Translations under genes and position numbers: made by a program
Source of the DNA: Phycisphaerae bacterium
GTDB lineage: Bacteria; Planctomycetota; Phycisphaerae; Phycisphaerales; Phycisphaeraceae
NCBI GenBank assembly: GCA_030432595.1
Contig: JAUIGU010000006.1
Span: 1-64,000 of the forward strand
Direction of reading: 5' to 3'
Length of the DNA stretch: 64,000 nucleotides
Notes under the pieces: model-generated
Told to the model about the DNA's origin: nothing
Databases searched by the model: none
What the model saw: only the letters and a program-made list of their open reading frames with translations
In this document: positions 1-64,000 of the stretch, piece after piece
Position numbering within the stretch: position 1 is the stretch's first letter
How the letters are laid out: each line of letters begins with the position of its first letter

Positions 1-913
1 TGTCGTTGGCCGACGGGCCGCCGTTGTCGTTCACCGTGTAGTGCAGCGGGTCGCTGTGGACGGGGAAGTTCTCGAAGAAGTATTGGCGGTAGGTCGCCGG
101 ATCGGCGTCGTCGAAGTTGGCCGCATCGTTGGGCAGCGGGGACAGGGCCGAGGCGTTGTCGGTGTTGTCGCGGACGATGTCATAGGCGAAGCCCGCATCT
201 TCGAACGCCTCGGCAATGTAGGCCGTGGCCAGGCCGCTCTGGATCCCCAGGTACTGCGTGCCGGTGGGGTCGGGCGTGGCGCCGTCGTAGGAGTACGTCT
301 TGCCGTCGATGATGGAGTACCAGTCCGAGCCCGAGCCGGCTTCGCCGGTGGTGGCCACGGAGATGCCGCCGGGGTCGGTGCCGTCGTTGAGGGCCTGGAC
401 TTCGATGGTCGGCGTTTCGTACAGAGCGCCGGCCATGACGTAGTTGGTCGTGCCGCGCTGCAGCGTGCCGTTACCGTCGTCGTAGTCGTAGCCCAACGAG
501 ACGGAGTGGAAGATGTCCACGGACATCTTGAAATTGGGGTTGGCGGTGCCGGCACCAACGTTGACGCCGTTGGCAAACACCGCGGCGGCGGTGGCTTCAC
601 CCGAGGTGGCCGAGCCGTCGAACGGCGGGAACTGGAACGAGTCGTTGTTGGCCGAAACGAAGATACCTGTGGTGGCGGCACCACTGGTGGTGCTGGGGGC
701 CTCGCCGATCGAGCCGGTGATGTACCCGTCGCCGTAGATGTCGTAGTTGCCGTAGTCGAACCCGAAGCGGATATCGACGACCGTGCCGCCGGTGTCCGAG
801 CTGGTCCAGTTGGCGGCGCTGCCGTCCACGTCGCTGAAGAGCTGGCCGTACGCCGGCATGGCCACCAGGGCCGCCGTCAGGGCCGAAACCGAAAACATTC
901 CACGATGCGTCAT
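1..913 (-). CDS. Secreted protein of unknown function, 3' end beyond window
   Basis: Reading from an ATG at 913 the frame stays open for 304 codons to the window edge, so the C-terminus is missing. A good ribosome site (AAGGAG) lies just upstream. The N-terminus is a typical signal peptide: a short basic start, a hydrophobic stretch, and cleavage probably after PAYG near residue 24. The mature part is rich in Asp, Gly, Asn, Ser and Thr and is probably beta-rich and extracellular. I recognise no catalytic motif. Many planctomycete proteins of this look end in a PEP-CTERM sorting tail, but that end cannot be seen here. Two prepilin-like genes lie directly upstream on the same strand. Confidence 0.75.
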   Translation of the reverse strand, partial: MTHRGMFSVSALTAALVAMPAYGQLFSDVDGSAANWTSSDTGGTVVDIRFGFDYGNYDIYGDGYITGSIGEAPSTTSGAATTGIFVSANNDSFQFPPFDGSATSGEATAAAVFANGVNVGAGTANPNFKMSVDIFHSVSLGYDYDDGNGTLQRGTTNYVMAGALYETPTIEVQALNDGTDPGGISVATTGEAGSGSDWYSIIDGKTYSYDGATPDPTGTQYLGIQSGLATAYIAEAFEDAGFAYDIVRDNTDNASALSPLPNDAANFDDADPATYRQYFFENFPVHSDPLHYTVNDNGGPSAND

Positions 914-938
914 CTCGATTCTCCTTCAAAAAAATGCA

Positions 939-947
939 AGACTAGTC
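939..947. promoter_or_regulatory. CTAG-centred palindrome upstream of the secreted protein gene
   Basis: An 8-base palindrome GACTAGTC (940-947) lies about 27 bases before the start codon of the gene ending upstream at 913. The related AGACTAGACT occurs twice, in opposite orientation, before the pectinesterase gene (17988-17997 and 18082-18091). CTAG is generally rare in bacterial genomes, so a shared CTAG motif before two secreted-protein genes may be an operator. This is a guess from sequence alone. Confidence 0.25.
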
Positions 948-1034
948 CAAAGAACATTCTGACGAAAAAAAGACGAAAATCAATCCCAATTCGCGGCCCA
1001 CGCCGGATTTTGCCGGCCCGGCCGACATCCACGC

Positions 1035-1979
1035 TCAGATGTCGGGGTTGTCTCCCCGCAGGTCAAAGAAGTTGCCGGGGTCGGCACTGCCGCCGCCGCC
1101 GCGACCTCCGCCGCCGCCCGCGTTGCCCCAGTTCTGCGGATTGCCCAGGGCGTCCACGCTGTACAGAAAAACGCCGTTGCCCGAGTGACCGTTGGCGGAT
1201 GCGTCCTGTTCCGCCTGGGAAAACGGCATCTGGAGCTGTGACACGTGGCCGTCCGCCCAGCAATTCTGCAGGCTGTCGTTGTACCGGGCGTGGGGCCGGC
1301 CGGAGTTGCCGATCTCGATGGGGTAATCCATGAACACGTGGGCGCCGTAGACGCCGGCCGGGTCGATCGTCGGGGTCGAGTCGTCGGTGTGCTTGTTTTC
1401 GGGTTGCCAGTCGCGCACGCCCGAGGTCACCATCACCGACGTCGCGTCGTCCATGTCGATGACGCGGGCCGCGACGTCGATCGGCAGGTCCGGGCGCTTG
1501 GTCGCCGGGCGGTTGGAGCCGAGGTTCGAGCCGACCCACACGAAGTTGTAGCCGTAGTGGATCCAGTTGTAGACGCGCTCGTGCATGTTCTCGCGAGACA
1601 CGTTGTCCAGGTCGTCATTCGCGGCGGGCAGGAACGACCGGTCGCCGTCAAACGTCGGGTCCAGGTAGACGTCCAGGCCGGGCACGTACTTGTCGACCGC
1701 AAGCTTCGTGGTCCAGTACCACCCGCTGCCGGGCGGCGGGGTCCCGCCGTTGGCGGGGTTCTGCCAACTGGGGAAGTACTCGTTGTTGTCCGCCTGGTAC
1801 GCCGCCATGGCGATACCGATCTGCCGCTGGTTGCTGGCGGACTGGGCGATGCGGGCGGTGTTGCGGGCGGCCCCCAACGCGGGGAGCAGGATCCCGATCA
1901 AGAGCGCGATGATCGAGATGACGACCAGCAGTTCAATCAGGGTGAAGGCGCGGGGGCTACGCATCGTGTGGTGGTTCAT
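1035..1979 (-). CDS. Prepilin-type N-terminal methylation protein (pseudopilin-like)
   Basis: A 314-residue protein with a classic type IV prepilin leader: basic start, then A11-F12-T-L-I-E16 and a hydrophobic helix to about residue 32. Cleavage by prepilin peptidase is expected before Phe12, with Ala instead of the usual Gly at -1. After the helix comes the motif [22 protein letters not shown], typical of the large planctomycete family of GspG-like proteins, and near residue 235 a conserved ADGH. A glycine-rich tract ([10 protein letters not shown]) lies close to the C-terminus. It is probably an envelope-exposed pseudopilin-like protein; such proteins occur in many copies per planctomycete genome and their exact role is unknown. 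No clear ribosome site precedes the ATG; Met6 is a possible alternative start. A paralogue lies directly upstream. Confidence 0.85.
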
Positions 1980-2053
1980 GGGAGTGAAGGTTCAGGGAGG
2001 GGCCGAAGCCGACAGGCCAAAAAACCCGGGAAAACCAGGGGGTTCGGGGCGGT

Positions 2054-3010
2054 TCAGTACTGCCCGGCGTGCGGGTCGCCGTCAACGGTCCAGCCGTTGT
2101 CCTCATCCAGGCGGGCGTCGCCGAGGTACTCGTTGCTGCTGTAGAGGATAGCCAGCGTGCGGCTGGACAGGTCGGAACCGGCACCGGACACGGGCATCGC
2201 GGCGGTGTGGCCGTCGGCGAAAGTGATGTTGACCGCGTAGCCGTTGTGGCGTGCGTGCGGCTTGCCCAGGTCGGAACTGGCGGTGTAGTCCCAGACGAAG
2301 TTGGTGCCGCGCAGGTTGTCGAGCGCGGTGACGAAGTCCTGGGCAGGGATCTGGAACCCGCCGCCCCCGCCGCGCCCGCCGGTGGCGACCCGGCTGGTGA
2401 AGTTGGTCCCGGTTGTCGTCGAACGCGCCGCGTCCATCAGGTAGAAGGTTTCACTGGGCTGGGTGAGGACGCTCAGCGTCGGCGTGGGCGTGCGGTCCGA
2501 GCCGCCGTTGGGCTGGAACTGGGCGTCATCGAACCCGGTCTGCCGCTGGATCGAGCCGAGGTTGCTCGTGTTCATGCCGTAGTGGGAGTAGTACCAGTTG
2601 ATGTCGTCGAGCCAGTCGTCCGAGCCGATCTCGCCCTCGGTGTCGTCCGGCGACCAAGGGTCGAAGCCGACCTCTTCCATCTTCGGGCAGCGGTAGATGT
2701 CGCCCTTGCCGAGATAGCCTTCCTTGATCAGCCGGCCGTTCCAGAATGTGTTGGTGTTCCACGTTTCGCGGTAGGGGACGAAGTACTCCTGGTTGTCCAC
2801 GCAGTAGGTGGTGACGGCGATGCCGACCTGCCGGAGGTTGCTCATGCAAGCGGCGTCGCGAGCGGTGTTACGTGCCGCGCCCAAGGCCGGGAGCAAAATC
2901 CCGATCAGCAGGGCGATGATGGAGATGACCACGAGCAGCTCGATGAGCGTGAAGCCGGCTTCCGGGCGGTCCGGACGGTTGGGGCGGGACGCGGGTCGGT
3001 TCATGGGCAT
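2054..3010 (-). CDS. Prepilin-type N-terminal methylation protein (pseudopilin-like), paralogue
   Basis: A 318-residue protein with prepilin leader G19-F20-T-L-I-E24 followed by a 20-residue hydrophobic helix, so cleavage before Phe20 is expected. The helix and the [13 protein letters not shown] segment closely match the neighbouring paralogue at 1035-1979, and the C-terminal part carries FADGH, the DGH hallmark of this planctomycete family. I chose the ATG at 3010 (MPMNRP) because GGAG lies 5 to 8 bases upstream; a longer frame to 3097 adds basic residues without a ribosome site. The two paralogues are 74 bases apart on the same strand and probably form one transcript, with the secreted protein gene at 1-913 further downstream. 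Confidence 0.85.
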
Positions 3011-3688
3011 GGTTCTCCGGTCGGTCAATTCCGTTTTCGACGGCCTGATTCCAGCGGTCCGGGGCCGGTTTCGGTGGCCCCTTGAAGGTCGGGCCACTGC
3101 ATCACGTCAAACCGCTTAAACTGCCACCGTTTCAGGATTCCACGAAGTTTATGGGCTTTTCCGTAGGTTTCCGGGGGTCCGGGGGGCTTCCAACCCCTGG
3201 CGCGAGACGTGATCCGATCGAAACGATGGGCGACAACGTGAGGGACGATACCCTCGTGGTGCCTGCGTCGAGACGGATACACGGTTTCGAGACGCCGGAA
3301 GCGTGGCAACGTTGCCAACGGGGTTTCCCGCAGACGTGGCCATCATTTCCGGCTGCTCATACCAACAACTCCGACATCCGGTGAATACGCAGGCTCACCC
3401 AGTATAAGCGAATGATTTCACACTTGAAAGCAGGACTTGCATAATTTTTCGGAATCGATCGCCATTCGCGTGGTACGAACTGCCGTTGGGGCGTGCAGCG
3501 AGTCCGACAGGCGTTGAAAACACAGGCAAGAACCGGCGGGATCTAGTTCGAAGTGGGTTTCATTTTGTCCGGGTCGGGTCGCGTGGCCCCGGACGCTGGC
3601 GTACCCTGTGGCCTGCCCGCGGCCCGCGACCCTTACGCAACCCCGCCGCCACCGCCTCACCACCCTCTCCACCCCTGAGACTCGCGGC
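3011..3688. other. Divergent intergenic region, 678 bases
   Basis: Non-coding space between the minus-strand prepilin gene and the plus-strand ExbB operon, so it must hold the promoters of both. I see no convincing gene; the short frames here have no ribosome site and no family features. The one clear element is the palindrome at 3304-3317. The stretch 3400-3470 is more AT-rich than its surroundings and may contain the ExbB-operon promoter, but I could not pick a clean -35/-10 pair. Confidence 0.6.
3304..3317. promoter_or_regulatory. Perfect 14-base palindrome resembling a LacI-family operator
   Basis: TGGCAACGTTGCCA reads the same on both strands and has the CG centre and TG..CA ends typical of operators bound by LacI/GalR-family repressors. 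It lies about 300 bases before the prepilin gene (start 3010) and about 370 before the exbB-like gene (start 3689). No LacI-family gene is in the window. The resemblance is visual only. Confidence 0.4.
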
Positions 3689-4477
3689 ATGCTGCACGCC
3701 TTGTCGGTTTGGTTCGGTTCTGGTTATGTCCCCGGGGGCCTTGCCGCCGCGCCGGCGGTTTCCGCCCCACCCGCCGGCGCTCTGGGGATTCCCGGGGTTC
3801 TGGGGCAGGCGGACACCGCGGGTGCCGACGGCGTGATCGATCCGGCCGGGCTGGGCTACCGACTCGCCGAACTGTTCATGTTCTCGCCGATCATCAACGG
3901 CATCATCGCGGCGCTGTCGGTGCTGGCGTTGGGCCTGTTCCTCTGGCTGCTGCTGACCATCAACGCCCGGGCGGTTGCGCCGCGCGACTTCATCGACGAG
4001 ATCACCCGCCTGGTCGTGCGCGGCGACCTCGAAAAAGCCGCGGACCTCTGCCGGCGGGCACGCGGCGTGTTCATCGCGCCCATCGTGCAGCGCTGCGTCG
4101 AGAACGCGGGCCAGGGCCACTCCGTCGTGCTCGAGATGGTCGGCAGCGAGGGCCGACGCGCCGCCGACGTCGTGTGGAACCGCGTGAGCTACCTCGCGGA
4201 CATCTCCAACGTCGCGCCGATGTTGGGCTTGCTCGGAACCGTCATCGGCATGATCACCGCGTTCTTCGGCCTGGAACGCGAGACCGGGTCGATCAACGCG
4301 ACGGTGTTGTCGCGCGGCGTCGGGCAGGCGATGACCACCACCATGTTCGGCCTGGGCGTGGCGATCATGGCGCTGGTCATGTACTCGATCATCAAAAGCC
4401 GGGCGACGCGCACCCTCGCCGAAGCGGAACGGGCGGTGAACACCATCGCGGACCACCTGCAACGGAATGACGAATGA
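3689..4477 (+). CDS. exbB: MotA/TolQ/ExbB proton-channel family protein
   Basis: A 262-residue inner-membrane protein with the ExbB layout: membrane helices at about 70-91, 171-195 and 212-235, and a cytoplasmic loop between the first two. The second and third helices carry the family signature (SNVAPMLGLLGTVIGMI and a GVGQAMTTTMFGLGVAI segment). ExbB pentamers surround ExbD and conduct protons to power an energy-transducing partner such as TonB. The start at 3689 is the first Met consistent with the family N-terminus; an upstream Met at 3608 would add a Pro/Arg-rich stretch without family features. It is the first gene of an operon with exbD, a TPR protein and a VWA protein. Its last residues and stop codon lie inside the left arm of an inverted repeat. 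Confidence 0.9.
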   Translation: MLHALSVWFGSGYVPGGLAAAPAVSAPPAGALGIPGVLGQADTAGADGVIDPAGLGYRLAELFMFSPIINGIIAALSVLALGLFLWLLLTINARAVAPRDFIDEITRLVVRGDLEKAADLCRRARGVFIAPIVQRCVENAGQGHSVVLEMVGSEGRRAADVVWNRVSYLADISNVAPMLGLLGTVIGMITAFFGLERETGSINATVLSRGVGQAMTTTMFGLGVAIMALVMYSIIKSRATRTLAEAERAVNTIADHLQRNDE

Positions 4478-4586
4478 GGAATGCCGATTTCCGATGGGTT
4501 TTCCGATGCATTCGGGGCGGCCCAGGGCTGACCGGCAGCATCGAGTGCTTACTCCCTCGGCATTCGGCATTCTTCATTCGGCAATC
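4466..4586. repeat. Imperfect inverted repeat spanning the exbB stop codon
   Basis: Arms at 4466-4492 and 4560-4586 match in 22 of 27 positions when one is reverse-complemented; both are built from GAATGA/GAATGCC-type units. The left arm encodes the last ExbB residues (RNDE) and its TGA stop. This sort of near-repetitive hairpin is common between planctomycete genes. Here it separates exbB from exbD and could form an RNA hairpin affecting their relative expression. Confidence 0.7.
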
Positions 4587-4592
4587 ACACCC

Positions 4593-5021
4593 ATGAGTTT
4601 TGTCGCGGAATCCCGAGAACGCACACGCCCCGTCCTGCCTTTGGCGGGGATGGTGGACGTGCTGTTTCTGCTGCTCATCTTCTTCATGACCGCGTCGGCG
4701 TTCCGCGAGTCGGAGCTGGAGTTGCCGGTGTCGCTGACGCCGGGCGAGTCGGCGACGTCGCCGGTGGACGCGGCGTCGCAGGTGGTCGTGACCGTCACGA
4801 GCGACAACCGCGTGTTCTTCGGGGAACGTGAAACCGATCTGGACGAACTGCGTGGACTGATCGAAGAAGTGCTGGCCGTGTCGCCGCGCGAGGTGTTGGT
4901 GGTGCGGGCGGACGTGGACAGCCGGACGGGCGTGGTGGGCAAGGTGTTCGACCTGGCGGAACTCGCGGGCGTGACGGACACCCGGTTCGCGATGATCCGC
5001 GCCGCGGAGGGCGCGGAGTGA
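4593..5021 (+). CDS. exbD: ExbD/TolR family biopolymer transport protein
   Basis: A 142-residue protein with one N-terminal membrane helix (about 20-37) followed by a periplasmic domain of about 100 residues. The helix holds the proton-carrying aspartate, D22, in the context GMVDVLFLLLIFFM, which matches the ExbD/TolR consensus. The ATG at 4593 puts the helix at the usual distance from the N-terminus; the longer frame from 4467 begins inside the intergenic repeat and is unlikely. The stop codon overlaps the GTG start of the next gene by four bases (GTGA), implying translational coupling. Together with the upstream ExbB it should form a proton-motive-force-driven motor. Confidence 0.92.
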   Translation: MSFVAESRERTRPVLPLAGMVDVLFLLLIFFMTASAFRESELELPVSLTPGESATSPVDAASQVVVTVTSDNRVFFGERETDLDELRGLIEEVLAVSPREVLVVRADVDSRTGVVGKVFDLAELAGVTDTRFAMIRAAEGAE

Positions 5022-7663
5022 AGAGGCGAAAGTTGAAAGTCGAAAGTCGAAAGTCGGAAATCAGATGGTCGAAGCGTCGGGCTTTCGCGATGCTGCTGGC
5101 GCTTTTGACTTTTGACTTTCTACTTTCGACCGCGGCAGCCGCGCAGTCCGACGCCGCCCACCAACAATTCCTGTTCGCCTACAAGCTCTTGCAGCGCGGC
5201 GACGACAACGAGGCGGCCGTCGAGTTCGACGCGTACCTTCGGCAATACCCCGAAGCGCCCAAGCGGGGCGACGGCCTGTACTACCGGGCGCTTTTGCACC
5301 GCCGGGCCGGCGAGGCGGAGCGCGTGGTGACGCTGCTGGAGGACGCGCGCCGCCCGGCGCCGCAGCTCGTGCCGGCCTACGCGGTGGACCTGCTGCTGGG
5401 CCAGTCGCTCAGCGACCTGAAGCGCTGGCCCGAGGCGACGTCGGTGTTGGAACGGATCGACGCGGGCACGCTGGCCGAGCGGGGGCAAGCGGGCGTGGCG
5501 GTGTCGGTGCGTTACTTGCGCGGGCTGGCGTACAAGGGCGCGGACCAGCTCGGCAAGGCGGCGGAGGAACTCAAGGCGGCGTCCGAACTGCCCGGCGCCG
5601 AGGCCGACGCGATGCGCGGCCGGGCGCTGCTGGACCTCGCGCGTGTGCATGTGCAGCGTGGCGACGCGGCGGCGGCGCTGGCGGCGCTGGACAAAACGCT
5701 GGCGCTGAATCAGGCGGAGACCGCGCCCGAGGCGGCGCGGTTCGCCGGCGACGTCGCGTACGAGGCCGAGCGCTTCGCCGACGCCGTGACCTACTACGAC
5801 CGCGTGATCACCGGGCACCCCGGCAGCGCCCACTACGGCGCGTCGGCGGTGGGCAAGCTGTGGGCGCTCTACGCCGCCGGCCGCGACGCCGCGGTCGTCG
5901 AGACGTACGAGGCGCTGGTCTCGACGCTGCCGCTGCAGGACCGCGTCGCCGCGGGCTACCTCGCCGGCTCGGCGAAACAACGCCAAAACGAACACGAGGC
6001 CGCGGTCGCGCTGCTCGAACCCCTGGCCCGCGGGCGCGGCGAACTCGACCTCGAAGCCCGGGTGATCTACCGACTCGCCGTGAGCCAGCACGCGCTGGGG
6101 CGCGACGAGCGCGTGCTCGAACTGGCCCGCCGGCTCAAAGACCTGTTCCCCGACTCGCCGCTCAACGTCGACGCCGGATTCCTCGCCGCCTCCAGCACCG
6201 CCCGGCTCAAGGGCGCGACCGCCGGCGCCGCCGAACTCACCCGCTACATCGAGCAGGGGCCCGAGCACCCGTATTACCTTTCCGCCCTAAAACAGCGCGC
6301 GGCGCTGTACGAGCAGAACGGGCAGCTCGACGCGGCGCTGAACGATTACGCGGTCTGGCGATCCGAAGCGAGGAAGCCGGAACGCAACGGCGACCCCGTC
6401 GAACTCATGCGCGTCGATCTGCGTTTTGCCGACCTGGCCCTGGCCACGGACAAACGGGACGCGGCGCTGGCGGTACTCGACGTGCTGAGGCAGTCGTTGG
6501 CGAACATGGCGACGCAAGGCAACCCGCAGCCCGAACTCGAAGCCGAGACGCTGTACCGCCTGGGTACGGCCCACGCCGCCGCGAACCCCAGCGCCGCCCT
6601 CGACGCCTTCGAAGAACTCCAGGCCAAACACCCCCTCAGCGCCTTCGCCGGCGACGCGGCGCTCAAGCGCGGCGCCGTGCTGCGCCAGCTCGGCCGGGAC
6701 CGCGAAGCGCTCGAGGTCTGGATCGACGCCGTCGATAGCGAAAGCATGTCGCCGCCGCAGCGGGCGTTGGCGCTGCGGGCGATGGCGTCGATGTACCGGC
6801 AGGCTGGCCGCGACAACGACGCCGCGGTCACCCTGCTGCGCGCTTCCCGCGAGGTCGGGCCCGAGGGGTTGAGCAATGAGGAGCTGCTGTGGATGACCCG
6901 GCAGGCGCTGCGCGACCAGCGGCGGTCCGACGACCCGGGCGTCACCACCGAAGCGCTGGGCGCGGCGAAGTCGCTGCTGGGCGTGCTGGACACGGAAGGC
7001 CGCGGGTTGACCGGCCCGCAGCAGGCCGAGCGCGCTTACCTCGGCGGGCGCGTCGCGCTGGCGGAGAGCGACCTCGACGCGGCGCGGCAGGCGTTCCAGG
7101 GCGTGATTGCGCTGGGCCAGGGCTTCGACCTGGACGCGCAGCTGGGGCTGGCGGAGATCGCCGAGGCCGACGGCGATTACGACGCGGCGTCGGCCGAGTA
7201 CATCGCCCTGTCCCGCGCGCCAGAGACGACGGTCGCCGCCGAGGCGATGCTGCGCTACGGGTTGGTGCAGCGGCAACGCGCAGCGTCGCTGTCGCGGCAG
7301 GGCAACGACCGCGCGGCCGACGAAGCCCTCGCCGAAGCGAAGCGCTCGATCAAGAAGATGACGCTGCTGTACCTGGACTCGCCGGAGGTGCAGCCCACGC
7401 CGCAGCGCGGCCTGGCCGAACTCGCCGAAATTGCGGATGAACTCGACCAGCCCGACGACGCGCTGCGCGAGTACGACGAGCTCGTGAAGCACTTTTCGGA
7501 CACGCCTTGGGGCCGGTACGCGTCGGCCCGGATCGCCGACCGGCGCGACCGCCGGCCTGATGATGCGCTGGCGATGCTCGCGTCGCTGGACGGCGCGTCG
7601 GTGGACCCGGCGTTGCGGCGGCGCGTCGAACGCTTCCGCGAAGAGTTGGAGGCCCGGCGATGA
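5018..7663 (+). CDS. Large secreted tetratricopeptide-repeat protein
   Basis: An 881-residue protein starting with GTG at 5018, overlapping the exbD stop. After an unusually basic start of about 21 residues comes a hydrophobic segment and AAAAQ, a likely signal-peptidase site near residue 42; this whole leader is encoded by an inverted repeat (5027-5130). The rest is almost all helical TPR-like units of about 34 residues (for example FLFAYKLLQRGDDNEAAVEF, then repeats such as YYDRVITGHPGS) and ends with a segment like the TPR domains of YbgF/CpoB and BamD. It is probably periplasmic and acts as a scaffold for the ExbB-ExbD-driven machine. Its stop overlaps the next start (ATGA). Confidence 0.85.
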   Translation: MKRRKLKVESRKSEIRWSKRRAFAMLLALLTFDFLLSTAAAAQSDAAHQQFLFAYKLLQRGDDNEAAVEFDAYLRQYPEAPKRGDGLYYRALLHRRAGEAERVVTLLEDARRPAPQLVPAYAVDLLLGQSLSDLKRWPEATSVLERIDAGTLAERGQAGVAVSVRYLRGLAYKGADQLGKAAEELKAASELPGAEADAMRGRALLDLARVHVQRGDAAAALAALDKTLALNQAETAPEAARFAGDVAYEAERFADAVTYYDRVITGHPGSAHYGASAVGKLWALYAAGRDAAVVETYEALVSTLPLQDRVAAGYLAGSAKQRQNEHEAAVALLEPLARGRGELDLEARVIYRLAVSQHALGRDERVLELARRLKDLFPDSPLNVDAGFLAASSTARLKGATAGAAELTRYIEQGPEHPYYLSALKQRAALYEQNGQLDAALNDYAVWRSEARKPERNGDPVELMRVDLRFADLALATDKRDAALAVLDVLRQSLANMATQGNPQPELEAETLYRLGTAHAAANPSAALDAFEELQAKHPLSAFAGDAALKRGAVLRQLGRDREALEVWIDAVDSESMSPPQRALALRAMASMYRQAGRDNDAAVTLLRASREVGPEGLSNEELLWMTRQALRDQRRSDDPGVTTEALGAAKSLLGVLDTEGRGLTGPQQAERAYLGGRVALAESDLDAARQAFQGVIALGQGFDLDAQLGLAEIAEADGDYDAASAEYIALSRAPETTVAAEAMLRYGLVQRQRAASLSRQGNDRAADEALAEAKRSIKKMTLLYLDSPEVQPTPQRGLAELAEIADELDQPDDALREYDELVKHFSDTPWGRYASARIADRRDRRPDDALAMLASLDGASVDPALRRRVERFREELEARR
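5027..5130. repeat. Inverted repeat of GAAAGTC units forming a signal-peptide coding region
   Basis: The left arm (about 5027-5060) is built of repeated GAAAGTC units and the right arm (about 5102-5130) of their complement (GACTTT). The two could fold into a hairpin. In other planctomycetes such arrays are found between genes. Here both arms are translated: the left gives the basic KLKVESRKSE stretch, the right gives LLTFDFLLST, the hydrophobic core of the signal peptide of the TPR protein. Confidence 0.75.
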
Positions 7664-9648
7664 GCGACGCCGACCGCCCCGCGCCCGACCCACCGAAGCG
7701 CAGCGACGACGCGGCCCGGCCGTTCGCGCAGCCGCTGGGCAGCTTCCGCGCGCCGGCAGACGGCGATGCGGCGAGGGCCCCGGCCCGCGCTCGAACCGAC
7801 CCGCCGCGCGGCAACGGCGAACAGGAACGCGAGAAGGACGCCTTCTACCGCCCCAGCCGCCTCGCCACCGCGTCCACCGCCCTGCTCTGGCTCGCCCTGT
7901 TCGTCAGCGTCGGGCTGCACACCGGCCTGGTCGTCGCCGCCGCCGACCGCACGTTCGGGTTCGTCAACCTCGACGACGTGGACCAACCACCGCGTGTGAT
8001 CCGGCTCAAACGGGCCGCGTTCGACACCGTCCTGCCCGCCGACGCGCGCGTCGGCCCGGGTGCCGCGCCGGCCGAGCCCGACACGCCCGCCGTGTTCGAC
8101 GACCTGCTCGCGAATCAACCCGCCGAGGCCCTCGACGACCGCCCGGACCTGGGCCTGCGCCCGCTCGACGACGCGCGTCCCGCCGAGGCGGTTACCGACC
8201 TGGCCGTCGCCCTGCCCGCCTTCGAGATCGACCCGGCGCTGCTCGAAACGCTCGACACCACCGCCCCCGCGGAAGCCGAAGTCGTAACCGGCACCGGCCT
8301 CGCCGGCCGCGCGGACGCGCCGGCCACCGACCCCGACCTGACCGCCGCCCTGCTGGCCACGTCCGTCGGCTCGTCCGCCCGTTCCGCCGCGCGGCCAGGC
8401 GGCGCAGCCGGCGCCGGTGGCGCTCCGGGCATCGGGTCCGGCGGCGTCACGCTGCCCGGCACCACCGCGCGCCACCTCGACCAACGCCCCGCCGAACCTC
8501 CGCCGACCACCACGCCCCGCGGCCCCGCCGACGTCCGCCCCGCCGTCGCCCCGCCGGCCGGCCCGGACATCGACTACGCCGCCCTCGCATTGGCCGGCAC
8601 CACCGAACTGATTTTTCCCGAGCACCTCGACGACGACTTCCGTTACGAGCTGTTCGTCCACCACGACCGCAACCGCCCCGCCGACCCCGCCTACTTCCGC
8701 GTCGAAATCACCCCGCGCGACTCGCTCCGCAAACTCAAGACCCTGCCCAAGGACCTCGTGTTCCTCATCGACACCAGCTCGTCCATCCCCCAGAGCTGGG
8801 TCGAGCAGATCGCGCTGGGCGTCGAGCAATCCCTGGCCGGCATGAACCCGCAGGACCGGTTCAACCTCGTGGTGTTCAACGACACCGTGCGCTTCCTCAG
8901 CGACCAGCCCGTGCAGGCGTCGGAGCAGAACCTCGCCGCCGCCCGCACGTTCCTGCGCGACGCGAAGTCCAAGGGCTACACCGACGTCAACGCGGCGCTG
9001 CGCCGGCTGCTGCGCCGCGACCAGCCGCCCGGCCGGGTCTACACGCTCGTGCTCATCTCCGACGGCAAGCCCACGGTCGGGGTCGTCGACGCCCGTCAAC
9101 TCATCAACCTCATCACCCGCGAGAACGACCGCGTCGCCGGGATCTACTGCGTCGGCGCCGCGCCGCAGAAGGACCTGGACCCGCGCCTGCTCGACTTCCT
9201 CAGCTACCGCAACAACGGCTTCTCGGTCTTCGCCTACGAGCGCGATCAGGTCGCCGAGACCATCCGCAACCTCGCGTCCCAACTGCGCTACCCACTGATC
9301 ACCGACGTGACGGTGCGCGTCGCCGGCGACCACGTCCGCCAGGTCCAGCCGCAGCGTCTGCCGACCATCCACCAGGGCCAGGGCTTCTCGGTGTACGGCC
9401 GATACACCGAAGAGCGCCCGCTCACCGTGCAGATCACCGGCAAAGCCGAGAACGGCCGGCCCGTGGACTTCACCTTCACCCGCCGCCCCGCCGACGCGCC
9501 CCAGGCCGGCCCCGACGTCGCGAGCCAGTGGGCGTTCTGGGCGCTGCACGAGTTGTACGGCGAGGTCCTGGACCGTGGGGAAAACCCGACCTTGCTCCGC
9601 GAAATCGCAAAGCTGCGAGACCGTTACGGGTTACAAACTCTGTATTGA
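7660..9648 (+). CDS. TonB-like membrane-anchored VWA domain protein
   Basis: A 662-residue protein. A cytoplasmic Pro/Arg-rich tail precedes one membrane helix (about 69-94) containing SVGLHTGLVVAA; S83 and H87 reproduce the Ser-x3-His motif of TonB and TolA helices, where it couples to ExbB-ExbD. A long Pro/Ala-rich periplasmic linker (about 105-310) follows. Then comes a von Willebrand A domain with an intact metal site: D371-T-S373-S-S375, T441 and D468-G. The C-terminal part resembles the region after the VWA domain of inter-alpha-trypsin-inhibitor heavy chains and YfbK and ends in RYGLQTLY, at the motif where relatives continue. It has no TonB C-terminal domain. Last gene of the operon; ATGA overlap with the TPR gene. 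Confidence 0.88.
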   Translation: MSDADRPAPDPPKRSDDAARPFAQPLGSFRAPADGDAARAPARARTDPPRGNGEQEREKDAFYRPSRLATASTALLWLALFVSVGLHTGLVVAAADRTFGFVNLDDVDQPPRVIRLKRAAFDTVLPADARVGPGAAPAEPDTPAVFDDLLANQPAEALDDRPDLGLRPLDDARPAEAVTDLAVALPAFEIDPALLETLDTTAPAEAEVVTGTGLAGRADAPATDPDLTAALLATSVGSSARSAARPGGAAGAGGAPGIGSGGVTLPGTTARHLDQRPAEPPPTTTPRGPADVRPAVAPPAGPDIDYAALALAGTTELIFPEHLDDDFRYELFVHHDRNRPADPAYFRVEITPRDSLRKLKTLPKDLVFLIDTSSSIPQSWVEQIALGVEQSLAGMNPQDRFNLVVFNDTVRFLSDQPVQASEQNLAAARTFLRDAKSKGYTDVNAALRRLLRRDQPPGRVYTLVLISDGKPTVGVVDARQLINLITRENDRVAGIYCVGAAPQKDLDPRLLDFLSYRNNGFSVFAYERDQVAETIRNLASQLRYPLITDVTVRVAGDHVRQVQPQRLPTIHQGQGFSVYGRYTEERPLTVQITGKAENGRPVDFTFTRRPADAPQAGPDVASQWAFWALHELYGEVLDRGENPTLLREIAKLRDRYGLQTLY

Positions 9649-10005
9649 GTTTGCCCAGCTTCTCAAACGGCTTGCGGCCGGGTTCGGGGACGCTAAGATG
9701 CGCTTGCCGGCGACGGACGCCGGGCCACGCCAACGCGTGGCGATTCACGCACTCCGTTCCCGTCGCGAGCCTGCTGACGGAGTGCCCGCAACGGACGGCG
9801 GCGCGTTTTCATCTCGAGCGTTCTGACGCAGAAAGCGCCGCCACAACCAGTACCCGGGCCGTGCCGCCCGTTCGTGAGTGACGATGTGGTTGTGTGACTG
9901 AATTCATTGCCGTGTCTCATTGTTCCCGTTGGTTTTCAACGGTGCCACGGTCTCACACCCGCGTCTCTTGCCGGCGACACCGCCCCAGCCTGAAAGGGAG
10001 GCATC
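9649..10005 (+). promoter_or_regulatory. Intergenic region and possible long leader of the cold-shock gene
   Basis: No gene seen in these 357 bases. A possible promoter is TTGCGG (9672-9677), 16 bases, TAAGAT (9694-9699). It would give a 5' untranslated leader of about 300 bases before the cold-shock gene; long structured leaders are known for cspA-type mRNAs. The -35 match is poor, so this is tentative. Confidence 0.3.
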
Positions 10006-10224
10006 ATGCCCGTTCACGGCCAGGTCAAGTGGTTCGATCCCAAGAAGGGTTACGGCTTCATCGTCGGGCCCGAAGGCCAGGACGTTTTCGTCCACTACAG
10101 CCAGATCGATGGCGAAGGGTTCAAGTCGCTCCGCGACGGTGAAGAAGTCGACTACGACCTCACCCAGGGCGACAAAGGCTTCCAGGCCCAGCACGTCCAC
10201 CGCGTCCCCGTCGCCGCGGAATAA
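10006..10224 (+). CDS. Cold-shock domain protein
   Basis: A 72-residue single cold-shock domain. It begins GQVKWFDPKKGYGFI, containing the RNP1 motif (KGYGFI), and has the RNP2-type segment DVFVHY; both bind single-stranded RNA or DNA on a five-stranded beta barrel. The family acts as an RNA chaperone in the cytoplasm and is often induced by cold or growth change. The length is typical of CspA. An excellent ribosome site (AAGGGAGG) precedes the ATG. The protein ends a few residues after the domain (RVPVAAE). A hairpin at 10244-10268 follows closely. Confidence 0.95.
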   Translation: MPVHGQVKWFDPKKGYGFIVGPEGQDVFVHYSQIDGEGFKSLRDGEEVDYDLTQGDKGFQAQHVHRVPVAAE

Positions 10225-10243
10225 GCACTCGGCGTTGCGCACT

Positions 10244-10268
10244 CACGCACGGTTACGCGCCGTGCGTG
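10244..10268 (+). terminator. Hairpin after the cold-shock gene
   Basis: CACGCACGG (10244-10252) pairs perfectly with CCGTGCGTG (10260-10268) around a 7-base loop, 20 bases after the stop codon. There is no run of T, so termination is possible but not certain; it may simply protect the mRNA 3' end. Confidence 0.4.
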
Positions 10269-10369
10269 GCCGCATGCGCGAACCGGCACGACGTCCGACC
10301 CGCGCGCTCGCGCCATCCGAATCGCTTGGACCGCCGCCCTGATCGCCGCCGGGCCGTATCCTTGCCGCC

Positions 10370-11311
10370 ATGACCGGCTGGCTGTTCATCGGCATCGCCC
10401 TGGGGTTGCTGCTGGCGATCCCCGTCTCCCGCGCGTGGGCGCGCCGGGTCGAGCGCCGCGTCACCGCCTCCGAACGCCGGGCCCAACACGCCGAACGCCT
10501 CGCCGAGCTGGGCACCATGACCGGCGGCCTCGCCCACGAGATCAAGAACCCGCTCTCCACCGTCGGGCTCAACGTCCAACTCCTCCAGGAAGACGTCGCC
10601 GACGCCCAAAAACTCACCGCGCAACTCGCTCAGGACTCTGCCGATAGTCAGCCGCAGGCCAACGGCCCGCGCGCCCAGGCCGACCTCCAGGAAAACCTCG
10701 GACGCGTCGCCCGCCGACTCGACGGCCTGCACCGCGAGACCCAGCGCCTCCGCGACATCCTCGAAGACTTCCTCCGCTTCGCCGGGCGGATGAAGCTCGA
10801 CCTCCAACCCACCGATGTGCACGCGCTGCTGGAAGAACTCACGGACTTCTTTGCCCCCCAGGCCGAGGACGCGGGCGTCCGTCTGCGACTCGACCTCCAG
10901 GCGCAACAACACCACGCCCCCGCCGACGCCGCGCTGCTCAAGCAGGCCGTGCTCAACCTCATGCTCAACGCCGTCCAGGCCATGCAGCAGGCCAAACAAG
11001 CCACCAACCCTGTCGCCCACGGCGGCTGCGACGAACTGCACCTGCGCACGTCCAACGCCAACGACGCGCCCGGCGTGATCGTCCACGTCACCGACACCGG
11101 CCCGGGCATCCCCGACGAAGTCCGGCCGCGCATCTTCGAGCCCTACTTCTCCAACAAACGCGGCGGCACCGGCCTTGGCCTGCCCACCACGAAACGCATC
11201 GTCGACGAGCACCACGGCCGACTCACCGTCCACTCCGAAACGGGCCAGGGCACGGCGTTTTCGATCTGGCTGCCGACGCAATCCGGTGAGACTGCGCGTT
11301 CGACGCCATAA
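10370..11311 (+). CDS. Membrane-anchored sensor histidine kinase
   Basis: A 313-residue histidine kinase. A single N-terminal membrane helix (3-20) anchors it; no separate sensor domain is present between helix and kinase core. The dimerisation domain has the H-box LAHEIKNPLSTV with the phosphorylated H57, as in NtrB-like kinases. The ATP-binding domain has an N-box (NLMLNAVQAM), G1 (DTGPGIPDE) and G2 (GGTGLGLPTTKRIVDEH). The protein should autophosphorylate and hand phosphate to a response regulator, but none is adjacent, so the partner is unknown. It is an orphan kinase between the cold-shock gene and a repeat element. Confidence 0.9.
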   Translation: MTGWLFIGIALGLLLAIPVSRAWARRVERRVTASERRAQHAERLAELGTMTGGLAHEIKNPLSTVGLNVQLLQEDVADAQKLTAQLAQDSADSQPQANGPRAQADLQENLGRVARRLDGLHRETQRLRDILEDFLRFAGRMKLDLQPTDVHALLEELTDFFAPQAEDAGVRLRLDLQAQQHHAPADAALLKQAVLNLMLNAVQAMQQAKQATNPVAHGGCDELHLRTSNANDAPGVIVHVTDTGPGIPDEVRPRIFEPYFSNKRGGTGLGLPTTKRIVDEHHGRLTVHSETGQGTAFSIWLPTQSGETARSTP

Positions 11312-11325
11312 AACCGGATGTTGAC

Positions 11326-11402
11326 TGGGGGGTGCCACCGTCGCTTGCGACGGTGCGCGTCACCCATCACCGCATGGTCGCAAGCGACCGTGGCACCCCC
11401 CA
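11326..11402. repeat. Long inverted repeat between two convergent genes
   Basis: The left arm starts GGGGGGTGCCACC at 11327 and continues to about 11355; the right arm (about 11374-11402) is its near-perfect complement, ending GTGGCACCCCCC. Each arm itself contains the palindrome CGTCGCTTGCGACG or a variant. Such GTGCCAC-type repeats are common in planctomycete intergenic DNA. Position between a plus-strand and a minus-strand gene end suggests it may act as a two-way terminator, though no T runs are present. Confidence 0.75.
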
Positions 11403-11427
11403 CAACGTCACATCTCGCGCCCCGCGC

Positions 11428-13293
11428 TCACCGCACGCTGCCGTCGCCGTACAGCACCGCACCCGTCGGGTCCTTCTGACCCTGCCACGCCTCCCACACC
11501 ACCGGCGTCAGCGACGGCGGTGCGCCCGGCGGCGGCTTCTCGTAAATGAACCCCGGGTTCTCGCCGGTGCGCGGGTTGATCAGCAGTTGCTCGAACCCCG
11601 GCACATGGGCCTTGAGGTCCTCGAACGACTCGGGGAAGTCGCCGGTGTCCTGCGTGTAGGTCAAAAGCGCCAGCCCGATCTGCCGGATGTTGCTCGCCGA
11701 CACCAGGCCCTCGGCACGGTCGCGCGCTTCTAGCAGGATGTCGAAGTACGACAGCGGGTTGTTCGGGTTGATCTGCCGGTTGGACGGCACGCCCTGCTGA
11801 GTCTTGATCGGCGACACCGGCGGCGGCTTGCCGGAACCCGCGGCATTGCTGCTGTTGCTCGCGACGTTTGCCGACGCCGACCGGGGCGCTTCGAGGTGTA
11901 CGGTCGAGATCGGCTGCCCGCAATACACCAGGTCGTACTTGCCCTCGGGCGTGCCGGACTCCGGCTGGAACAGCAGCCCGAACTTGTAGCGGTACCACGG
12001 CGACATGTCGCTGTGCTGTTTGTAAGAACTCACCGCCCACCGGCCCTCGTCGCCGTCCGCCCAGTCGACCACGAGCTCGTCGAAGTTGTACTGGTGCTGC
12101 ACCGTGAACGCCGTGTCGCGCGGGTGCGACGTGTTCAGCTCGCCCTCGGCAAACACCCCATCGCCCGGCGGCATCCCCTGGTAGCTGCGCGACCCGGTGA
12201 CGCGCACGGTGCCCTCGGTCTGGCCGTTGAAGACCGCGACCGCCGACACCGTCGCGCCCTCGGCCTGCTCGGTGTAGCGCGTCGGCTCGGGCGGCGGCAG
12301 CGGCGCGGTGACCTTGCTCGTCTTCGCCCCGCCCAGATCGAGATACGCCTCGCTGGTCAGGAAGCTCGTGCGCAGCAGCCGCGCGGGAATCGCTTTCCCG
12401 CCGTGCTGACCCTCGGCAGGAACCAGCTCGAAGTCGCCGGCCTTGATCACGCTGTCGTACCCCGACGTCGCGCCCGACGCGCTGACCTTGCTCTGCCGCA
12501 GCCCGACATCAAGGAGGATCGCCTCGCCGTCCTCGTTCTCGCGCAGCACGAGCAACTCCTCGTTGCCGCCGACGGAATACGTCAGCAGGTCGCCGCCGGA
12601 CGTGACGTTGCGCTGCTGGTTGCTCGCGGTGTTCGATCCCTTGACGCCGAGGCTGCGGTCGCCCGTGCCGGTGAACAGCGAGTAAGGCTCGCGCGTCTCA
12701 CCACGGTCCATCGCCGCGATCACGTGCACGGGTGCCGCGTGATACACATGCACGGCTTTTCCCGGCCCCGTCATGTAGTACGCGATCGGCCCGACGACCA
12801 GCCCCAGCAACAGCAGCAGCACCAGCGGCGAATACCCCGTGCCCGCAACTTCGATGACCGGGCGGAGCAAGAAGAAGCCGCGCTTCTCGCCGTCGTCGTC
12901 TTCGCCCGTCTGGGTTTCGACCATTCTCCCGGTCAGCGTCGAACGCCCGCACGCCGTGCAGATCAGCGCCCGCTCGGCGATGGGCGCGCCGCAACCCGTA
13001 CACGTCCGGCCCTTGCCTTTGGGTCCGTCGTCCGACGCCTCGTCCAGCCGACGCAGCCCGCCCCCCGAACCCCCGCCCCGCGCCGGCTCGATCACCGGCT
13101 CGGCCAGATCGAACGTGCCCGCGTCGTCCGCTTCACCCGTGGCGGTGCTTTGCCGCTCGCCCATCCCTTCCAGCGTCCTAGGCACCGGCACCGAAAAAGC
13201 CGCGCCACACCCCGGGCACTTCCCGGCGCGCCCTGCAAATTCATCCGCCACGCGGAAACGCTTGCCGCAGGAACAGGCGATCTCGATGGGCAT
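11428..13293 (-). CDS. Zinc-ribbon membrane protein with pseudopilin-like C-terminus
   Basis: A 621-residue protein of unknown function with an unusual domain order. The N-terminus is a planctomycete zinc ribbon (C7-S-C9 and C26-P-G-C29). After an acidic linker a second ribbon follows (CTGC and CTAC, about 95-116). One membrane helix (about 155-173) leads to a long extracellular region. The last 100 residues resemble the C-terminal part of the prepilin-like proteins at 1035-3010: SNIRQIGLALLTYTQDTGDFP and a final GDGSVR, but there is no prepilin leader. I chose the ATG at 13293 because GGAG stands five bases before it; a GTG at 13299 is possible. It may be an anchored relative of the pseudopilins. 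Confidence 0.75.
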   Translation of the reverse strand: MPIEIACSCGKRFRVADEFAGRAGKCPGCGAAFSVPVPRTLEGMGERQSTATGEADDAGTFDLAEPVIEPARGGGSGGGLRRLDEASDDGPKGKGRTCTGCGAPIAERALICTACGRSTLTGRMVETQTGEDDDGEKRGFFLLRPVIEVAGTGYSPLVLLLLLGLVVGPIAYYMTGPGKAVHVYHAAPVHVIAAMDRGETREPYSLFTGTGDRSLGVKGSNTASNQQRNVTSGGDLLTYSVGGNEELLVLRENEDGEAILLDVGLRQSKVSASGATSGYDSVIKAGDFELVPAEGQHGGKAIPARLLRTSFLTSEAYLDLGGAKTSKVTAPLPPPEPTRYTEQAEGATVSAVAVFNGQTEGTVRVTGSRSYQGMPPGDGVFAEGELNTSHPRDTAFTVQHQYNFDELVVDWADGDEGRWAVSSYKQHSDMSPWYRYKFGLLFQPESGTPEGKYDLVYCGQPISTVHLEAPRSASANVASNSSNAAGSGKPPPVSPIKTQQGVPSNRQINPNNPLSYFDILLEARDRAEGLVSASNIRQIGLALLTYTQDTGDFPESFEDLKAHVPGFEQLLINPRTGENPGFIYEKPPPGAPPSLTPVVWEAWQGQKDPTGAVLYGDGSVR

Positions 13294-13375
13294 GGGCACT
13301 CCGACTAAGACGTCCGCCAGACGCCTCCCATCATACGACCGCGCCGCGTTTTTCCCTGGCCAATGCGACCACGCC

Positions 13376-15364
13376 TCACGCCGGCGTCAGCGCCAGCATC
13401 TCCATCGCCGTCCGCGTGATGTCGTCGGCGCTGAGGCCGCAGAACTTCAGCATTTCGTCGCCGGACTTGGCCGACTTGGGCAGCCGCTTGACGTGCATCT
13501 GCGTCACGGTGAACCCGTCGCCCGTGGCCGACAGCGCGTCCGCGACCGCCGAGCCCAGCGCGTTGCCGTAGTTGTCTTCGATGGTGAGGACCATGCCGTT
13601 GTTGTCGTTCGCCAGGTCCGCGAGCGCTTCTTCGTCGAAGGGCAGGCTGTACATGTCCACGAGCGTCGCGTCGATGCCGGCCGCGTCGAGCTTCTCCAGC
13701 GCCGCGTTGGCCTCGTGCACCATGTAGCCCGACGCCGCGATCAAGAGGTCACGCCCCTCGACCAGCACCTCGTGCCCGCCGATCTCGAACGTCGTCTCCG
13801 GGCCGTACAGGAACTCCGTGTCCGGGCGCATCGTCCTCAGATACACCGGCGCATCGTACCCCGCCATCTGCTGCACCAGCGCGTAGCACGCGTAGGCGTC
13901 CGCCGGCGTCAGCACCGCGCAGCCCGGCTTGCCGTTGGGGAACTGCATCGTCGAGAAAGCACGGAACCACGCGACGTCCGGCAGCGCCATCTGCGAAGGC
14001 CCGTCCGGCCCGAGCGTGCAGCCCGCGTGCGAGCCGACCAGATTCAGCGGCACGCCCGACAGGATCGCCATCTCGATCTGGTCGTACGCCCGCGTCAAAA
14101 ACTTCCCGAACGTCGAGGTGAACGGCACCTTCCCCGCCGCCGCCAGCCCTAGCGCGGCCGACACCATGTTCTGCTCGGCGATCCGGCAGTCCACGAAACG
14201 ACCGTTGAGCGCCTCGTCCTTGTAGAAGTCCGCCGCGTTGGTCGAGCCGCGCACGTCCGCGTCCAGCGCGACCACGTCCGACCGCGCGTGCCCCAGCGCC
14301 CGCAGCGCGATGCCGTACGCCTTGCGCGTCGCGAGCTTGCCCTTCTCCAGCACCGCCTCCTGCCCGAACGCCCGGCAGGCCTCGTCGAACCCCGCGGCCG
14401 CGTTCACCGTCGGCGCGGCGGGCTTGTTCGGCGACATCATTTCACGCTTCAACGGCGTGTCCGCGGCGGCGCCGATCTGTTTCTCGGTCGCGCTCAACTC
14501 GTCGAGGACCTTCTGCAGCTCGTCGCCCGTGGGCGCGGTGCCGTGGTGCCCGTTGCCCTGCTGCGACGGCGCGCCCCAGCCCTTGACCGTCCGCGCGACG
14601 ATCGCCACCGGCGCGGCCGCGTCGTTGTTCTGCGCTTCGGCGTGCTTTTTCAGTGCGTCTGCGATCGCGCCGGGCGCGTGCCCGTCGATGTCCAGCACCT
14701 CGAACCCCGCCGCCTCCAGCTTGTGCGCGAGCGCGTCCGCGTCCTGCTGCGGCGCGACCGCGTCGCTCTGCGCGAACGCGTTGGCGTTGAAGATCGGGCA
14801 CACCGCCTTCAAGCCCTGGTCCGCGATGAAGTCCACCGCTTCCCAAATCTGCCCCTCGCGCGACTCGCCGTCGCCGATCAAGCAGAACACACGCTTGTCC
14901 AACCCGTCCAGCCGCGCCGCCAACGCGAGCCCCGCCGCCACGCTCAAGCCCTGCCCCAGCGAACCCGTCGCCGCATCAAAGAACGGCATGCCCAGCGGCG
15001 GGTTGGGGTGCCCGTCCACCGGCGAGTCCAACTCGCGCAGCGTCAACGCCAGCTCCCGTGTCATCGGCTTCAGGTCACCCGCCCCGAAATCACCCCCGAC
15101 CTTCTCGCGGTACGCGATCCCCAAATCCGCCATCGCCGCGTACACCACCGGCACCGCGTGCCCCTCGCTCAGCACCAGCCGGTCCGACGACGGGTGCCCC
15201 GGGTTCATCGGCTCGTAGCGCATGTGCTGGTACATCAGCACCGACAACAGGTGCGCCAGCGACGCCCCCGACGACGGATGCCCCGACCCCGCCGACGCGG
15301 TGATCTGGTAGGTGAACTTGGTGAGGTCGACGGCCTTCTGGTGGACGGTGGAGTCGTAGGACAT
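13376..15364 (-). CDS. tkt: Transketolase
   Basis: A 662-residue thiamine-diphosphate enzyme that moves two-carbon units between sugar phosphates in the pentose phosphate pathway. Thiamine domain: GSGHPSSGAS (about 27-35), SEGHA (66-70), the cofactor motif G164-D-G-E167 with N193 29 residues away. The pyrimidine-binding domain carries the conserved RIAEQNM with catalytic Glu, followed by the C-terminal domain (about 530-662). Both halves are in one chain and the length is normal. Start ATG at 15364. It stands alone between a zinc-ribbon protein and a PEP-CTERM gene, with no operon partner from the pathway. Confidence 0.95.
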   Translation of the reverse strand: MSYDSTVHQKAVDLTKFTYQITASAGSGHPSSGASLAHLLSVLMYQHMRYEPMNPGHPSSDRLVLSEGHAVPVVYAAMADLGIAYREKVGGDFGAGDLKPMTRELALTLRELDSPVDGHPNPPLGMPFFDAATGSLGQGLSVAAGLALAARLDGLDKRVFCLIGDGESREGQIWEAVDFIADQGLKAVCPIFNANAFAQSDAVAPQQDADALAHKLEAAGFEVLDIDGHAPGAIADALKKHAEAQNNDAAAPVAIVARTVKGWGAPSQQGNGHHGTAPTGDELQKVLDELSATEKQIGAAADTPLKREMMSPNKPAAPTVNAAAGFDEACRAFGQEAVLEKGKLATRKAYGIALRALGHARSDVVALDADVRGSTNAADFYKDEALNGRFVDCRIAEQNMVSAALGLAAAGKVPFTSTFGKFLTRAYDQIEMAILSGVPLNLVGSHAGCTLGPDGPSQMALPDVAWFRAFSTMQFPNGKPGCAVLTPADAYACYALVQQMAGYDAPVYLRTMRPDTEFLYGPETTFEIGGHEVLVEGRDLLIAASGYMVHEANAALEKLDAAGIDATLVDMYSLPFDEEALADLANDNNGMVLTIEDNYGNALGSAVADALSATGDGFTVTQMHVKRLPKSAKSGDEMLKFCGLSADDITRTAMEMLALTPA

Positions 15365-15540
15365 TGGGGGTTCCCTGGTCGGTGGGGGTCGCGGGCTGGT
15401 CTATCTGGCGACGATGAATATCGCCCCTCGCCGACATGATATGAAACCGGGCTCGTCGGCCGATGTCAGGATGTGCAAACTTCCTTCAGCCGACTCTGCG
15501 TCGAAGAACCGATTTTGGTCCGTCGCGGGACGCTCCGTAT

Positions 15541-15575
15541 AAAAAGCCGCCCGGCGACGGAGGTCGCCGGGCGGC
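15541..15575 (-). terminator. Strong rho-independent terminator after PEP-CTERM gene
   Basis: A perfect 13-base-pair stem (15546-15558 with 15563-15575) closes a four-base loop. On the minus strand it is followed directly by TTTTTATA. It lies 36 bases past the stop of the minus-strand gene ending at 15611 and separates it from transketolase. Confidence 0.9.
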
Positions 15576-15610
15576 AAAGGTGGGCCATCGTGGCCGTGCG
15601 CGATCGCAGA

Positions 15611-16318
15611 TCAGGCCGATCGCCGACGCCGTATCGCAAGTAGCGTCAGAGCCAGCGCCGTGCCCGCGATCGGCTCGGGCACCGCTGGGCCGTCGATCTG
15701 GAAGCCGTTAACCGGGCCCTGCGCGGACGTGTTGCTGTTGAAATTCGTGTTGATGGTGAAGGACCCGGCAGCGTCCGTGGTCAATTGGAAGTCGTCCCAG
15801 GAGGTGTTCACCGCCGAGGTCACATCCGTCGAGCTGCCGTCCGTGAACGCGAGGATCGGCGTGTTGACATCACCAAAGAACAGCGTGCCACGGTCGGTGC
15901 CGTCCTGCGACGCGCCGTAGGCGATGATGTCGTAGGTGGTGTTGGGGACCAGTCCCGAGAACGTGAAGCTCAACTGGGACACCGCCGAGCCGGGCCCGTT
16001 GTTCTGGCTCGACCCGAAGCCGTCGAAGAGTTCGGCCGGATTAGGTGCCCCGCTGGGGTTGAAGCCAAAGATGTTGCCGCCGGGCGCCGCGAAGCTGAAC
16101 CCGATCGCGTTGCCGCCGGCGCTGTCGGTGGCGACCAACGCGTTGTTCACGTCGCCGGTGTCGTAGACGTTCCACTGGTCACCTGCCGAACCGACCACGC
16201 CGGCACCGCTCGTCACGCCGTTCGCGGAGTTGAGGTCGATGTTCCACAGAGTCGCGTTCGCGGCGATTGCCGGGAGGGACACGGCCAAGCCGGCCAACAT
16301 GTTCATAGAAGCTTTCAT
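15611..16318 (-). CDS. Small secreted PEP-CTERM protein
   Basis: A 235-residue exported protein. It has a signal peptide (about 1-22, ending AIAANA) and a C-terminal sorting tail: VPEP near residue 210, a hydrophobic stretch, then RRRR. In other bacteria this tail is recognised by an exosortase that cuts and anchors or releases the protein; no exosortase gene is in the window. The middle is Gly/Asn/Ser/Thr-rich and probably beta-sandwich (LSFTFSGLVPNTTYDIIAYG), like small adhesins or carbohydrate-binding modules. Function unknown. A ribosome site (AAAGGA) lies upstream of ATG 16318. A strong terminator follows. A secreted pectinesterase lies just upstream on the same strand, so the two may serve polysaccharide use together. 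Confidence 0.8.
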   Translation of the reverse strand: MKASMNMLAGLAVSLPAIAANATLWNIDLNSANGVTSGAGVVGSAGDQWNVYDTGDVNNALVATDSAGGNAIGFSFAAPGGNIFGFNPSGAPNPAELFDGFGSSQNNGPGSAVSQLSFTFSGLVPNTTYDIIAYGASQDGTDRGTLFFGDVNTPILAFTDGSSTDVTSAVNTSWDDFQLTTDAAGSFTINTNFNSNTSAQGPVNGFQIDGPAVPEPIAGTALALTLLAIRRRRSA

Positions 16319-16401
16319 CTCTCGATCCTTTCGCTAAACAAAGAAAACAAGGGGGAAGTTCAACGCCGACGGGCACTACGCAGCACCACCGTCGAATTCC
16401 A

Positions 16402-17931
16402 TCAGTCGCGGACCGTTTTCCGTCGGGTCCGGCAAAGCACAAGAAGAACCACCGCCACGCCGGCCGGCTCGGGGACCGCGGCGGCGATCTGCCCCGACGG
16501 GTCCCAAGCGCCGTCGATCGTCCACGTCGGGTTCGTGTACGCGTCAGGGTTGCCCTTCACGAACGCATTGTTCGTGTCGTTGTCGAGATTCCGGTCGCCC
16601 CAGAACGCGGGCCAGCTGTAGTCCGGGTCGATCGGATCGTCCGAACCCGCATAGCCCAACCCGAACCAGGGGAAGTCGGCTTCGGGCGAAAAGACATTCT
16701 CGACGGTGTAGTCGGCCGCCTGGTCGGCGGTGAGCTGGTTCGACCAGAAGATCCGGCCGGAAGTATCGATCGGGTCGCCGTTCTCGTCGGTGCTGTTAAA
16801 CTCGGCATAGCGGGTGTCTCGGCCCGGGTCGCCGCCGTTCTTGGCGTTCGGCAATACTTCGTTCGAGTTCCACGCCGTCCAGCCCAACGTGCGGATCGCG
16901 TCGTCCATCTCGGTATTGATCCAGACTGTGCCCGCGTCGGCCTGGGGCTGCTGCCAACCCCACGGCCGCCCCAGCCACATGTTGTTGTCCGACGGGCCTG
17001 TCGCGCTCGCTGCGCTGTCGGGGTCGATCACCGGGTCACCTTGGATAGAGTCGCCCGTGATCCGGCTGTCGAGAAACACGAAACCGTTGGATGTGCGTTT
17101 GTCCGTGCGGGCCGCGGTGATCGTGCCGCCGCTGTGGCTGCCCTCGAGGTTGATCGTCGCGTCCTTGAACACCGCAGTTCCCTGCCCGAAGATAAAGTCG
17201 ACGTTGCCGTTGACGTAGACATCCTCGAAATAGGCGCGCCCACCATCCACATACAGCGTGTCCTGATACCCCAGGAACCGGCTGTTCACGAACGCCTGCT
17301 GATCGCCGGTGACCTTCAAGGCCACGGCCTGCGAGTTGGAGGTCTGGGTCTGGCCGGTGTTGTAGTTGCCCTGCGGGTCGTTCGACTGCTGGACGACGTT
17401 CACGATGTAAGGCGTCGCCGTGCTGTTGGCAAACGTGATGCCGATCGCCGTCGTGTTGTCACCACGCAGTTGCAGAGAAGAGCTGCCCGTGGTCCCGATC
17501 GTGCCGGTCCCCGGGTTGTAGGCCGAGTTCAGGAACGACGTGATGACGACGTCCTCGGGGTTGCCGGTCGGGTTGACGAACGCGATGTTGTTCTTCGAGT
17601 TCACCAGCGACACGCCGGTCACGTTCGCGGTGTCATACACGCCGGGCGCGAAGATCACGCGGTTCGGGGCCAGCGGGCTCGCCCCCGAGGGAACCGCCAC
17701 CGCGCTGCTGTCGCTCAACGCCGAAACCACCGAGCTGTACACCCCGGCGTACCCACCACCCGCGGCGCCTTCGACCCCGCCGTAGCTCGAGTCCACAAGG
17801 TAGTCCGCGGCGAAAACCGCCGGCACCGACACGCCTACCCACAGACCCGCTGCGATGAACGCGCAGCAGAACCGCGGGCAGAGACGAGCGGATGCCTTCA
17901 CACAGTCAAACAAAGCGCTGTTAACCACCAT
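16402..17931 (-). CDS. Secreted pectinesterase with PEP-CTERM tail
   Basis: A 509-residue carbohydrate esterase family 8 protein that removes methyl groups from pectin. A signal peptide ends near AAD43. The right-handed beta-helix domain shows all expected active-site elements: QAVAL (Q201), GYQDTLY with Q223 and acid/base D224, NVDFIFG with nucleophile D245, and LGRPW with R322 and W324. The 21-residue spacing between the two aspartates equals that in characterised bacterial pectin methylesterases. A C-terminal VPEP, hydrophobic segment and Arg/Lys cluster form a PEP-CTERM tail, so the enzyme is probably surface-attached. AGGAG six bases before ATG 17931 supports the start. The upstream region is an unusually AT-rich regulatory stretch. 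Confidence 0.93.
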   Translation of the reverse strand: MVVNSALFDCVKASARLCPRFCCAFIAAGLWVGVSVPAVFAADYLVDSSYGGVEGAAGGGYAGVYSSVVSALSDSSAVAVPSGASPLAPNRVIFAPGVYDTANVTGVSLVNSKNNIAFVNPTGNPEDVVITSFLNSAYNPGTGTIGTTGSSSLQLRGDNTTAIGITFANSTATPYIVNVVQQSNDPQGNYNTGQTQTSNSQAVALKVTGDQQAFVNSRFLGYQDTLYVDGGRAYFEDVYVNGNVDFIFGQGTAVFKDATINLEGSHSGGTITAARTDKRTSNGFVFLDSRITGDSIQGDPVIDPDSAASATGPSDNNMWLGRPWGWQQPQADAGTVWINTEMDDAIRTLGWTAWNSNEVLPNAKNGGDPGRDTRYAEFNSTDENGDPIDTSGRIFWSNQLTADQAADYTVENVFSPEADFPWFGLGYAGSDDPIDPDYSWPAFWGDRNLDNDTNNAFVKGNPDAYTNPTWTIDGAWDPSGQIAAAVPEPAGVAVVLLVLCRTRRKTVRD

Positions 17932-18600
17932 ACTCGACTCCTCGCAAGTGCCCGATGCGGGCGTTCATGAAATGGAAATAACCAAATAGACTAGACTTGA
18001 ATCATCGTCGCGAGTTCAGTTCAGACACGCACAGATACACACGAGAGCAAAGGCAGCATAACATTCTCGTCGAGGGGAAAAAGTCTAGTCTCGTTTGAAA
18101 TTGCGTATATATCTTTATTTTTTGCGTCATGAATTTGATGGCGGATCACACCAAAAATAACATGAAATATAAGGGTTTTCATGAAAATGTGGCCATCGAC
18201 ATGGAAATGGTTGCAACAGGTATTTCGATTTTCCAGCACACAATTCGCGCTCCGTTTCACCCTTCATTAGCGACACGATCCGCATTGCAATGCAACGTGT
18301 CGACCATGACCTCAACATTTCAAACCGCGCCATGACCTGGATCGTGTTCGGCATTTCGAAACACAATCACCGTGGTGGCCCATCGGTCGGTCGCAACAAC
18401 TCCGACAGGTCTAACGTGGCCGATCATTTTGCTACGCGGATGTGCTCACACCGTCAACCAACTGCAAATACCCTCAGCATCTTGCGCATACTTTGCCCTC
18501 GATCACACCAATACTTCTCTGACCACCGCCTAGAATTAATGTGGCGAGAGTGGAGCGTGGCCTCCGCGTGGGTGCCAGGTGGGTGAGGGCTTGAGTTCCT
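17932..18600. promoter_or_regulatory. AT-rich regulatory island upstream of the pectinesterase
   Basis: This stretch is far more AT-rich than the genes around it and holds no credible gene. It contains AGACTAGACT (17988-17997) and its exact complement AGTCTAGTCT (18082-18091), the 12-base palindrome TTTTCATGAAAA (18176-18187), and GCATTGCAATGC (18282-18293) flanked by a further dyad CGACACG/CGTGTCG (about 18271-18303). These look like binding sites for dimeric regulators. The pectinesterase promoter should lie here on the minus strand, but no clear -35/-10 pair was found. Confidence 0.5.
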
Positions 18601-18796
18601 TAATCACGAATTGACGTGCGGCCTTGGACGCGGGTGAATCAGGAAGGAACCTGATTGCACGCCGCCTCCCGCCGGAACCCCCCGAGTGAGTCCCATCCGA
18701 AACGCGGTGACGGCGGGTTGCAAAACCGACGCCGGCCGGGGGTCGTGCGGATCGTGACGACGGTCCCGCCCCGGGTTTGTTTCGCAGCGAGTCCAA

Positions 18797-18856
18797 AGCG
18801 AGCCGGGCCGTGTCGGCCCGGGTTCCGGACACCGGGCCGACACGGCCCGGCTCGCT
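18797..18856. repeat. Perfect inverted repeat with 25-base arms
   Basis: The arm 18797-18821 is the exact reverse complement of 18832-18856, with a 10-base spacer that itself contains TCCGGA. It would form a very stable hairpin or cruciform. GAGCCGGGCCGTGTCGG-type palindromes are frequent between planctomycete genes. It lies downstream of the minus-strand gene 19146-20690. Confidence 0.9.
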
Positions 18857-18940
18857 GAGAAGCGCACACGGTGTTCTTTCACATGTGAATCCGAGGGGCG
18901 TTGTCGTCCCCACAATCGTCCGTGATTCTTGCACGGATAG

Positions 18941-19053
18941 CCGGAACCCGGCGGGTTCCGGACCGGGAGCCGCCGGCTCCCGGCTGAGGCGCGGGGGAGA
19001 CTTCAACCCTACGCCGAAACAAAAAACACAGCCCCGCAACCGCTTGCGGGGCT
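18941..19053. repeat. Cluster of three hairpins after a PEP-CTERM gene
   Basis: Three perfect stems occur in 113 bases: 9 base pairs at 18941-18961, 9 at 18963-18983, and 10 at 19030-19053 (AGCCCCGCAA with TTGCGGGGCT). On the minus strand the last is followed by TGTGTTTTTTG, so it is a good terminator for the gene ending at 19146. The same 10-base arms occur inside a GTPase gene at 28111-28134. Confidence 0.8.
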
Positions 19054-19145
19054 CGGGCGCGAGAAGGCTTCCTGAGTTCCGGGTGACGCGGGCCTCGCAT
19101 GCGGATGCGGGGCTAGGAAGGCGATGGAATGTTGTTTGCTTTCAT

Positions 19146-20690
19146 TCAGGCTCGTCGGGTTCGGCGACGCGCGAGGCCGAGGGACGCGAGCAGCATCAAC
19201 ATCGCGGTGGGTTCGGGCACGTTCTGGAACGTCACGCCCGGGCTGCTGCTGCTGGGCGTGCCGCTGAGCGTGCGGAAGAAGTCGGACAGCGCCTGCTGGA
19301 CGGCCTCGTGGTCCTCGGCGACGAAGACCTCGGTCGAGATCTCGAAATTCAGTTCGATCAACTCGTTGTTCATCACGGTGAACACGTCGTCGAAGACGGT
19401 CTGGAAGTCGACCGCGAGCCGACCGCCGATCGGGTCGGTGCCGTCGAAGAAGATGGTACGTTCGAGTTCCTCGTTGAGGTCCCAGTCGAAGGCGTCGCCG
19501 TCGGCGTCGAAGTTGAAGCCGTAGAACGTGAGTTCGCCGTCGAAGAGCACGACCTCGGCGTTGGTCTCGGAACGGATGGAGGCGAAGATGGAGACGGTGG
19601 CGGAGGCCTCGACGTCGTCGCCGGACTGGGCGTTGTCTTCCAGACCGACCAGGTCCATGAACCCGTCGATGACGAAGTTCTGATCGACGTCGATGGGCGT
19701 GTTGTCCGGGCCGAGGGGGAAGAAGGTGCTGGTGAAGGCGGCCTCGGCGTAGGCGGTGCCGCCGCTGGGTTTGGTGGTGCCCTGGTCGCCGATCTGGTCG
19801 ATCTCGGCCTGGACGCCCAGCGAGCCGCCGCCGAAAGGATTGACGCCGGCGGTGGCTTCGGTGCGCGTGATGGTGGACGGGACGGTGCCGGTGAACTCGA
19901 GCGACTCGATGAACCCGGTGCTGATGCCGCCCTCGACCTCGCCGTCGCTGAACAGCGGGTTGGTCGGCTCGGCGGGGTTGTTGATCTCCATGTCCCAGTT
20001 GGCGCGGACGCTGGAATCGACGAACGGCGGCGGGGTGTCGGGCAGCTTGATCTGCACACCGTGGAAGAACCCGTCGAGCTGGCCCTCGAACCCGAAGTCC
20101 ATGGCGTACTCACCGGGGGCAATCTCGTAGGGCGAGGGCGCGGCGCCGAGCACGTCGGAGAGGAGGACGTAGTCGTTGTTCTGAACGCCCGGCAGGTTGC
20201 CGGTCGGGACGCCGGTGTTGACGATAAACGTGTCGACCAGGTCGGCCTTGAAGCCGAAGCCGGAGTTGCGGTCCATGTAGACGGCCGCGTCGATGGGCAG
20301 GTTGGGCAGGCCCAGCAGGCGGAAGCCGCTGAACGTGCCGGAATTCTGGAGGGTGTTGGTGTAGTCGTTGTCGGGGGCGTCGTTGCCGAAGCTGCCGAGG
20401 TCGAGCGAGAGGTCGGTCTCGTTGTCGAACTGGTCCACGAGCAGGTCGCCCAGGTCGTAGGTCTCGAAGCTGATGCCGTTCCACTCGACGCCGCCGGGCG
20501 AGGAGAACACGCCGTTGGCCAGGTCGTGGGTGACGTCGCCCGGTTCCTGGAAGTCGATGTTGATGATGGTCTCGGCGGCGGCGGGCGTCGCGACACCGGA
20601 CACCACGAGCGCGGCCACAAACGCCGTGATCGTATTCACATACACAGCGGCGGGCCACGCGACGCGGCGTTCAGACTTCAAAGATTTCAT
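19146..20690 (-). CDS. Large secreted PEP-CTERM protein
   Basis: A 514-residue exported protein of unknown function. The N-terminal signal peptide (about 1-40) ends ATPAAAE. The mature part is acidic and beta-rich, with phrases such as INIDFQEPGD and LGSFGND; it may form several carbohydrate-binding-like or adhesin-like domains. The C-terminus has VPEP, a hydrophobic stretch, then RRRTRR, a complete PEP-CTERM tail. Start ATG 20690 is preceded by an excellent ribosome site (AAGGAGGGAG); the longer frame to 20936 has no such site. Single gene with its own intergenic space on both sides and strong hairpins downstream. Confidence 0.85.
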   Translation of the reverse strand: MKSLKSERRVAWPAAVYVNTITAFVAALVVSGVATPAAAETIINIDFQEPGDVTHDLANGVFSSPGGVEWNGISFETYDLGDLLVDQFDNETDLSLDLGSFGNDAPDNDYTNTLQNSGTFSGFRLLGLPNLPIDAAVYMDRNSGFGFKADLVDTFIVNTGVPTGNLPGVQNNDYVLLSDVLGAAPSPYEIAPGEYAMDFGFEGQLDGFFHGVQIKLPDTPPPFVDSSVRANWDMEINNPAEPTNPLFSDGEVEGGISTGFIESLEFTGTVPSTITRTEATAGVNPFGGGSLGVQAEIDQIGDQGTTKPSGGTAYAEAAFTSTFFPLGPDNTPIDVDQNFVIDGFMDLVGLEDNAQSGDDVEASATVSIFASIRSETNAEVVLFDGELTFYGFNFDADGDAFDWDLNEELERTIFFDGTDPIGGRLAVDFQTVFDDVFTVMNNELIELNFEISTEVFVAEDHEAVQQALSDFFRTLSGTPSSSSPGVTFQNVPEPTAMLMLLASLGLARRRTRRA

Positions 20691-21027
20691 GTCTCCCTCC
20701 TTCTTGCGGTTCTCGCTTGTTCTTCTCTCTCGCTGTATCTGATTCCGGCGTTGCGGTTGCGGATTCAGGGCGTATTTAAGCGAATACAAACCCGCGGAAC
20801 GCCAACGCTCGACAGACATGCCGACAAACCGCGTGGTCACGATACCGAAACCGGACACGTTCGTGACGCCCGAAACCGCTAAGGATTTGTCCTTTGGGTA
20901 ATCGCCCGAGTCCGGGTGAATTGATGCGTGGTTCAAAGTCGGATCGGCGGATTAACCGTATCGAAACATTGCCTGCGAGGCGAGATGGATGGGGTTCAAA
21001 ACGAGCGGAACGCCGCGGAAAATGCGG
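20691..21027. other. Intergenic region upstream of a PEP-CTERM gene
   Basis: 337 bases without a gene. It must hold the promoter of the minus-strand gene starting at 20690. Two small dyads are visible: GTATT...AATAC near 20770-20786 and AAGGA-TTTG-TCCTT near 20880-20894. Neither is distinctive. Confidence 0.4.
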
Positions 21028-22479
21028 TCACGCCTGCTCAGGCAGCTCGCAGCGCAGGGCGCCGCTGCCGAAGGTGATCGCGTTCTTGCCCTTGCGTTTG
21101 GATTCGAGGGCCATCATGTCGGCGTGGTGGAGCAGCTCGTCGGGGCTGCGGCCGTCCCAGGGGAAGCCGGCCAGGCCGCCGGAGATCGTGAGCGTGCCCA
21201 GGTCGGCGCGGGTGAGGGCGGGGAACTTGAGCTCGCAGACGGCTTGTTGGAAGCGCTTGGCGATGTTGAGGACGTCGTCGGGGTGGGTCGAGCCGGCCTC
21301 GCGCGGGGAGCCGGCGTCCCAGAAGATGACGGCGAACTCGTCGCCGCCGATGCGCGCAACAACGTCGTGGTCGCGGACGACGGACTGCATGAGGTTAGCG
21401 GTGGCGCGGAGGATGTCGTCGCCGGCGGCGTGGCCGTGGGCGTCGTTGAAGGTCTTGAAGTTGTCGATGTCGAAGACCATGAGCGTGACGGGCTGGCGGT
21501 CGTGCCCGGCGCGCTGGAGGAGGCGGTTGAGGAAGCGGTTGAAGTAGCGGCGGTTCCAGACGCCGGTGAGCTCGTCGCGCATGGCCATGTCGCGGAGTTG
21601 GCGGGCCTGCTGGTCGAGCGCGATCCAGCGGGACAGCCACGCGGCCCAGGGGGCGAGCTGTTCGGCGGTGGCGGGCGGCGCGGCGTGGAGTTGGCCGTAA
21701 TGGTGACCGCGGTGGGCGACGGGCGCGGCGGCGTGGTCGGCGGGCACGTGAGCGTGCTGGGCCACGGCGAAGTCGAGGCCGCTCAGGCCGGACTGTTCCC
21801 GCGCCATCGCCAACGCGAGCACGGGAGCGCGCTGGCCGCCCTCTGCGCCGATGTCGAGGATCGCATCGACCAGGTCGGCGTCGCCGAGCGCACCCGCGTC
21901 GAGGCCGGCCGTGGCGACCCACGGCAGCACAAGCGGCACGGGAAGCGACGGAGCGGCGGCGCGTGGTTCGCTTGATTCGTCCTCCGAAACATCGGGTTGC
22001 TGCGGCGCCGCCTCGTGTGGGAACGGTTGCGGCTCGGCACGATCGTCGGTTTGATGGCGCTCGTGAGATGTTTCCGCGTCCCCGTTGAGGTCGCCGAGCG
22101 TATCGAGCCAGGCATGATCGTCGGCGGCGCTCTCGATGAAGCACGTCGCGCCGTGGTCGTGCAGCCGGACGGCGTGCTCCTCGTCGGCGTCGACGAGGAC
22201 CAGGTGCTCGACGCCGTTGAGTTCGGCGAAGGTCTGCACGGCCGAGTCTTCGATGCCGTGGAGCAGCTCGGCGGGGATGACCACGCGGGCGGCGCCGTGG
22301 GTTGCGACCTCGGCCATGGCGGACAGCGCGCCGGGCAGTTCGTCCACCTCGATCCGCTCATGGAGCAGCCCCCTTAAGCGCTCGGCCAGGCGCGGCGCCC
22401 GCACCACCAGCACCCGCGGCGTGGTCGGCCGTAGCGCCAGCGGCTGGCCGGGCCCGTGGTCGGCGGGCAGCGGGTTCAC
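21028..22479 (-). CDS. Diguanylate cyclase with degenerate receiver-like N-terminus
   Basis: A 483-residue GGDEF protein making cyclic di-GMP from two GTP. The catalytic loop GGDEF at 378-382 is intact and the product-inhibition site RxxD (R369-D372) is present five residues before it, so the enzyme is predicted active and feedback-controlled. The GGDEF domain also shows DELTGVWNRRYF and DIDNFKTFND. The N-terminal 150 residues resemble a response-regulator fold (VLVVRAP...LVLVDAD) but without a clear phospho-acceptor, followed by an acidic linker. The start is GTG at 22479, overlapping the upstream stop by four bases, so the two genes are translated together. No membrane segment: cytoplasmic. 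Confidence 0.9.
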   Translation of the reverse strand: MNPLPADHGPGQPLALRPTTPRVLVVRAPRLAERLRGLLHERIEVDELPGALSAMAEVATHGAARVVIPAELLHGIEDSAVQTFAELNGVEHLVLVDADEEHAVRLHDHGATCFIESAADDHAWLDTLGDLNGDAETSHERHQTDDRAEPQPFPHEAAPQQPDVSEDESSEPRAAAPSLPVPLVLPWVATAGLDAGALGDADLVDAILDIGAEGGQRAPVLALAMAREQSGLSGLDFAVAQHAHVPADHAAAPVAHRGHHYGQLHAAPPATAEQLAPWAAWLSRWIALDQQARQLRDMAMRDELTGVWNRRYFNRFLNRLLQRAGHDRQPVTLMVFDIDNFKTFNDAHGHAAGDDILRATANLMQSVVRDHDVVARIGGDEFAVIFWDAGSPREAGSTHPDDVLNIAKRFQQAVCELKFPALTRADLGTLTISGGLAGFPWDGRSPDELLHHADMMALESKRKGKNAITFGSGALRCELPEQA

Positions 22480-22976
22480 GGCGTGCGCTCTCCGCGCTGC
22501 GGCGGCACCGGGCCCAGCAGCATCGTGACTTCTTCTTCGGTGATCAGCGGGCGCGGCGGCTCGAAGCCCACGGCGGTCCCGTCATTGTTCGGAACATCGG
22601 CGGCTTCGCCCGGATCATCCACGGAACGTGCGCTCTGCTGATGTGTTTCTTTTGTACCGGTGCTCGCGTCCACGGCGTGGCCGTTCATCATCGTCAGCGT
22701 TTCGGCGGCCGGGTCGAACTGCCAGCACGACACGCCGGGGTAGTAGTCACGCACGACGGCGAACAGCTCGCCCGACCGCGCCAGCCGGGCCGGCTCGCAG
22801 CACACCACCCGCCGGGTCCGGCCGCGGATGACTTCGCGGAGCGCGGCGGCGGCGTCCACCACCACCGTCACGCCCAGCCCGTGCTCGGCGAGCGCGGCGA
22901 GCAACCCCGCCGGCGCCGACGCCCCGGGCTCCAGCCACACCGCCGCACGACCGTTCTGTGAATCACGCCGTTCCAC
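22476..22976 (-). CDS. Unknown protein coupled to a diguanylate cyclase
   Basis: A 166-residue protein with no recognised motif. The first 90 residues alternate hydrophobic strands and helices (GLGVTVVVDAAAALREV, RRVVCCEPARLA), like a small alpha/beta or degenerate receiver domain; the rest is acidic and probably disordered. It has no signal peptide or membrane helix. The likely start is GTG at 22976. It overlaps the diguanylate cyclase by four bases (GTGA), so it is probably an adaptor or regulator of that enzyme. The similar N-terminal fold of the cyclase suggests the pair may share ancestry. Confidence 0.6.
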   Translation of the reverse strand: MERRDSQNGRAAVWLEPGASAPAGLLAALAEHGLGVTVVVDAAAALREVIRGRTRRVVCCEPARLARSGELFAVVRDYYPGVSCWQFDPAAETLTMMNGHAVDASTGTKETHQQSARSVDDPGEAADVPNNDGTAVGFEPPRPLITEEEVTMLLGPVPPQRGERTP

Positions 22977-23163
22977 TGCGATAGTTTACGAGCGCCCCGG
23001 ATTCATCGTTCTCGACTTGAGCCGCAACACGGAAAACCCGGAATTGTCTGCTCCGGAGAACCCGCCCAGACCACGCAGCTTCACAGACCGGCATACCCCA
23101 CCGCCCCGCCGCGGCTTGTAGGCCGGGCTCGACACCTTGCCAGTCCGCCGTCGTTCCTACCCG

Positions 23164-23604
23164 TCACCGCCGGCCGAACGCCGCGACGTGGTGTCGCAGT
23201 TCGTGCGAGCCGTCCTCGAAAAACTCCACCGCGATCACGTCGAAACGCACGGGCCGCCCGCCCCACCCCTTGAGCTTGACCAACGCCGACGCGAGGCCCC
23301 GCAGCTTGCGTTGTTTCGCCGCGGTCACGTGCCGTTCCGGGCGGTGATCCGGGTGATGCTTCGTCGTTTTGACCTCGATGATCACGAGCATGCCGGTGTC
23401 GGTCTCGGCGACGACGTCAATCTCGCCGAAGCGCATCGCGACGTTCGTGCCGAGGATGCGGTAACCCTCGGCCTTGAGATGCTTGACCGCCAACGCCTCG
23501 CCGCGGTTGCCCAGCGCGACCCGATCCCCGGTCCGCCGGTCGAGGCGATACGGCAGCACCGCCCTTTTGACTTTCGCCCAGCGCTCACGCCACCCGGAAC
23601 GCAT
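23164..23604 (-). CDS. YraN/UPF0102 family putative endonuclease
   Basis: A 146-residue member of the YraN family, which has a restriction-endonuclease-like fold. The signature is visible: GNRGEALAVKHLKAEGYRIL, then FGEIDVVAE and IIEVKTTKH, giving the expected E...D...ExK metal-binding set. The biological role of the family is unsettled; a part in DNA processing is assumed. Start ATG 23604 is three bases past the stop of the upstream gene at 23608, so they form one operon. The length is slightly above the usual 110-125 because of an N-terminal basic extension. Confidence 0.88.
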   Translation of the reverse strand: MRSGWRERWAKVKRAVLPYRLDRRTGDRVALGNRGEALAVKHLKAEGYRILGTNVAMRFGEIDVVAETDTGMLVIIEVKTTKHHPDHRPERHVTAAKQRKLRGLASALVKLKGWGGRPVRFDVIAVEFFEDGSHELRHHVAAFGRR

Positions 23605-23607
23605 CGC

Positions 23608-24726
23608 TTAGTGCCCGAACAGATTCGTGGTCGGGAACATGCCCGCCTGCTCGAAATGCGCGAGCGCTTCTTCCACGCTGCGGAACCACTTGGTCGCGGT
23701 CTCGGTGATGAACGGCGAGGGGTTCTTCTGCGGGTGCCAGACGACGTAAACCTCGCGGCCGTGGTCGAAGGCGTGCTGCAACTCCCGCTCCACCCCGGAC
23801 GAAAGCCCCGGCGAACCGTCGGGAAGGAGCGGCACGAGCGAAACGATCATGTCGCTCTGCCGGACCATCTGGAAGTCGCGCGCATAGATCTGCCCATCGA
23901 CGTCGCCCGCGATGTCGAGTACCTGGCGCACCGGGACGCGGAGCATCTGCTTGCCGCCCATGAACGAGCCGGGGTGGACCTCGACGAAGTCCTCGCCCTC
24001 ACGGGCCGCCTCGATTGCGCGATCGAGGAGGATTTTTTCGTCCACGTCGCCGGGGTCGAACGCGACGAAACGCTTCGCCAGCTCGTCCCGGAACGCGTCG
24101 ATGACCTTCAACACCTCCGGCAGCTTCTCGACGTGCGTCATCGGGAAGCTCGGGTACACCTTGCGGAACTCGGGCCGGCAGACCAGACGGAACGCGGTCT
24201 GCGTCGTGTCCTCGTGCCGGCCGCGCGAGAGGACGTAGAACTGGTTCGGGATGCCCAGCGCCTGGGCGACGAGCTCCGAGGCCATGATCTCTTCCTCGCG
24301 CCAGACCATGAGGTCCTTGAGCGTGGCGTCGAGGCTGTGGTCACGGGTGAGGCGGGCGTGGACGACCTCGATGTTGTCCAGCAGGCAAATGATGACGTCG
24401 GGCTTGAACTCGTGGAGCTGGTCGAAGTCGAAGGCGCTGAACAGCCCGTGCCGCCAGCGGAAGGTCGCGTGGGTGTTGACGATGACGTTCTTCTGGCCCT
24501 CGCTGGAGCGGATGATGTCCTTCATCGCGGCGCGGCGGAGGGATTTGAGCCGGGCCAGCGGCAGGTCGAGGATACGCCCGGGCCGGACGTCGGGTGCCTC
24601 GGCGTACATCATGTCGCCGACGTTGAAGAGCTGGACGGTCTCCCCCTGGCCGCCGGCGAAGTCGACGACCTTCTGGAGGTATTCCTTCTTGTCCATGCCG
24701 ACCTGGCCGGTGACGATCGCGCGCAT
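23608..24726 (-). CDS. Degenerate P-loop kinase-like protein with deoxyribosyltransferase-like C-terminus
   Basis: A 372-residue cytoplasmic protein. The start IVTGQVGMDKKEYL looks like a nucleotide-kinase P-loop in which the usual GK[ST] is replaced by DKK, so ATP binding is uncertain. The following segments (VNTHATFRWRHG, KPDVIICLLDN) resemble archaeal-type adenylate kinases. The last third (IYARDFQMVRQSDMIVSLVP, then SSGVERELQHAFDHGREVYVVW) resembles the nucleoside 2-deoxyribosyltransferase fold. Such fusions are annotated as AAA-family ATPases; the substrate is unknown. I cannot assign a reaction. It precedes yraN with three bases between. Confidence 0.6.
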   Translation of the reverse strand: MRAIVTGQVGMDKKEYLQKVVDFAGGQGETVQLFNVGDMMYAEAPDVRPGRILDLPLARLKSLRRAAMKDIIRSSEGQKNVIVNTHATFRWRHGLFSAFDFDQLHEFKPDVIICLLDNIEVVHARLTRDHSLDATLKDLMVWREEEIMASELVAQALGIPNQFYVLSRGRHEDTTQTAFRLVCRPEFRKVYPSFPMTHVEKLPEVLKVIDAFRDELAKRFVAFDPGDVDEKILLDRAIEAAREGEDFVEVHPGSFMGGKQMLRVPVRQVLDIAGDVDGQIYARDFQMVRQSDMIVSLVPLLPDGSPGLSSGVERELQHAFDHGREVYVVWHPQKNPSPFITETATKWFRSVEEALAHFEQAGMFPTTNLFGH

Positions 24727-24907
24727 CGGGTGCCTTTCGTGTCGTTCGCTTCAATGCCCGTTGAACGCCGGCGAGTATACGGGGCGGGCCGGGGCGTGTC
24801 GGCGTAACATGCTTTGAAGTCTTGCTTGGGCGTCTCGGCCGCAGCACACCCGCGGCGTTTCGCCCTTCACCCGCCGTTGAACCCTTCTGACCACGGGGCC
24901 ACCCGCC

Positions 24908-25987
24908 ATGACGCCTTCTCTCGCCGCTGCCGCCGCCGTCCTCGCCCAGATTTGGCAGAGCAAACCGGTCATCTATCCGCTGATCGCGGTCGCCGCGTTG
25001 CTGGTGGCGGGCATCCTGTTCATCTTCGTCAAGTTCTTCAACCTCTGGATCCAGGCGACGACCTCGCAGGCCCCGGTGCCGTACTTCAAGCTCGTGGGCA
25101 TGTGGCTGCGGCGGGTGAACTCGCGCATCATCGTCCTGTCGCGCATCCAGGCCAAGAAGGCGGGCATGGACCTTTCCACCGACCGGCTCGAGGCGCACTA
25201 CCTGTCCGGCGGGCAGGTGCCACGCGTGATCAACGCGCTCATCGCCGCCGACCGCGCGAAGATCGCGCTGGACTGGGACACCGCGTGCGCGATCGACCTG
25301 GCGGGCCGCGACATCCTCGAAGCGGTCCGCACCTCCGTCGACCCCAAGGTCATCGACTGCCCGCACCCCAACACCTCCGGCGTGGACAAGCTCGACGCGG
25401 TCGCCAAGGACGGCATCCGGCTGCTGTGCAAAGCCCGCGTCACCGTCCGCGCCAACCTCGCCCGGCTGGTCGGCGGCGCGACCGAGGAAACCGTCATCGC
25501 CCGCGTCGGGCAGGCCATCGTCTCGGCGATCGGCTCGGCGCAGACCTACAAGGACGTGCTCGAAAACCCCGACGAGATCGCTCGCAAGGCGCTGGCGTCT
25601 GGGCTCGACGCCGGCACCGCGTTCGAGATCCTGTCGGTGGACATCGCCGACATCTCGGTGGCGGGCGTGGACCGCGAGGCGAACGTGGGCGCGAAGCTGC
25701 AGGCCGAACAGGCCGAGGCGGACAAGCGTCGGTATCAAGCCGAGGCCGAGCAGCGCCGCGCGATCGCGGTGGCGTTGGAGCAGGAGAACCGCGCGAAGAT
25801 CGAGGAGAACCGGGCCTTGGTCGTGCTCGCCGAGGCCGAGGTGCCCAAGGCGATGGCCGAAGCGTTCCGCAGCGGGAACATGGGGATCATGGACTACTAC
25901 CGGATGCGCAACGTGATGGCCGACACCGACATGCGGCAGAGCCTCTCGGAGCAGGACGGCAAAGCCGCGGACAACGGCGGGGCGTAA
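24908..25987 (+). CDS. floA: Flotillin-like protein FloA
   Basis: A 359-residue membrane scaffold of the FloA (UPF0365) family, which marks ordered membrane patches in bacteria. One membrane helix (about 17-42: [20 protein letters not shown]) is followed by a long SPFH-like region and an Ala/Glu-rich coiled coil (about 255-310: [22 protein letters not shown]). The family phrases [16 protein letters not shown] and [20 protein letters not shown] are present. Length is close to the usual 330. No strong ribosome site is seen before ATG 24908. The gene usually neighbours an NfeD-type protein; none is seen here. A secreted esterase gene follows 54 bases later. Confidence 0.92.
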
Positions 25988-26041
25988 CGCCCGACACGCT
26001 CGACACCACGGCGTACGAGAACGAGGCAGTGTGAGGTGATC

Positions 26042-27340
26042 ATGAATCCGCAACGCGCCCGGCTTGGATCGCGGGCTGGGTATGGGTTGCCGCTGTCGTG
26101 TTTGTTGTGCCTTCTCGTGGCCTCGAACGGATTTTCGCAGGAAGTCGCGGAAGCCGCCGACCCACCGGACGCCGCCACCCTGGCCGAACGTGCCGCCGCG
26201 GCACAACGCGAAGTCCAACAGCACAAGGTCGGCCGATACGCTGTCGAGCTGCCGGGCATCCCCACGCAGGTCGTATTCGAAACGATGCGGCCCTACGGCG
26301 TCCGGCCCACGCCCGAGCAATTCAAGGAACAGCGCGAGGGCGACGGGTACACACGCGACCCGATGAACCCGGATGGTTCTTCCTGGCAGGTCCACTGCCC
26401 CGACAACTACACGCCCGACGAGGCGTTCGGCGTGCTGGTGTTCATCAACGCCGGCGACACCGGCCGCCTCGCGCCGCAGGCCGCCGCGCTGCTGGCGGAT
26501 TACAAACTCATCGGCGTCGGTGCCGACCGCGAGGGCAACCGGCACAACCCGGTGTACCGCCACGCCGCCGCGATCCACGCGCTGCAGATCGTGCGCGAGC
26601 GCTACCACGTCGACGAGGACCGTGTCTACGTCCACGGCATCTCGGGCGGCGGGCGCATGACCTCGCACGTGGCGATCATGAACGCGGACCTCTTCGACGG
26701 CGCGGTCTGCATCGTCGGCTGCAATCCTTACAAGAACATCCCGGCCGACAAAGGGCCGAACACGATGTACCGAGGGTTCTGGCGCGTGCCCGACCGCAAG
26801 CTGCTGCAGACCGCGCAGGAAGACAACCGCCTGGTCCTGCACACCGGCGAGCACGACGGCAATCGGCACAACACGCTGCAGGTTTACAAGGCCTACGAAC
26901 GCGACGGGTTTCGACATCTGCTGTATCTCGAAGAGCCGGGGCTCGGCCACGCGTTCGCGTCCGAGGCGTATATGCGGAAAGCCCTGGATTTCCTGGACGC
27001 GCCGCTCTACTTGGGGGCGGAGGACGCGTACACGCAGGCACAGGACGCGGAAAGCCGGGGCGAACTGGGCGCGGCCCGCACGCTCTACAGCCGCGCCGCG
27101 AAGTACGGCCGGGACGCGGCGTGGATCGACAACGCCAGCGCGAAGGCCGACGAACTTAATACCCGGTACGCGGCCGACCTCGAAGCGCTCGACACGTTGT
27201 TCGCCGACGCGGATCAGGGAGCGCTCGACCTGACGCGGGCGGTCAATGCGTTCCGCCGCGACTGGGGCCGCGACGACCCGGCGATCCCGGCGCTGCGCGA
27301 GCGCGTCAACGAGCGTAAGCAGGCGGAGCGTGATCCGTAG
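26042..27340 (+). CDS. Secreted alpha/beta-hydrolase (esterase-like)
   Basis: A 432-residue exported protein. A signal peptide (about 1-33, ending NGFSQ) is followed by an alpha/beta-hydrolase core of the polyhydroxyalkanoate-depolymerase/feruloyl-esterase type. The nucleophile motif is VHGISGGGRM (G-x-S-x-G-G); a probable catalytic His lies in EEPGLGHAFAS. The region CPDNYTPDEAFGVLVFINAG is the usual entry strand. The last 100 residues are helical and TPR-like (LYLGAEDAYTQAQDAES). The substrate is unknown. I chose ATG 26042 with GAGG five bases before; a GTG at 26036 adds two residues. Same strand as floA, 54 bases downstream, probably co-transcribed. Confidence 0.75.
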   Translation: MNPQRARLGSRAGYGLPLSCLLCLLVASNGFSQEVAEAADPPDAATLAERAAAAQREVQQHKVGRYAVELPGIPTQVVFETMRPYGVRPTPEQFKEQREGDGYTRDPMNPDGSSWQVHCPDNYTPDEAFGVLVFINAGDTGRLAPQAAALLADYKLIGVGADREGNRHNPVYRHAAAIHALQIVRERYHVDEDRVYVHGISGGGRMTSHVAIMNADLFDGAVCIVGCNPYKNIPADKGPNTMYRGFWRVPDRKLLQTAQEDNRLVLHTGEHDGNRHNTLQVYKAYERDGFRHLLYLEEPGLGHAFASEAYMRKALDFLDAPLYLGAEDAYTQAQDAESRGELGAARTLYSRAAKYGRDAAWIDNASAKADELNTRYAADLEALDTLFADADQGALDLTRAVNAFRRDWGRDDPAIPALRERVNERKQAERDP

Positions 27341-27407
27341 GCTTTGTGGGATCCAAGCTTCAAACCGTGCAGTTTATTCATATTGAGTGGTTGTTGACGG
27401 ACTCCGT

Positions 27408-28556
27408 TCACGCAAGATCGAGATACGAAGCGTCGGGCGGTGTTCCCGTGTTCAGCGTGCGTTGAAGCATCGGGCTGAACGCCCAGGTCGCGTCCGGCGG
27501 GATGTCCTGCAGGCCGAGTTGATCGAGCACCGCGGCGGCCAACGCGCCCAGGCCGGTTCCGGTTTGGGCGCTGATGCGGAGCGGGTGGTCGGGATGATTC
27601 GGTGGTTTGATGTTGTTCGCGTGATCCGGGGCTTCGCTTCGCTCAGCCCCCGGCTTGACGGAGTCGTTCTTCAAATTGCTTTGACCCTCGAGCAGGTCGG
27701 CCTTGTTCATCACCCAAAGGTCGGGCGCACGGTCCGCGTGGGTGAGATCAGGCCAAGGCTGATCGGGGTCGCGCAGGGCAATGAGGACGTCGGCGGCGTC
27801 GATGACGCGACGGGCGGCGGCGATGGCGCGCTGCTCAATGGGGTCGTCGCTGTCGCGCAGGCCCGGCGTGTCGAGCCAGCGGACGGCGACGGCGTCGCGC
27901 AGCGGGTCGCCGTGGGGTGGGGTGAGTTCGATGAGGCCGCCGACCCAGTCGCGGGTGGTCCCGGGCAGGTCGGCAACGAGCGCGACGTTGCGGCCGGCCA
28001 GGGCGTTGAGCAGCGTGGACTTGCCGGCGTTGGGCGGGCCGACGACGACGACGGTGGGTGGGGTGAGGAGGTGTTGGAGGGCGCGGTGGAACTGCAACGT
28101 GGCGCGGCGTAGCCCCGCAAGCGCTTGCGGGGCTTTGCTGAACTTTCGCCAGAGTTCGGGCTGTTGGGCGAGGCGGTCGATGGCGGCGGGGCTGGCGGCG
28201 GTGGCGATCGCGGCGAGGGCGTCGGCCTCGATCGGGCTGGTCGCTTCGGGGTAGAGCGCGGCGGGGTCGGGCGTGGTGGATTCCGCGGCGCCATGTTTGG
28301 CGAGCCATTGCGTGAGTTGTTGGACGATGCGCGGGCCGCCGTGGGACATGAGTTGCCAGGTGGGTTCGGCGACGCGGGCGAGCAGGCCCGTGTCGAGGCC
28401 GGCGAAGTCGACGAGGCGGAGCGTGCCGACGGGCATGCGTTCCGCGTCGGCGTGGAAGTTTTGCACGAGGTCGGTCGCGTCCGGGCCGTGCAGTTGCAGG
28501 ATCGCGACCGCGCCGGGGTTGGCGGGAGTGGTGACGGTGAAGGAACACGAAGGCAT
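27408..28556 (-). CDS. Shortened MnmE-like GTPase with repeat insertions
   Basis: A 382-residue relative of the tRNA-modifying GTPase MnmE. The GTPase motifs are complete: G1 GPPNAGKST (about 172-180), G2 GTTRD, G3 DTPG, G4 NKAD and G5 SAQTG. MnmE normally has about 450 residues, an N-terminal folate-binding domain and a final Cys-x-Gly-Lys motif required for tRNA modification. Here the N-terminal domain is short and the C-terminal motif is absent (it ends DASYLDLA), so the usual wobble-uridine chemistry is unlikely. Two palindromic repeats are read in frame: one just before the G domain (SKAPQALAGL) and one between G4 and G5 (GAERSEAPDH). It is convergent with the esterase gene. Confidence 0.8.
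   Translation of the reverse strand: MPSCSFTVTTPANPGAVAILQLHGPDATDLVQNFHADAERMPVGTLRLVDFAGLDTGLLARVAEPTWQLMSHGGPRIVQQLTQWLAKHGAAESTTPDPAALYPEATSPIEADALAAIATAASPAAIDRLAQQPELWRKFSKAPQALAGLRRATLQFHRALQHLLTPPTVVVVGPPNAGKSTLLNALAGRNVALVADLPGTTRDWVGGLIELTPPHGDPLRDAVAVRWLDTPGLRDSDDPIEQRAIAAARRVIDAADVLIALRDPDQPWPDLTHADRAPDLWVMNKADLLEGQSNLKNDSVKPGAERSEAPDHANNIKPPNHPDHPLRISAQTGTGLGALAAAVLDQLGLQDIPPDATWAFSPMLQRTLNTGTPPDASYLDLA
27626..27653. repeat. Palindromic repeat inside a GTPase gene, between G4 and G5
   Basis: CCGGGGCT (27626-27633) and AGCCCCCGG (27645-27653) pair around an 11-base loop. Read on the gene strand it gives GAERSEAPD, a peptide often seen where this type of repeat lies within planctomycete genes. 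It is in frame and does not break the gene. Confidence 0.7.
28111..28134. repeat. Perfect 24-base palindrome inside a GTPase gene
   Basis: AGCCCCGCAA (28111-28120), GCGC, TTGCGGGGCT (28125-28134) is identical to its own reverse complement. The same arms, with CCGC as spacer, occur between genes at 19030-19053. Here it is translated as part of SKAPQALAGL, just upstream of the G domain. Confidence 0.85.
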
Positions 28557-28563
28557 CGGGCGT

Positions 28564-29049
28564 TCACAGCCGCGGCGGCGCGGGCCGCATCGGTTGGCCG
28601 TTGGGGAAGTTGATCAGCAGCGCGGCCAGCGCCGCGGTGGCGATGCCGAAGCAGGCGAAGCGGTCGCCGACGAGTGTGCCCAAGGCGATGGCGGAGAGCC
28701 CCGCGATTACGAGCAGCACGAAGAGCACAAGGTTGCCCTTGAGGTAGGCCGAAGGAGTGACAGCGTCGCGTTGCCAGCCGGCTTTGTAGGTCTGCAGCCG
28801 GGTGTAGTAACCCACGCCCATCAACGCGATCAGCACCGCGAGCGCGATCACGCCGACGCGCACCCCGCCCAGCGCGACCGGCCCGGGGTCGGGGTGGCTA
28901 CGCGTGACGCCGACGGCGACCGCCGCGGCCGCCACCACGCCGAACGCCGACGCCGCCCAGACGACGCGCAGCTTCTGGATCGCCGCGGGCTTTGCGTCGG
29001 AGGGCACGTGATCTTGCGGTTCGGGGACCGGGGCGTCCGGCGGGTTCAT
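28564..29049 (-). CDS. Small four-helix membrane protein, unknown function
   Basis: A 161-residue integral membrane protein. About 25 mostly polar residues precede four hydrophobic helices (about 27-48, 62-82, 105-125 and 129-147), with a short basic loop (YYTRLQTYKAGWQRD) between the second and third. I recognise no family. The ATG at 29049 overlaps the stop of the pantothenate kinase gene by four bases (ATGA), so the two are coupled; the longer frame upstream is a shadow of that gene. It is seven bases from the GTPase gene downstream, so the three probably form one transcript. Confidence 0.7.
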   Translation of the reverse strand: MNPPDAPVPEPQDHVPSDAKPAAIQKLRVVWAASAFGVVAAAAVAVGVTRSHPDPGPVALGGVRVGVIALAVLIALMGVGYYTRLQTYKAGWQRDAVTPSAYLKGNLVLFVLLVIAGLSAIALGTLVGDRFACFGIATAALAALLINFPNGQPMRPAPPRL

Positions 29050-29843
29050 GCGTCGTCGTTGCCGTTGGCGTCTTTGAGTTGCTCGGCGGCGGCCTTCCAC
29101 GTCAGCGCGATGCCCATGAGCGTGAGGTCCGGGACCACGCGGTCGATGCGCTCGTCGTCCTTGAACAGCAGCGCCCCGTCGCCGCCGGTGACGACGACCA
29201 GGGGGAACGTGCCGGCCACCTCGGCGATCTGCTCGACCAGCTCGTGGACCAGGCCGCGCAGGCCGTGGAAGACGCCGGAGCGCATGGCCTGGGCGGTGTT
29301 GTGACCGATGACTTCGTCGGGCTTGTCGAACTCGACGTCGGGGAGCTGCGCGGTGCGCTGGTTGAGGGCGTCGAGCATGAGCTGGCCGCCGGGCGCGATG
29401 GCGCCGCCGTGGAAGGTGCCGGCCCCGTCGACGAAGTCCACGGTGATGGCGGTGCCGGCATCGACGACGACGCACGCCTGCTTGAGCACGTCGTAGGCGG
29501 CGGCGGCGTTGAGCAGGCGGTCCTCGCCGACGAGCGCCTCGGGGTCGAGCTGCCGGCCTACGGGCACGGGCAGGTCGCGCTCGACGCGGTGGACGGCGTG
29601 GTCGGTGAGCCTGGCGATCGCCTCGAAGACCTGGTCCGAGACGGTGGGGTTGACGGTCGAGGCGACGATGACCGCCTGGGCGTCGGCCTTGATGGGTTCG
29701 ATCGCGCGGGCGACGGCGTCGTCCACCTCGCCGGGCCGGGCGTTGTCGAGCGTGACGGTCTCGGTGAGCTTGCCGTCGACGAACACGCCCAGGCGGGTCC
29801 GGGTGTTGCCGATGCTCACGGCCAGCAGTCGTTGTTCGGGCAT
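29046..29843 (-). CDS. coaX: Type III pantothenate kinase
   Basis: A 265-residue ASKHA-fold kinase that phosphorylates pantothenate, the first step of coenzyme A synthesis. Phosphate-binding motif SIGNTRTRLGVF lies at about 10-21 and the CoaX signature GEDRLLNAAAAYD, VVVDAGTAITVDFVD and HGGAIAPG follow in order. In classical CoaX the first motif has Asp (DxGNT); here it reads S-I-G-N-T, so that residue differs and activity is slightly less certain. Length is typical. Start ATG 29843 with GGAGC upstream. It overlaps the downstream membrane protein gene. Confidence 0.88.
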   Translation of the reverse strand: MPEQRLLAVSIGNTRTRLGVFVDGKLTETVTLDNARPGEVDDAVARAIEPIKADAQAVIVASTVNPTVSDQVFEAIARLTDHAVHRVERDLPVPVGRQLDPEALVGEDRLLNAAAAYDVLKQACVVVDAGTAITVDFVDGAGTFHGGAIAPGGQLMLDALNQRTAQLPDVEFDKPDEVIGHNTAQAMRSGVFHGLRGLVHELVEQIAEVAGTFPLVVVTGGDGALLFKDDERIDRVVPDLTLMGIALTWKAAAEQLKDANGNDDA

Positions 29844-30120
29844 GCGGGGCGCTCCGTCAAGACTAAAACGGGGGCTCACTTTACCCCGCTTGCCGGAACG
29901 ATGCGGAAGACGTTGCCCAGTTTGCCTGACCCGGAAGGATTCGCGCGCCGCGATGACATCGCAAGAATTCTCGATGAACTTCGGGTGGCCGCGAGCGACG
30001 GCGGTGGCATGCTGTGGTGTCGCGGGTTTGCCCGCTGATCCAGCTCCGCCCCACCCTTGCACGCCGACCGGTCTTACGGGATCGGTCGGTGTTTTTCGAT
30101 GGCTCGCGTATGCTTCAGGC
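29844..30120. other. Divergent intergenic region, coaX and esterase
   Basis: 277 bases between the minus-strand pantothenate kinase and a plus-strand esterase. No gene, repeat or clear promoter pair was found; both promoters must lie here. Confidence 0.4.
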
Positions 30121-31473
30121 ATGCGGGCGAGGCGAACGATTGCGTGGGCGGTGTGGGTCGTGGTCGCGCTGGTGCCTTTGGCCCGTGCGGGCGCGCCGGC
30201 CTATCCGAGCTTCGGTGCCTTCCTGGACACGATGACCGGGCTGGGCGACATCGCCGACCCGGCGCAGCGCACCGCGGCGGTGGACACTTTCTGGACTGAA
30301 CTCGTCGCGGCGCAACAGGTGCCTTACACGCAGGGCAACCAGGCGGCGCTGCTGTACCGCGGGCCGGCCGGCAGCGTCGCGTTCGCCGGCGACTTCAACG
30401 GCTGGAACCCCAACCAGAGCCCCGGCACCCAAGTACCCGGCACCGACCTGTGGTACCGCGCCGGGCCGCTGCCAACCGATGCCCGCGTGGACTACAAGAT
30501 CGTCCGCGACGGCAGTTGGATCCTCGACCCGGTGAATCCGTTGCAGCAGTGGTCGGGCTTCGGGCCCAACTCCGAGCTGCGCATGCCGGCATACGTTTTC
30601 CCGACCGAGACCGTGCGCGACCCGTCGACGCCGCGCGGGCAGCTTTCGGGCAACGTGCGACTGACCAGCACCGTGCTCAACACCGACGTGAACGTGCGCA
30701 TCTACACGCCCCACGGCTATACACCGATCGACGAACTCCCGGTGGTGTATTTCACCGACGGCCACGAATACCTCGACGACCGCCTGGGCGCGGCGGTGAC
30801 GGTGCTGGACAACATCATCGCCGCGCAAGACCTGCGGCCGACGATCGCGGTATTCATCGACCCGCGCGACCCGAACACGAACGCGAACCGGCGGACGGAC
30901 CAACTCGGCGGGAGCGGCAAGGCGGCGTTCGCGGACTTCATCGCCGACGAACTCGTGCCCTACGTCGACGGAAACTACGGCACGGCCGAGAGCGCGGACG
31001 ACCGCGTGATTCTGGGCACGTCGCTGGGCGGGCTGTTCTCGGCGTTCATGGGGGCGCGGCACCCGGACGTGATCGCCAACCTCGTGATCCAGTCGCCGGC
31101 GTTCTGGTTCGACTCTTCGATCTACAGCGCTTACCAGAACAACCCGACGCTGGCGGACGCGCTGCGCATCCACATGCACACCGGCACCATCAATGACGAC
31201 GGCGGGGCTACGAACATGGCCGGCATCCTCAACGCCAACGGATACGACTACCACTTCGAGACGATCAGCCAGGGCCACTCCTGGGGCCACTGGAAGGGGC
31301 AGATCGACGATGCGCTGATCGACCTGATCGGCGGCGCACCGATCCCGGAACCGTCGATGGTTGCCGTGCTGTTCACGCTGTGCGCCACGGCTCGCGGACG
31401 CCGCTGCCGGCTTCGAGCTTCGACCAGCACGCCTCAAGCAGCGAGTCCAAACCCTGCTTCGTCGCGCTGCTGA
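30121..31473 (+). CDS. Secreted esterase with glycogen-binding-like domain and PEP-CTERM tail
   Basis: A 450-residue exported enzyme. After a signal peptide (about 1-23, ending LARAG), a CBM48-like Ig domain is suggested by VAFAGDFNGWNP. It leads into a putative esterase domain of the Fes/esterase-D type with nucleophile motif GTSLGGLFSA and probable catalytic His in SQGHSWGHW. Fes-like relatives hydrolyse siderophore or sugar esters; the substrate here is unknown. IPEP, a hydrophobic stretch and RGRRCR form a PEP-CTERM tail, but the frame then runs another 20 or so residues (to SSRC) antisense into obg. The two genes overlap tail to tail by 101 bases, which is odd. Start ATG 30121. Confidence 0.85.
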   Translation: MRARRTIAWAVWVVVALVPLARAGAPAYPSFGAFLDTMTGLGDIADPAQRTAAVDTFWTELVAAQQVPYTQGNQAALLYRGPAGSVAFAGDFNGWNPNQSPGTQVPGTDLWYRAGPLPTDARVDYKIVRDGSWILDPVNPLQQWSGFGPNSELRMPAYVFPTETVRDPSTPRGQLSGNVRLTSTVLNTDVNVRIYTPHGYTPIDELPVVYFTDGHEYLDDRLGAAVTVLDNIIAAQDLRPTIAVFIDPRDPNTNANRRTDQLGGSGKAAFADFIADELVPYVDGNYGTAESADDRVILGTSLGGLFSAFMGARHPDVIANLVIQSPAFWFDSSIYSAYQNNPTLADALRIHMHTGTINDDGGATNMAGILNANGYDYHFETISQGHSWGHWKGQIDDALIDLIGGAPIPEPSMVAVLFTLCATARGRRCRLRASTSTPQAASPNPASSRC

Positions 31474-32404
31474 TCGGCAGCACCTCGACGCCCAGCGCGT
31501 CCCGCACCATCTCCACGGCCGCGGCGACGTCTTCGTCGGTGCCGAGCAGGTCGGTCTTGGACAACGCGACGACTTCGGGCTTCTCAGCCAGCGCGGGCGA
31601 GTAGTCTTCGAGTTCTTTGCGCAGCGCGCGGTAGTTGGCGACCGGGTCCGAGCCGTCGGCGGGTTCGACTTCGAGCAGGTGGACCAGCACGGCCGTGCGC
31701 TCGACGTGCCGCAAGAAGCGATGACCTAACCCCGCCCCGCTCGCCGCTCCCTCGATCAGGCCCGGGATGTCGCAGATCACGAGACGCCGGCCTTGACCTA
31801 AATCCGCCACGCCCGGCTGGGGGATCAGCGTCGTGAACGGGTAGTCCGCGATCTTCGGCCGCGCGGCGCTGACGGCAGACAGGAACGTCGACTTGCCCGC
31901 GTTGGGTTTGCCCAGCAGCCCGACGTCCGCGACGAGCTTCAACTCCAGCCGCAGCGACAACTCCACGCCCGGCTCGCCCTGCGTCGCCTCGCGCGGCGTC
32001 TGGTGCACCGCGGTCTTGAAGTGCTCGTTGCCGAAACCGCCCTTCCCGCCCTCGGCGATCACCACACGCCGGCCCGGCTTGTCCAGGTCGACCAGCAGCT
32101 CGCCGGTCTCGTCGTCGAACACCTGCGTGCCCGGCGGGAGCAGGATCTCCAGGTCGTCGGCCTTGGCGCCGTACTGCTGCTTGCCGCGCCCGGGCTCGCC
32201 GTGGTCGGCCTGCCAGTGGTGCCGACCTGCAAAGTCCAGGAGTGTCTCGACGTTAGGGTCGGCGACGAGGATCACGGAGCCGCCGTCGCCGCCGTTGCCG
32301 CCGTCGGGCCCACCCTTGGGGATGTACTTCTGCCGCCGGAAGGAGACGCAGCCGTCGCCGCCCTTGCCGGAGCGCACTTCGATCTGGGCGGAATCCAGGA
32401 ACAT
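31373..32404 (-). CDS. obgE: Obg family GTPase
   Basis: A 343-residue ribosome-associated GTPase needed for 50S maturation. The glycine-rich Obg domain is evident (GKGGDGCVSFRR, GGPDGGNGGDGGSV, about 13-43), followed by the G domain: G1 GLLGKPNAGKST (162-173), the switch region ADYPFTTLIPQPGV, G3 DIPG, and the KTD (SKTDLL) and SSAT motifs. No C-terminal extra domain is present beyond the G domain, as in the shorter members. Start ATG 32404. Its last codons overlap the PEP-CTERM tail of the plus-strand esterase gene. L27 (rpmA), commonly next to obg, lies 1.5 kb upstream with a secretin-like gene between. Confidence 0.95.
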   Translation of the reverse strand: MFLDSAQIEVRSGKGGDGCVSFRRQKYIPKGGPDGGNGGDGGSVILVADPNVETLLDFAGRHHWQADHGEPGRGKQQYGAKADDLEILLPPGTQVFDDETGELLVDLDKPGRRVVIAEGGKGGFGNEHFKTAVHQTPREATQGEPGVELSLRLELKLVADVGLLGKPNAGKSTFLSAVSAARPKIADYPFTTLIPQPGVADLGQGRRLVICDIPGLIEGAASGAGLGHRFLRHVERTAVLVHLLEVEPADGSDPVANYRALRKELEDYSPALAEKPEVVALSKTDLLGTDEDVAAAVEMVRDALGVEVLPISSATKQGLDSLLEACWSKLEAGSGVREPWRTA

Positions 32405-32523
32405 GCGTCCAGCGTACCCGACCCGAGCAGACGTCGATGATCAACGCTCGGTTGGTCGCCCGTTAGAATCGCTCGCAAGCCGGTCGGCAGTTTCGCCGTC
32501 TATGTCTCTATCCGGAGTCCGTC

Positions 32524-33846
32524 ATGATTGTGGCCACTCGAAGCGTGCGCGGGGGGTTTGTGTTGTTGGCTGTTTTGGCTTTGCTGGCCGTGTGGCCGAC
32601 GTCGATTGCGTTGGCGCAGGCTTCGGACGCGGTCAAGGCGGCGCTAAAGAAAACGCTGGACGTCGAGCTGGTCGAGACGCCATTCCCGCGCGCGGTTGAG
32701 TTTCTCGAGCGGCAGATCGGCGTGCCGGTCGTGATCGACCCGGCGCTGGCGGGTTTGGAGGCGCAGCCGGTCTCGCTTCAGGCGGCGGGGATGAGCGGGG
32801 AGGACGCGTTGACGTGGGTCTGCCGCTCGGTCGAGGCGGACTGGGACGTGCGCGACGGCGTGGTGCTGGTGACCACGCCGCGCAAGGCGATCGCGCCGTA
32901 CGTGTCGGCGCGGGTGTTCGACGTGCGGATGATCACCGCGCCGGTGCAGGACTTCGACGCCGCGCCGATCGGGCTGCGTCCCGTGTTCGGCCGCGGCTCG
33001 GGGTCGGGCGGCGGCGGGGGCGGCGTGGCCATTTTTGGCGACACGGAGGAGGACGACGACCGAGCAACGGTCGACCTGGTCGGCATCACGGACGGGTTGG
33101 CGCAACTGCTGATCGAGAGCCTGCCCGCGGGCCGGTGGGAAGAGCTGGACGGCGCGGTGGGGATCACCGCCGACGCGGGCTTGCTCACGGTGCGTCACAC
33201 GAAGGCAATTCAGCAAGAGGTCGAGGAACTGCTCGGGGCGTACGAGGCCGCACACGGGCGAACGGTGGAGATCGAACTGCTGGCGGCGCAGGTGCCACAC
33301 GCGCTGCTGAACGAGAAGCTGGACGCGCTGGAAGCCGGCACCGTGCTCGACGCCGAGCAGACCGACGCGCTGGCCGAGTGGCTCGCCGGGCAGAACGCGT
33401 CGCCGAACCTCGAACTGCTCGGCGCGTCGCGGGCGGCGTGCCTGAACGGCCAACGGATCGCGTTGACCGCGGGGCTGGAACGCGTCGTCGTTCAGGACAT
33501 CGAACCGGTGCCCGACGCGAACGGGTCGGACGTCACGCTGAACGTGGTGGCGTCCGGGCTGCAGGCCGTGGTGCGGCCGATGGTCGGCGCGGACGGCGAA
33601 TCGATCCTGCTGTCGGTGGTGCTGGACGTGGTGACGCCGCAGGACGGAGACGCACTCGACCTCAACATCGTCGGTGAAGCGAACGCGGCAACCCAGACCG
33701 TGCCCCTGCCCCAGGCAGGCGTGCTCCGCCAGCGCTGCACGGTCCGGTTGCCCAGCGGCGGTGCGGTGCTGCTGAGCGGGATCACGGCCGAGAACACCGA
33801 CGCGGTCGCCGTCGTGGTGCGCGTGCGCTCCGCGAAGAGCCGGTGA
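32524..33846 (+). CDS. Short secretin-like protein, paralogue of the downstream secretin
   Basis: A 440-residue exported protein. A signal peptide (about 1-32, ending IALAQ) is followed by an N-type secretin domain ([31 protein letters not shown]). It shares with the large secretin at 35645-38944 a glycine-rich stretch followed by [10 protein letters not shown], and then NGQRIAL..., [13 protein letters not shown] and [13 protein letters not shown], which align with the pore domain there. It stops before the LPxLNRLF segment that ends secretins, so the pore domain is incomplete. It may be an accessory subunit, or a decaying duplicate. The gene is divergent from obg with 119 bases between. Confidence 0.78.
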
Positions 33847-33869
33847 AGGCCGAGCCCAAAACCCAAGAC

Positions 33870-33903
33870 TAAAAAACACAGCCCGCGGCGTGTGCCGCGG
33901 GCT
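33870..33903 (-). terminator. Rho-independent terminator after rpmA
   Basis: AGCCCGCGGC (33880-33889) and GCCGCGGGCT (33894-33903) form a perfect 10-base-pair stem with a GTGT loop. On the minus strand a run of six T follows (33871-33876). It lies 31 bases past the rpmA stop and also serves as a possible terminator for the convergent secretin-like gene. Confidence 0.9.
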
Positions 33904-33934
33904 GGTCTTGTTGGTTCGACTTATTCGGTTTGGC

Positions 33935-34177
33935 TCAGGCGCTTTCGCGCACGTGGACCTTGCGGCCCTGGAACTCGACGGTGCCGGCGGCGGTGGCGAA
34001 GAGCGTGTCGTCCTTGCCCTGGCCGACGTTGAAGCCGGGCTTGAACTTGGTGCCGCACTGGCGGACGATGATCGAGCCGGCCTTGGCGGTCTGACCGCCG
34101 TAGAGCTTGATGCCGCGGTACTGCGGGTTAGAGTCGCGGCCGTTCTTGGTGGAGCCTTGGCCTTTTTTGTGTGCCAT
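33935..34177 (-). CDS. rpmA: 50S ribosomal protein L27
   Basis: An 80-residue protein with the L27 sequence: [20 protein letters not shown] near the start, [15 protein letters not shown] in the middle and the final basic region. L27 reaches the peptidyl-transferase centre with its N-terminal tail. No cleavable leader precedes it, unlike in firmicutes. Length is normal. L21 (rplU), its usual partner, is not next to it; the upstream neighbour is an epimerase gene. A good terminator follows, so it forms a single-gene unit. Confidence 0.97.
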
Positions 34178-34311
34178 GGTGGGTCGCCTTGGTGTGCTTT
34201 TGGGGTTGAAAAGGGTGCGGCGGGCGTTGCCCGCGGCGAGCCGAGCAGTTTAGCAAGGGGGATGGCGGGCGACAACCAGCTGGGGGTCGCCATTTCGCGG
34301 CCGATTCACCC

Positions 34312-34384
34312 AGCCGCAGGCCAACGGCCTGCGCGTCCGTCCGTCCGTCCATCCAAGATACGCGCAGGCCGTTGGCCTGCGGCT
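34312..34384. repeat. Perfect inverted repeat with 25-base arms and CCGT-rich spacer
   Basis: The arm 34312-34336 is the exact reverse complement of 34360-34384; the 23-base spacer contains CCGTCCGTCCGT. Each arm also contains the shorter palindrome CAGGCCAACGGCCTG. The type is common in planctomycete intergenic DNA. It lies just past the stop of the epimerase gene (34401) and before rpmA on the same strand, so it may end epimerase transcription. Confidence 0.9.
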
Positions 34385-34400
34385 GTGAAGTCAGGCACCG

Positions 34401-35297
34401 TCAGGCGGGGGGTGCCGCGTCATCCTGACGGGTGGCTTGGGGCGTCCAGCCGTACTTCCGCGACAAGTCCGAGCCGTCAATCACGGAGTATTCGCTCAGC
34501 TCGCCGACCACGGGGGTGCCGGGGAAATAGGTCGCGGCGATCTGGTCGGCTGTAAGGTTCGTGTGGTTGTCGTCGGACGCGGGCATCACGCAGTCGTAGC
34601 CGGGCTTCATCCGTTCGAGCAGCGTCCGGAACAGGTCGGCCGCGTCGTCCAGATCGATCCACGAAAAACCCTCGTCCAAATACATGTGCTTGCCCCAGCC
34701 GCGTTCGCGGGCGTCGTCAAGGTCGAAGCGTCGGAACCCGTCGATCGGCCCGGGGTGGGTCCACGGCAGGCGCACCGCCACCGCGGCCAGGTCGGGCGTG
34801 TCGCGGACGTGGAGTTTCAGCAGCATTTCGCCGGCGACTTTGCTCAGGCCGTAGCCGTTGGTCGGATTGATCGGCGTGTCCGCGGTCAACGGCAGCGAAG
34901 GCACGGGCGAGGGCGCGATGGTCTCGCCGGCCAGCGTCCGGCTGCCGCTGATGGCTTGGATCGAGCTGGCGAACACGATCCTGCGGACGCCGTGCTCCAC
35001 CGCGGCCTCGAACGCGTGGCTGTTCATCGCCGTGTTTTCGGGCAAAACCCGGTGCGGCGCCACGGCCCGGACATGCGGGTGGTTGCCCAGGTGGACCAAC
35101 GCCTCGGCCCCGGCGAACCGGTCGTAGACGCACGGGCGGTCCAGCAGGTCGATCACGGCCTGCTGGACGCCTTGGATGTTCTTCAACTCCGGGCAGAGCC
35201 GCTGGTCCAGGCCGATCACGTCGTGGCCCGCGGCCGCCAACGCCTTGACGACGGCCTGCCCGATCCGCCCTGCCGACCCGGTGACCACGGTACGCAT
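34401..35297 (-). CDS. NAD-dependent epimerase/dehydratase family protein
   Basis: A 298-residue extended short-chain dehydrogenase. It starts [16 protein letters not shown], giving the Rossmann motif GxxGxxG in the first 13 residues. The catalytic set appears as SSIQAISG and YGLSK (Y-x3-K). The C-terminal half resembles sugar-nucleotide epimerases and uronate dehydrogenases; the exact substrate is not clear. I placed the start at 35297, directly at the Rossmann strand; a frame to 35327 adds ten residues without family support. No sugar-pathway neighbours are adjacent. Confidence 0.85.
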
Positions 35298-35644
35298 GGG
35301 CGGGAGTCTAAATGAATTCGGACGCACCGCCCTGCCCGGCCCGTCAATTGGGGGTGACCCTGAAGGACCGAGAAAACCGCGCCTCCGTCGGTCGCAGGCG
35401 GGAGAATCGCGGCGGGCTCGCGAGGCGGTCCGCGGTGGGTCCGGATCAATGCAACACCAGCGCTTAACTGCGCTTGCGACAGCCGGGGGGTCAAGGTAGG
35501 CTGATCGACCGGCTCAGCCGAACCGTCCCGGAAACGTGGGTTTCCGGCCGGCCTGAACGCCGCTCGGTTCGACCCTTCGTATCGGTCGAACACCCCGCGC
35601 CCCACCATTATTCGAAGCCGGACCCGCTTATCGGAGGCCTAGTC
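35298..35644. other. Divergent intergenic region, epimerase and secretin
   Basis: 347 bases without a gene. The plus-strand secretin is preceded by GGAGG at 35633-35637; no clear -35/-10 pair, long repeat or operator was seen. Confidence 0.4.
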
Positions 35645-38600
35645 TTGCTGAACCGTCCTGCATTTGCGGTTGTTGTGACTTTTTGTGCCGGCATGGGCCT
35701 GACCCTCGCCACGTCGCCGCCGGCCCGGGCTCAGAACGGCGAGCCAAGCGCCGCCGAGCTGTACCAGAACGGCCTGTCCGACCTCGAGGCTGGGCAGATC
35801 GAAGCCGCCAAGGCCCAGCTCTACCGCGTCGATCCGATGCAGCTGCCCAAGGAGCAGCGCGTCCGGCTGTACGAGGCGCTCAAGCAGCTCGACGCCGCCG
35901 ACGCCGGCACGGTCACCGCGCCGACGACCACGGACGCCGCGACCCCGCCGGTTTCGACCGAAGCGCCCGCCTCGTCGATGGAGCGTCTCGAGGCCGCCGC
36001 CACCGCCCCGCCGCGCGAAGCCGCCGCGATCTACGCCGAGGTCGCCGCCGACGCGTCGGACCCCGACGCCGCGGCCGTTGCCCAGGCCCGCCTCGCACAG
36101 CTCAACCGCGAGCAGGACGCCAAGACCATGCAGGCCAAGCGCCTGCTGGACGAAGCCTCGGACCAGCTCGCCGCCGGCGACCTCGCACTCGCGCAGGCGT
36201 CGCTCGAAGCGGCGCGTGACTTGGACGCCCAACTCGGCTGGTTCGACCAGCAGCGCCTGCAGAGCCAGCTCGACGTGATCGCCGAGCAGCGCACGCAGAT
36301 CGCCGCCAATCAGGCCGACCGCGCCGACACCGCCCAGGCCCGCGCCGACGAAGCCGCCCGCGGCGCCGCCGGCGACCAAGACCCCGCGCTGGCCGCCGCC
36401 CTCGCCGACGCCGAGGCCGCCCGCAACGACGCCGAAGTCGCCCGCCGGCAGGCCCGCGCCGCCGTCGCCAACGCCGCGTCGGCCAAAACCAACGACGTAC
36501 CCGCCGCCTCGGGCGAACTGATCCGCCAGGCCCAGCTCGCCTACGCCCAGGACCTCGCCGCCAACGCCGCCGACGCCCAGCGCCAGGGCTACCACGACCT
36601 GGCCATCAACCTCTACAACGAAGCCACCGAGCTCGACCCCAACAACGAGCAACTCAAAGGCCGGCTCGACGCCGCCGTCCAGGCCCGCGACGCGAAGCAG
36701 GCCCCGCTCAGCCCGCTTGAGGAGCAGCAGCGGCTCGACGCGATCCAGCGTCAGGCCGCCGAGATCGCCTACGAAAACGCGATGAACGAGGCCCGCGCCG
36801 CGCTCGGCGTCAACGACTTCGCCGCCGCCAACGACGCCGTCGCCAACGCGAAGATCGCCCTGGACCGCAACGCCCGGCTGTACGCCACCGCCGCCTACAA
36901 CCAGCGCCGCGCCGCCGCCAACGACCTGGCCGTCTCGATCCAGCAGCGGCAGGAGCAGTTCCTCCTGACCCAGAAGGAGAACGACGCCCGCATCCGCGAG
37001 GGCAACGAAGAACAGGCGATCTACGACGCCGAACGCGCCCAGCGCGAGAAGATCAAGGAGCTCATCGTCGAGGCCCGCGCCCTGCAGCGCCAGATGCGGC
37101 AGGAAGAGGCCCTGGTCGTGATCAACCAGGCGCTGTCCCTGGACCCGCAGAACATCCCCGCCCAGGCGATCCGCGACATCCTCGAAGACCTGATCGTCCT
37201 CCGTGATCAGCGTGACTTCCGCCGGCAGCGCGACGTCATGATCGGCCGGCACTCCGCGCTGAACCTCGAAGCCACCATCCCCTACGACGATCTGCTGGTC
37301 TACCCCACCGACTGGCCGCAACTCACCCAGCGCCGGCTCGAGGCCCTCGACGTCACCGGCGGCGAATCCCGCCAGAACCGCGAAGCCAGCCTCAAGCTCG
37401 ACACCCCCGTCCCCGTCAACTTCGAGGCCAACCCCCTCGAAGCGGTCATCAGCTACCTCCGCACCACCACCGGCGTGAACATCTTCGTCAACTGGCCCGC
37501 GCTGAACTTCGAGGGCATCGAAGAGGACATGCCCATCACCCTCCAGCTCGCCGAGGTCCCCGCCCGCACCGCGCTGGACAAGGTCCTCCAGCTCGCCAAC
37601 GCCGCGTCCGGCACGACCAACATCGCCACCTACTCCATCATCGATGGCGTCGTCGAGGTCTCCACCCAGTCCGAACTCAACCGCACCACCGAGGCCCGCG
37701 TCTACGACATCCGCGACCTGCTCGTCCAAGTCCCCAACTTCACCGACGCGCCCGAGTTCGAGCTCGGCGAAGCCCTCCAGGGCGGCGGCGGGGCCGGCGG
37801 CGGCGGCGGTGGCCAGTCCATCTTCGGCGACACCGACGAGGACGACGACGACGAAGACGAAGAGCGCGAAGAACTGATCGAGCAGATCATCACCATCATC
37901 CAGGACTCCGTCGGCACCATCGACGAGTGGGAAAGCCTCGACTCCACCGTCCAGGAACTCAACGGCAACCTCATCATCAAGACCACCCCCCAGAACCACC
38001 GCCAGATCGTCGGCGTCCTGGGCGACCTCCGCGAGCAGCGCGCCACCCAGATCAACGTCGAGGCCCGCTTCCTCCTGGTCGACAATAACTTCCTCGAAGA
38101 GTTCGGCGTCGACCTGGACTTCCGTTACAAGTCCACGGGCAACTTCAGCCCCATCGTCGTCGAGCAGGACTCCATCGGCCTCGGCCAACGCGGCGGCACC
38201 TCGCTCACCCCGGGCCGCTTCGGCGCCGGCGGCGGCGACGTCGCCCCCAACGCCCTGTCCCTGGGCGTCTCCTTCATCGACGACCTCGAGGTCGACCTCC
38301 TGGTCAACGCCACCCAGGCCCACAACCGCTCGCTCACCCTCACCGCCCCGCGCGTCACCTTCTTCAACGGCCAACGCGCCTACGTCCTGGTCGCCCGGCA
38401 GATCGCCTTCATCTCCGACCTCGAACCCGTCCCCGACACCAACTCCTTCGACGTCACCACCGCCGTGGTCAACTCCGGCGTCGTCCTCGACGTCGAGGGC
38501 ACCGTTTCCGCCGACCGACGCTACGTCACCATGACCATGCGGCCCTCGCTGGCCACCCTCCAGGAACCGATCGACCAGATCCGTATCACCGGCGCCTCCG

Positions 38601-38944
38601 ACGGCGGCGACCTCGGCGGCGGGGCCGTCTTCGAGGGCTTCATCCAGCTCCCCGAGCTCGAAGTCACCCAGGTCCGCTCCACCGTCTCCGTCCCCGACAA
38701 GGGCACCCTCCTCCTGGGCGGTCAGCGCCTCGTCGGCGAGGTCGAACTCGAAGCCGGCGTCCCCGTGCTCTCGAAGCTCCCCATCCTCAACCGCCTCTTC
38801 ACCAACACTTCGACCGTCAAGGACGAACGCACCCTCCTCATCCTCATCAAGCCCACCATCATCCTCCAGTCCGAGCAGGAAGAACTCCTCTTCCCCGGCC
38901 TCAACGACGACCCGGCCAAGTACAACGTCGGCAACGCGTTCTAA
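35645..38944 (+). CDS. Large secretin (type II secretion / type IV pilus outer-membrane pore)
   Basis: A 1099-residue outer-membrane channel protein. The start is TTG at 35645, seven bases past GGAGG (35633-35637); no suitable ATG exists. A signal peptide (to about ARAQ, residue 29) is followed by about 550 residues of Ala/Gln/Glu-rich coiled coil with TPR-like units, unusual for secretins. Then come N-type domains (VPVNFEANPLEAVISYLRTT), a glycine-rich loop with IFGDTDEDDD, and the secretin pore (NVEARFLLVDNNFLEEFGVD, NGQRAYVLVARQIAF, VPDKGTLLLGGQ) ending LSKLPILNRLF, the family hallmark. It is probably the exit pore for the machine encoded at 46703-57158. A terminator follows at 39046. Confidence 0.92.
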   Translation: MLNRPAFAVVVTFCAGMGLTLATSPPARAQNGEPSAAELYQNGLSDLEAGQIEAAKAQLYRVDPMQLPKEQRVRLYEALKQLDAADAGTVTAPTTTDAATPPVSTEAPASSMERLEAAATAPPREAAAIYAEVAADASDPDAAAVAQARLAQLNREQDAKTMQAKRLLDEASDQLAAGDLALAQASLEAARDLDAQLGWFDQQRLQSQLDVIAEQRTQIAANQADRADTAQARADEAARGAAGDQDPALAAALADAEAARNDAEVARRQARAAVANAASAKTNDVPAASGELIRQAQLAYAQDLAANAADAQRQGYHDLAINLYNEATELDPNNEQLKGRLDAAVQARDAKQAPLSPLEEQQRLDAIQRQAAEIAYENAMNEARAALGVNDFAAANDAVANAKIALDRNARLYATAAYNQRRAAANDLAVSIQQRQEQFLLTQKENDARIREGNEEQAIYDAERAQREKIKELIVEARALQRQMRQEEALVVINQALSLDPQNIPAQAIRDILEDLIVLRDQRDFRRQRDVMIGRHSALNLEATIPYDDLLVYPTDWPQLTQRRLEALDVTGGESRQNREASLKLDTPVPVNFEANPLEAVISYLRTTTGVNIFVNWPALNFEGIEEDMPITLQLAEVPARTALDKVLQLANAASGTTNIATYSIIDGVVEVSTQSELNRTTEARVYDIRDLLVQVPNFTDAPEFELGEALQGGGGAGGGGGGQSIFGDTDEDDDDEDEEREELIEQIITIIQDSVGTIDEWESLDSTVQELNGNLIIKTTPQNHRQIVGVLGDLREQRATQINVEARFLLVDNNFLEEFGVDLDFRYKSTGNFSPIVVEQDSIGLGQRGGTSLTPGRFGAGGGDVAPNALSLGVSFIDDLEVDLLVNATQAHNRSLTLTAPRVTFFNGQRAYVLVARQIAFISDLEPVPDTNSFDVTTAVVNSGVVLDVEGTVSADRRYVTMTMRPSLATLQEPIDQIRITGASDGGDLGGGAVFEGFIQLPELEVTQVRSTVSVPDKGTLLLGGQRLVGEVELEAGVPVLSKLPILNRLFTNTSTVKDERTLLILIKPTIILQSEQEELLFPGLNDDPAKYNVGNAF

Positions 38945-39045
38945 AAAAATCAATCCTCCCCCACCGGGGGAGGTGGCCGGCGCAGCCGGTCGGACGGGGC
39001 GCGTCTCAAAACCCTCGCCTCTAGCCACAAACCCAAACCCACCCA

Positions 39046-39074
39046 GCCCCGCCACCCCGGCGGGGCTTTTCTTT
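39046..39074 (+). terminator. Rho-independent terminator after the secretin gene
   Basis: GCCCCGCC (39046-39053) pairs with GGCGGGGC (39059-39066) around an ACCCC loop and is followed by TTTTCTTT. It lies about 100 bases past the stop at 38944. Confidence 0.88.
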
Positions 39075-39170
39075 GCGCGACCACGCACGACACCGATCCG
39101 CCGCCCCCAAGTCGCTCCGCCGGTTAATCCGGCCAACCCGGCGCACAAACCCGGCACATGGCCCAGAGGT

Positions 39171-40193
39171 ATGAAGCCCCATACCGCCTCCGCGCTCTCT
39201 CCCGCCGCCCCCCTTCCCCTTCCGCCCGCGCTGGCCACGCTCGACCAGCGCCCCTCCTGGCTGACCTCCGCCACCGGCCGATCCCGCGCCCACGCCCCCA
39301 AACTCGACCGCGCCGCCTGCCTCTCCGTCACCGCCAGCCAGCTCGCCAAACGCGTCCACCCCCAGGATTGGAAACCGGTCGGGAAACCGGTCGGCCCCAC
39401 CCAGCTCAATAAACACGCCGGGACACGCCACGCAGAACGTGAAGTCCCGACCGCCGGCCACACCTCTCCCGCAAACCGGCGCACCCCCGCCGCCTACCAC
39501 CACGGCCTCCCCCGCGCTCCCTGGCGCAACCTCCGCGCCCGCGCCGAACTGCGCGCCACCGTCACCCTCCACGCCTACGACCTCGAAGACCTCTTCGCCC
39601 GCCGCCCGGCCCGCCCCCTCGCCGGCGACTACCGCACCGCCCGCGCCAACGCCATGCGCTGGCCCGACCAGCGAAACGCAGGACCGAAAGAAAACGCAGG
39701 AAAATCAGAAAACGCAAGAAACGCAGGAAACGCGGAAACCGCCGCCGCAACCCACCCCTCGGCCGCCGCGTGCATCCATCCGCCATCCGCCATCGCCCAT
39801 CCGCCATTCCTGGACCACGGCCTCCCCGCCAACCCCAACCGCTCCGGCATCAAACACCTCGGCCTGCCCCGGTTTTGGTCCCAGCAAATCACCCTTGAAA
39901 AACACCGCCACCACCCCACGCTGCTCTACCCCTACCTCATCTGCCCGGCCACCAAACAGCGCTGCAAGACGCTCCTGCTCCCCCTGGCGACGCAGGCCGA
40001 GCTGCGCGACGCCGCCCTGGCCCACGCCTGGCTGACCACCATCTACGACCCCGCCCCCACCCACCTCCGCCGACAACTGCAACCCCACGCCACCCGCCTG
40101 ATCGAGCGCTACGAAACCCTCTTCCCCCCACGCCAACTCCGCAGTCGCGAAAGCATGCGCATCACCTACGGCGAAGCCCGCCGCAAAACTTAG
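39171..40193 (+). CDS. Unknown basic protein with Cys-pair motif and simple repeats
   Basis: About 340 residues if started at ATG 39171; the true start is uncertain. The C-terminal 120 residues look like a conserved domain: GIKHLGLPRFWSQQITLEK, then YLICPATKQRCKTLLLP, whose CPATKQRC recalls the zinc-ribbon-like hypothetical proteins of other bacteria with a CPxTGxRCxxLYLP phrase. A region at about 39445-39660 (AYHHGLPRAPWRNLRARAEL) also reads as protein. Between them lies low-complexity sequence made of repeats (AAACGCAGGAAA-type and GCCATCC-type units, 39670-39815). No membrane helix or signal. Function unknown; codon use fits the neighbours. Confidence 0.5.
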   Translation: MKPHTASALSPAAPLPLPPALATLDQRPSWLTSATGRSRAHAPKLDRAACLSVTASQLAKRVHPQDWKPVGKPVGPTQLNKHAGTRHAEREVPTAGHTSPANRRTPAAYHHGLPRAPWRNLRARAELRATVTLHAYDLEDLFARRPARPLAGDYRTARANAMRWPDQRNAGPKENAGKSENARNAGNAETAAATHPSAAACIHPPSAIAHPPFLDHGLPANPNRSGIKHLGLPRFWSQQITLEKHRHHPTLLYPYLICPATKQRCKTLLLPLATQAELRDAALAHAWLTTIYDPAPTHLRRQLQPHATRLIERYETLFPPRQLRSRESMRITYGEARRKT

Positions 40194-40235
40194 CCCTGAG
40201 CCAATGGGGTTTATTCACGGTTGGCCCAAGGCTAA
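40190..40235. terminator. Hairpin between convergent genes
   Basis: Arms 40190-40204 and 40221-40235 match in 13 of 15 positions when folded. The left arm includes the TAG stop of the plus-strand gene. It lies between two converging genes and may stop transcription from both sides. No strong T run. Confidence 0.5.
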
Positions 40236-40255
40236 GTTGATATGGCGATGCGGCG

Positions 40256-43200
40256 TCAATCGTCGAACATCGAAGTTTGTTGTGCGTCGTCGCGATCGCG
40301 AGGCGGTTTCCGGCACGGCGCGTTGCGGGCCGGTCGGTCCGGCAGGTCGGACACCTCGAACAAAGGGCCCGCGAGGACTTCATCGAGCAGTTCGGCCTGT
40401 TGGGGGTAGACGGCAAGCGTGGCCTCCAGCACCCACAACAATTCCAAGAACTGCGTGGTCATCGCCGGCGTCCAGCGCTCGGGCCGAATCTCGTCCAACG
40501 ACGAGCTCGTACGCCCGGACCGCTCGGCCATCCGGTATCCCAGCCACGACTGCACCACCATCAGCCCGGAGACCTCGAAATCCCACACCGCCGGCGAGAC
40601 CGGGGCGAACACGCCTGCGCCGTCTTCAAATAGGTTCTGCGCGCCGACGCGGATCGACGAGGTTTCCGCGTCGTAGTCGAAATGCTCGGGGTAGCGATCC
40701 GGAGCATCCGGCACCGCCACGACGCACCGTGCCTTCCCCCGCGGGACGTTCCCGAGCATTTCGCCTTCGGGCACAAAGCGCTGGCCGTAGGTGTGCAGAT
40801 GAATCAGCGTCCGACCGATCTTCGCCGCTTCCTCGAACAGATTCGCGTCGCGCGTCAGCGGGACGCGGACTTCGCAGGCTTCGAGTTCGTCCCAGAATGA
40901 CGAGGTGTAGTGCGGGTGCGCGAGTACGCCGTAGACGTAGGCCGCGAAATCCTCCGCGGTCACCTTCCGAGCATACGCCGCGGTCAGATAGTCCAGCAAT
41001 CCCGGCCAGACGTTCGGGTGTTCCGCGGCGCCGTCACGATATAGCGGAATCGAGTCTTTTGCGCCGTAGGAACCACGGAAAAAATGAAGATCAGGTATGT
41101 CGCCTGAAGCCGTTAACGCTGGCCCTGCCCCGAGAGGGTTACTTGACAACGATCCCAAAAAAACCTGCTTTTTGCTGCCCGTCGCCCAAAGGTCAGGCTT
41201 TACATAATCTGCAACACGATTGTCTGCAATCAACCATTGCCGGTCAAACGAACGATACGCATAGGGGCGGATTCCAAGCATCGGCGTATCAACATCAAGC
41301 TCACTGATTGCAGGTTGACGATGCTCAGTGAATACCGGCCCAACCTGTTTGTCGATTCTCCGGTCACGAGTTTCCTTGAATGCATCTGCCCGATTGCTTG
41401 ACCGCAGCAATTCAGCCCAACGCTTTTCAAGCACAGGCTTCGAAGCACCGATCGGCCAAGTTCGTTTGATCTGCGCCCCGGAGTGCTGCCAGGGAAACAG
41501 GTCGCGGAGTTCGGGCCACTGAGCGAATTTGCCGGCGGTGGCGGGGGTGAACGGGTCGAGCCAGCCGTCGGGTGCGCGTTGGTCGGCGACGCCCTCGAGC
41601 GAATTCAGTGAATCGAGAGCGTCGAACTTCTCGGCGCGTGTCCCGCGTACCCGGCGGTAGTACACCTCTGCCGGGTGTTCCGGGTTGGCGGCGCCGACGC
41701 GGTAGCCCAGGGTGATACAGACCGGGGTCTGGATGGCGAAGACGTTGTCTTCTTTGCGGGTGCCGCGGCCCTCGCCGCCGAGGTCGAGGATGTAGACCGC
41801 GTCGCACTGCTCGCGAAGCATTTTACGGACCCCTACGAACGCGTCGCCGGTCAGGAAACTCGACGCGGTGATGAACGAGACGACGCCTGGGCCTTCCGGT
41901 CCGCCGCTGCCGTCGGTCGTGCACTCGAACGTCTTCCAGAGCGCCCAGCGCCAGAAGTAGACGTAGAGGTTGTAGAGGTTCTTGAGGTCGCCGCCGTGCC
42001 CGGCGCGCCGGGCGGGTTCGAGGAAGTCTTCGAGAATGGGCTGGCCGGGGTCGTCGGGGTCGCCGTGTCGGACCCAGGCACCGGTGCGTCCGCGGTCGAC
42101 CGCGGGGTTGGTGGAGGCTTCGTGGCGGTCGTAGGGCGGGTTGCCGAGGCACACGAGGATCGGGCGGTCGTTCTTGACTTCCAGGGCGCGGCGGTGCTGT
42201 TCGCCGATGACGCGGTGGTAGGCGGAGACGAACTGCGGCTCGGTGCGGGGCGACTCCAGGGTGTCGGTGAGGAGAACCGAAAGCCCCGAGTCGGGGATGG
42301 CGCCCTTGAACCGTTGGATGGCTTGCGACAGCCGGAGTTCGGCGACGGCGTAAGGGCCGACGAGCCGCTCGAAGCCGTGCAGGGTGGAGGCGAGTTGGGA
42401 GGCGACGCCGGCCATCGCGCCGCGGCCCTGATTGCGCCAGGCGGTGTCCAGCGCATGGTCGATGACCCCGAGCAAATAGGTCCCGGTGCCCATCGCCGGG
42501 TCGAGCGTGTTCACGGAAGGATCGGCGAAACCGGCGGGCTTGCCCAATCGGGTTTTGAGCAGGTGATCGATCAGGCGGACCTGGCAGCGGACGACCTGCA
42601 CCGGCGTGTAGTAGACGCCGGCGTCCTTGCGGAGCTTCTTGTCGTACGCCGCGAGGAAGTCTTCGTAGAAGTAGGTCCACGGGTCGTCGGGCCTTAGCGA
42701 GAGTTCTTCGATCAGCCGCGGCTCGTTCTCGGGGCTGGCCTGCATCACTGCCGGCTCCACAGCGGCGATCACGCGTCGCAATACATCAAGCGAGGTGGCG
42801 ATGCGTTGAACTGTGTCTTCGTCGGTCAGCACTTCCAAAGCGCGGCTCAGCAGGCCGTGCTGGGACCGTAATCGGTTCACCGCGTCGTCGAGGTCCTGGC
42901 TCCGCCAGCCTTCCGACCGGGAGAGCAGCAGTGCGAAGGTAACGGTCTGGGCGTAGGCGTCGGCGAACTGCGGCTCCGTGGCGTCGGGGAACAGCAACTC
43001 CTGCCAGTCTCGCTTCAGTTCCTGAAGGGCTGAACCAGGCCTGGTCAAGGCGTCAACGACCTCGTCGCGCAACAGTCGGCAGAGCGGAGCGATCAACTCG
43101 GCCAGTTCTTCGGCGGTGGACGGGACGACCGGCTGCCACTGGAAGAAATCGAGCAGGATTTGGCCGATTGCGGTTGCGTCTTCCTGAGTAATCGCTTCGG

Positions 43201-43624
43201 CCCCGTCGTCAACGATGTCCCCCGAGATGTGAACGATCTTGCCTTTCAGCTTGCCCGTGCGGTACAGCGCCCATTCGTTGCCATCGGTGTAGATCAGGTT
43301 GGGCAGTGCGGCGAAGCGTGTCCACTGTTCCTTGTCCCGACCTCGGTATTTCGAGGTCCGTGCGCCGGCGCCCGGTTTTTTGAGTTCGACGTGTCCCGTC
43401 AAGGGGCCGGCGACGGCGACCGCAAAGTCCGGTCGGCCGATCGCGCGAACGGCCGACTCGCCTTTAACGAGTACCTCCAAATTGAATTGGTCCGCCGCGG
43501 ATTTGAGAAGGGCCTCGACGCCCGCACGGAGTTGCTCTTCGGGTTCGCCGCGCACCGCGGATTGGAGCTTTTCGGAAACCCCGGCGGCAAATGCTTGGAC
43601 TGCTTGTAGCCAAGCCTGTGGCAT
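40256..43624 (-). CDS. Single-chain restriction-modification enzyme (type ISP/IIG-like)
   Basis: A 1122-residue enzyme combining DNA cleavage, adenine methylation and recognition. Near the N-terminus a PD-(D/E)xK nuclease is visible: P65-D66, then E80-x-K82. The N6-adenine methyltransferase has motif I DPAMGTGTYLLG (from D375) and motif IV NPPY (495-498). The rest resembles the specificity domain of type ISP enzymes. The SF2 helicase found between nuclease and methylase in LlaBIII-type ISP enzymes (about 1580 residues) is absent, so it should act more like a type IIG enzyme. No separate methylase, specificity or cognate gene is adjacent. The part at about residues 725-860 is coded by DNA visibly lower in GC than the rest. 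Confidence 0.88.
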   Translation of the reverse strand: MPQAWLQAVQAFAAGVSEKLQSAVRGEPEEQLRAGVEALLKSAADQFNLEVLVKGESAVRAIGRPDFAVAVAGPLTGHVELKKPGAGARTSKYRGRDKEQWTRFAALPNLIYTDGNEWALYRTGKLKGKIVHISGDIVDDGAEAITQEDATAIGQILLDFFQWQPVVPSTAEELAELIAPLCRLLRDEVVDALTRPGSALQELKRDWQELLFPDATEPQFADAYAQTVTFALLLSRSEGWRSQDLDDAVNRLRSQHGLLSRALEVLTDEDTVQRIATSLDVLRRVIAAVEPAVMQASPENEPRLIEELSLRPDDPWTYFYEDFLAAYDKKLRKDAGVYYTPVQVVRCQVRLIDHLLKTRLGKPAGFADPSVNTLDPAMGTGTYLLGVIDHALDTAWRNQGRGAMAGVASQLASTLHGFERLVGPYAVAELRLSQAIQRFKGAIPDSGLSVLLTDTLESPRTEPQFVSAYHRVIGEQHRRALEVKNDRPILVCLGNPPYDRHEASTNPAVDRGRTGAWVRHGDPDDPGQPILEDFLEPARRAGHGGDLKNLYNLYVYFWRWALWKTFECTTDGSGGPEGPGVVSFITASSFLTGDAFVGVRKMLREQCDAVYILDLGGEGRGTRKEDNVFAIQTPVCITLGYRVGAANPEHPAEVYYRRVRGTRAEKFDALDSLNSLEGVADQRAPDGWLDPFTPATAGKFAQWPELRDLFPWQHSGAQIKRTWPIGASKPVLEKRWAELLRSSNRADAFKETRDRRIDKQVGPVFTEHRQPAISELDVDTPMLGIRPYAYRSFDRQWLIADNRVADYVKPDLWATGSKKQVFLGSLSSNPLGAGPALTASGDIPDLHFFRGSYGAKDSIPLYRDGAAEHPNVWPGLLDYLTAAYARKVTAEDFAAYVYGVLAHPHYTSSFWDELEACEVRVPLTRDANLFEEAAKIGRTLIHLHTYGQRFVPEGEMLGNVPRGKARCVVAVPDAPDRYPEHFDYDAETSSIRVGAQNLFEDGAGVFAPVSPAVWDFEVSGLMVVQSWLGYRMAERSGRTSSSLDEIRPERWTPAMTTQFLELLWVLEATLAVYPQQAELLDEVLAGPLFEVSDLPDRPARNAPCRKPPRDRDDAQQTSMFDD

Positions 43625-43686
43625 GAGGTGATTATCGGCTTCAAGTGAAAAGGCCCGCCATTTCTGACGCCAAGAACATCGCGCAA

Positions 43687-43717
43687 CGAAAAACCCGCCG
43701 CTTTCGCGACGGGTTTA
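43687..43717 (-). terminator. Terminator of the 16S transcription unit
   Basis: AAACCCG-c-CGC and GCG-a-CGGGTTT pair around TTTC (43691-43717). On the minus strand TTTTTCG follows. It ends the 16S transcript about 220 bases past the mature 3' end, with no 23S gene before it. Confidence 0.85.
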
Positions 43718-43734
43718 CCTGTGTCTGTTGGCAG

Positions 43735-43749
43735 GTGAACAGTTGGGTA
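43735..43749 (-). other. 3' arm of the pre-16S processing stem
   Basis: On the plus strand GTGAACAGTTGGGTA. It is perfectly complementary (15 of 15) to the leader segment at 45809-45823. The pair brackets the 16S gene as RNase III processing stems do in other bacteria. Confidence 0.75.
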
Positions 43750-43929
43750 GTGCCTTCGCCGTGCGTTGCCGCACGACTTTCCGTACTCGAGGGGTCTGCC
43801 TCGCGGCAGACTCAGATGGGTCGCCCTTTCGGACGACTCGGACGGACGAGGGTGTGTTGACGGTCGTGGGGCGGATCGCTCCGCACCGGCTGCGGGCAGC
43901 CGGTTGGACCCACGTCTACGTATATCCCG

Positions 43930-45443
<1,514 letters not shown>

Positions 45444-45808
45444 AGTTTCATTGACGGCGGTTGCCTTCACCGGTCGCTTACGCTCCCGGCTCTGAACAAC
45501 CGCGGTTGTCTTTGAATGAAAAGTTTGCCTGTTTGTACCCGGTGTGGATCAGCTCCGCACCGGGCGGTCTTCCCGACAAGCCCGCTCATTGAACAAACTG
45601 AACGGACCGCGGGGTCCGAGGCGGCAAACCTCGGACGGATTAGGGGTTGGCTCACATCCTGAACACTGACTTGATTGTGCATCAAATCAGGTTCCCACAA
45701 GGATGTGTCCAAGTTTGGAGACCAGCGTGTGAAGGCGTGGTCTCCGGATCTTGATTGCCCGCGCGTCGGCTCTGTGGAAGCCTCGGCTCGGGTCACATCC
45801 TCGCGGCG

Positions 45809-45823
45809 TACCCAACTGTTCAC
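45809..45823 (-). other. 5' arm of the pre-16S processing stem
   Basis: On the minus strand GTGAACAGTTGGGTA, exactly complementary to the trailer arm at 43735-43749. It follows boxA directly, the usual order in bacterial rRNA leaders. Confidence 0.75.
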
Positions 45824-45836
45824 TTGTCAAAGAACA
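45824..45836 (-). promoter_or_regulatory. boxA antitermination element in the 16S leader
   Basis: On the minus strand TGTTCTTTGACAA, matching the boxA consensus (TGCTCTTTAACAA in E. coli) that binds NusB-S10 and prevents early termination of rRNA transcripts. Confidence 0.85.
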
Positions 45837-45960
45837 CGTTTGGTTCCGGCCGGCTCCGGGGGAGGCGGCGGGAACAATCCCGTGTCGGGCGGTCGGCCCG
45901 AGCCGAGGTTGGTGTTCCGGTCGGCGGTTTCTCGAGGGGAGACCTACTGAGCGGCGGGGC

Positions 45961-45988
45961 ATCATACGGATGCCGAATCGCTTGTCAA
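45961..45988 (-). promoter_or_regulatory. Consensus sigma-70 promoter of the 16S gene
   Basis: On the minus strand TTGACA (45983-45988), 16 bases, TATGAT (45961-45966). This is the best promoter match in the window and points to 16S, with a start expected near 45954. Confidence 0.85.
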
Positions 45989-46250
45989 GGCCGACTCCGC
46001 GGCGAGGGGAAAACTCTCGAAAAAGCCTTCCGATGGGCGAAATGCCCGCCCGCTCGTTTCTGAGCGGGAGGAAGATTAGAACAAAATGTGAGCGGAGCGT
46101 CAAGTCGAGGGAGACGGCCGCCGGATCGTGTGGGAAACCCGGGGGTTGGGCGTCTTTTGGGGGCGTGGACGTGCGTCACCGTCGGCCCAGGTTCGGAGAA
46201 CGTGGGCTTCTGATGTGTGCGGGTATTTCGCTCCGTGAATGCGGGCCGAT

Positions 46251-46649
46251 TCAGGCGGCGGCGGGGAGGCCGGCGAGGATTTCCTGCACCTTGGCCAGCA
46301 GGTGCCGGGCGCTGAAGGGCTTGGATTCCATGTGGATGATGTGGGTGCGGGCCTTGTCTTCTTCGGGGACGGCGTAGCCCCGGCCGGTGAGCATGATGAC
46401 CGGCGTGCCCTTGGTGTCGGGGTTGGCTTCCAGCGACATCGCGAACTGGAGCCCGTCCATCACCGGCATGTTGAAGTCGGTGATGCATAACGTCGGGCGG
46501 TGCGTCTGCGCCGCCTTGAACGCGTCCTGCCCGTTGCGGGCGACGTGCACGTTGTAGCCGGCCTGCTCGAGCTTGGCCTGAAGGATGTAGACGATGTGCG
46601 TCTCGTCGTCGGCGATCAGGATCGTCGGGTTGTCGGGTGTCTCAGGCAT
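46251..46649 (-). CDS. Single-domain response regulator (receiver)
   Basis: A 132-residue receiver domain with no output domain, as in CheY. The acidic pocket is ADDE near the start, the phospho-acceptor is the D of ITDFNMPVMDG, then MLTG and K in ESKPFSARHLL. I chose ATG 46649 with GGAG upstream; the frame to 46706 adds 19 residues but lacks support. It is the last gene of the pilus/secretion locus and may receive phosphate from the histidine kinase at 57504-58991, passing the signal by protein contact. Confidence 0.92.
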   Translation of the reverse strand: MPETPDNPTILIADDETHIVYILQAKLEQAGYNVHVARNGQDAFKAAQTHRPTLCITDFNMPVMDGLQFAMSLEANPDTKGTPVIMLTGRGYAVPEEDKARTHIIHMESKPFSARHLLAKVQEILAGLPAAA

Positions 46650-46702
46650 AGGAACTCCACCCACGCTATCGGCCCGATCAACCGCTTGCTGAAATAGGAG
46701 TT

Positions 46703-47800
46703 TCACTCATCGAGTTCCCGGCGATAACTGCCGCGGACGATCGCTAACGAGCTGGGAGCGAGTATCGCACGCATCGAGAGGTCGTCGAAGTGCGTGTCCT
46801 GCCGCGTCTCCGAAGAACTGGCGTAAAACGTGCAATACAGCAGCGACGCGAGAAAACTCGGGGTCACGTCGATCTCGTAGTGCTGCCAACTGGTGGTCAG
46901 GTTGACCGTTTGGTCGTCGGAGAGGTGGATGATGTTGTTGACCGAGTAGGCGATTCCGAGCTTCCCCTCTTCGTCCGTGTCTTCGGTTTTCATCCAGGCG
47001 GATATCCGATAGGTCTGGTCGGACGTGACCGCCGAGGGCGTGATCTGGTGGGTCAGTGTTGAGAAGACGGTGGGACGGTTTTCGAGTTGGATGTATGTCG
47101 CGCCGGAATGCGGGTTGTCGGTGTAGGCGGCGAGCGTGCCGCCGAAGATCACGCTTGCCTCGTGGGACGAGGTGCCGGCTTCCATGTCGCCGTTGGTGAT
47201 CAGCTCGGGGCCGAATCGCGGCGGGATCAGCCGCAGTTGGACACTGGCCAGGCGGACGGCGTCGCCGTGAGTGGCGCGGATGTACAGGCGGGCCGGGTCA
47301 TTGTCGTCGTCGGACAGGTCGGTGTCGTTCTGATCGACAAGCTTGTATTGGAAAAACCCCGCGCCGGTGGTCTCGAGCGTGGACCAGGCGTCGTGGGTTT
47401 CGTTGGTGCGCCAGTCGGGGTCGGCGGTGAGACGGGCGAAGACGATCTGGAGGCCGGCGTCGGCGAGTTGCTGGGCTTGGGCGGCGTCTTCGCGGAGGAT
47501 CGTGCCGCGGTGCTGGATGCGGACGGCGGCCATGGCGGACAGGCCGATGACCAGGATGATGGAGCACACGCCCAGCACGAGGAGGTAGACCGAGCCGCGC
47601 TGGCGGGCGGCGGGGCGCAGGCGCTTGCTCCCCCGCCCTTTCAGGGAGGGGGTTGGGGGGCGGGTGGGGCGTGCGAGGGACGAAGGCTTTGGGGCTTGTT
47701 TTGTGGTTGTCGCGAGGCGGACCCTCACCCCTGCCCTCTCCCTAAGAGGGAGAGGGAGGAGAGACGATCCACGGGGTTGAATCGGGTGGGTCCCGCTCAT
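46703..47800 (-). CDS. PilX/GspK-like minor pilus protein with repeat-derived N-terminus
   Basis: A 365-residue protein. The functional part begins near residue 69 with RQRGSVYLLVLGVCSIILVIG, a prepilin-like helix as in PilX (G before Ser/Val), followed by helical EDAAQAQQLADAGLQIVFARL. The C-terminal domain (NGDMEAGTSS...) is like a carbohydrate-binding beta sandwich. The ATG at 47800 overlaps the preceding stop by four bases (ATGA). The first 68 residues are encoded by two hairpin repeats (47630-47652 and 47734-47756) and look like an insertion; no start codon with a ribosome site is seen nearer the helix, so they are probably translated. This would place the leader far from the N-terminus, unusual for prepilin peptidase. 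Confidence 0.72.
   Translation of the reverse strand: MSGTHPIQPRGSSLLPLPLRERAGVRVRLATTTKQAPKPSSLARPTRPPTPSLKGRGSKRLRPAARQRGSVYLLVLGVCSIILVIGLSAMAAVRIQHRGTILREDAAQAQQLADAGLQIVFARLTADPDWRTNETHDAWSTLETTGAGFFQYKLVDQNDTDLSDDDNDPARLYIRATHGDAVRLASVQLRLIPPRFGPELITNGDMEAGTSSHEASVIFGGTLAAYTDNPHSGATYIQLENRPTVFSTLTHQITPSAVTSDQTYRISAWMKTEDTDEEGKLGIAYSVNNIIHLSDDQTVNLTTSWQHYEIDVTPSFLASLLYCTFYASSSETRQDTHFDDLSMRAILAPSSLAIVRGSYRRELDE
47630..47756. repeat. Two hairpin repeats at the start of a pilus gene
   Basis: CCCCCGCCCT/AGGGAGGGGG (47630-47652; one mismatch) and CCCTCTCCCT/AGGGAGAGGG (47734-47756; perfect) flank about 80 bases. On the gene strand they read PLPLRERAGVRV and TPSLKGRG, peptides typical of such repeats when read through. 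These repeats are widespread between bacterial genes. Confidence 0.8.
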
Positions 47801-48335
47801 CCGTCGTCCTCCACCATTTCGGTGGCGTGGGGCCAGGCGTCGGCGAGGTAGCCGGTCAACTCGGCGACGGTCTTGCCGCCGGCCTTGACGGTGACGGTCG
47901 CGCGTTTGAGGCCGGACTCGGCACCGACGGCGTCTTTGGGCGCGGCGAGGTCGGCCCAGACGACTTCGACGCTGCGGGTGAAGCGGTCGGCGTCGGCGAT
48001 GGCGGTGCCGTCGCTGTCCACGGGCGGGGTGGCGGACCAGCCGTCGTAGTCATCCAGGTCGTCGAAGGTCGTGCGGTCGTCGGCGGTCTCGCCCAGCTCG
48101 ATCCCGAGGATCGAGCCCAGGTCGTCGGGCTCTTCGTACGGGAGCGCGAGGATCTCGTTGAGCAGCGACTCGGCGAGGAGCATCCCCTGCTCGCGGTCGG
48201 TGTAGCGGGCCTGCGTGACCTTGGACGCGCCGACGAGGTTGAGCGCGACGATGTAGATGCCGCCGACGAGGACGACGGCGATGGTGGTCTCGACCAGCGA
48301 GAAGGCGCGGCGGGATGTTCGGGAGGGGTTGTTCA

Positions 48336-48336
<1 letters not shown>
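47797..48336 (-). CDS. Type IV pilus/type II secretion minor pseudopilin (PilV/GspI-like)
   Basis: A 179-residue protein with the prepilin leader RRAFSLVETTIAVVLVGGIYIVAL near the N-terminus, the Glu at +5 and a 20-residue helix. The helix is followed by LAESLLNEILALPYEEPDD, a phrase common in PilV/GspI-type minor pilins. The start ATG 48336 overlaps the stop of the preceding gene by one base (TAATG). The next gene starts within its stop (ATGA). Such minor pilins form the tip complex that starts pilus or pseudopilus assembly. Confidence 0.85.
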
Positions 48337-50207
<1,871 letters not shown>

Positions 50208-50218
50208 GGGCGGGACCG

Positions 50219-50710
50219 TCAGTTGCGGGTGGCCTGGCCGGTGTCGGGGTCGAGGGCGATGGTGAAGGCGTGAGTGCCGACACCGAGGGTGAGGGTGCCG
50301 CCGGCGTCGGGCCGGCCGTAGCCGGAGAACTTGAAGTAGGCGCGGCCGGCGAAGTCGGCGGTGCGGAGGTCGGCGCCGTAGGGGTCGGCGCTGAGGTCGA
50401 CGGTGTAGGGCGTGCCGGGGTGGTCGGGGTGGTCGAGGTTGGTGAAGGCGTAGGTGTCGGCGGCGGGGTCGAAGACGACGTCGACGGTCTTGCTGGTGGC
50501 GGCGGCGCGTTGGCGGGCGAGTTCGAGGTCGGCGATGACGCGCTGGGCGGCGGCGTTGGCGCTGTAGCGCGTGAGCGACTGGGCGTAGCGCGGGACGGCG
50601 ACGGCGGCGAGGAGCCCGGCGATGACGACGACGAGCGCGACCTCGACGAGGGTGAAGGCGCGGCGGGCCGTGGCGCGGGGGCGGCGTCGGGATGTCGGCG
50701 GCGCGGTCAT
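50219..50710 (-). CDS. Minor pseudopilin, GspH/FimT-like
   Basis: A 163-residue protein with prepilin leader RRAFTLVEVALVVVIAGLLA (about 17-36) followed by AVPRYAQSLTRYSANAAAQR, then VIADLELARQRAAATSKTV, the GspH/FimT signature of a helix leading to a beta sheet. The C-terminus includes LTLGVGTHAFTIALD. It is probably part of the tip complex. ATG 50710 is used. A hairpin (50751-50782) lies between this gene and the major pilin gene upstream. Confidence 0.85.
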   Translation of the reverse strand: MTAPPTSRRRPRATARRAFTLVEVALVVVIAGLLAAVAVPRYAQSLTRYSANAAAQRVIADLELARQRAAATSKTVDVVFDPAADTYAFTNLDHPDHPGTPYTVDLSADPYGADLRTADFAGRAYFKFSGYGRPDAGGTLTLGVGTHAFTIALDPDTGQATRN

Positions 50711-50750
50711 GGGGGTCGGGGGGACGGGGTCGGGTTTGGGATCAACGCAA

Positions 50751-50782
50751 ACGGCGACGTGGCTGGTGGGCCGCGTCGCCGT
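50751..50782 (-). terminator. Hairpin between major pilin and minor pilin genes
   Basis: ACGGCGACG (50751-50759) and CGTCGCCGT (50774-50782) pair perfectly around a 14-base loop, 58 bases past the pilin stop. There is no T run. Such a partial terminator or mRNA-stabilising stem would let the major pilin be made in excess. Confidence 0.5.
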
Positions 50783-50839
50783 GGGGCCGTAACGACGGCC
50801 GTGTGCAGGTTGGAGGAAAGGCGGGTGGGTCGAGCGGGT

Positions 50840-51304
50840 TTAGAAGCCGAGGTAGTCGGTTTCGTTGGCCCAGATCTGCCCGGTGGTGGCGTTGTAGAGC
50901 CAGCCGTTGGTGTTGGCGGTTTCGCTGGCGGGGGTGGAGCTGACGGCCTCGATGGTGGCGTTGCCGGCGTGGGTGCCGGCTTTGAGCTCGGGGATCTTGA
51001 GGATGTAGGGCCCGAACTCGTAAGTGGCGGACTTGGTGGCGCTGGTGTTGCCGGCGGCGTCGCTGTAGAGCGTGAGGGCGTTGGGCAGGTTGACGGCGGT
51101 GGGGTAGGTGCCGTTGTGCTCGGCGGCGTACATCTCGATGGCGTTGCGCAGGACCGAGAGGTCGCCGGCGACGGACGAGTCGGTGGCGCCGGCGGCGCCG
51201 CGGCTGAAGCGGGGGATCGCGATGGCGGCGAGCAGGCCGACGATCACGACGACGATCACCAGTTCAACCAGGCTGAATGCACGACGGCGGGAAAAACGTT
51301 TCAC
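50840..51304 (-). CDS. Major pilin/pseudopilin (GspG/PilA-like)
   Basis: A 154-residue protein with the shortest leader and cleanest pilin helix: RRAFSLVELVIVVVIVGLLA, Glu at +5, cleavage expected after Ala9. The fold after the helix (DLSVLRNAIEMYAAEHNGTYP) is that of GspG-type pseudopilins. The start is GTG at 51304, seven bases past AGGAGG, a strong ribosome site. A conserved disulphide is absent. Placement alone with wide flanking gaps and the best ribosome site in the cluster suggests it is the abundant subunit. Length fits GspG. Confidence 0.88.
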   Translation of the reverse strand: MKRFSRRRAFSLVELVIVVVIVGLLAAIAIPRFSRGAAGATDSSVAGDLSVLRNAIEMYAAEHNGTYPTAVNLPNALTLYSDAAGNTSATKSATYEFGPYILKIPELKAGTHAGNATIEAVSSTPASETANTNGWLYNATTGQIWANETDYLGF

Positions 51305-51444
51305 GGAATAGCCTCCTAATTTCGGTCAAGGTGTCAACTCGTTGGAACGGGCAAACCCTTACCCGATCACCCCCCCGGTCCCTATCGGCGGGCGTCGGGG
51401 GTGACTTCACGCGAGCGCGTCGGAATCGTGGTCCCCCGAAAATT

Positions 51445-51975
51445 TCAGCGCGGGTGTAACCGGACGCGGACCCGGACGCCTTGCCCGGACCAGATGACGT
51501 AGCCGTCTTCGATGGCGGTGAGGGTCATGCCCTCGCGGGTCTCGCCGAGGGTGACGACGTCGCCGGCGACAACGGCGGTGCGGCGGTTGCCCTGGATGGT
51601 GACGGCTTCGAGCGGGTGCTTGCGGGCAAAGGCCTCGGGGTCGAAGCCGGTCGCGGTGACCACGGCGGGCTCGTCGCGCGCCGGGGCCCAGGCCTGCGGG
51701 GCGGTGAAGGCGTTGCGTTGCTCGGGCATCACCTGGCCGCGGACACGCTCGAGGCGGTCGGCCAACGACGGGCCGTTGTCGGCGACGGTGGTCGGTTCGG
51801 TGGTCGTGCCGGGCGCCGGCGCGGCGGCAGCCGGGGCGGTCGGCGCGGGCGCGGCGGCGACGGTGCCGGCCTGGGCGGACTGCGGGCCGCTGAGCATCAG
51901 CCGGTCGGCGGCGACCAACAGCGCGGCGAGCCCGGCGACGGCGACAAGAATCTTGCGTTCCCTGGTCAGTGTCAT
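51445..51975 (-). CDS. PilP/GspC-like inner-membrane connector
   Basis: A 176-residue protein. One membrane helix (about 9-27) is followed by a Pro/Ala-rich linker and a C-terminal domain (about 115-176: LEAVTIQGNRRTAVVAGDVVTLGETREGM) that resembles the HR domain of GspC and PilP, which links inner-membrane components to the secretin. ATG 51975. It lies after the PilO-like gene, in the order N-O-P of type IV pilus loci, so PilP is the closest analogue; but a cytoplasmic lipobox is not present, which favours a GspC-type protein. Confidence 0.7.
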   Translation of the reverse strand: MTLTRERKILVAVAGLAALLVAADRLMLSGPQSAQAGTVAAAPAPTAPAAAAPAPGTTTEPTTVADNGPSLADRLERVRGQVMPEQRNAFTAPQAWAPARDEPAVVTATGFDPEAFARKHPLEAVTIQGNRRTAVVAGDVVTLGETREGMTLTAIEDGYVIWSGQGVRVRVRLHPR

Positions 51976-52050
51976 GGTGAGACGACTGACCGATATAACT
52001 CCGCGGCTGTCAAACGGAACTGCCGGGAAAACTGCGGCCGACGCGCGGGA

Positions 52051-52662
52051 TCAGGACGCGGCGTCTGCGGGTTGTGCGGGTTCTGCCGGTGTTGCGGCGG
52101 GGGCGGCGCGCTGGGTGAACCAGATCATGCGGTAGACCCCGCGCGGCCGGGCCGGACGCTGGCCGCGCGTAACCGTCAGGTCCATCGCCAGCACGCTCAT
52201 GTCCGGGAAGCGCTCGTAGAGTTTCGCGAGGAACTGCGCGTGGGCGTCGGGCGTGGCGACGGCTTCGAGTTGCAGGGCGAGCATCTGGTAGTGCTCGGCG
52301 GTTTCTTTGCCGCCGGGCTGGAGCTGCGCGACCTCCAGGCCGTTGCCCTGCGCCAGCGCAATCAGCGCGGCGATGCGGCGGTTGATCTGCGACGCGTCGC
52401 CCAGGTCGATCTGCTCGTGAGCCAACTCATCACGGATCGACTCGAGGTGCGCCCGGGCCTGCTCGAGCTCGTCGCGGATCGCTCGGACATCGTTGTCGCG
52501 CTGGTCGGCCTGCGCCGAAAGTTGGGTCTGCTCGTCCCACGAAGCGTGCACCGGGCTCAGCACCGCGAAGTACGCCACGACCGTCAATACGACCGCCGCG
52601 ACCAGCGTCACCGCGACCGAACGGGCCAAGCCCGATATGTTCAGGAACCGATCAACCACCAC
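52051..52662 (-). CDS. PilO-like inner-membrane protein
   Basis: A 203-residue protein with one membrane helix (about 14-37), a coiled coil (QLSAQADQRDNDVRAIRDELEQARAHLES shortened here to its Glu/Arg/Gln pattern, about 48-85), and a ferredoxin-like domain, the PilO/GspM layout. The GTG start at 52662 (or 52659) is preceded by AGGAGG and overlaps the stop of the PilM-PilN gene. PilO pairs with PilN to form the alignment complex. The last 20 residues are Pro/Ala-rich and probably disordered. Confidence 0.78.
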   Translation of the reverse strand: MVVDRFLNISGLARSVAVTLVAAVVLTVVAYFAVLSPVHASWDEQTQLSAQADQRDNDVRAIRDELEQARAHLESIRDELAHEQIDLGDASQINRRIAALIALAQGNGLEVAQLQPGGKETAEHYQMLALQLEAVATPDAHAQFLAKLYERFPDMSVLAMDLTVTRGQRPARPRGVYRMIWFTQRAAPAATPAEPAQPADAAS

Positions 52663-54250
52663 TCACCTCCTCGGCCACACCGATCAGGCATTCGAGCTCG
52701 AACTCCGTCACCGTGACCGCCGACCGCGGGGCGCGCTGCGAGCGCAGGATGTTGACCCGGTCGAACAGGCCGATGCGCTCCAAAGAAAGCACGAACGTCG
52801 AGAGCGACCACGGGTCCTCCGCCGCGCCGCGGACCAGCACCTTCGCGGACCTCCCCATCGACTCGCCGACCATCGACACGCGCAGGTCGTCCAGCACGAC
52901 CGTCTCCCCGGTGGATTGCGCGACGACGTGGAGCAGCGTGCTCCAGTCCGGCCGCTCCGAGAGCACGCGCGTGGCTTCGAGGCGGTGCTCGGCGTCTTGC
53001 GTTTCTTGTCGCACCTGTTCCAGTTGCCGCATGAGCCCGGCGTGCTCGGCCTGGGCGTCGGCGATCCGGGTAGACGCGGCCTGGGCGAACTGCGGGCGGT
53101 TGACCCCGATATACACGCCACCCACGACCGCCAGTGCCGCCGCGTACGACGCGGCGCCGGCCAACCCGAAGCGGACGGTGCGCGATGTCTCCCGCTGCTC
53201 GATCACGTCGAGCGGCAACAGGTTGAACGCGCCCGCGCCTCCCGACCCTGAGAGGCAGAGGCCCAACGCGACCGCGTATCCGGCTTGCCCCGGCAACCCC
53301 TGCACCTGCGCACAACGAACGGGCAACGGCTCCAGCGACAACCGCTGCGCCAACTCGCCCTCGAGCCCCGGGACCGCGGCGCCGTCGGCCAGAACTGTCA
53401 GCGTATCGATCAACTGCGGGGCATAAAGTCGTGCGGCGTAGTCGAGCGCCGGCTCTGCCTCACGCACGAGGTCTTTGACGAAGGCGGCCAACACCCGCCG
53501 GACCTGCGGTGCGTACGGCAGGCCGTTCGCCCCCGCGTCGCCGATCAAACCCGCGGTCTCGATGGCGTGACGCGCCAGTTCGGCGTCGAGCCCGTCGTCC
53601 GCGAGCGCCGCCACCGGCGACGCGATGCCCAGCCCAGGCAGGGCGCGCTGGTAGATCACGGTGCCGTCGCGCACCACGGCCAGTTCGGTGGACCCGTGGC
53701 CGATGTCGAGCACAACTTGGCCGCGTTCGTCGCTGCCGTCCAGCCCCAGGAGGGAGGCGGCCGCCGACGCCCGGCATTCCACGTGCGTCGCGGTCAACCC
53801 GACATCGCTAAAACGTTCCGCCCACCGCCGCGTCGCGTCGTGCGCGGCCCCCACCACCATAACCGCCGACCGCCGACCGCCCGACGCTTGTTCGGGCCGC
53901 CACGCCGTCAGTTCGTACGTCCCTGGCGACAACCCGTGGACCCGCTCGGTCTCGACCGCCGCCGCCAGCAGCGGGTCGTCCTTGTCGGCGTCCACTTCGA
54001 GCAGGCTGCGGATGAGGTCCGCATTGGGCAGCGCAAACACCACGTCCGTGCCGACAAACCGCCGACGCGCCCACACCTCGGCCAGGCGGCGCACGGCGCG
54101 GTCGCCGGCGTCGCCATCCACGTCGGGCTCCGGCCGCAGGGCCAGCGCCTCACGCACCGCCCAGCCGAGACGCCGGCGTTCGAGCTGCACCGCGCGCAGC
54201 GTCCCGCCGCTGAACGTCACCGCCACCGGGCTGAAGCGAGTCACCTTCAT
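52652..54250 (-). CDS. Fused PilM-PilN assembly protein
   Basis: A 532-residue protein. The first 330 residues are an actin-like PilM/GspL domain (VVLDIGHGSTELAVVRDG, then QVRRVLAAFVKDLVREAEPAL). Then follows a membrane helix (about 365-385: YAAALAVVGGVYIGVN), a coiled coil (about 395-425) and a ferredoxin-like domain ending ELECLIG, as in PilN. In most systems PilM and PilN are separate; a fusion resembles GspL. I chose ATG 54250, overlapping the upstream TGA by one base; a TTG at 54253 is possible. It should connect the cytoplasmic ATPase to the periplasmic PilO. Confidence 0.82.
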   Translation of the reverse strand: MKVTRFSPVAVTFSGGTLRAVQLERRRLGWAVREALALRPEPDVDGDAGDRAVRRLAEVWARRRFVGTDVVFALPNADLIRSLLEVDADKDDPLLAAAVETERVHGLSPGTYELTAWRPEQASGGRRSAVMVVGAAHDATRRWAERFSDVGLTATHVECRASAAASLLGLDGSDERGQVVLDIGHGSTELAVVRDGTVIYQRALPGLGIASPVAALADDGLDAELARHAIETAGLIGDAGANGLPYAPQVRRVLAAFVKDLVREAEPALDYAARLYAPQLIDTLTVLADGAAVPGLEGELAQRLSLEPLPVRCAQVQGLPGQAGYAVALGLCLSGSGGAGAFNLLPLDVIEQRETSRTVRFGLAGAASYAAALAVVGGVYIGVNRPQFAQAASTRIADAQAEHAGLMRQLEQVRQETQDAEHRLEATRVLSERPDWSTLLHVVAQSTGETVVLDDLRVSMVGESMGRSAKVLVRGAAEDPWSLSTFVLSLERIGLFDRVNILRSQRAPRSAVTVTEFELECLIGVAEEVSGG

Positions 54251-55404
54251 CAATTACGCTCCCCCGCCATCGCGGTCAGGTCGAACAACGGCAGGAACAT
54301 GCTCACCGCCAACACGCCCACCATCGCGCCCAGCACGATGAGGATCAGCGGCTCGAGCACCTTCGTCAGCGACCGGATGATCACGTCGTTCTCGTCGTCC
54401 AGAAAGTCCGCCACGGTCACCAGCGCCGGCGCGATCCGGCCGCTCTCTTCACCGCTGCGGAACGCCTCGTACACCGACGGGTCGATCAGCTCGGGGTCGT
54501 CGAACGCGCTGCTGACCGGGTCGCCCCGCCCCACCGCGTCCTCGGCCTTGTCGATCAGCGCCGCGTAGTGCAGGTTGCCGCACGCGCCGCGGACCAGGCC
54601 CAACACGTCCAGCAGCGGCAGGTGGCTCTGCACCAGCGTCCCGAGCAGCCGCACGATGCGCGCGGTGGCGAACGACTTGGTCAGCCCGCCGATCACCGGC
54701 ATCTTGATCGCAAGGGTGTGCAACGCGCGGACGCCCGACGGCGTCTTCAGCCACGCAAACAACGAGAACCCCGTCCCCACCAACACCAACAGGCACACCC
54801 ACCAGTACGAACGCAGCAGGTCGCTGGCGGCCAGCGTGATCTGCGTGGTCGGCGGCACCGGCACGGACAGCGACTCGAACAGCTTTCCGAACCGCGGCAC
54901 GACGACGGTCAGCGTGACGCACAGCACCACCACCACCACCGTGAACAGGATCGCGGGGTACAGCAGCGCGCCCACAACGCCGTTGCGCGTCTGAAGGTCC
55001 TTTTGCGTGAGGGCCACGATGCGGGCGAGCATCTCGGGCAGCTTGCCGGTCGTCTCGCCGGCTTCGACGAGCGAACACGTCACCCGGTCGAACAGCTCGG
55101 GGTACCGGGCGAGCGCCGCGGACAGCGCAACGCCTTCCTCGACCTGATCGCGGATGCCCGCGGTGGCTTCCTTCCAGCGCGGGTCTGCGGTCTGCCGCTC
55201 GAGGCTGGCCAGCGCCGAGGTCACAGTCGTGCCGGATGAGATCAACACCTGGAGCTGCCGCATGAACATCAGCAGGTTGCGCGGCCGCGCCCAGCGCTGG
55301 CGCGGCGGCAGTGACGCGGACGACCGGGGCCGGGCCGCCGGCTTGTCCGGGCGCTTCTTCTGCGCCAGCGCGTGCGTGGAGATGCGGACCGGTGCGGATT
55401 GCAT
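54250..55404 (-). CDS. GspF/PilC inner-membrane platform protein
   Basis: A 384-residue protein with two copies of the GspF domain. The first is at about 45-165 (MRQLQVLISSGTTVTSALAS, then EEGVALSAALARYPELFDRV, GETTGKLPEML). The second is at about 245-365 (FATARIVRLLGTLVQSHLPL, GEESGRIAPAL). Membrane helices lie at about 165-185, 210-232 and 355-378. It forms the platform below the pilus on which the ATPase works. The N-terminal 40 residues are basic and likely cytoplasmic. Start ATG 55404 overlaps the ATPase stop by one base. Confidence 0.92.
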   Translation of the reverse strand: MQSAPVRISTHALAQKKRPDKPAARPRSSASLPPRQRWARPRNLLMFMRQLQVLISSGTTVTSALASLERQTADPRWKEATAGIRDQVEEGVALSAALARYPELFDRVTCSLVEAGETTGKLPEMLARIVALTQKDLQTRNGVVGALLYPAILFTVVVVVLCVTLTVVVPRFGKLFESLSVPVPPTTQITLAASDLLRSYWWVCLLVLVGTGFSLFAWLKTPSGVRALHTLAIKMPVIGGLTKSFATARIVRLLGTLVQSHLPLLDVLGLVRGACGNLHYAALIDKAEDAVGRGDPVSSAFDDPELIDPSVYEAFRSGEESGRIAPALVTVADFLDDENDVIIRSLTKVLEPLILIVLGAMVGVLAVSMFLPLFDLTAMAGERN

Positions 55405-57158
55405 CAGGCGGCCCCTTTCAAGCTGTGGGCTTCGTCGACCGTGACGTCGTCGTTGTGCGTCACCCGCAGCACCTCTTCGAGGGCGCACGCGCCGCCGGCC
55501 GCGAGCTTCACGCCCTCGGCACGGAGCGTCTGCCCGCCCTGCCGCTTCCACGTCTCGCGCAACTCGTGCGAGGCCGCGGCGCGGTGCACCTCACGACGGA
55601 GTTCCGGTGTCACGCTCATGACTTCGTAGATACCCATCCGCCCGAGCATGCCGCTGTTGTGGCACTTCTGGCAGCCTGCGCCGCGGAGGAACGGCCGGCC
55701 GACCATCTCGGGGATCTCGGCGTCGTGAAGGGCGTGCTCGCTGGGGTAGTACTTCGATTTGCAGTGCGGGCACACCGTCCGGGCCAGCCGCTGCGCGACC
55801 ACACCGTTCAGCGCGCCGCTGAGCAGGTAGGGCTCGATGCCCATATCCAGCAGCCGTGCGACGGCGCCGGGCGCATCGTTGGTGTGCAGAGTGGCGAGCA
55901 CGAGGTGCCCGGTGAGCGCGGCCTGCACCGCAACCCGTGCGGTCTCCTCGTCGCGGATCTCGCCGATCATGATGACATCGGGGTCTTGACGCAGGATGCT
56001 GCGGAGCGCCTTGGCGAACTTGAGGCCGACCGCGTCGTTCACCTGGATCTGGTTGATCAGGTCGAGCTGGTACTCGACCGGGTCTTCGACGGTGACCATG
56101 TTGCGTTCCGGGCTGCGCAGCAGGTCCATCGCGGAGTACAGCGTGGTCGTCTTGCCCGAGCCGGTGGGCCCGGTGACCAGCACGAGGCCGTGCGGCTGGT
56201 GCAGCATGGCTTTGAATTGTTCCAGGGCTTCTTCCCGGAAGCCCAGGTCTTCCATGCGCACGCGGAGGTTGCGTTTGTCGAGGATGCGGACGACGAGCTT
56301 TTCGCCCAGGAGCGTCGGCATGCTCGAGACGCGCAGGTCGATCTCCTGCGACTCGGCGTGGAGGCGGACGCGGCCTTCCTGCGGCAGGCGTTTCTCGGCG
56401 ATGTCCATCTTGCCGATGACCTTGACGCGCGACACGATGGCGGCGTGCATCCCGGCCGGCGGCTTCATCAGGTCGCGCAGCACGCCGTCGATGCGGTAGC
56501 GGATACGGGTGCTGTTGCGGTCGGGCTCGATGTGCACGTCGCTGGCACCGTCCTTGATCGCGGTGAGCAGCGCCACGTTGACCAGGTTGACGATCGGGCT
56601 GCCCTCGACCATGCGGTCGAGGCTCGCGTTGCTGTCCTCGTCGACCTGCTCGCGCTCGACGACCTCGATGTCGGTTTCAGCCAGGGAAGTCAGGAACGCA
56701 TCGACGTCTACGTCTTCGCCGCCGTAACGCTTGATGAATTCGATGATCTCCGATTCGAGCGCGAGCACCGGGCGGACGTTGAGCCCGGTCAGGCTGCGCA
56801 GGCGGTCGATCACCGGCAGGGACTGCGGCTCGGCCATCGCGACCGTCAGCGTGTCGTGAACACGGAACAGCGGGAGCACCTTGAGGCGTTCGGCCTCCTC
56901 GAGGCCGATCTCCTTGAGCAGCGCCGGGTCGATCAAGCCGTGTCGGAGCTGCACCCCGCGCACGCCGAGCGACTCGGCGAGGGTGTGCACGAGTTGTTCG
57001 GAGCCGATCAGGCCGGTCTCGACCATGATCTCGCCCAGCAGCTTGCCGCTGGACTTCTGGGTGCGCAGCGCCTCTTCGAGCTGCGCCTGCGTGACGGCGT
57101 TGTCACGCAGCAGCAGGTCGCCGATGCGGGCGCGCTGGGTGAACGACCGGCCACTCAC
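55404..57158 (-). CDS. GspE/PilB assembly ATPase
   Basis: A 584-residue hexameric ATPase that powers pilus or pseudopilus extension. An N-terminal MshEN-like domain (about 10-145) is followed by the catalytic core: Walker A GPTGSGKTT (330-338), Asp box, Walker B DPDVIMIGE (392-400), His box (HLVLATLHTNDA), and a zinc site C463-P-H-C466 and C496-Q-K-C499 typical of GspE and PilB. The start is GTG at 57158, overlapping the STAS gene stop by four bases (GTGA). Retraction ATPase PilT is not in the window, so a type II secretion-like function is possible. Confidence 0.95.
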   Translation of the reverse strand: MSGRSFTQRARIGDLLLRDNAVTQAQLEEALRTQKSSGKLLGEIMVETGLIGSEQLVHTLAESLGVRGVQLRHGLIDPALLKEIGLEEAERLKVLPLFRVHDTLTVAMAEPQSLPVIDRLRSLTGLNVRPVLALESEIIEFIKRYGGEDVDVDAFLTSLAETDIEVVEREQVDEDSNASLDRMVEGSPIVNLVNVALLTAIKDGASDVHIEPDRNSTRIRYRIDGVLRDLMKPPAGMHAAIVSRVKVIGKMDIAEKRLPQEGRVRLHAESQEIDLRVSSMPTLLGEKLVVRILDKRNLRVRMEDLGFREEALEQFKAMLHQPHGLVLVTGPTGSGKTTTLYSAMDLLRSPERNMVTVEDPVEYQLDLINQIQVNDAVGLKFAKALRSILRQDPDVIMIGEIRDEETARVAVQAALTGHLVLATLHTNDAPGAVARLLDMGIEPYLLSGALNGVVAQRLARTVCPHCKSKYYPSEHALHDAEIPEMVGRPFLRGAGCQKCHNSGMLGRMGIYEVMSVTPELRREVHRAAASHELRETWKRQGGQTLRAEGVKLAAGGACALEEVLRVTHNDDVTVDEAHSLKGAA

Positions 57159-57490
57159 AGGAAGCTCCTCACGGCGGCGTTGACGTCCTGGTAGTGATCG
57201 AAGCGGTCGTCGATCTCGGTCAGTTCCAAGGCGGTGCGCAGCGTCTCGTTGGCGCCCGAGAGCTTCAGCGCCTGGCCGGACTCGGTGAGTTGGGCGCCGG
57301 CGTCGGCGAGCGCCTCGAGGCCTTTGCTGTCGGCGAAGGGCACGTGCGTCACGTCGATGAGCAGCCGCCCCATGCTCGACAACATCGCCTCGTCCAGTTG
57401 GGACCGGAAGACGTCGGCATCGTCCTGGATGAGCGCGCCCTGGGGCTCGAGCACGGTGACGGCCCCGACGCGATGAGTGTCGATGCGCAC
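57155..57490 (-). CDS. STAS-domain anti-anti-sigma-like regulator
   Basis: A 111-residue single STAS domain as in SpoIIAA. The phospho-acceptor position is the Ser of FADSKGLEAL. The rest follows the family: VLEPQGALIQDDADVFRSQL, LLIDVTHVPF. Such proteins release a partner (often an anti-sigma factor) when dephosphorylated. It overlaps the GspE gene by four bases, so it is made together with the ATPase, and it follows the histidine kinase gene by 13 bases. No anti-sigma kinase or phosphatase is nearby; regulation of the pilus machine is an inference from position. Confidence 0.88.
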   Translation of the reverse strand: MRIDTHRVGAVTVLEPQGALIQDDADVFRSQLDEAMLSSMGRLLIDVTHVPFADSKGLEALADAGAQLTESGQALKLSGANETLRTALELTEIDDRFDHYQDVNAAVRSFL

Positions 57491-57503
57491 GGTCGTCTCC
57501 GGG

Positions 57504-58991
57504 TCAGGCGGTCTTGGCGGGGTGGTGAAGCGGCAGCGTCAGCGTGAAGGTCGTGCCCTCGTTGAGCGTGGATTCACACGTAATGTCGCCGCCGTGCAAA
57601 CGGATGACTTCGCGGGCCAACGCGAGCCCCAGTCCGCTGCCCTTGATCTCGCTGAGCCGTTCGTCGTTGGCGCGGTAGAACTTCTCGAAGACCTTGGGCA
57701 GGTCTTCCTCGCCGATGCCGATCCCGGTGTCGGAGACGCGGACCTCGACGTGGCCCGCGGCGGGGTCTTCGCCCACCTCGACCCGGACCCGCTGTCCGGC
57801 TGGCGTGTACTTGATCGCGTTGCCGATCAGGTTGTGGATCGCCAGCGACACCTTCTCGCGGTCGCCCTGCACGACCGACAGCTTCGGCGGCAGGTCGAAG
57901 GTGATGTCTAGCGACTTCGCCTTGGCCTGAGGCATGTACTCGTCCTGCATCCGCTTGACCAGTTCGTCAACCCGCACATCGTCGCGCCGGACCTGGAACG
58001 AGCCGGCCTCGATCTCGGACACGGAGAGGAACTCCTCGACGACCCGTGCGAGCCGACCGACCTCCCCGTTGATCACGTTCAGGCACTCGCTGCGTTCCGC
58101 GAACTGATCGTCCGTCAGGTCGATCGCGCGCTCGAGGTAGAGGCCGATGTTGGTCAGCGGCGTCCGCAGTTCGTGCGTGGCCTGGGCCACGAACAGGTTG
58201 CGCGACTTGTCGGCGACGCGTTGATGGGTCACGTCGTTCATCACGACCAGCGCCCGCCGGTCTTCCTGCGAGCCCATCGGGCGGATGATGAAACGGATCA
58301 CCGCTTCGTGTTCGTCCGTCTGCGGGATCGTCAGTTCGACCTGGCCGCCACGGGCACGTGACTCGTTCAAGGTCGCGGCCACGAGTTCAGACAACTCGGT
58401 CTGATCGATGAGCGCCGTCAACGGCGCGTCCTTCATCCGCTCCTGGCTACGCATAAACACCCGGCTGGCTGCCGCGTTCGCGTGGCTGACCTTACCCGAG
58501 CGGTCGATGATCATGACGCCGTTTGGCAACATATCGAACACGGCGGAGTACCCCGCCTCACCGCCCTGGTTCGACACCACGCTGGTCGCGGTGCGATAAC
58601 TCTTCAACTCCGTCTGCGCGGTGCCCCAGGCGGTCATCATTCGGTTCCAGTCTTCCGACAGCCCGGTGCCGTCGTCGGCGACCGTCAAGAGTTGGGCGTC
58701 GGCCTCACCGCCCCGCCACGACGCGACCGCGGATTGGATCATGATCGCAGGGCGGATGCATTTCACGAATCGCCACAGCACAACGCCTTGACAGGCCACA
58801 GCGCCGACACCTGCGGCCAGCACGATCGCCGAACCGAATGATGTCGCAAGCCACGGCCGCAGCCAGGCGTGCGCCGCCAACAGCAGCGCAGTCAACAACG
58901 GAAACCACGCCGCCGCCATCAGCACCGGGACGCGCCAAGAAGGCGAGACCCGCGGGTTGGCGTTCGGTTTGGATGCGGTCGACTGTCCCAT
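57504..58991 (-). CDS. Membrane histidine kinase with PAS domain
   Basis: A 495-residue sensor kinase. Two membrane helices (about 24-48 and 55-75) are followed by a HAMP-like stretch, a PAS domain (about 150-260: VFDMLPNGVMIIDRSGKVSHAN), and the kinase core with the H-box ATHELRTPLTNI (phosphorylated H273), N-box NLIGNAIKYTP, G1 DTGIGIGEE and G2 GSGLGLALAREVIRLHGG. It is placed as the first gene of the pilus/secretion run and may act on the receiver protein at the other end (46251-46649). Start ATG 58991. Confidence 0.9.
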   Translation of the reverse strand: MGQSTASKPNANPRVSPSWRVPVLMAAAWFPLLTALLLAAHAWLRPWLATSFGSAIVLAAGVGAVACQGVVLWRFVKCIRPAIMIQSAVASWRGGEADAQLLTVADDGTGLSEDWNRMMTAWGTAQTELKSYRTATSVVSNQGGEAGYSAVFDMLPNGVMIIDRSGKVSHANAAASRVFMRSQERMKDAPLTALIDQTELSELVAATLNESRARGGQVELTIPQTDEHEAVIRFIIRPMGSQEDRRALVVMNDVTHQRVADKSRNLFVAQATHELRTPLTNIGLYLERAIDLTDDQFAERSECLNVINGEVGRLARVVEEFLSVSEIEAGSFQVRRDDVRVDELVKRMQDEYMPQAKAKSLDITFDLPPKLSVVQGDREKVSLAIHNLIGNAIKYTPAGQRVRVEVGEDPAAGHVEVRVSDTGIGIGEEDLPKVFEKFYRANDERLSEIKGSGLGLALAREVIRLHGGDITCESTLNEGTTFTLTLPLHHPAKTA

Positions 58992-59141
58992 AACCCTTTC
59001 CTGCTGCGGGGAAACCTCAGGGTCATCGGCAAGATGGAAGCGCCGTTCAAGCGGTGCCGCGCCCAATCTGTGTCAACCGATCCGCGTCAAACATCAAGGT
59101 TGAAGGTGCCGGCGCGTTCTCGGACGCCGAGGCTCGGTGCT

Positions 59142-60035
59142 ATGGTCCAGAAGATGCGAAGCCACCTTGAAGCCAACCCGCGTCGATTCAGCGTCGGCCG
59201 GTGCATTACAGGGCTGGACCGTGGTCGCCTCGAAGCGCTCCGTCTGGGCCTGCGGACGTTCGGCCGATTGAGCGGCGGGGTCTCGCTGGGGTGCCGCGCC
59301 GGTTTCGCTTCGGGGGCTTTGCTCGATTACGTCTACGAAAACCGCGCCTCTGGCACGACCCGCCTCGGCCGGGCGCTGGACCGTCGGCTGCTCGACACCG
59401 TGGCGTGGCGCTGCCTCCGTGTCCGTCTGCGCAACGTCCACACGACCTTGCTCGAATGTATGGGTGCGCTGCGTGAACGCAACGCCGCGCCGCGGATCAT
59501 CGACGTGGCTTGCGGATCGGCACGCGCCACCCTGGATGCGCTGCACGCCCATCCCGACTCCGGCGGCACCGCCCTGCTGCTGGACCATGACCCGGAAGCG
59601 CTCGAGTTGGTCCGTCACAGAGCCTCGGCCCTGGGCCTGGAGCAGCGCATCAAGCTCGTGCGATGTGATCTATCCGATGGCCGGACCGCGGCAAGGCTTC
59701 AAAACGTGATCGCGCGGAGCCCGTTCAACCTTGCGGTCGTCGCTGGCCACCTCGAGTGGGTGTCGGACGACGCGGCCGCCAGGCTGGTGAACGCGTTGTC
59801 GCGTCGGATGCCCGCCGGTTCGGGGCTGGTCTACAGCGGGATGCCGCGCCACCCGAACTACGAACTGCTGACCCGCTGCGTGGCCGGCACGCCGACGGAA
59901 CCGTGTGTGTCGTTGCGGCAACGTAGCACGGCGTCACTGGACGCGATCGTAAGTACGGCCGGCTTCGTGAAGCGCGGGATGCGGACCGACCCGGACGGCG
60001 TATTCACCGTGTCCGTCGCGGAGAAACCGGAATAA
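59142..60035 (+). CDS. SAM-dependent methyltransferase (unknown substrate)
   Basis: A 297-residue class I methyltransferase. The SAM-binding motif is RIIDVACGSARATLDAL near residue 123; the acidic end of the second strand is LLLDHDPEAL and a further motif is KLVRCDLSDG. The N-terminal 100 residues are helical, as in the Methyltransf_20 family (which has a similar IDxAxGxGR phrase). The start is uncertain between Met at 59142 and 59157. It is the only plus-strand gene in this part, divergent from the histidine kinase and convergent with the rhamnose operon. Confidence 0.78.
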   Translation: MVQKMRSHLEANPRRFSVGRCITGLDRGRLEALRLGLRTFGRLSGGVSLGCRAGFASGALLDYVYENRASGTTRLGRALDRRLLDTVAWRCLRVRLRNVHTTLLECMGALRERNAAPRIIDVACGSARATLDALHAHPDSGGTALLLDHDPEALELVRHRASALGLEQRIKLVRCDLSDGRTAARLQNVIARSPFNLAVVAGHLEWVSDDAAARLVNALSRRMPAGSGLVYSGMPRHPNYELLTRCVAGTPTEPCVSLRQRSTASLDAIVSTAGFVKRGMRTDPDGVFTVSVAEKPE

Positions 60036-60047
60036 AGACAACACGAC

Positions 60048-61274
60048 TCACGCGTAAGACGCCGACGCCACCTCGCCGCGTTCGGCCCGGGCCCGGGCGC
60101 GTTCCTTGCCGAGCCGGGCGACGACGTTGCTGCGACGCAGTTCCCGCAACGGGTCCGCCGGCAGGCCGTGCTGTTTGCGCCAGGCTTTGAGCACCGGGGT
60201 GACGTCGGCGTCGAAGGCGTTCTTGAGCAGCGTTTCCGCGCCGACGATGTCGCCCGCCGACTGCGCCTCGGCCAACGCCGCGCGGTCGACGAGGTACGCC
60301 TTGGCGAAGAGCTTCTGCGCCTCACACACCGTCTGCACCATCGCCTCGAGCTTGGGTTTGAGGTTGTGGGATTGGTCGACCATGTAGTCGATCGCGGCGC
60401 CGCCGGGCTTCTTGCCGGTGTCGAACTCGAACTGGGCGATCTCGTTGAAGATGCGGAATACGGCGTAGGGGTCGATGCTGCCGAGCGTGAGGTCGTCGTC
60501 GGCGTACTTGCGGTCGTTGAAGTGGAACCCGCCGAGCCGACCTTCGTTCAGCAGGAGCGCGACGATCTGCTCGATGTTGCACCCCGGAAGATGGTGTCCC
60601 GTGTCGACCAGGACCTTCGCGTTTTTGCCGGCGTGCTGGCACAACAACAACGAAGCGCCCCAGTCCGGGATGTCCGTATGGTAGAACGCGGGCTCGAAGG
60701 GCTTGTACTCGATCAAGAGCGTCGAGCCCTTCCAGTCCTTGACCATCTTGTCGTGCATCTTGCGCACGGCTTTCTTGAGGTCGTTGAATCGTCGGCGAAG
60801 GTTGTCCTGCCCCGGGTAGTTGGTGCCGTCGGCCAACCACATCGCCATCGACTTGCTGCCGACCGCCTTGCCCAGGGCGATCGAGTCCATGGTGTGCTTC
60901 ATCGCGTCCTTGCGGGCGTTGGCGTCGGGCGAGCAGAACGAGCCGAGCTTGTACTGCTGGTCCTGGAAGACGTTGGGGTTGATGCAGCCGATCTTGACGC
61001 CGTGCTTTTTCGCGAGCTTCTTCGTGGCCGCGGCGGAGTCGGGGTTGCCCGGCTCGTCGAAGTCCCAGAGCACGTGGACGGCGACGGTCGGGCAGGCACC
61101 GGTGAGTTCGTGGACCAGGCCCGCGTCGTGGAGTTTCTCTTCCGTGGTCGACGCGGCGGCGTCCTGGAAGAACTTGCCGAAGCGCGTGCCGGTGTCGGCG
61201 AAGCCCCACGAGGGCAGTTCGATCTTGAATCGGTCGAGCGCTTCGAGCGCGGCGTCGTGCTGCTTCTTGCTCAC
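60048..61274 (-). CDS. rhaI: L-rhamnose isomerase (RhaI type)
   Basis: A 408-residue TIM-barrel metal enzyme converting L-rhamnose to L-rhamnulose. The metal-binding residues lie in strings such as LLIEYKPFEPAF, VLVDTGHHLPG and GGFHFNDRKYADDD; the family is the RhaI-type isomerase of Pseudomonas and firmicutes, not the E. coli RhaA type. The start is GTG at 61274, four bases past the rhaB stop, with GGAG in the rhaB end. The Met at 61445 would overlap rhaB by 170 bases and is not credible. Last gene of the operon. Confidence 0.88.
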   Translation of the reverse strand: MSKKQHDAALEALDRFKIELPSWGFADTGTRFGKFFQDAAASTTEEKLHDAGLVHELTGACPTVAVHVLWDFDEPGNPDSAAATKKLAKKHGVKIGCINPNVFQDQQYKLGSFCSPDANARKDAMKHTMDSIALGKAVGSKSMAMWLADGTNYPGQDNLRRRFNDLKKAVRKMHDKMVKDWKGSTLLIEYKPFEPAFYHTDIPDWGASLLLCQHAGKNAKVLVDTGHHLPGCNIEQIVALLLNEGRLGGFHFNDRKYADDDLTLGSIDPYAVFRIFNEIAQFEFDTGKKPGGAAIDYMVDQSHNLKPKLEAMVQTVCEAQKLFAKAYLVDRAALAEAQSAGDIVGAETLLKNAFDADVTPVLKAWRKQHGLPADPLRELRRSNVVARLGKERARARAERGEVASASYA

Positions 61275-61278
61275 GGGG

Positions 61279-62805
61279 TTACTCCGAGGGTTCGGCGTGA
61301 AAGGGTTCGGACGGGGGCAGTTGTGCGTAACGCGTGGCGGCCGTGCTCCACTCGTCGCGCTTAGACGGGTCGGGCTCGACAGTCTGTAGGTCCACGGACG
61401 CGGCGACGATATTGCGTATCGCGTCGAGGTTTTCAACTGCGCCAACGCCCATGGCTTGCGTCAAGAGGTTGCCCATCGCGGTGGCTTCTTCGGGGCCGAC
61501 CACCACGGTCCTCCCCGTGGCGTGCGCGGTCATGCGGTTGAGCAGGCCGTTCTTGCCGCCGCCGCCGACGACGTGCAGCACGCTGAACGAGCGATTCAAT
61601 ACGCGTTCCATGACTTCGAGCGTTTGCCGGTACTCCAACGCCAAGCTCTCGAGGCAGCAGCGCACCAGCTGCCCCACCGAGTCGGGCACGGGTTGGCCGG
61701 ATTGTTGGGCGTAAATCTGAATGCGGTCGATCGCGTGGCCCGGCTGGGCGAATACGGGGTCGTTGACCGGGAGCAGCGTGCGGAACGGCTCGGCCCCCGC
61801 GGCCTGCTCGGTGAGCTCGGCGTAGTCGAGGTCTTTGCCCTGGCGGGCCAGGTGCCGACGCACTTCCTGCACGAGCCAGAGGCCCGCGATGTTCTTGAGA
61901 AACCGCACGGTGCCGTTGACGCCCAGCTCGTTGGTGAAGTTGGCGTCGGCCGCGGCGTCGGTGATGCACGGCTCGGCAAGCTCGGCTCCCAGCAACGACC
62001 ACGTCCCGCTCGAAAGGTAGCACCAGTCGGTGCCGGCTTGCGCGGGCACGGAGGCGACGGCGGAGGCGGTGTCGTGGGTCGGCGGCAACACCACTTTCAA
62101 GTCGCCTGGCAAGTCGGTGGCCGCGGCGACCGCATCGGTGATCGTGCCGACGGCGGTGCCGGGATCGGTCGGCGTACTTAACGCGGACGTGGGCAGACCG
62201 AGCTTGTCGAGCAACGCGCGGTTCCAGTCGCCGGTGCGCACATCGACCATCTGGCTCGTCGACGCGATGGTGCGTTCCACGCAGGCCCGGCCCGAGAGCA
62301 GCCAGTGAAACACATCCGGCATGAACAGCAGGTGCTTCGCGACCTCAAACAGCCCGGCCTCGCGCTCGTACCGCGTGGCGACCTGGTACAGCGAGTTGAT
62401 CGGCATGAGCTGGATGCCGGTCGCGTCGTAGATGTTGCGCGGCTTCACGCGGGCGGTCACGCTTTCAAAGCCCGTGCTGAACGCCGGGTCGCGGTAGCAG
62501 CGCGGCAGCCCGAGCAGCGTGTCGCCCGGCCCGAGCAGCGCCCAGTCCACGCCCCACGTGTCGACGCCGACACTCACCGGCGTCAGGCTTCTCGACTTTG
62601 CTTGAGCAGCCGCCTCGCGCAGACCATCCAGGATGTTCCGCCACAGCCCAGTGAGGTCCCAGCACAGCCCGCCGGGCGTGGGGATCGGCAGATGCCGAAA
62701 ACGATGCACCTCCCGGATCGACAGCCGACCCGACTCGATCGTCCCGAGGATCACCCGGCCCGACTCGGCGCCCAGATCAACCGCGATGTGCGCCTGCTGA
62801 CTCAT
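61279..62805 (-). CDS. rhaB: Rhamnulokinase
   Basis: A 508-residue FGGY-family kinase that phosphorylates L-rhamnulose to rhamnulose-1-phosphate. It starts MSQQAHIAVDLGAESGRVIL, the ATPase phosphate-1 motif, has GVDTWGVDWALL (about 78-89), and the second half with THDTASAVASVP, SSGTWSLLGAEL and VVGGGGKNGLLNRMTA, all RhaB hallmarks. Start at ATG 62805; the frame to 62850 adds 15 hydrophobic residues without a ribosome site. It lies between the aldolase/dehydrogenase and isomerase genes of the pathway. Confidence 0.93.
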   Translation of the reverse strand: MSQQAHIAVDLGAESGRVILGTIESGRLSIREVHRFRHLPIPTPGGLCWDLTGLWRNILDGLREAAAQAKSRSLTPVSVGVDTWGVDWALLGPGDTLLGLPRCYRDPAFSTGFESVTARVKPRNIYDATGIQLMPINSLYQVATRYEREAGLFEVAKHLLFMPDVFHWLLSGRACVERTIASTSQMVDVRTGDWNRALLDKLGLPTSALSTPTDPGTAVGTITDAVAAATDLPGDLKVVLPPTHDTASAVASVPAQAGTDWCYLSSGTWSLLGAELAEPCITDAAADANFTNELGVNGTVRFLKNIAGLWLVQEVRRHLARQGKDLDYAELTEQAAGAEPFRTLLPVNDPVFAQPGHAIDRIQIYAQQSGQPVPDSVGQLVRCCLESLALEYRQTLEVMERVLNRSFSVLHVVGGGGKNGLLNRMTAHATGRTVVVGPEEATAMGNLLTQAMGVGAVENLDAIRNIVAASVDLQTVEPDPSKRDEWSTAATRYAQLPPSEPFHAEPSE

Positions 62806-62895
62806 GTTCGAACCACGCGAGATGAAACCAAAAACCACGACACCCAACACATCCCACCCGACCCGCGGAGCTTAACCCACCCGATCAAACACTCT

Positions 62896-64000
<1,105 letters not shown>

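Follow-up and report, generated by a model that had tools for sequence, protein, structure and literature searches.

The window (the whole 64-kb stretch of DNA analysed here) contains four consecutive genes, which encode an ExbB/TolQ-like motor subunit, an ExbD/TolR-like motor subunit, a secreted TPR protein and a protein with a C-terminal VWA domain (Table 1). The earlier note on this DNA, made from the sequence alone, had proposed that these genes form an operon. All four genes lie on the plus strand with Pfam support, and the short overlaps that the note described are present, with GTGA at the exbD/TPR junction and ATGA at the TPR/VWA junction. The exbB and exbD genes are separated by a 115-nt spacer, the sequence of which has no second copy elsewhere in the 64-kb window. 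An in-frame GTG at position 3608, upstream of the exbB ATG, is an alternative possible start. The N-terminus of the TPR protein, judged by eye, is signal-peptide-like. Two prepilin-like genes lie just upstream of the unit and are divergent from it, and a histidine-kinase gene lies downstream.

Table 1. Positions of the four-gene unit, of two motifs in its VWA protein and of flanking genes in the window.
Feature	Positions	Strand	Details
Prepilin-like gene	1035–1979	−	N_methyl; one of the two prepilin-like genes also with DUF1559
Prepilin-like gene	2054–3097	−	N_methyl
exbB/tolQ-like motor subunit	3689–4477	+	262 aa from ATG 3689; PF01618, E 1.4e-22
exbD/tolR-like motor subunit	4593–5021	+	PF02472, E 8.2e-21; Asp22; MSF/MGF start conserved
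Secreted TPR protein, gene 3 of the unit	5018–7663	+	881 aa; TPR families; YbgF/CpoB-like model
TonB-like VWA transducer	7660–9648	+	662 aa; VWA PF13768, E 4.9e-13
S83-x3-H87, predicted motor-coupling motif in the N-terminal helix of the VWA protein	7906–7920	+	
VWA metal site (MIDAS), D371-x-S373-x-S375, T441, D468	8770–9063	+	
Histidine-kinase gene	10370–11311	+	HisKA and HATPase_c

The two pore threonines (T148 and T181 in E. coli ExbB, T145 and T178 in TolQ) have equivalents that do not vary in 26 aligned sequences. ExbD D22, the essential membrane aspartate to which the earlier reading had drawn attention, is invariant in 12 sequences. By contrast, none of the 14 near-family ExbB proteins has the conserved TM3 proline of ExbB/TolQ (presumably E. 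coli ExbB P190), which 7 of 9 distant loci and the second locus of this genome retain. This proline has been proposed to take part in passing the signal of the transducer helix on to the pore (PMC12905483). Since the threonines and D22 are invariant and the TM3 proline is lost, the motor of the window's near family looks active from its sequence, but its gating may differ.

The VWA protein has a single N-terminal helix, predicted at residues 67–95, and the SVGLH stretch reported for it lies within this helix (S83 to H87). The claimed likeness to the TonB helix holds in the alignment, for which E. coli TonB and TolA served as yardsticks: S83 and H87 are in register with TonB S16 and H20. This likeness is partial with respect to the TonB SHLS motif, the Ser and His of which are kept, whereas the positions of the Leu and the last Ser are occupied by A94 and T98. 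Both of the latter positions vary across the transducer group, and the TonB Leu makes no contact with ExbB according to a review of the Ton and Tol systems (PMC12905483). Alignment on the His placed a Ser (in a few cases a Thr) at −4 and the His at 0 in 43 of 43 listed sequences, a list that was built with the motif pattern, so that the unbiased count is the comparison of transducers with paralogues described below. In addition, conserved R118 and D122 are located 31 and 35 residues past H87, as is the TonB D-box region; no strand is predicted there, and the pLDDT is below 50.

In the structure model of the VWA protein (mean pLDDT 62, high over most of the VWA part), the helix is followed by disorder at about residues 98–306 and by a folded C-terminal part at about residues 320–660. 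The Pro/Ala-rich linker that had been noticed in the sequence corresponds to residues 124–320, which contain 22% Ala and 14% Pro and are mostly predicted to be disordered. The VWA domain stands in place of the TonB C-terminal domain, as the earlier note had stated: the protein has no PF03544 match, and a VWA fold is present at its C-terminus. The description of the end as ITIH-like agrees with a sequence match to ITIH4 (E 1e-31) and with a fold match to ITIH heavy chain 1 (6fpy; Z 25.4, rmsd 5.1 over 321 residues). The five residues of the metal site, which had been read as intact, are all present and are invariant in 24 transducers, 34 paralogues and 19 Kiritimatiellota-side proteins (one T to S). 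The site is therefore under constraint; proteins beyond the motor unit are constrained in the same way, and this alone does not show that a ligand is gripped.

A protein search of 41 relatives revealed 13 more full-length VWA orthologues with 34–45% identity to the window protein, and the unit was absent from many of these relatives. The order exbB-exbD-TPR-VWA on one strand was found in 11 of the 11 near loci with sufficient contig, in addition to the window, and in the remaining 2 near orthologues only the TPR and VWA genes were seen before the contig end. A contig scan with one query sequence gave one relative only. Screening of 294 genomes of the phylum with a profile yielded 2 more near-family loci and 7 from other families, all with identical order, and 2 further loci with the exbB-exbD-TPR-VWA arrangement were found on the Kiritimatiellota side, which brings the complete loci to 23 (window included) across two phyla. 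The assignment of the third gene as a TPR gene came from sequence matches for the near loci, L103 and L104, and from Pfam for L100–L103, L105 and L106. A genome search for the four-gene order was the check named in advance by the earlier note, and the order recurred in every locus with enough contig; homologues devoid of the exbB/exbD neighbourhood were looked for as counter-evidence, and the 23 complete loci argue for the link. None of the genes flanking the four is conserved throughout the near set, so the unit has no fifth member there; BioB-like genes and small exported proteins are found upstream in some relatives only.

No motor gene was recognised next to the majority of such VWA genes on the Kiritimatiellota side. 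At L142, L144, L149, L152 and L161, a VWA gene with a TonB-like helix directly follows rho and adjoins no recognised motor gene, the order being coaE-rho-VWA in L142 and L152. One candidate, L107, was removed from the linked set, as its VWA gene has no helix and lies on the strand opposite to the nearby exbB.

Collected with no motif selection, all 24 transducers (the window protein, one Kiritimatiellota protein and the proteins of 22 planctomycete loci in which the TPR gene, at least, is adjacent) have Ser/Thr-x3-His in a hydrophobic helix, so that the search for homologues without the Ser/His pair, the other kind of counter-evidence sought, did not overturn the link. In contrast, the motif helix is absent from all 34 related VIT-VWA paralogues that were not recovered beside motor genes, a status that is based on 1.5-kb flanks and on a profile search with the operon ExbB at E 1e-30, so that a more divergent motor gene nearby may be missed. 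On the Kiritimatiellota side, the His occupies the helix column in 18 of 19 proteins. A VIT domain is present in 5 of the 5 paralogues checked, and most of the 34 start with signal-peptide-like stretches, whereas Pfam recognises no VIT domain in the window VWA protein or in 4 distant transducers. The helix predicted to couple to the motor is thus found where the motor is; at the level of sequence, the paralogues serve as a natural control in which the VWA family occurs apart from this helix.

The genome assembly is 99% complete. The earlier observation that no TonB-dependent receptor gene is near extends to the whole genome, which has no PF00593 match. The TonB C-terminal domain PF03544 also has no match in the whole genome, an absence of TonB-type domains that holds at the Pfam threshold only, because the C-terminus of one CARDB-containing protein appears by eye to be divergent TonB-like and is not recognised by Pfam. 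This protein, which has a His in its N-terminal helix, is encoded after a lone ExbD gene (L059, G000:C27, 4017–5939, minus strand). Another locus (L055, G000:C13, 4641–13314, minus strand) encodes two VWA-like transmembrane proteins, a TPR protein, ExbB, two ExbD proteins and a large TPR protein. One of its VWA-type proteins has an SLLLH helix, and the first VWA-type protein was assigned by eye and is unrecognised by Pfam. A genome without Pfam-recognisable Ton receptors accordingly has two VWA-motor loci.

The earlier note had treated the idea of a VWA protein driven by such a motor as new, but the class had already been described. Williams-Jones et al. (2025, Mol Biol Evol; PMC12204202) reported, from predictions, vWA force transducers encoded beside TPR and TolQ/TolR-like genes in Planctomycetes and other phyla, and called their function unknown. 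These transducers have an N-terminal helix with Ser and His, a disordered periplasmic linker with a motor-box strand, and a YfbK-like VWA end; many, not all, carry the SHLS motif, and in an AF3 model of relatives the His of the helix sits where TonB and TolA dock on their motors (PMC12204202). Because the published class already comprises this synteny with TPR and motor genes, together with a model of the His contact, the window unit is a well-conserved new member of it. The unit shares the Ser-x3-His helix, the disordered linker, the C-terminal VWA fold, and the TPR and TolQ-like synteny with the class. It differs in two respects: (i) one ExbD is recognised per locus in 23 of 23 complete loci, compared with the main text of the paper, in which a pair of different tolR-like genes is frequent in PVC loci without being a requirement (PMC12204202); and (ii) the TM3 proline of ExbB is lost in the window's near family. 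The L055 locus is nearer to the two-tolR arrangement of that paper. Our literature search found no paper besides PMC12204202 that covers vWA transducers and no experiment on any member of the class. Beyond the main text of PMC12204202, the present analysis provides the four-gene form with a single ExbD in 23 loci of two phyla, the comparison with VIT-VWA paralogues, a metal site that does not vary, one lineage in which ExbB has lost the TM3 proline, and a second locus of the VWA-motor type in this genome.

Comparison of the window system with better-known systems revealed that (i) it shares with TonB-ExbB-ExbD a motor with the essential residues and a one-helix transducer with S-x3-H and a Pro-rich linker, but has a VWA domain for the TonB C-terminal domain, an added TPR gene and no receptor recognised in the genome; (ii) it shares with TolA-TolQ-TolR the motor type, the best model scores (TolQ and TolR) and a CpoB/YbgF-like TPR protein, but has a VWA domain for the TolA C-terminal domain and neither TolB nor Pal in the unit; and (iii) it shares with the VIT-VWA/ITIH heavy chain family the VWA domain, the beta/helical module that follows it and the intact metal site, but has a TonB-like helix and linker in place of the VIT domain and signal peptide.

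In our view, the unit probably encodes a proton-driven ExbB-ExbD motor with a dedicated VWA force transducer that docks as TonB and TolA do and acts on a partner via its VWA domain. The motor would be of the 5:2 ExbB-ExbD/TolQ-TolR kind. From homology to Ton and Tol, we infer that the single helix of the transducer docks on the exterior of the ExbB pentamer through its Ser-His pair, that proton flow moves the transducer, and that the working end is periplasmic. The disordered Ala/Pro-rich arm would then span the periplasm and carry at its tip the VWA domain, followed by a small beta/helical module like that of inter-alpha-trypsin inhibitors. A partner held by the VWA domain would be pulled or let go as protons flow, probably via the metal site and with the secreted TPR protein as a helper. 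The predicted coupling of the VWA protein to the motor is well supported by the helix conservation, the gene order in two phyla and the counts of 24 of 24 transducers against 0 of 34 paralogues; metal-dependent gripping or adhesion by the VWA domain, a scaffold role for the TPR protein and the cellular task, which may be attachment, motility, uptake or stabilisation of the envelope, are guesses. Points against this explanation are the lost Leu and second Ser of SHLS, the lost TM3 proline, the motor-box strand that is not predicted and the Kiritimatiellota-side VWA genes, most of which adjoin no recognised motor gene.

Motor coupling would be common to this explanation and to an envelope stabiliser of the Tol-Pal kind, with the VWA protein in the place of TolA, the TPR protein in that of CpoB, and a target that is peptidoglycan-bound or in the outer membrane. 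The best model scores of ExbB and ExbD are indeed those of TolQ and TolR (53.7 and 32.2 bits), but both are far under the cut-offs of these families; the TPR protein comes close to the YbgF/CpoB cut-off (88.2 of 90.1 bits), and OmpA/Pal-type domains are present in the genome, whereas the conserved four-gene unit includes neither a TolB nor a Pal gene. The absence of the unit from many relatives is also unlike an essential housekeeping system, and we consider a stabiliser of this kind unlikely.

VWA and I domains alter their shape upon ligand binding. The VWA protein might accordingly be a tension or ligand sensor, in which occupancy of the metal site would open the channel of the motor or send a signal along the helix, pulling not being the product, and the engagement of Ton and Tol transducers has been proposed to gate the proton channel (PMC12905483). 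However, Pfam recognises no signalling domain on the VWA protein, and the downstream histidine-kinase gene has counterparts near two relatives only, which makes such a sensor improbable. That the VWA gene is a mere neighbour of exbB-exbD with an ordinary membrane anchor is strongly disfavoured and was rejected on the conservation data: VWA domains are common, unrelated genes can be operon neighbours, and many Kiritimatiellota-side VWA genes lie apart from recognised motor genes, but the order is kept in 23 complete loci, the paralogues are devoid of the motif, and, a single exception apart, the His within the hydrophobic helix is invariant in both phyla.

The textbook examples of ExbBD-type motors working with a side-docked transducer are Ton and Tol. 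Under the preferred reading of a motor with a dedicated VWA force transducer, the window system may, tentatively, represent a third branch beside them: a receptor-independent motor that grips through the VWA metal site, that is, by a switchable metal-dependent clamp and not by TonB-type strand pairing, and that was built from a secreted VIT-VWA protein when a TonB-like helix replaced the signal peptide and the VIT domain. That a conserved unit retains motor and docking helix with a different working end shows the motor to be modular. The compact four-gene loci, here in a genome without recognisable TonB-dependent receptors, are suited to testing the task of the predicted vWA transducers.
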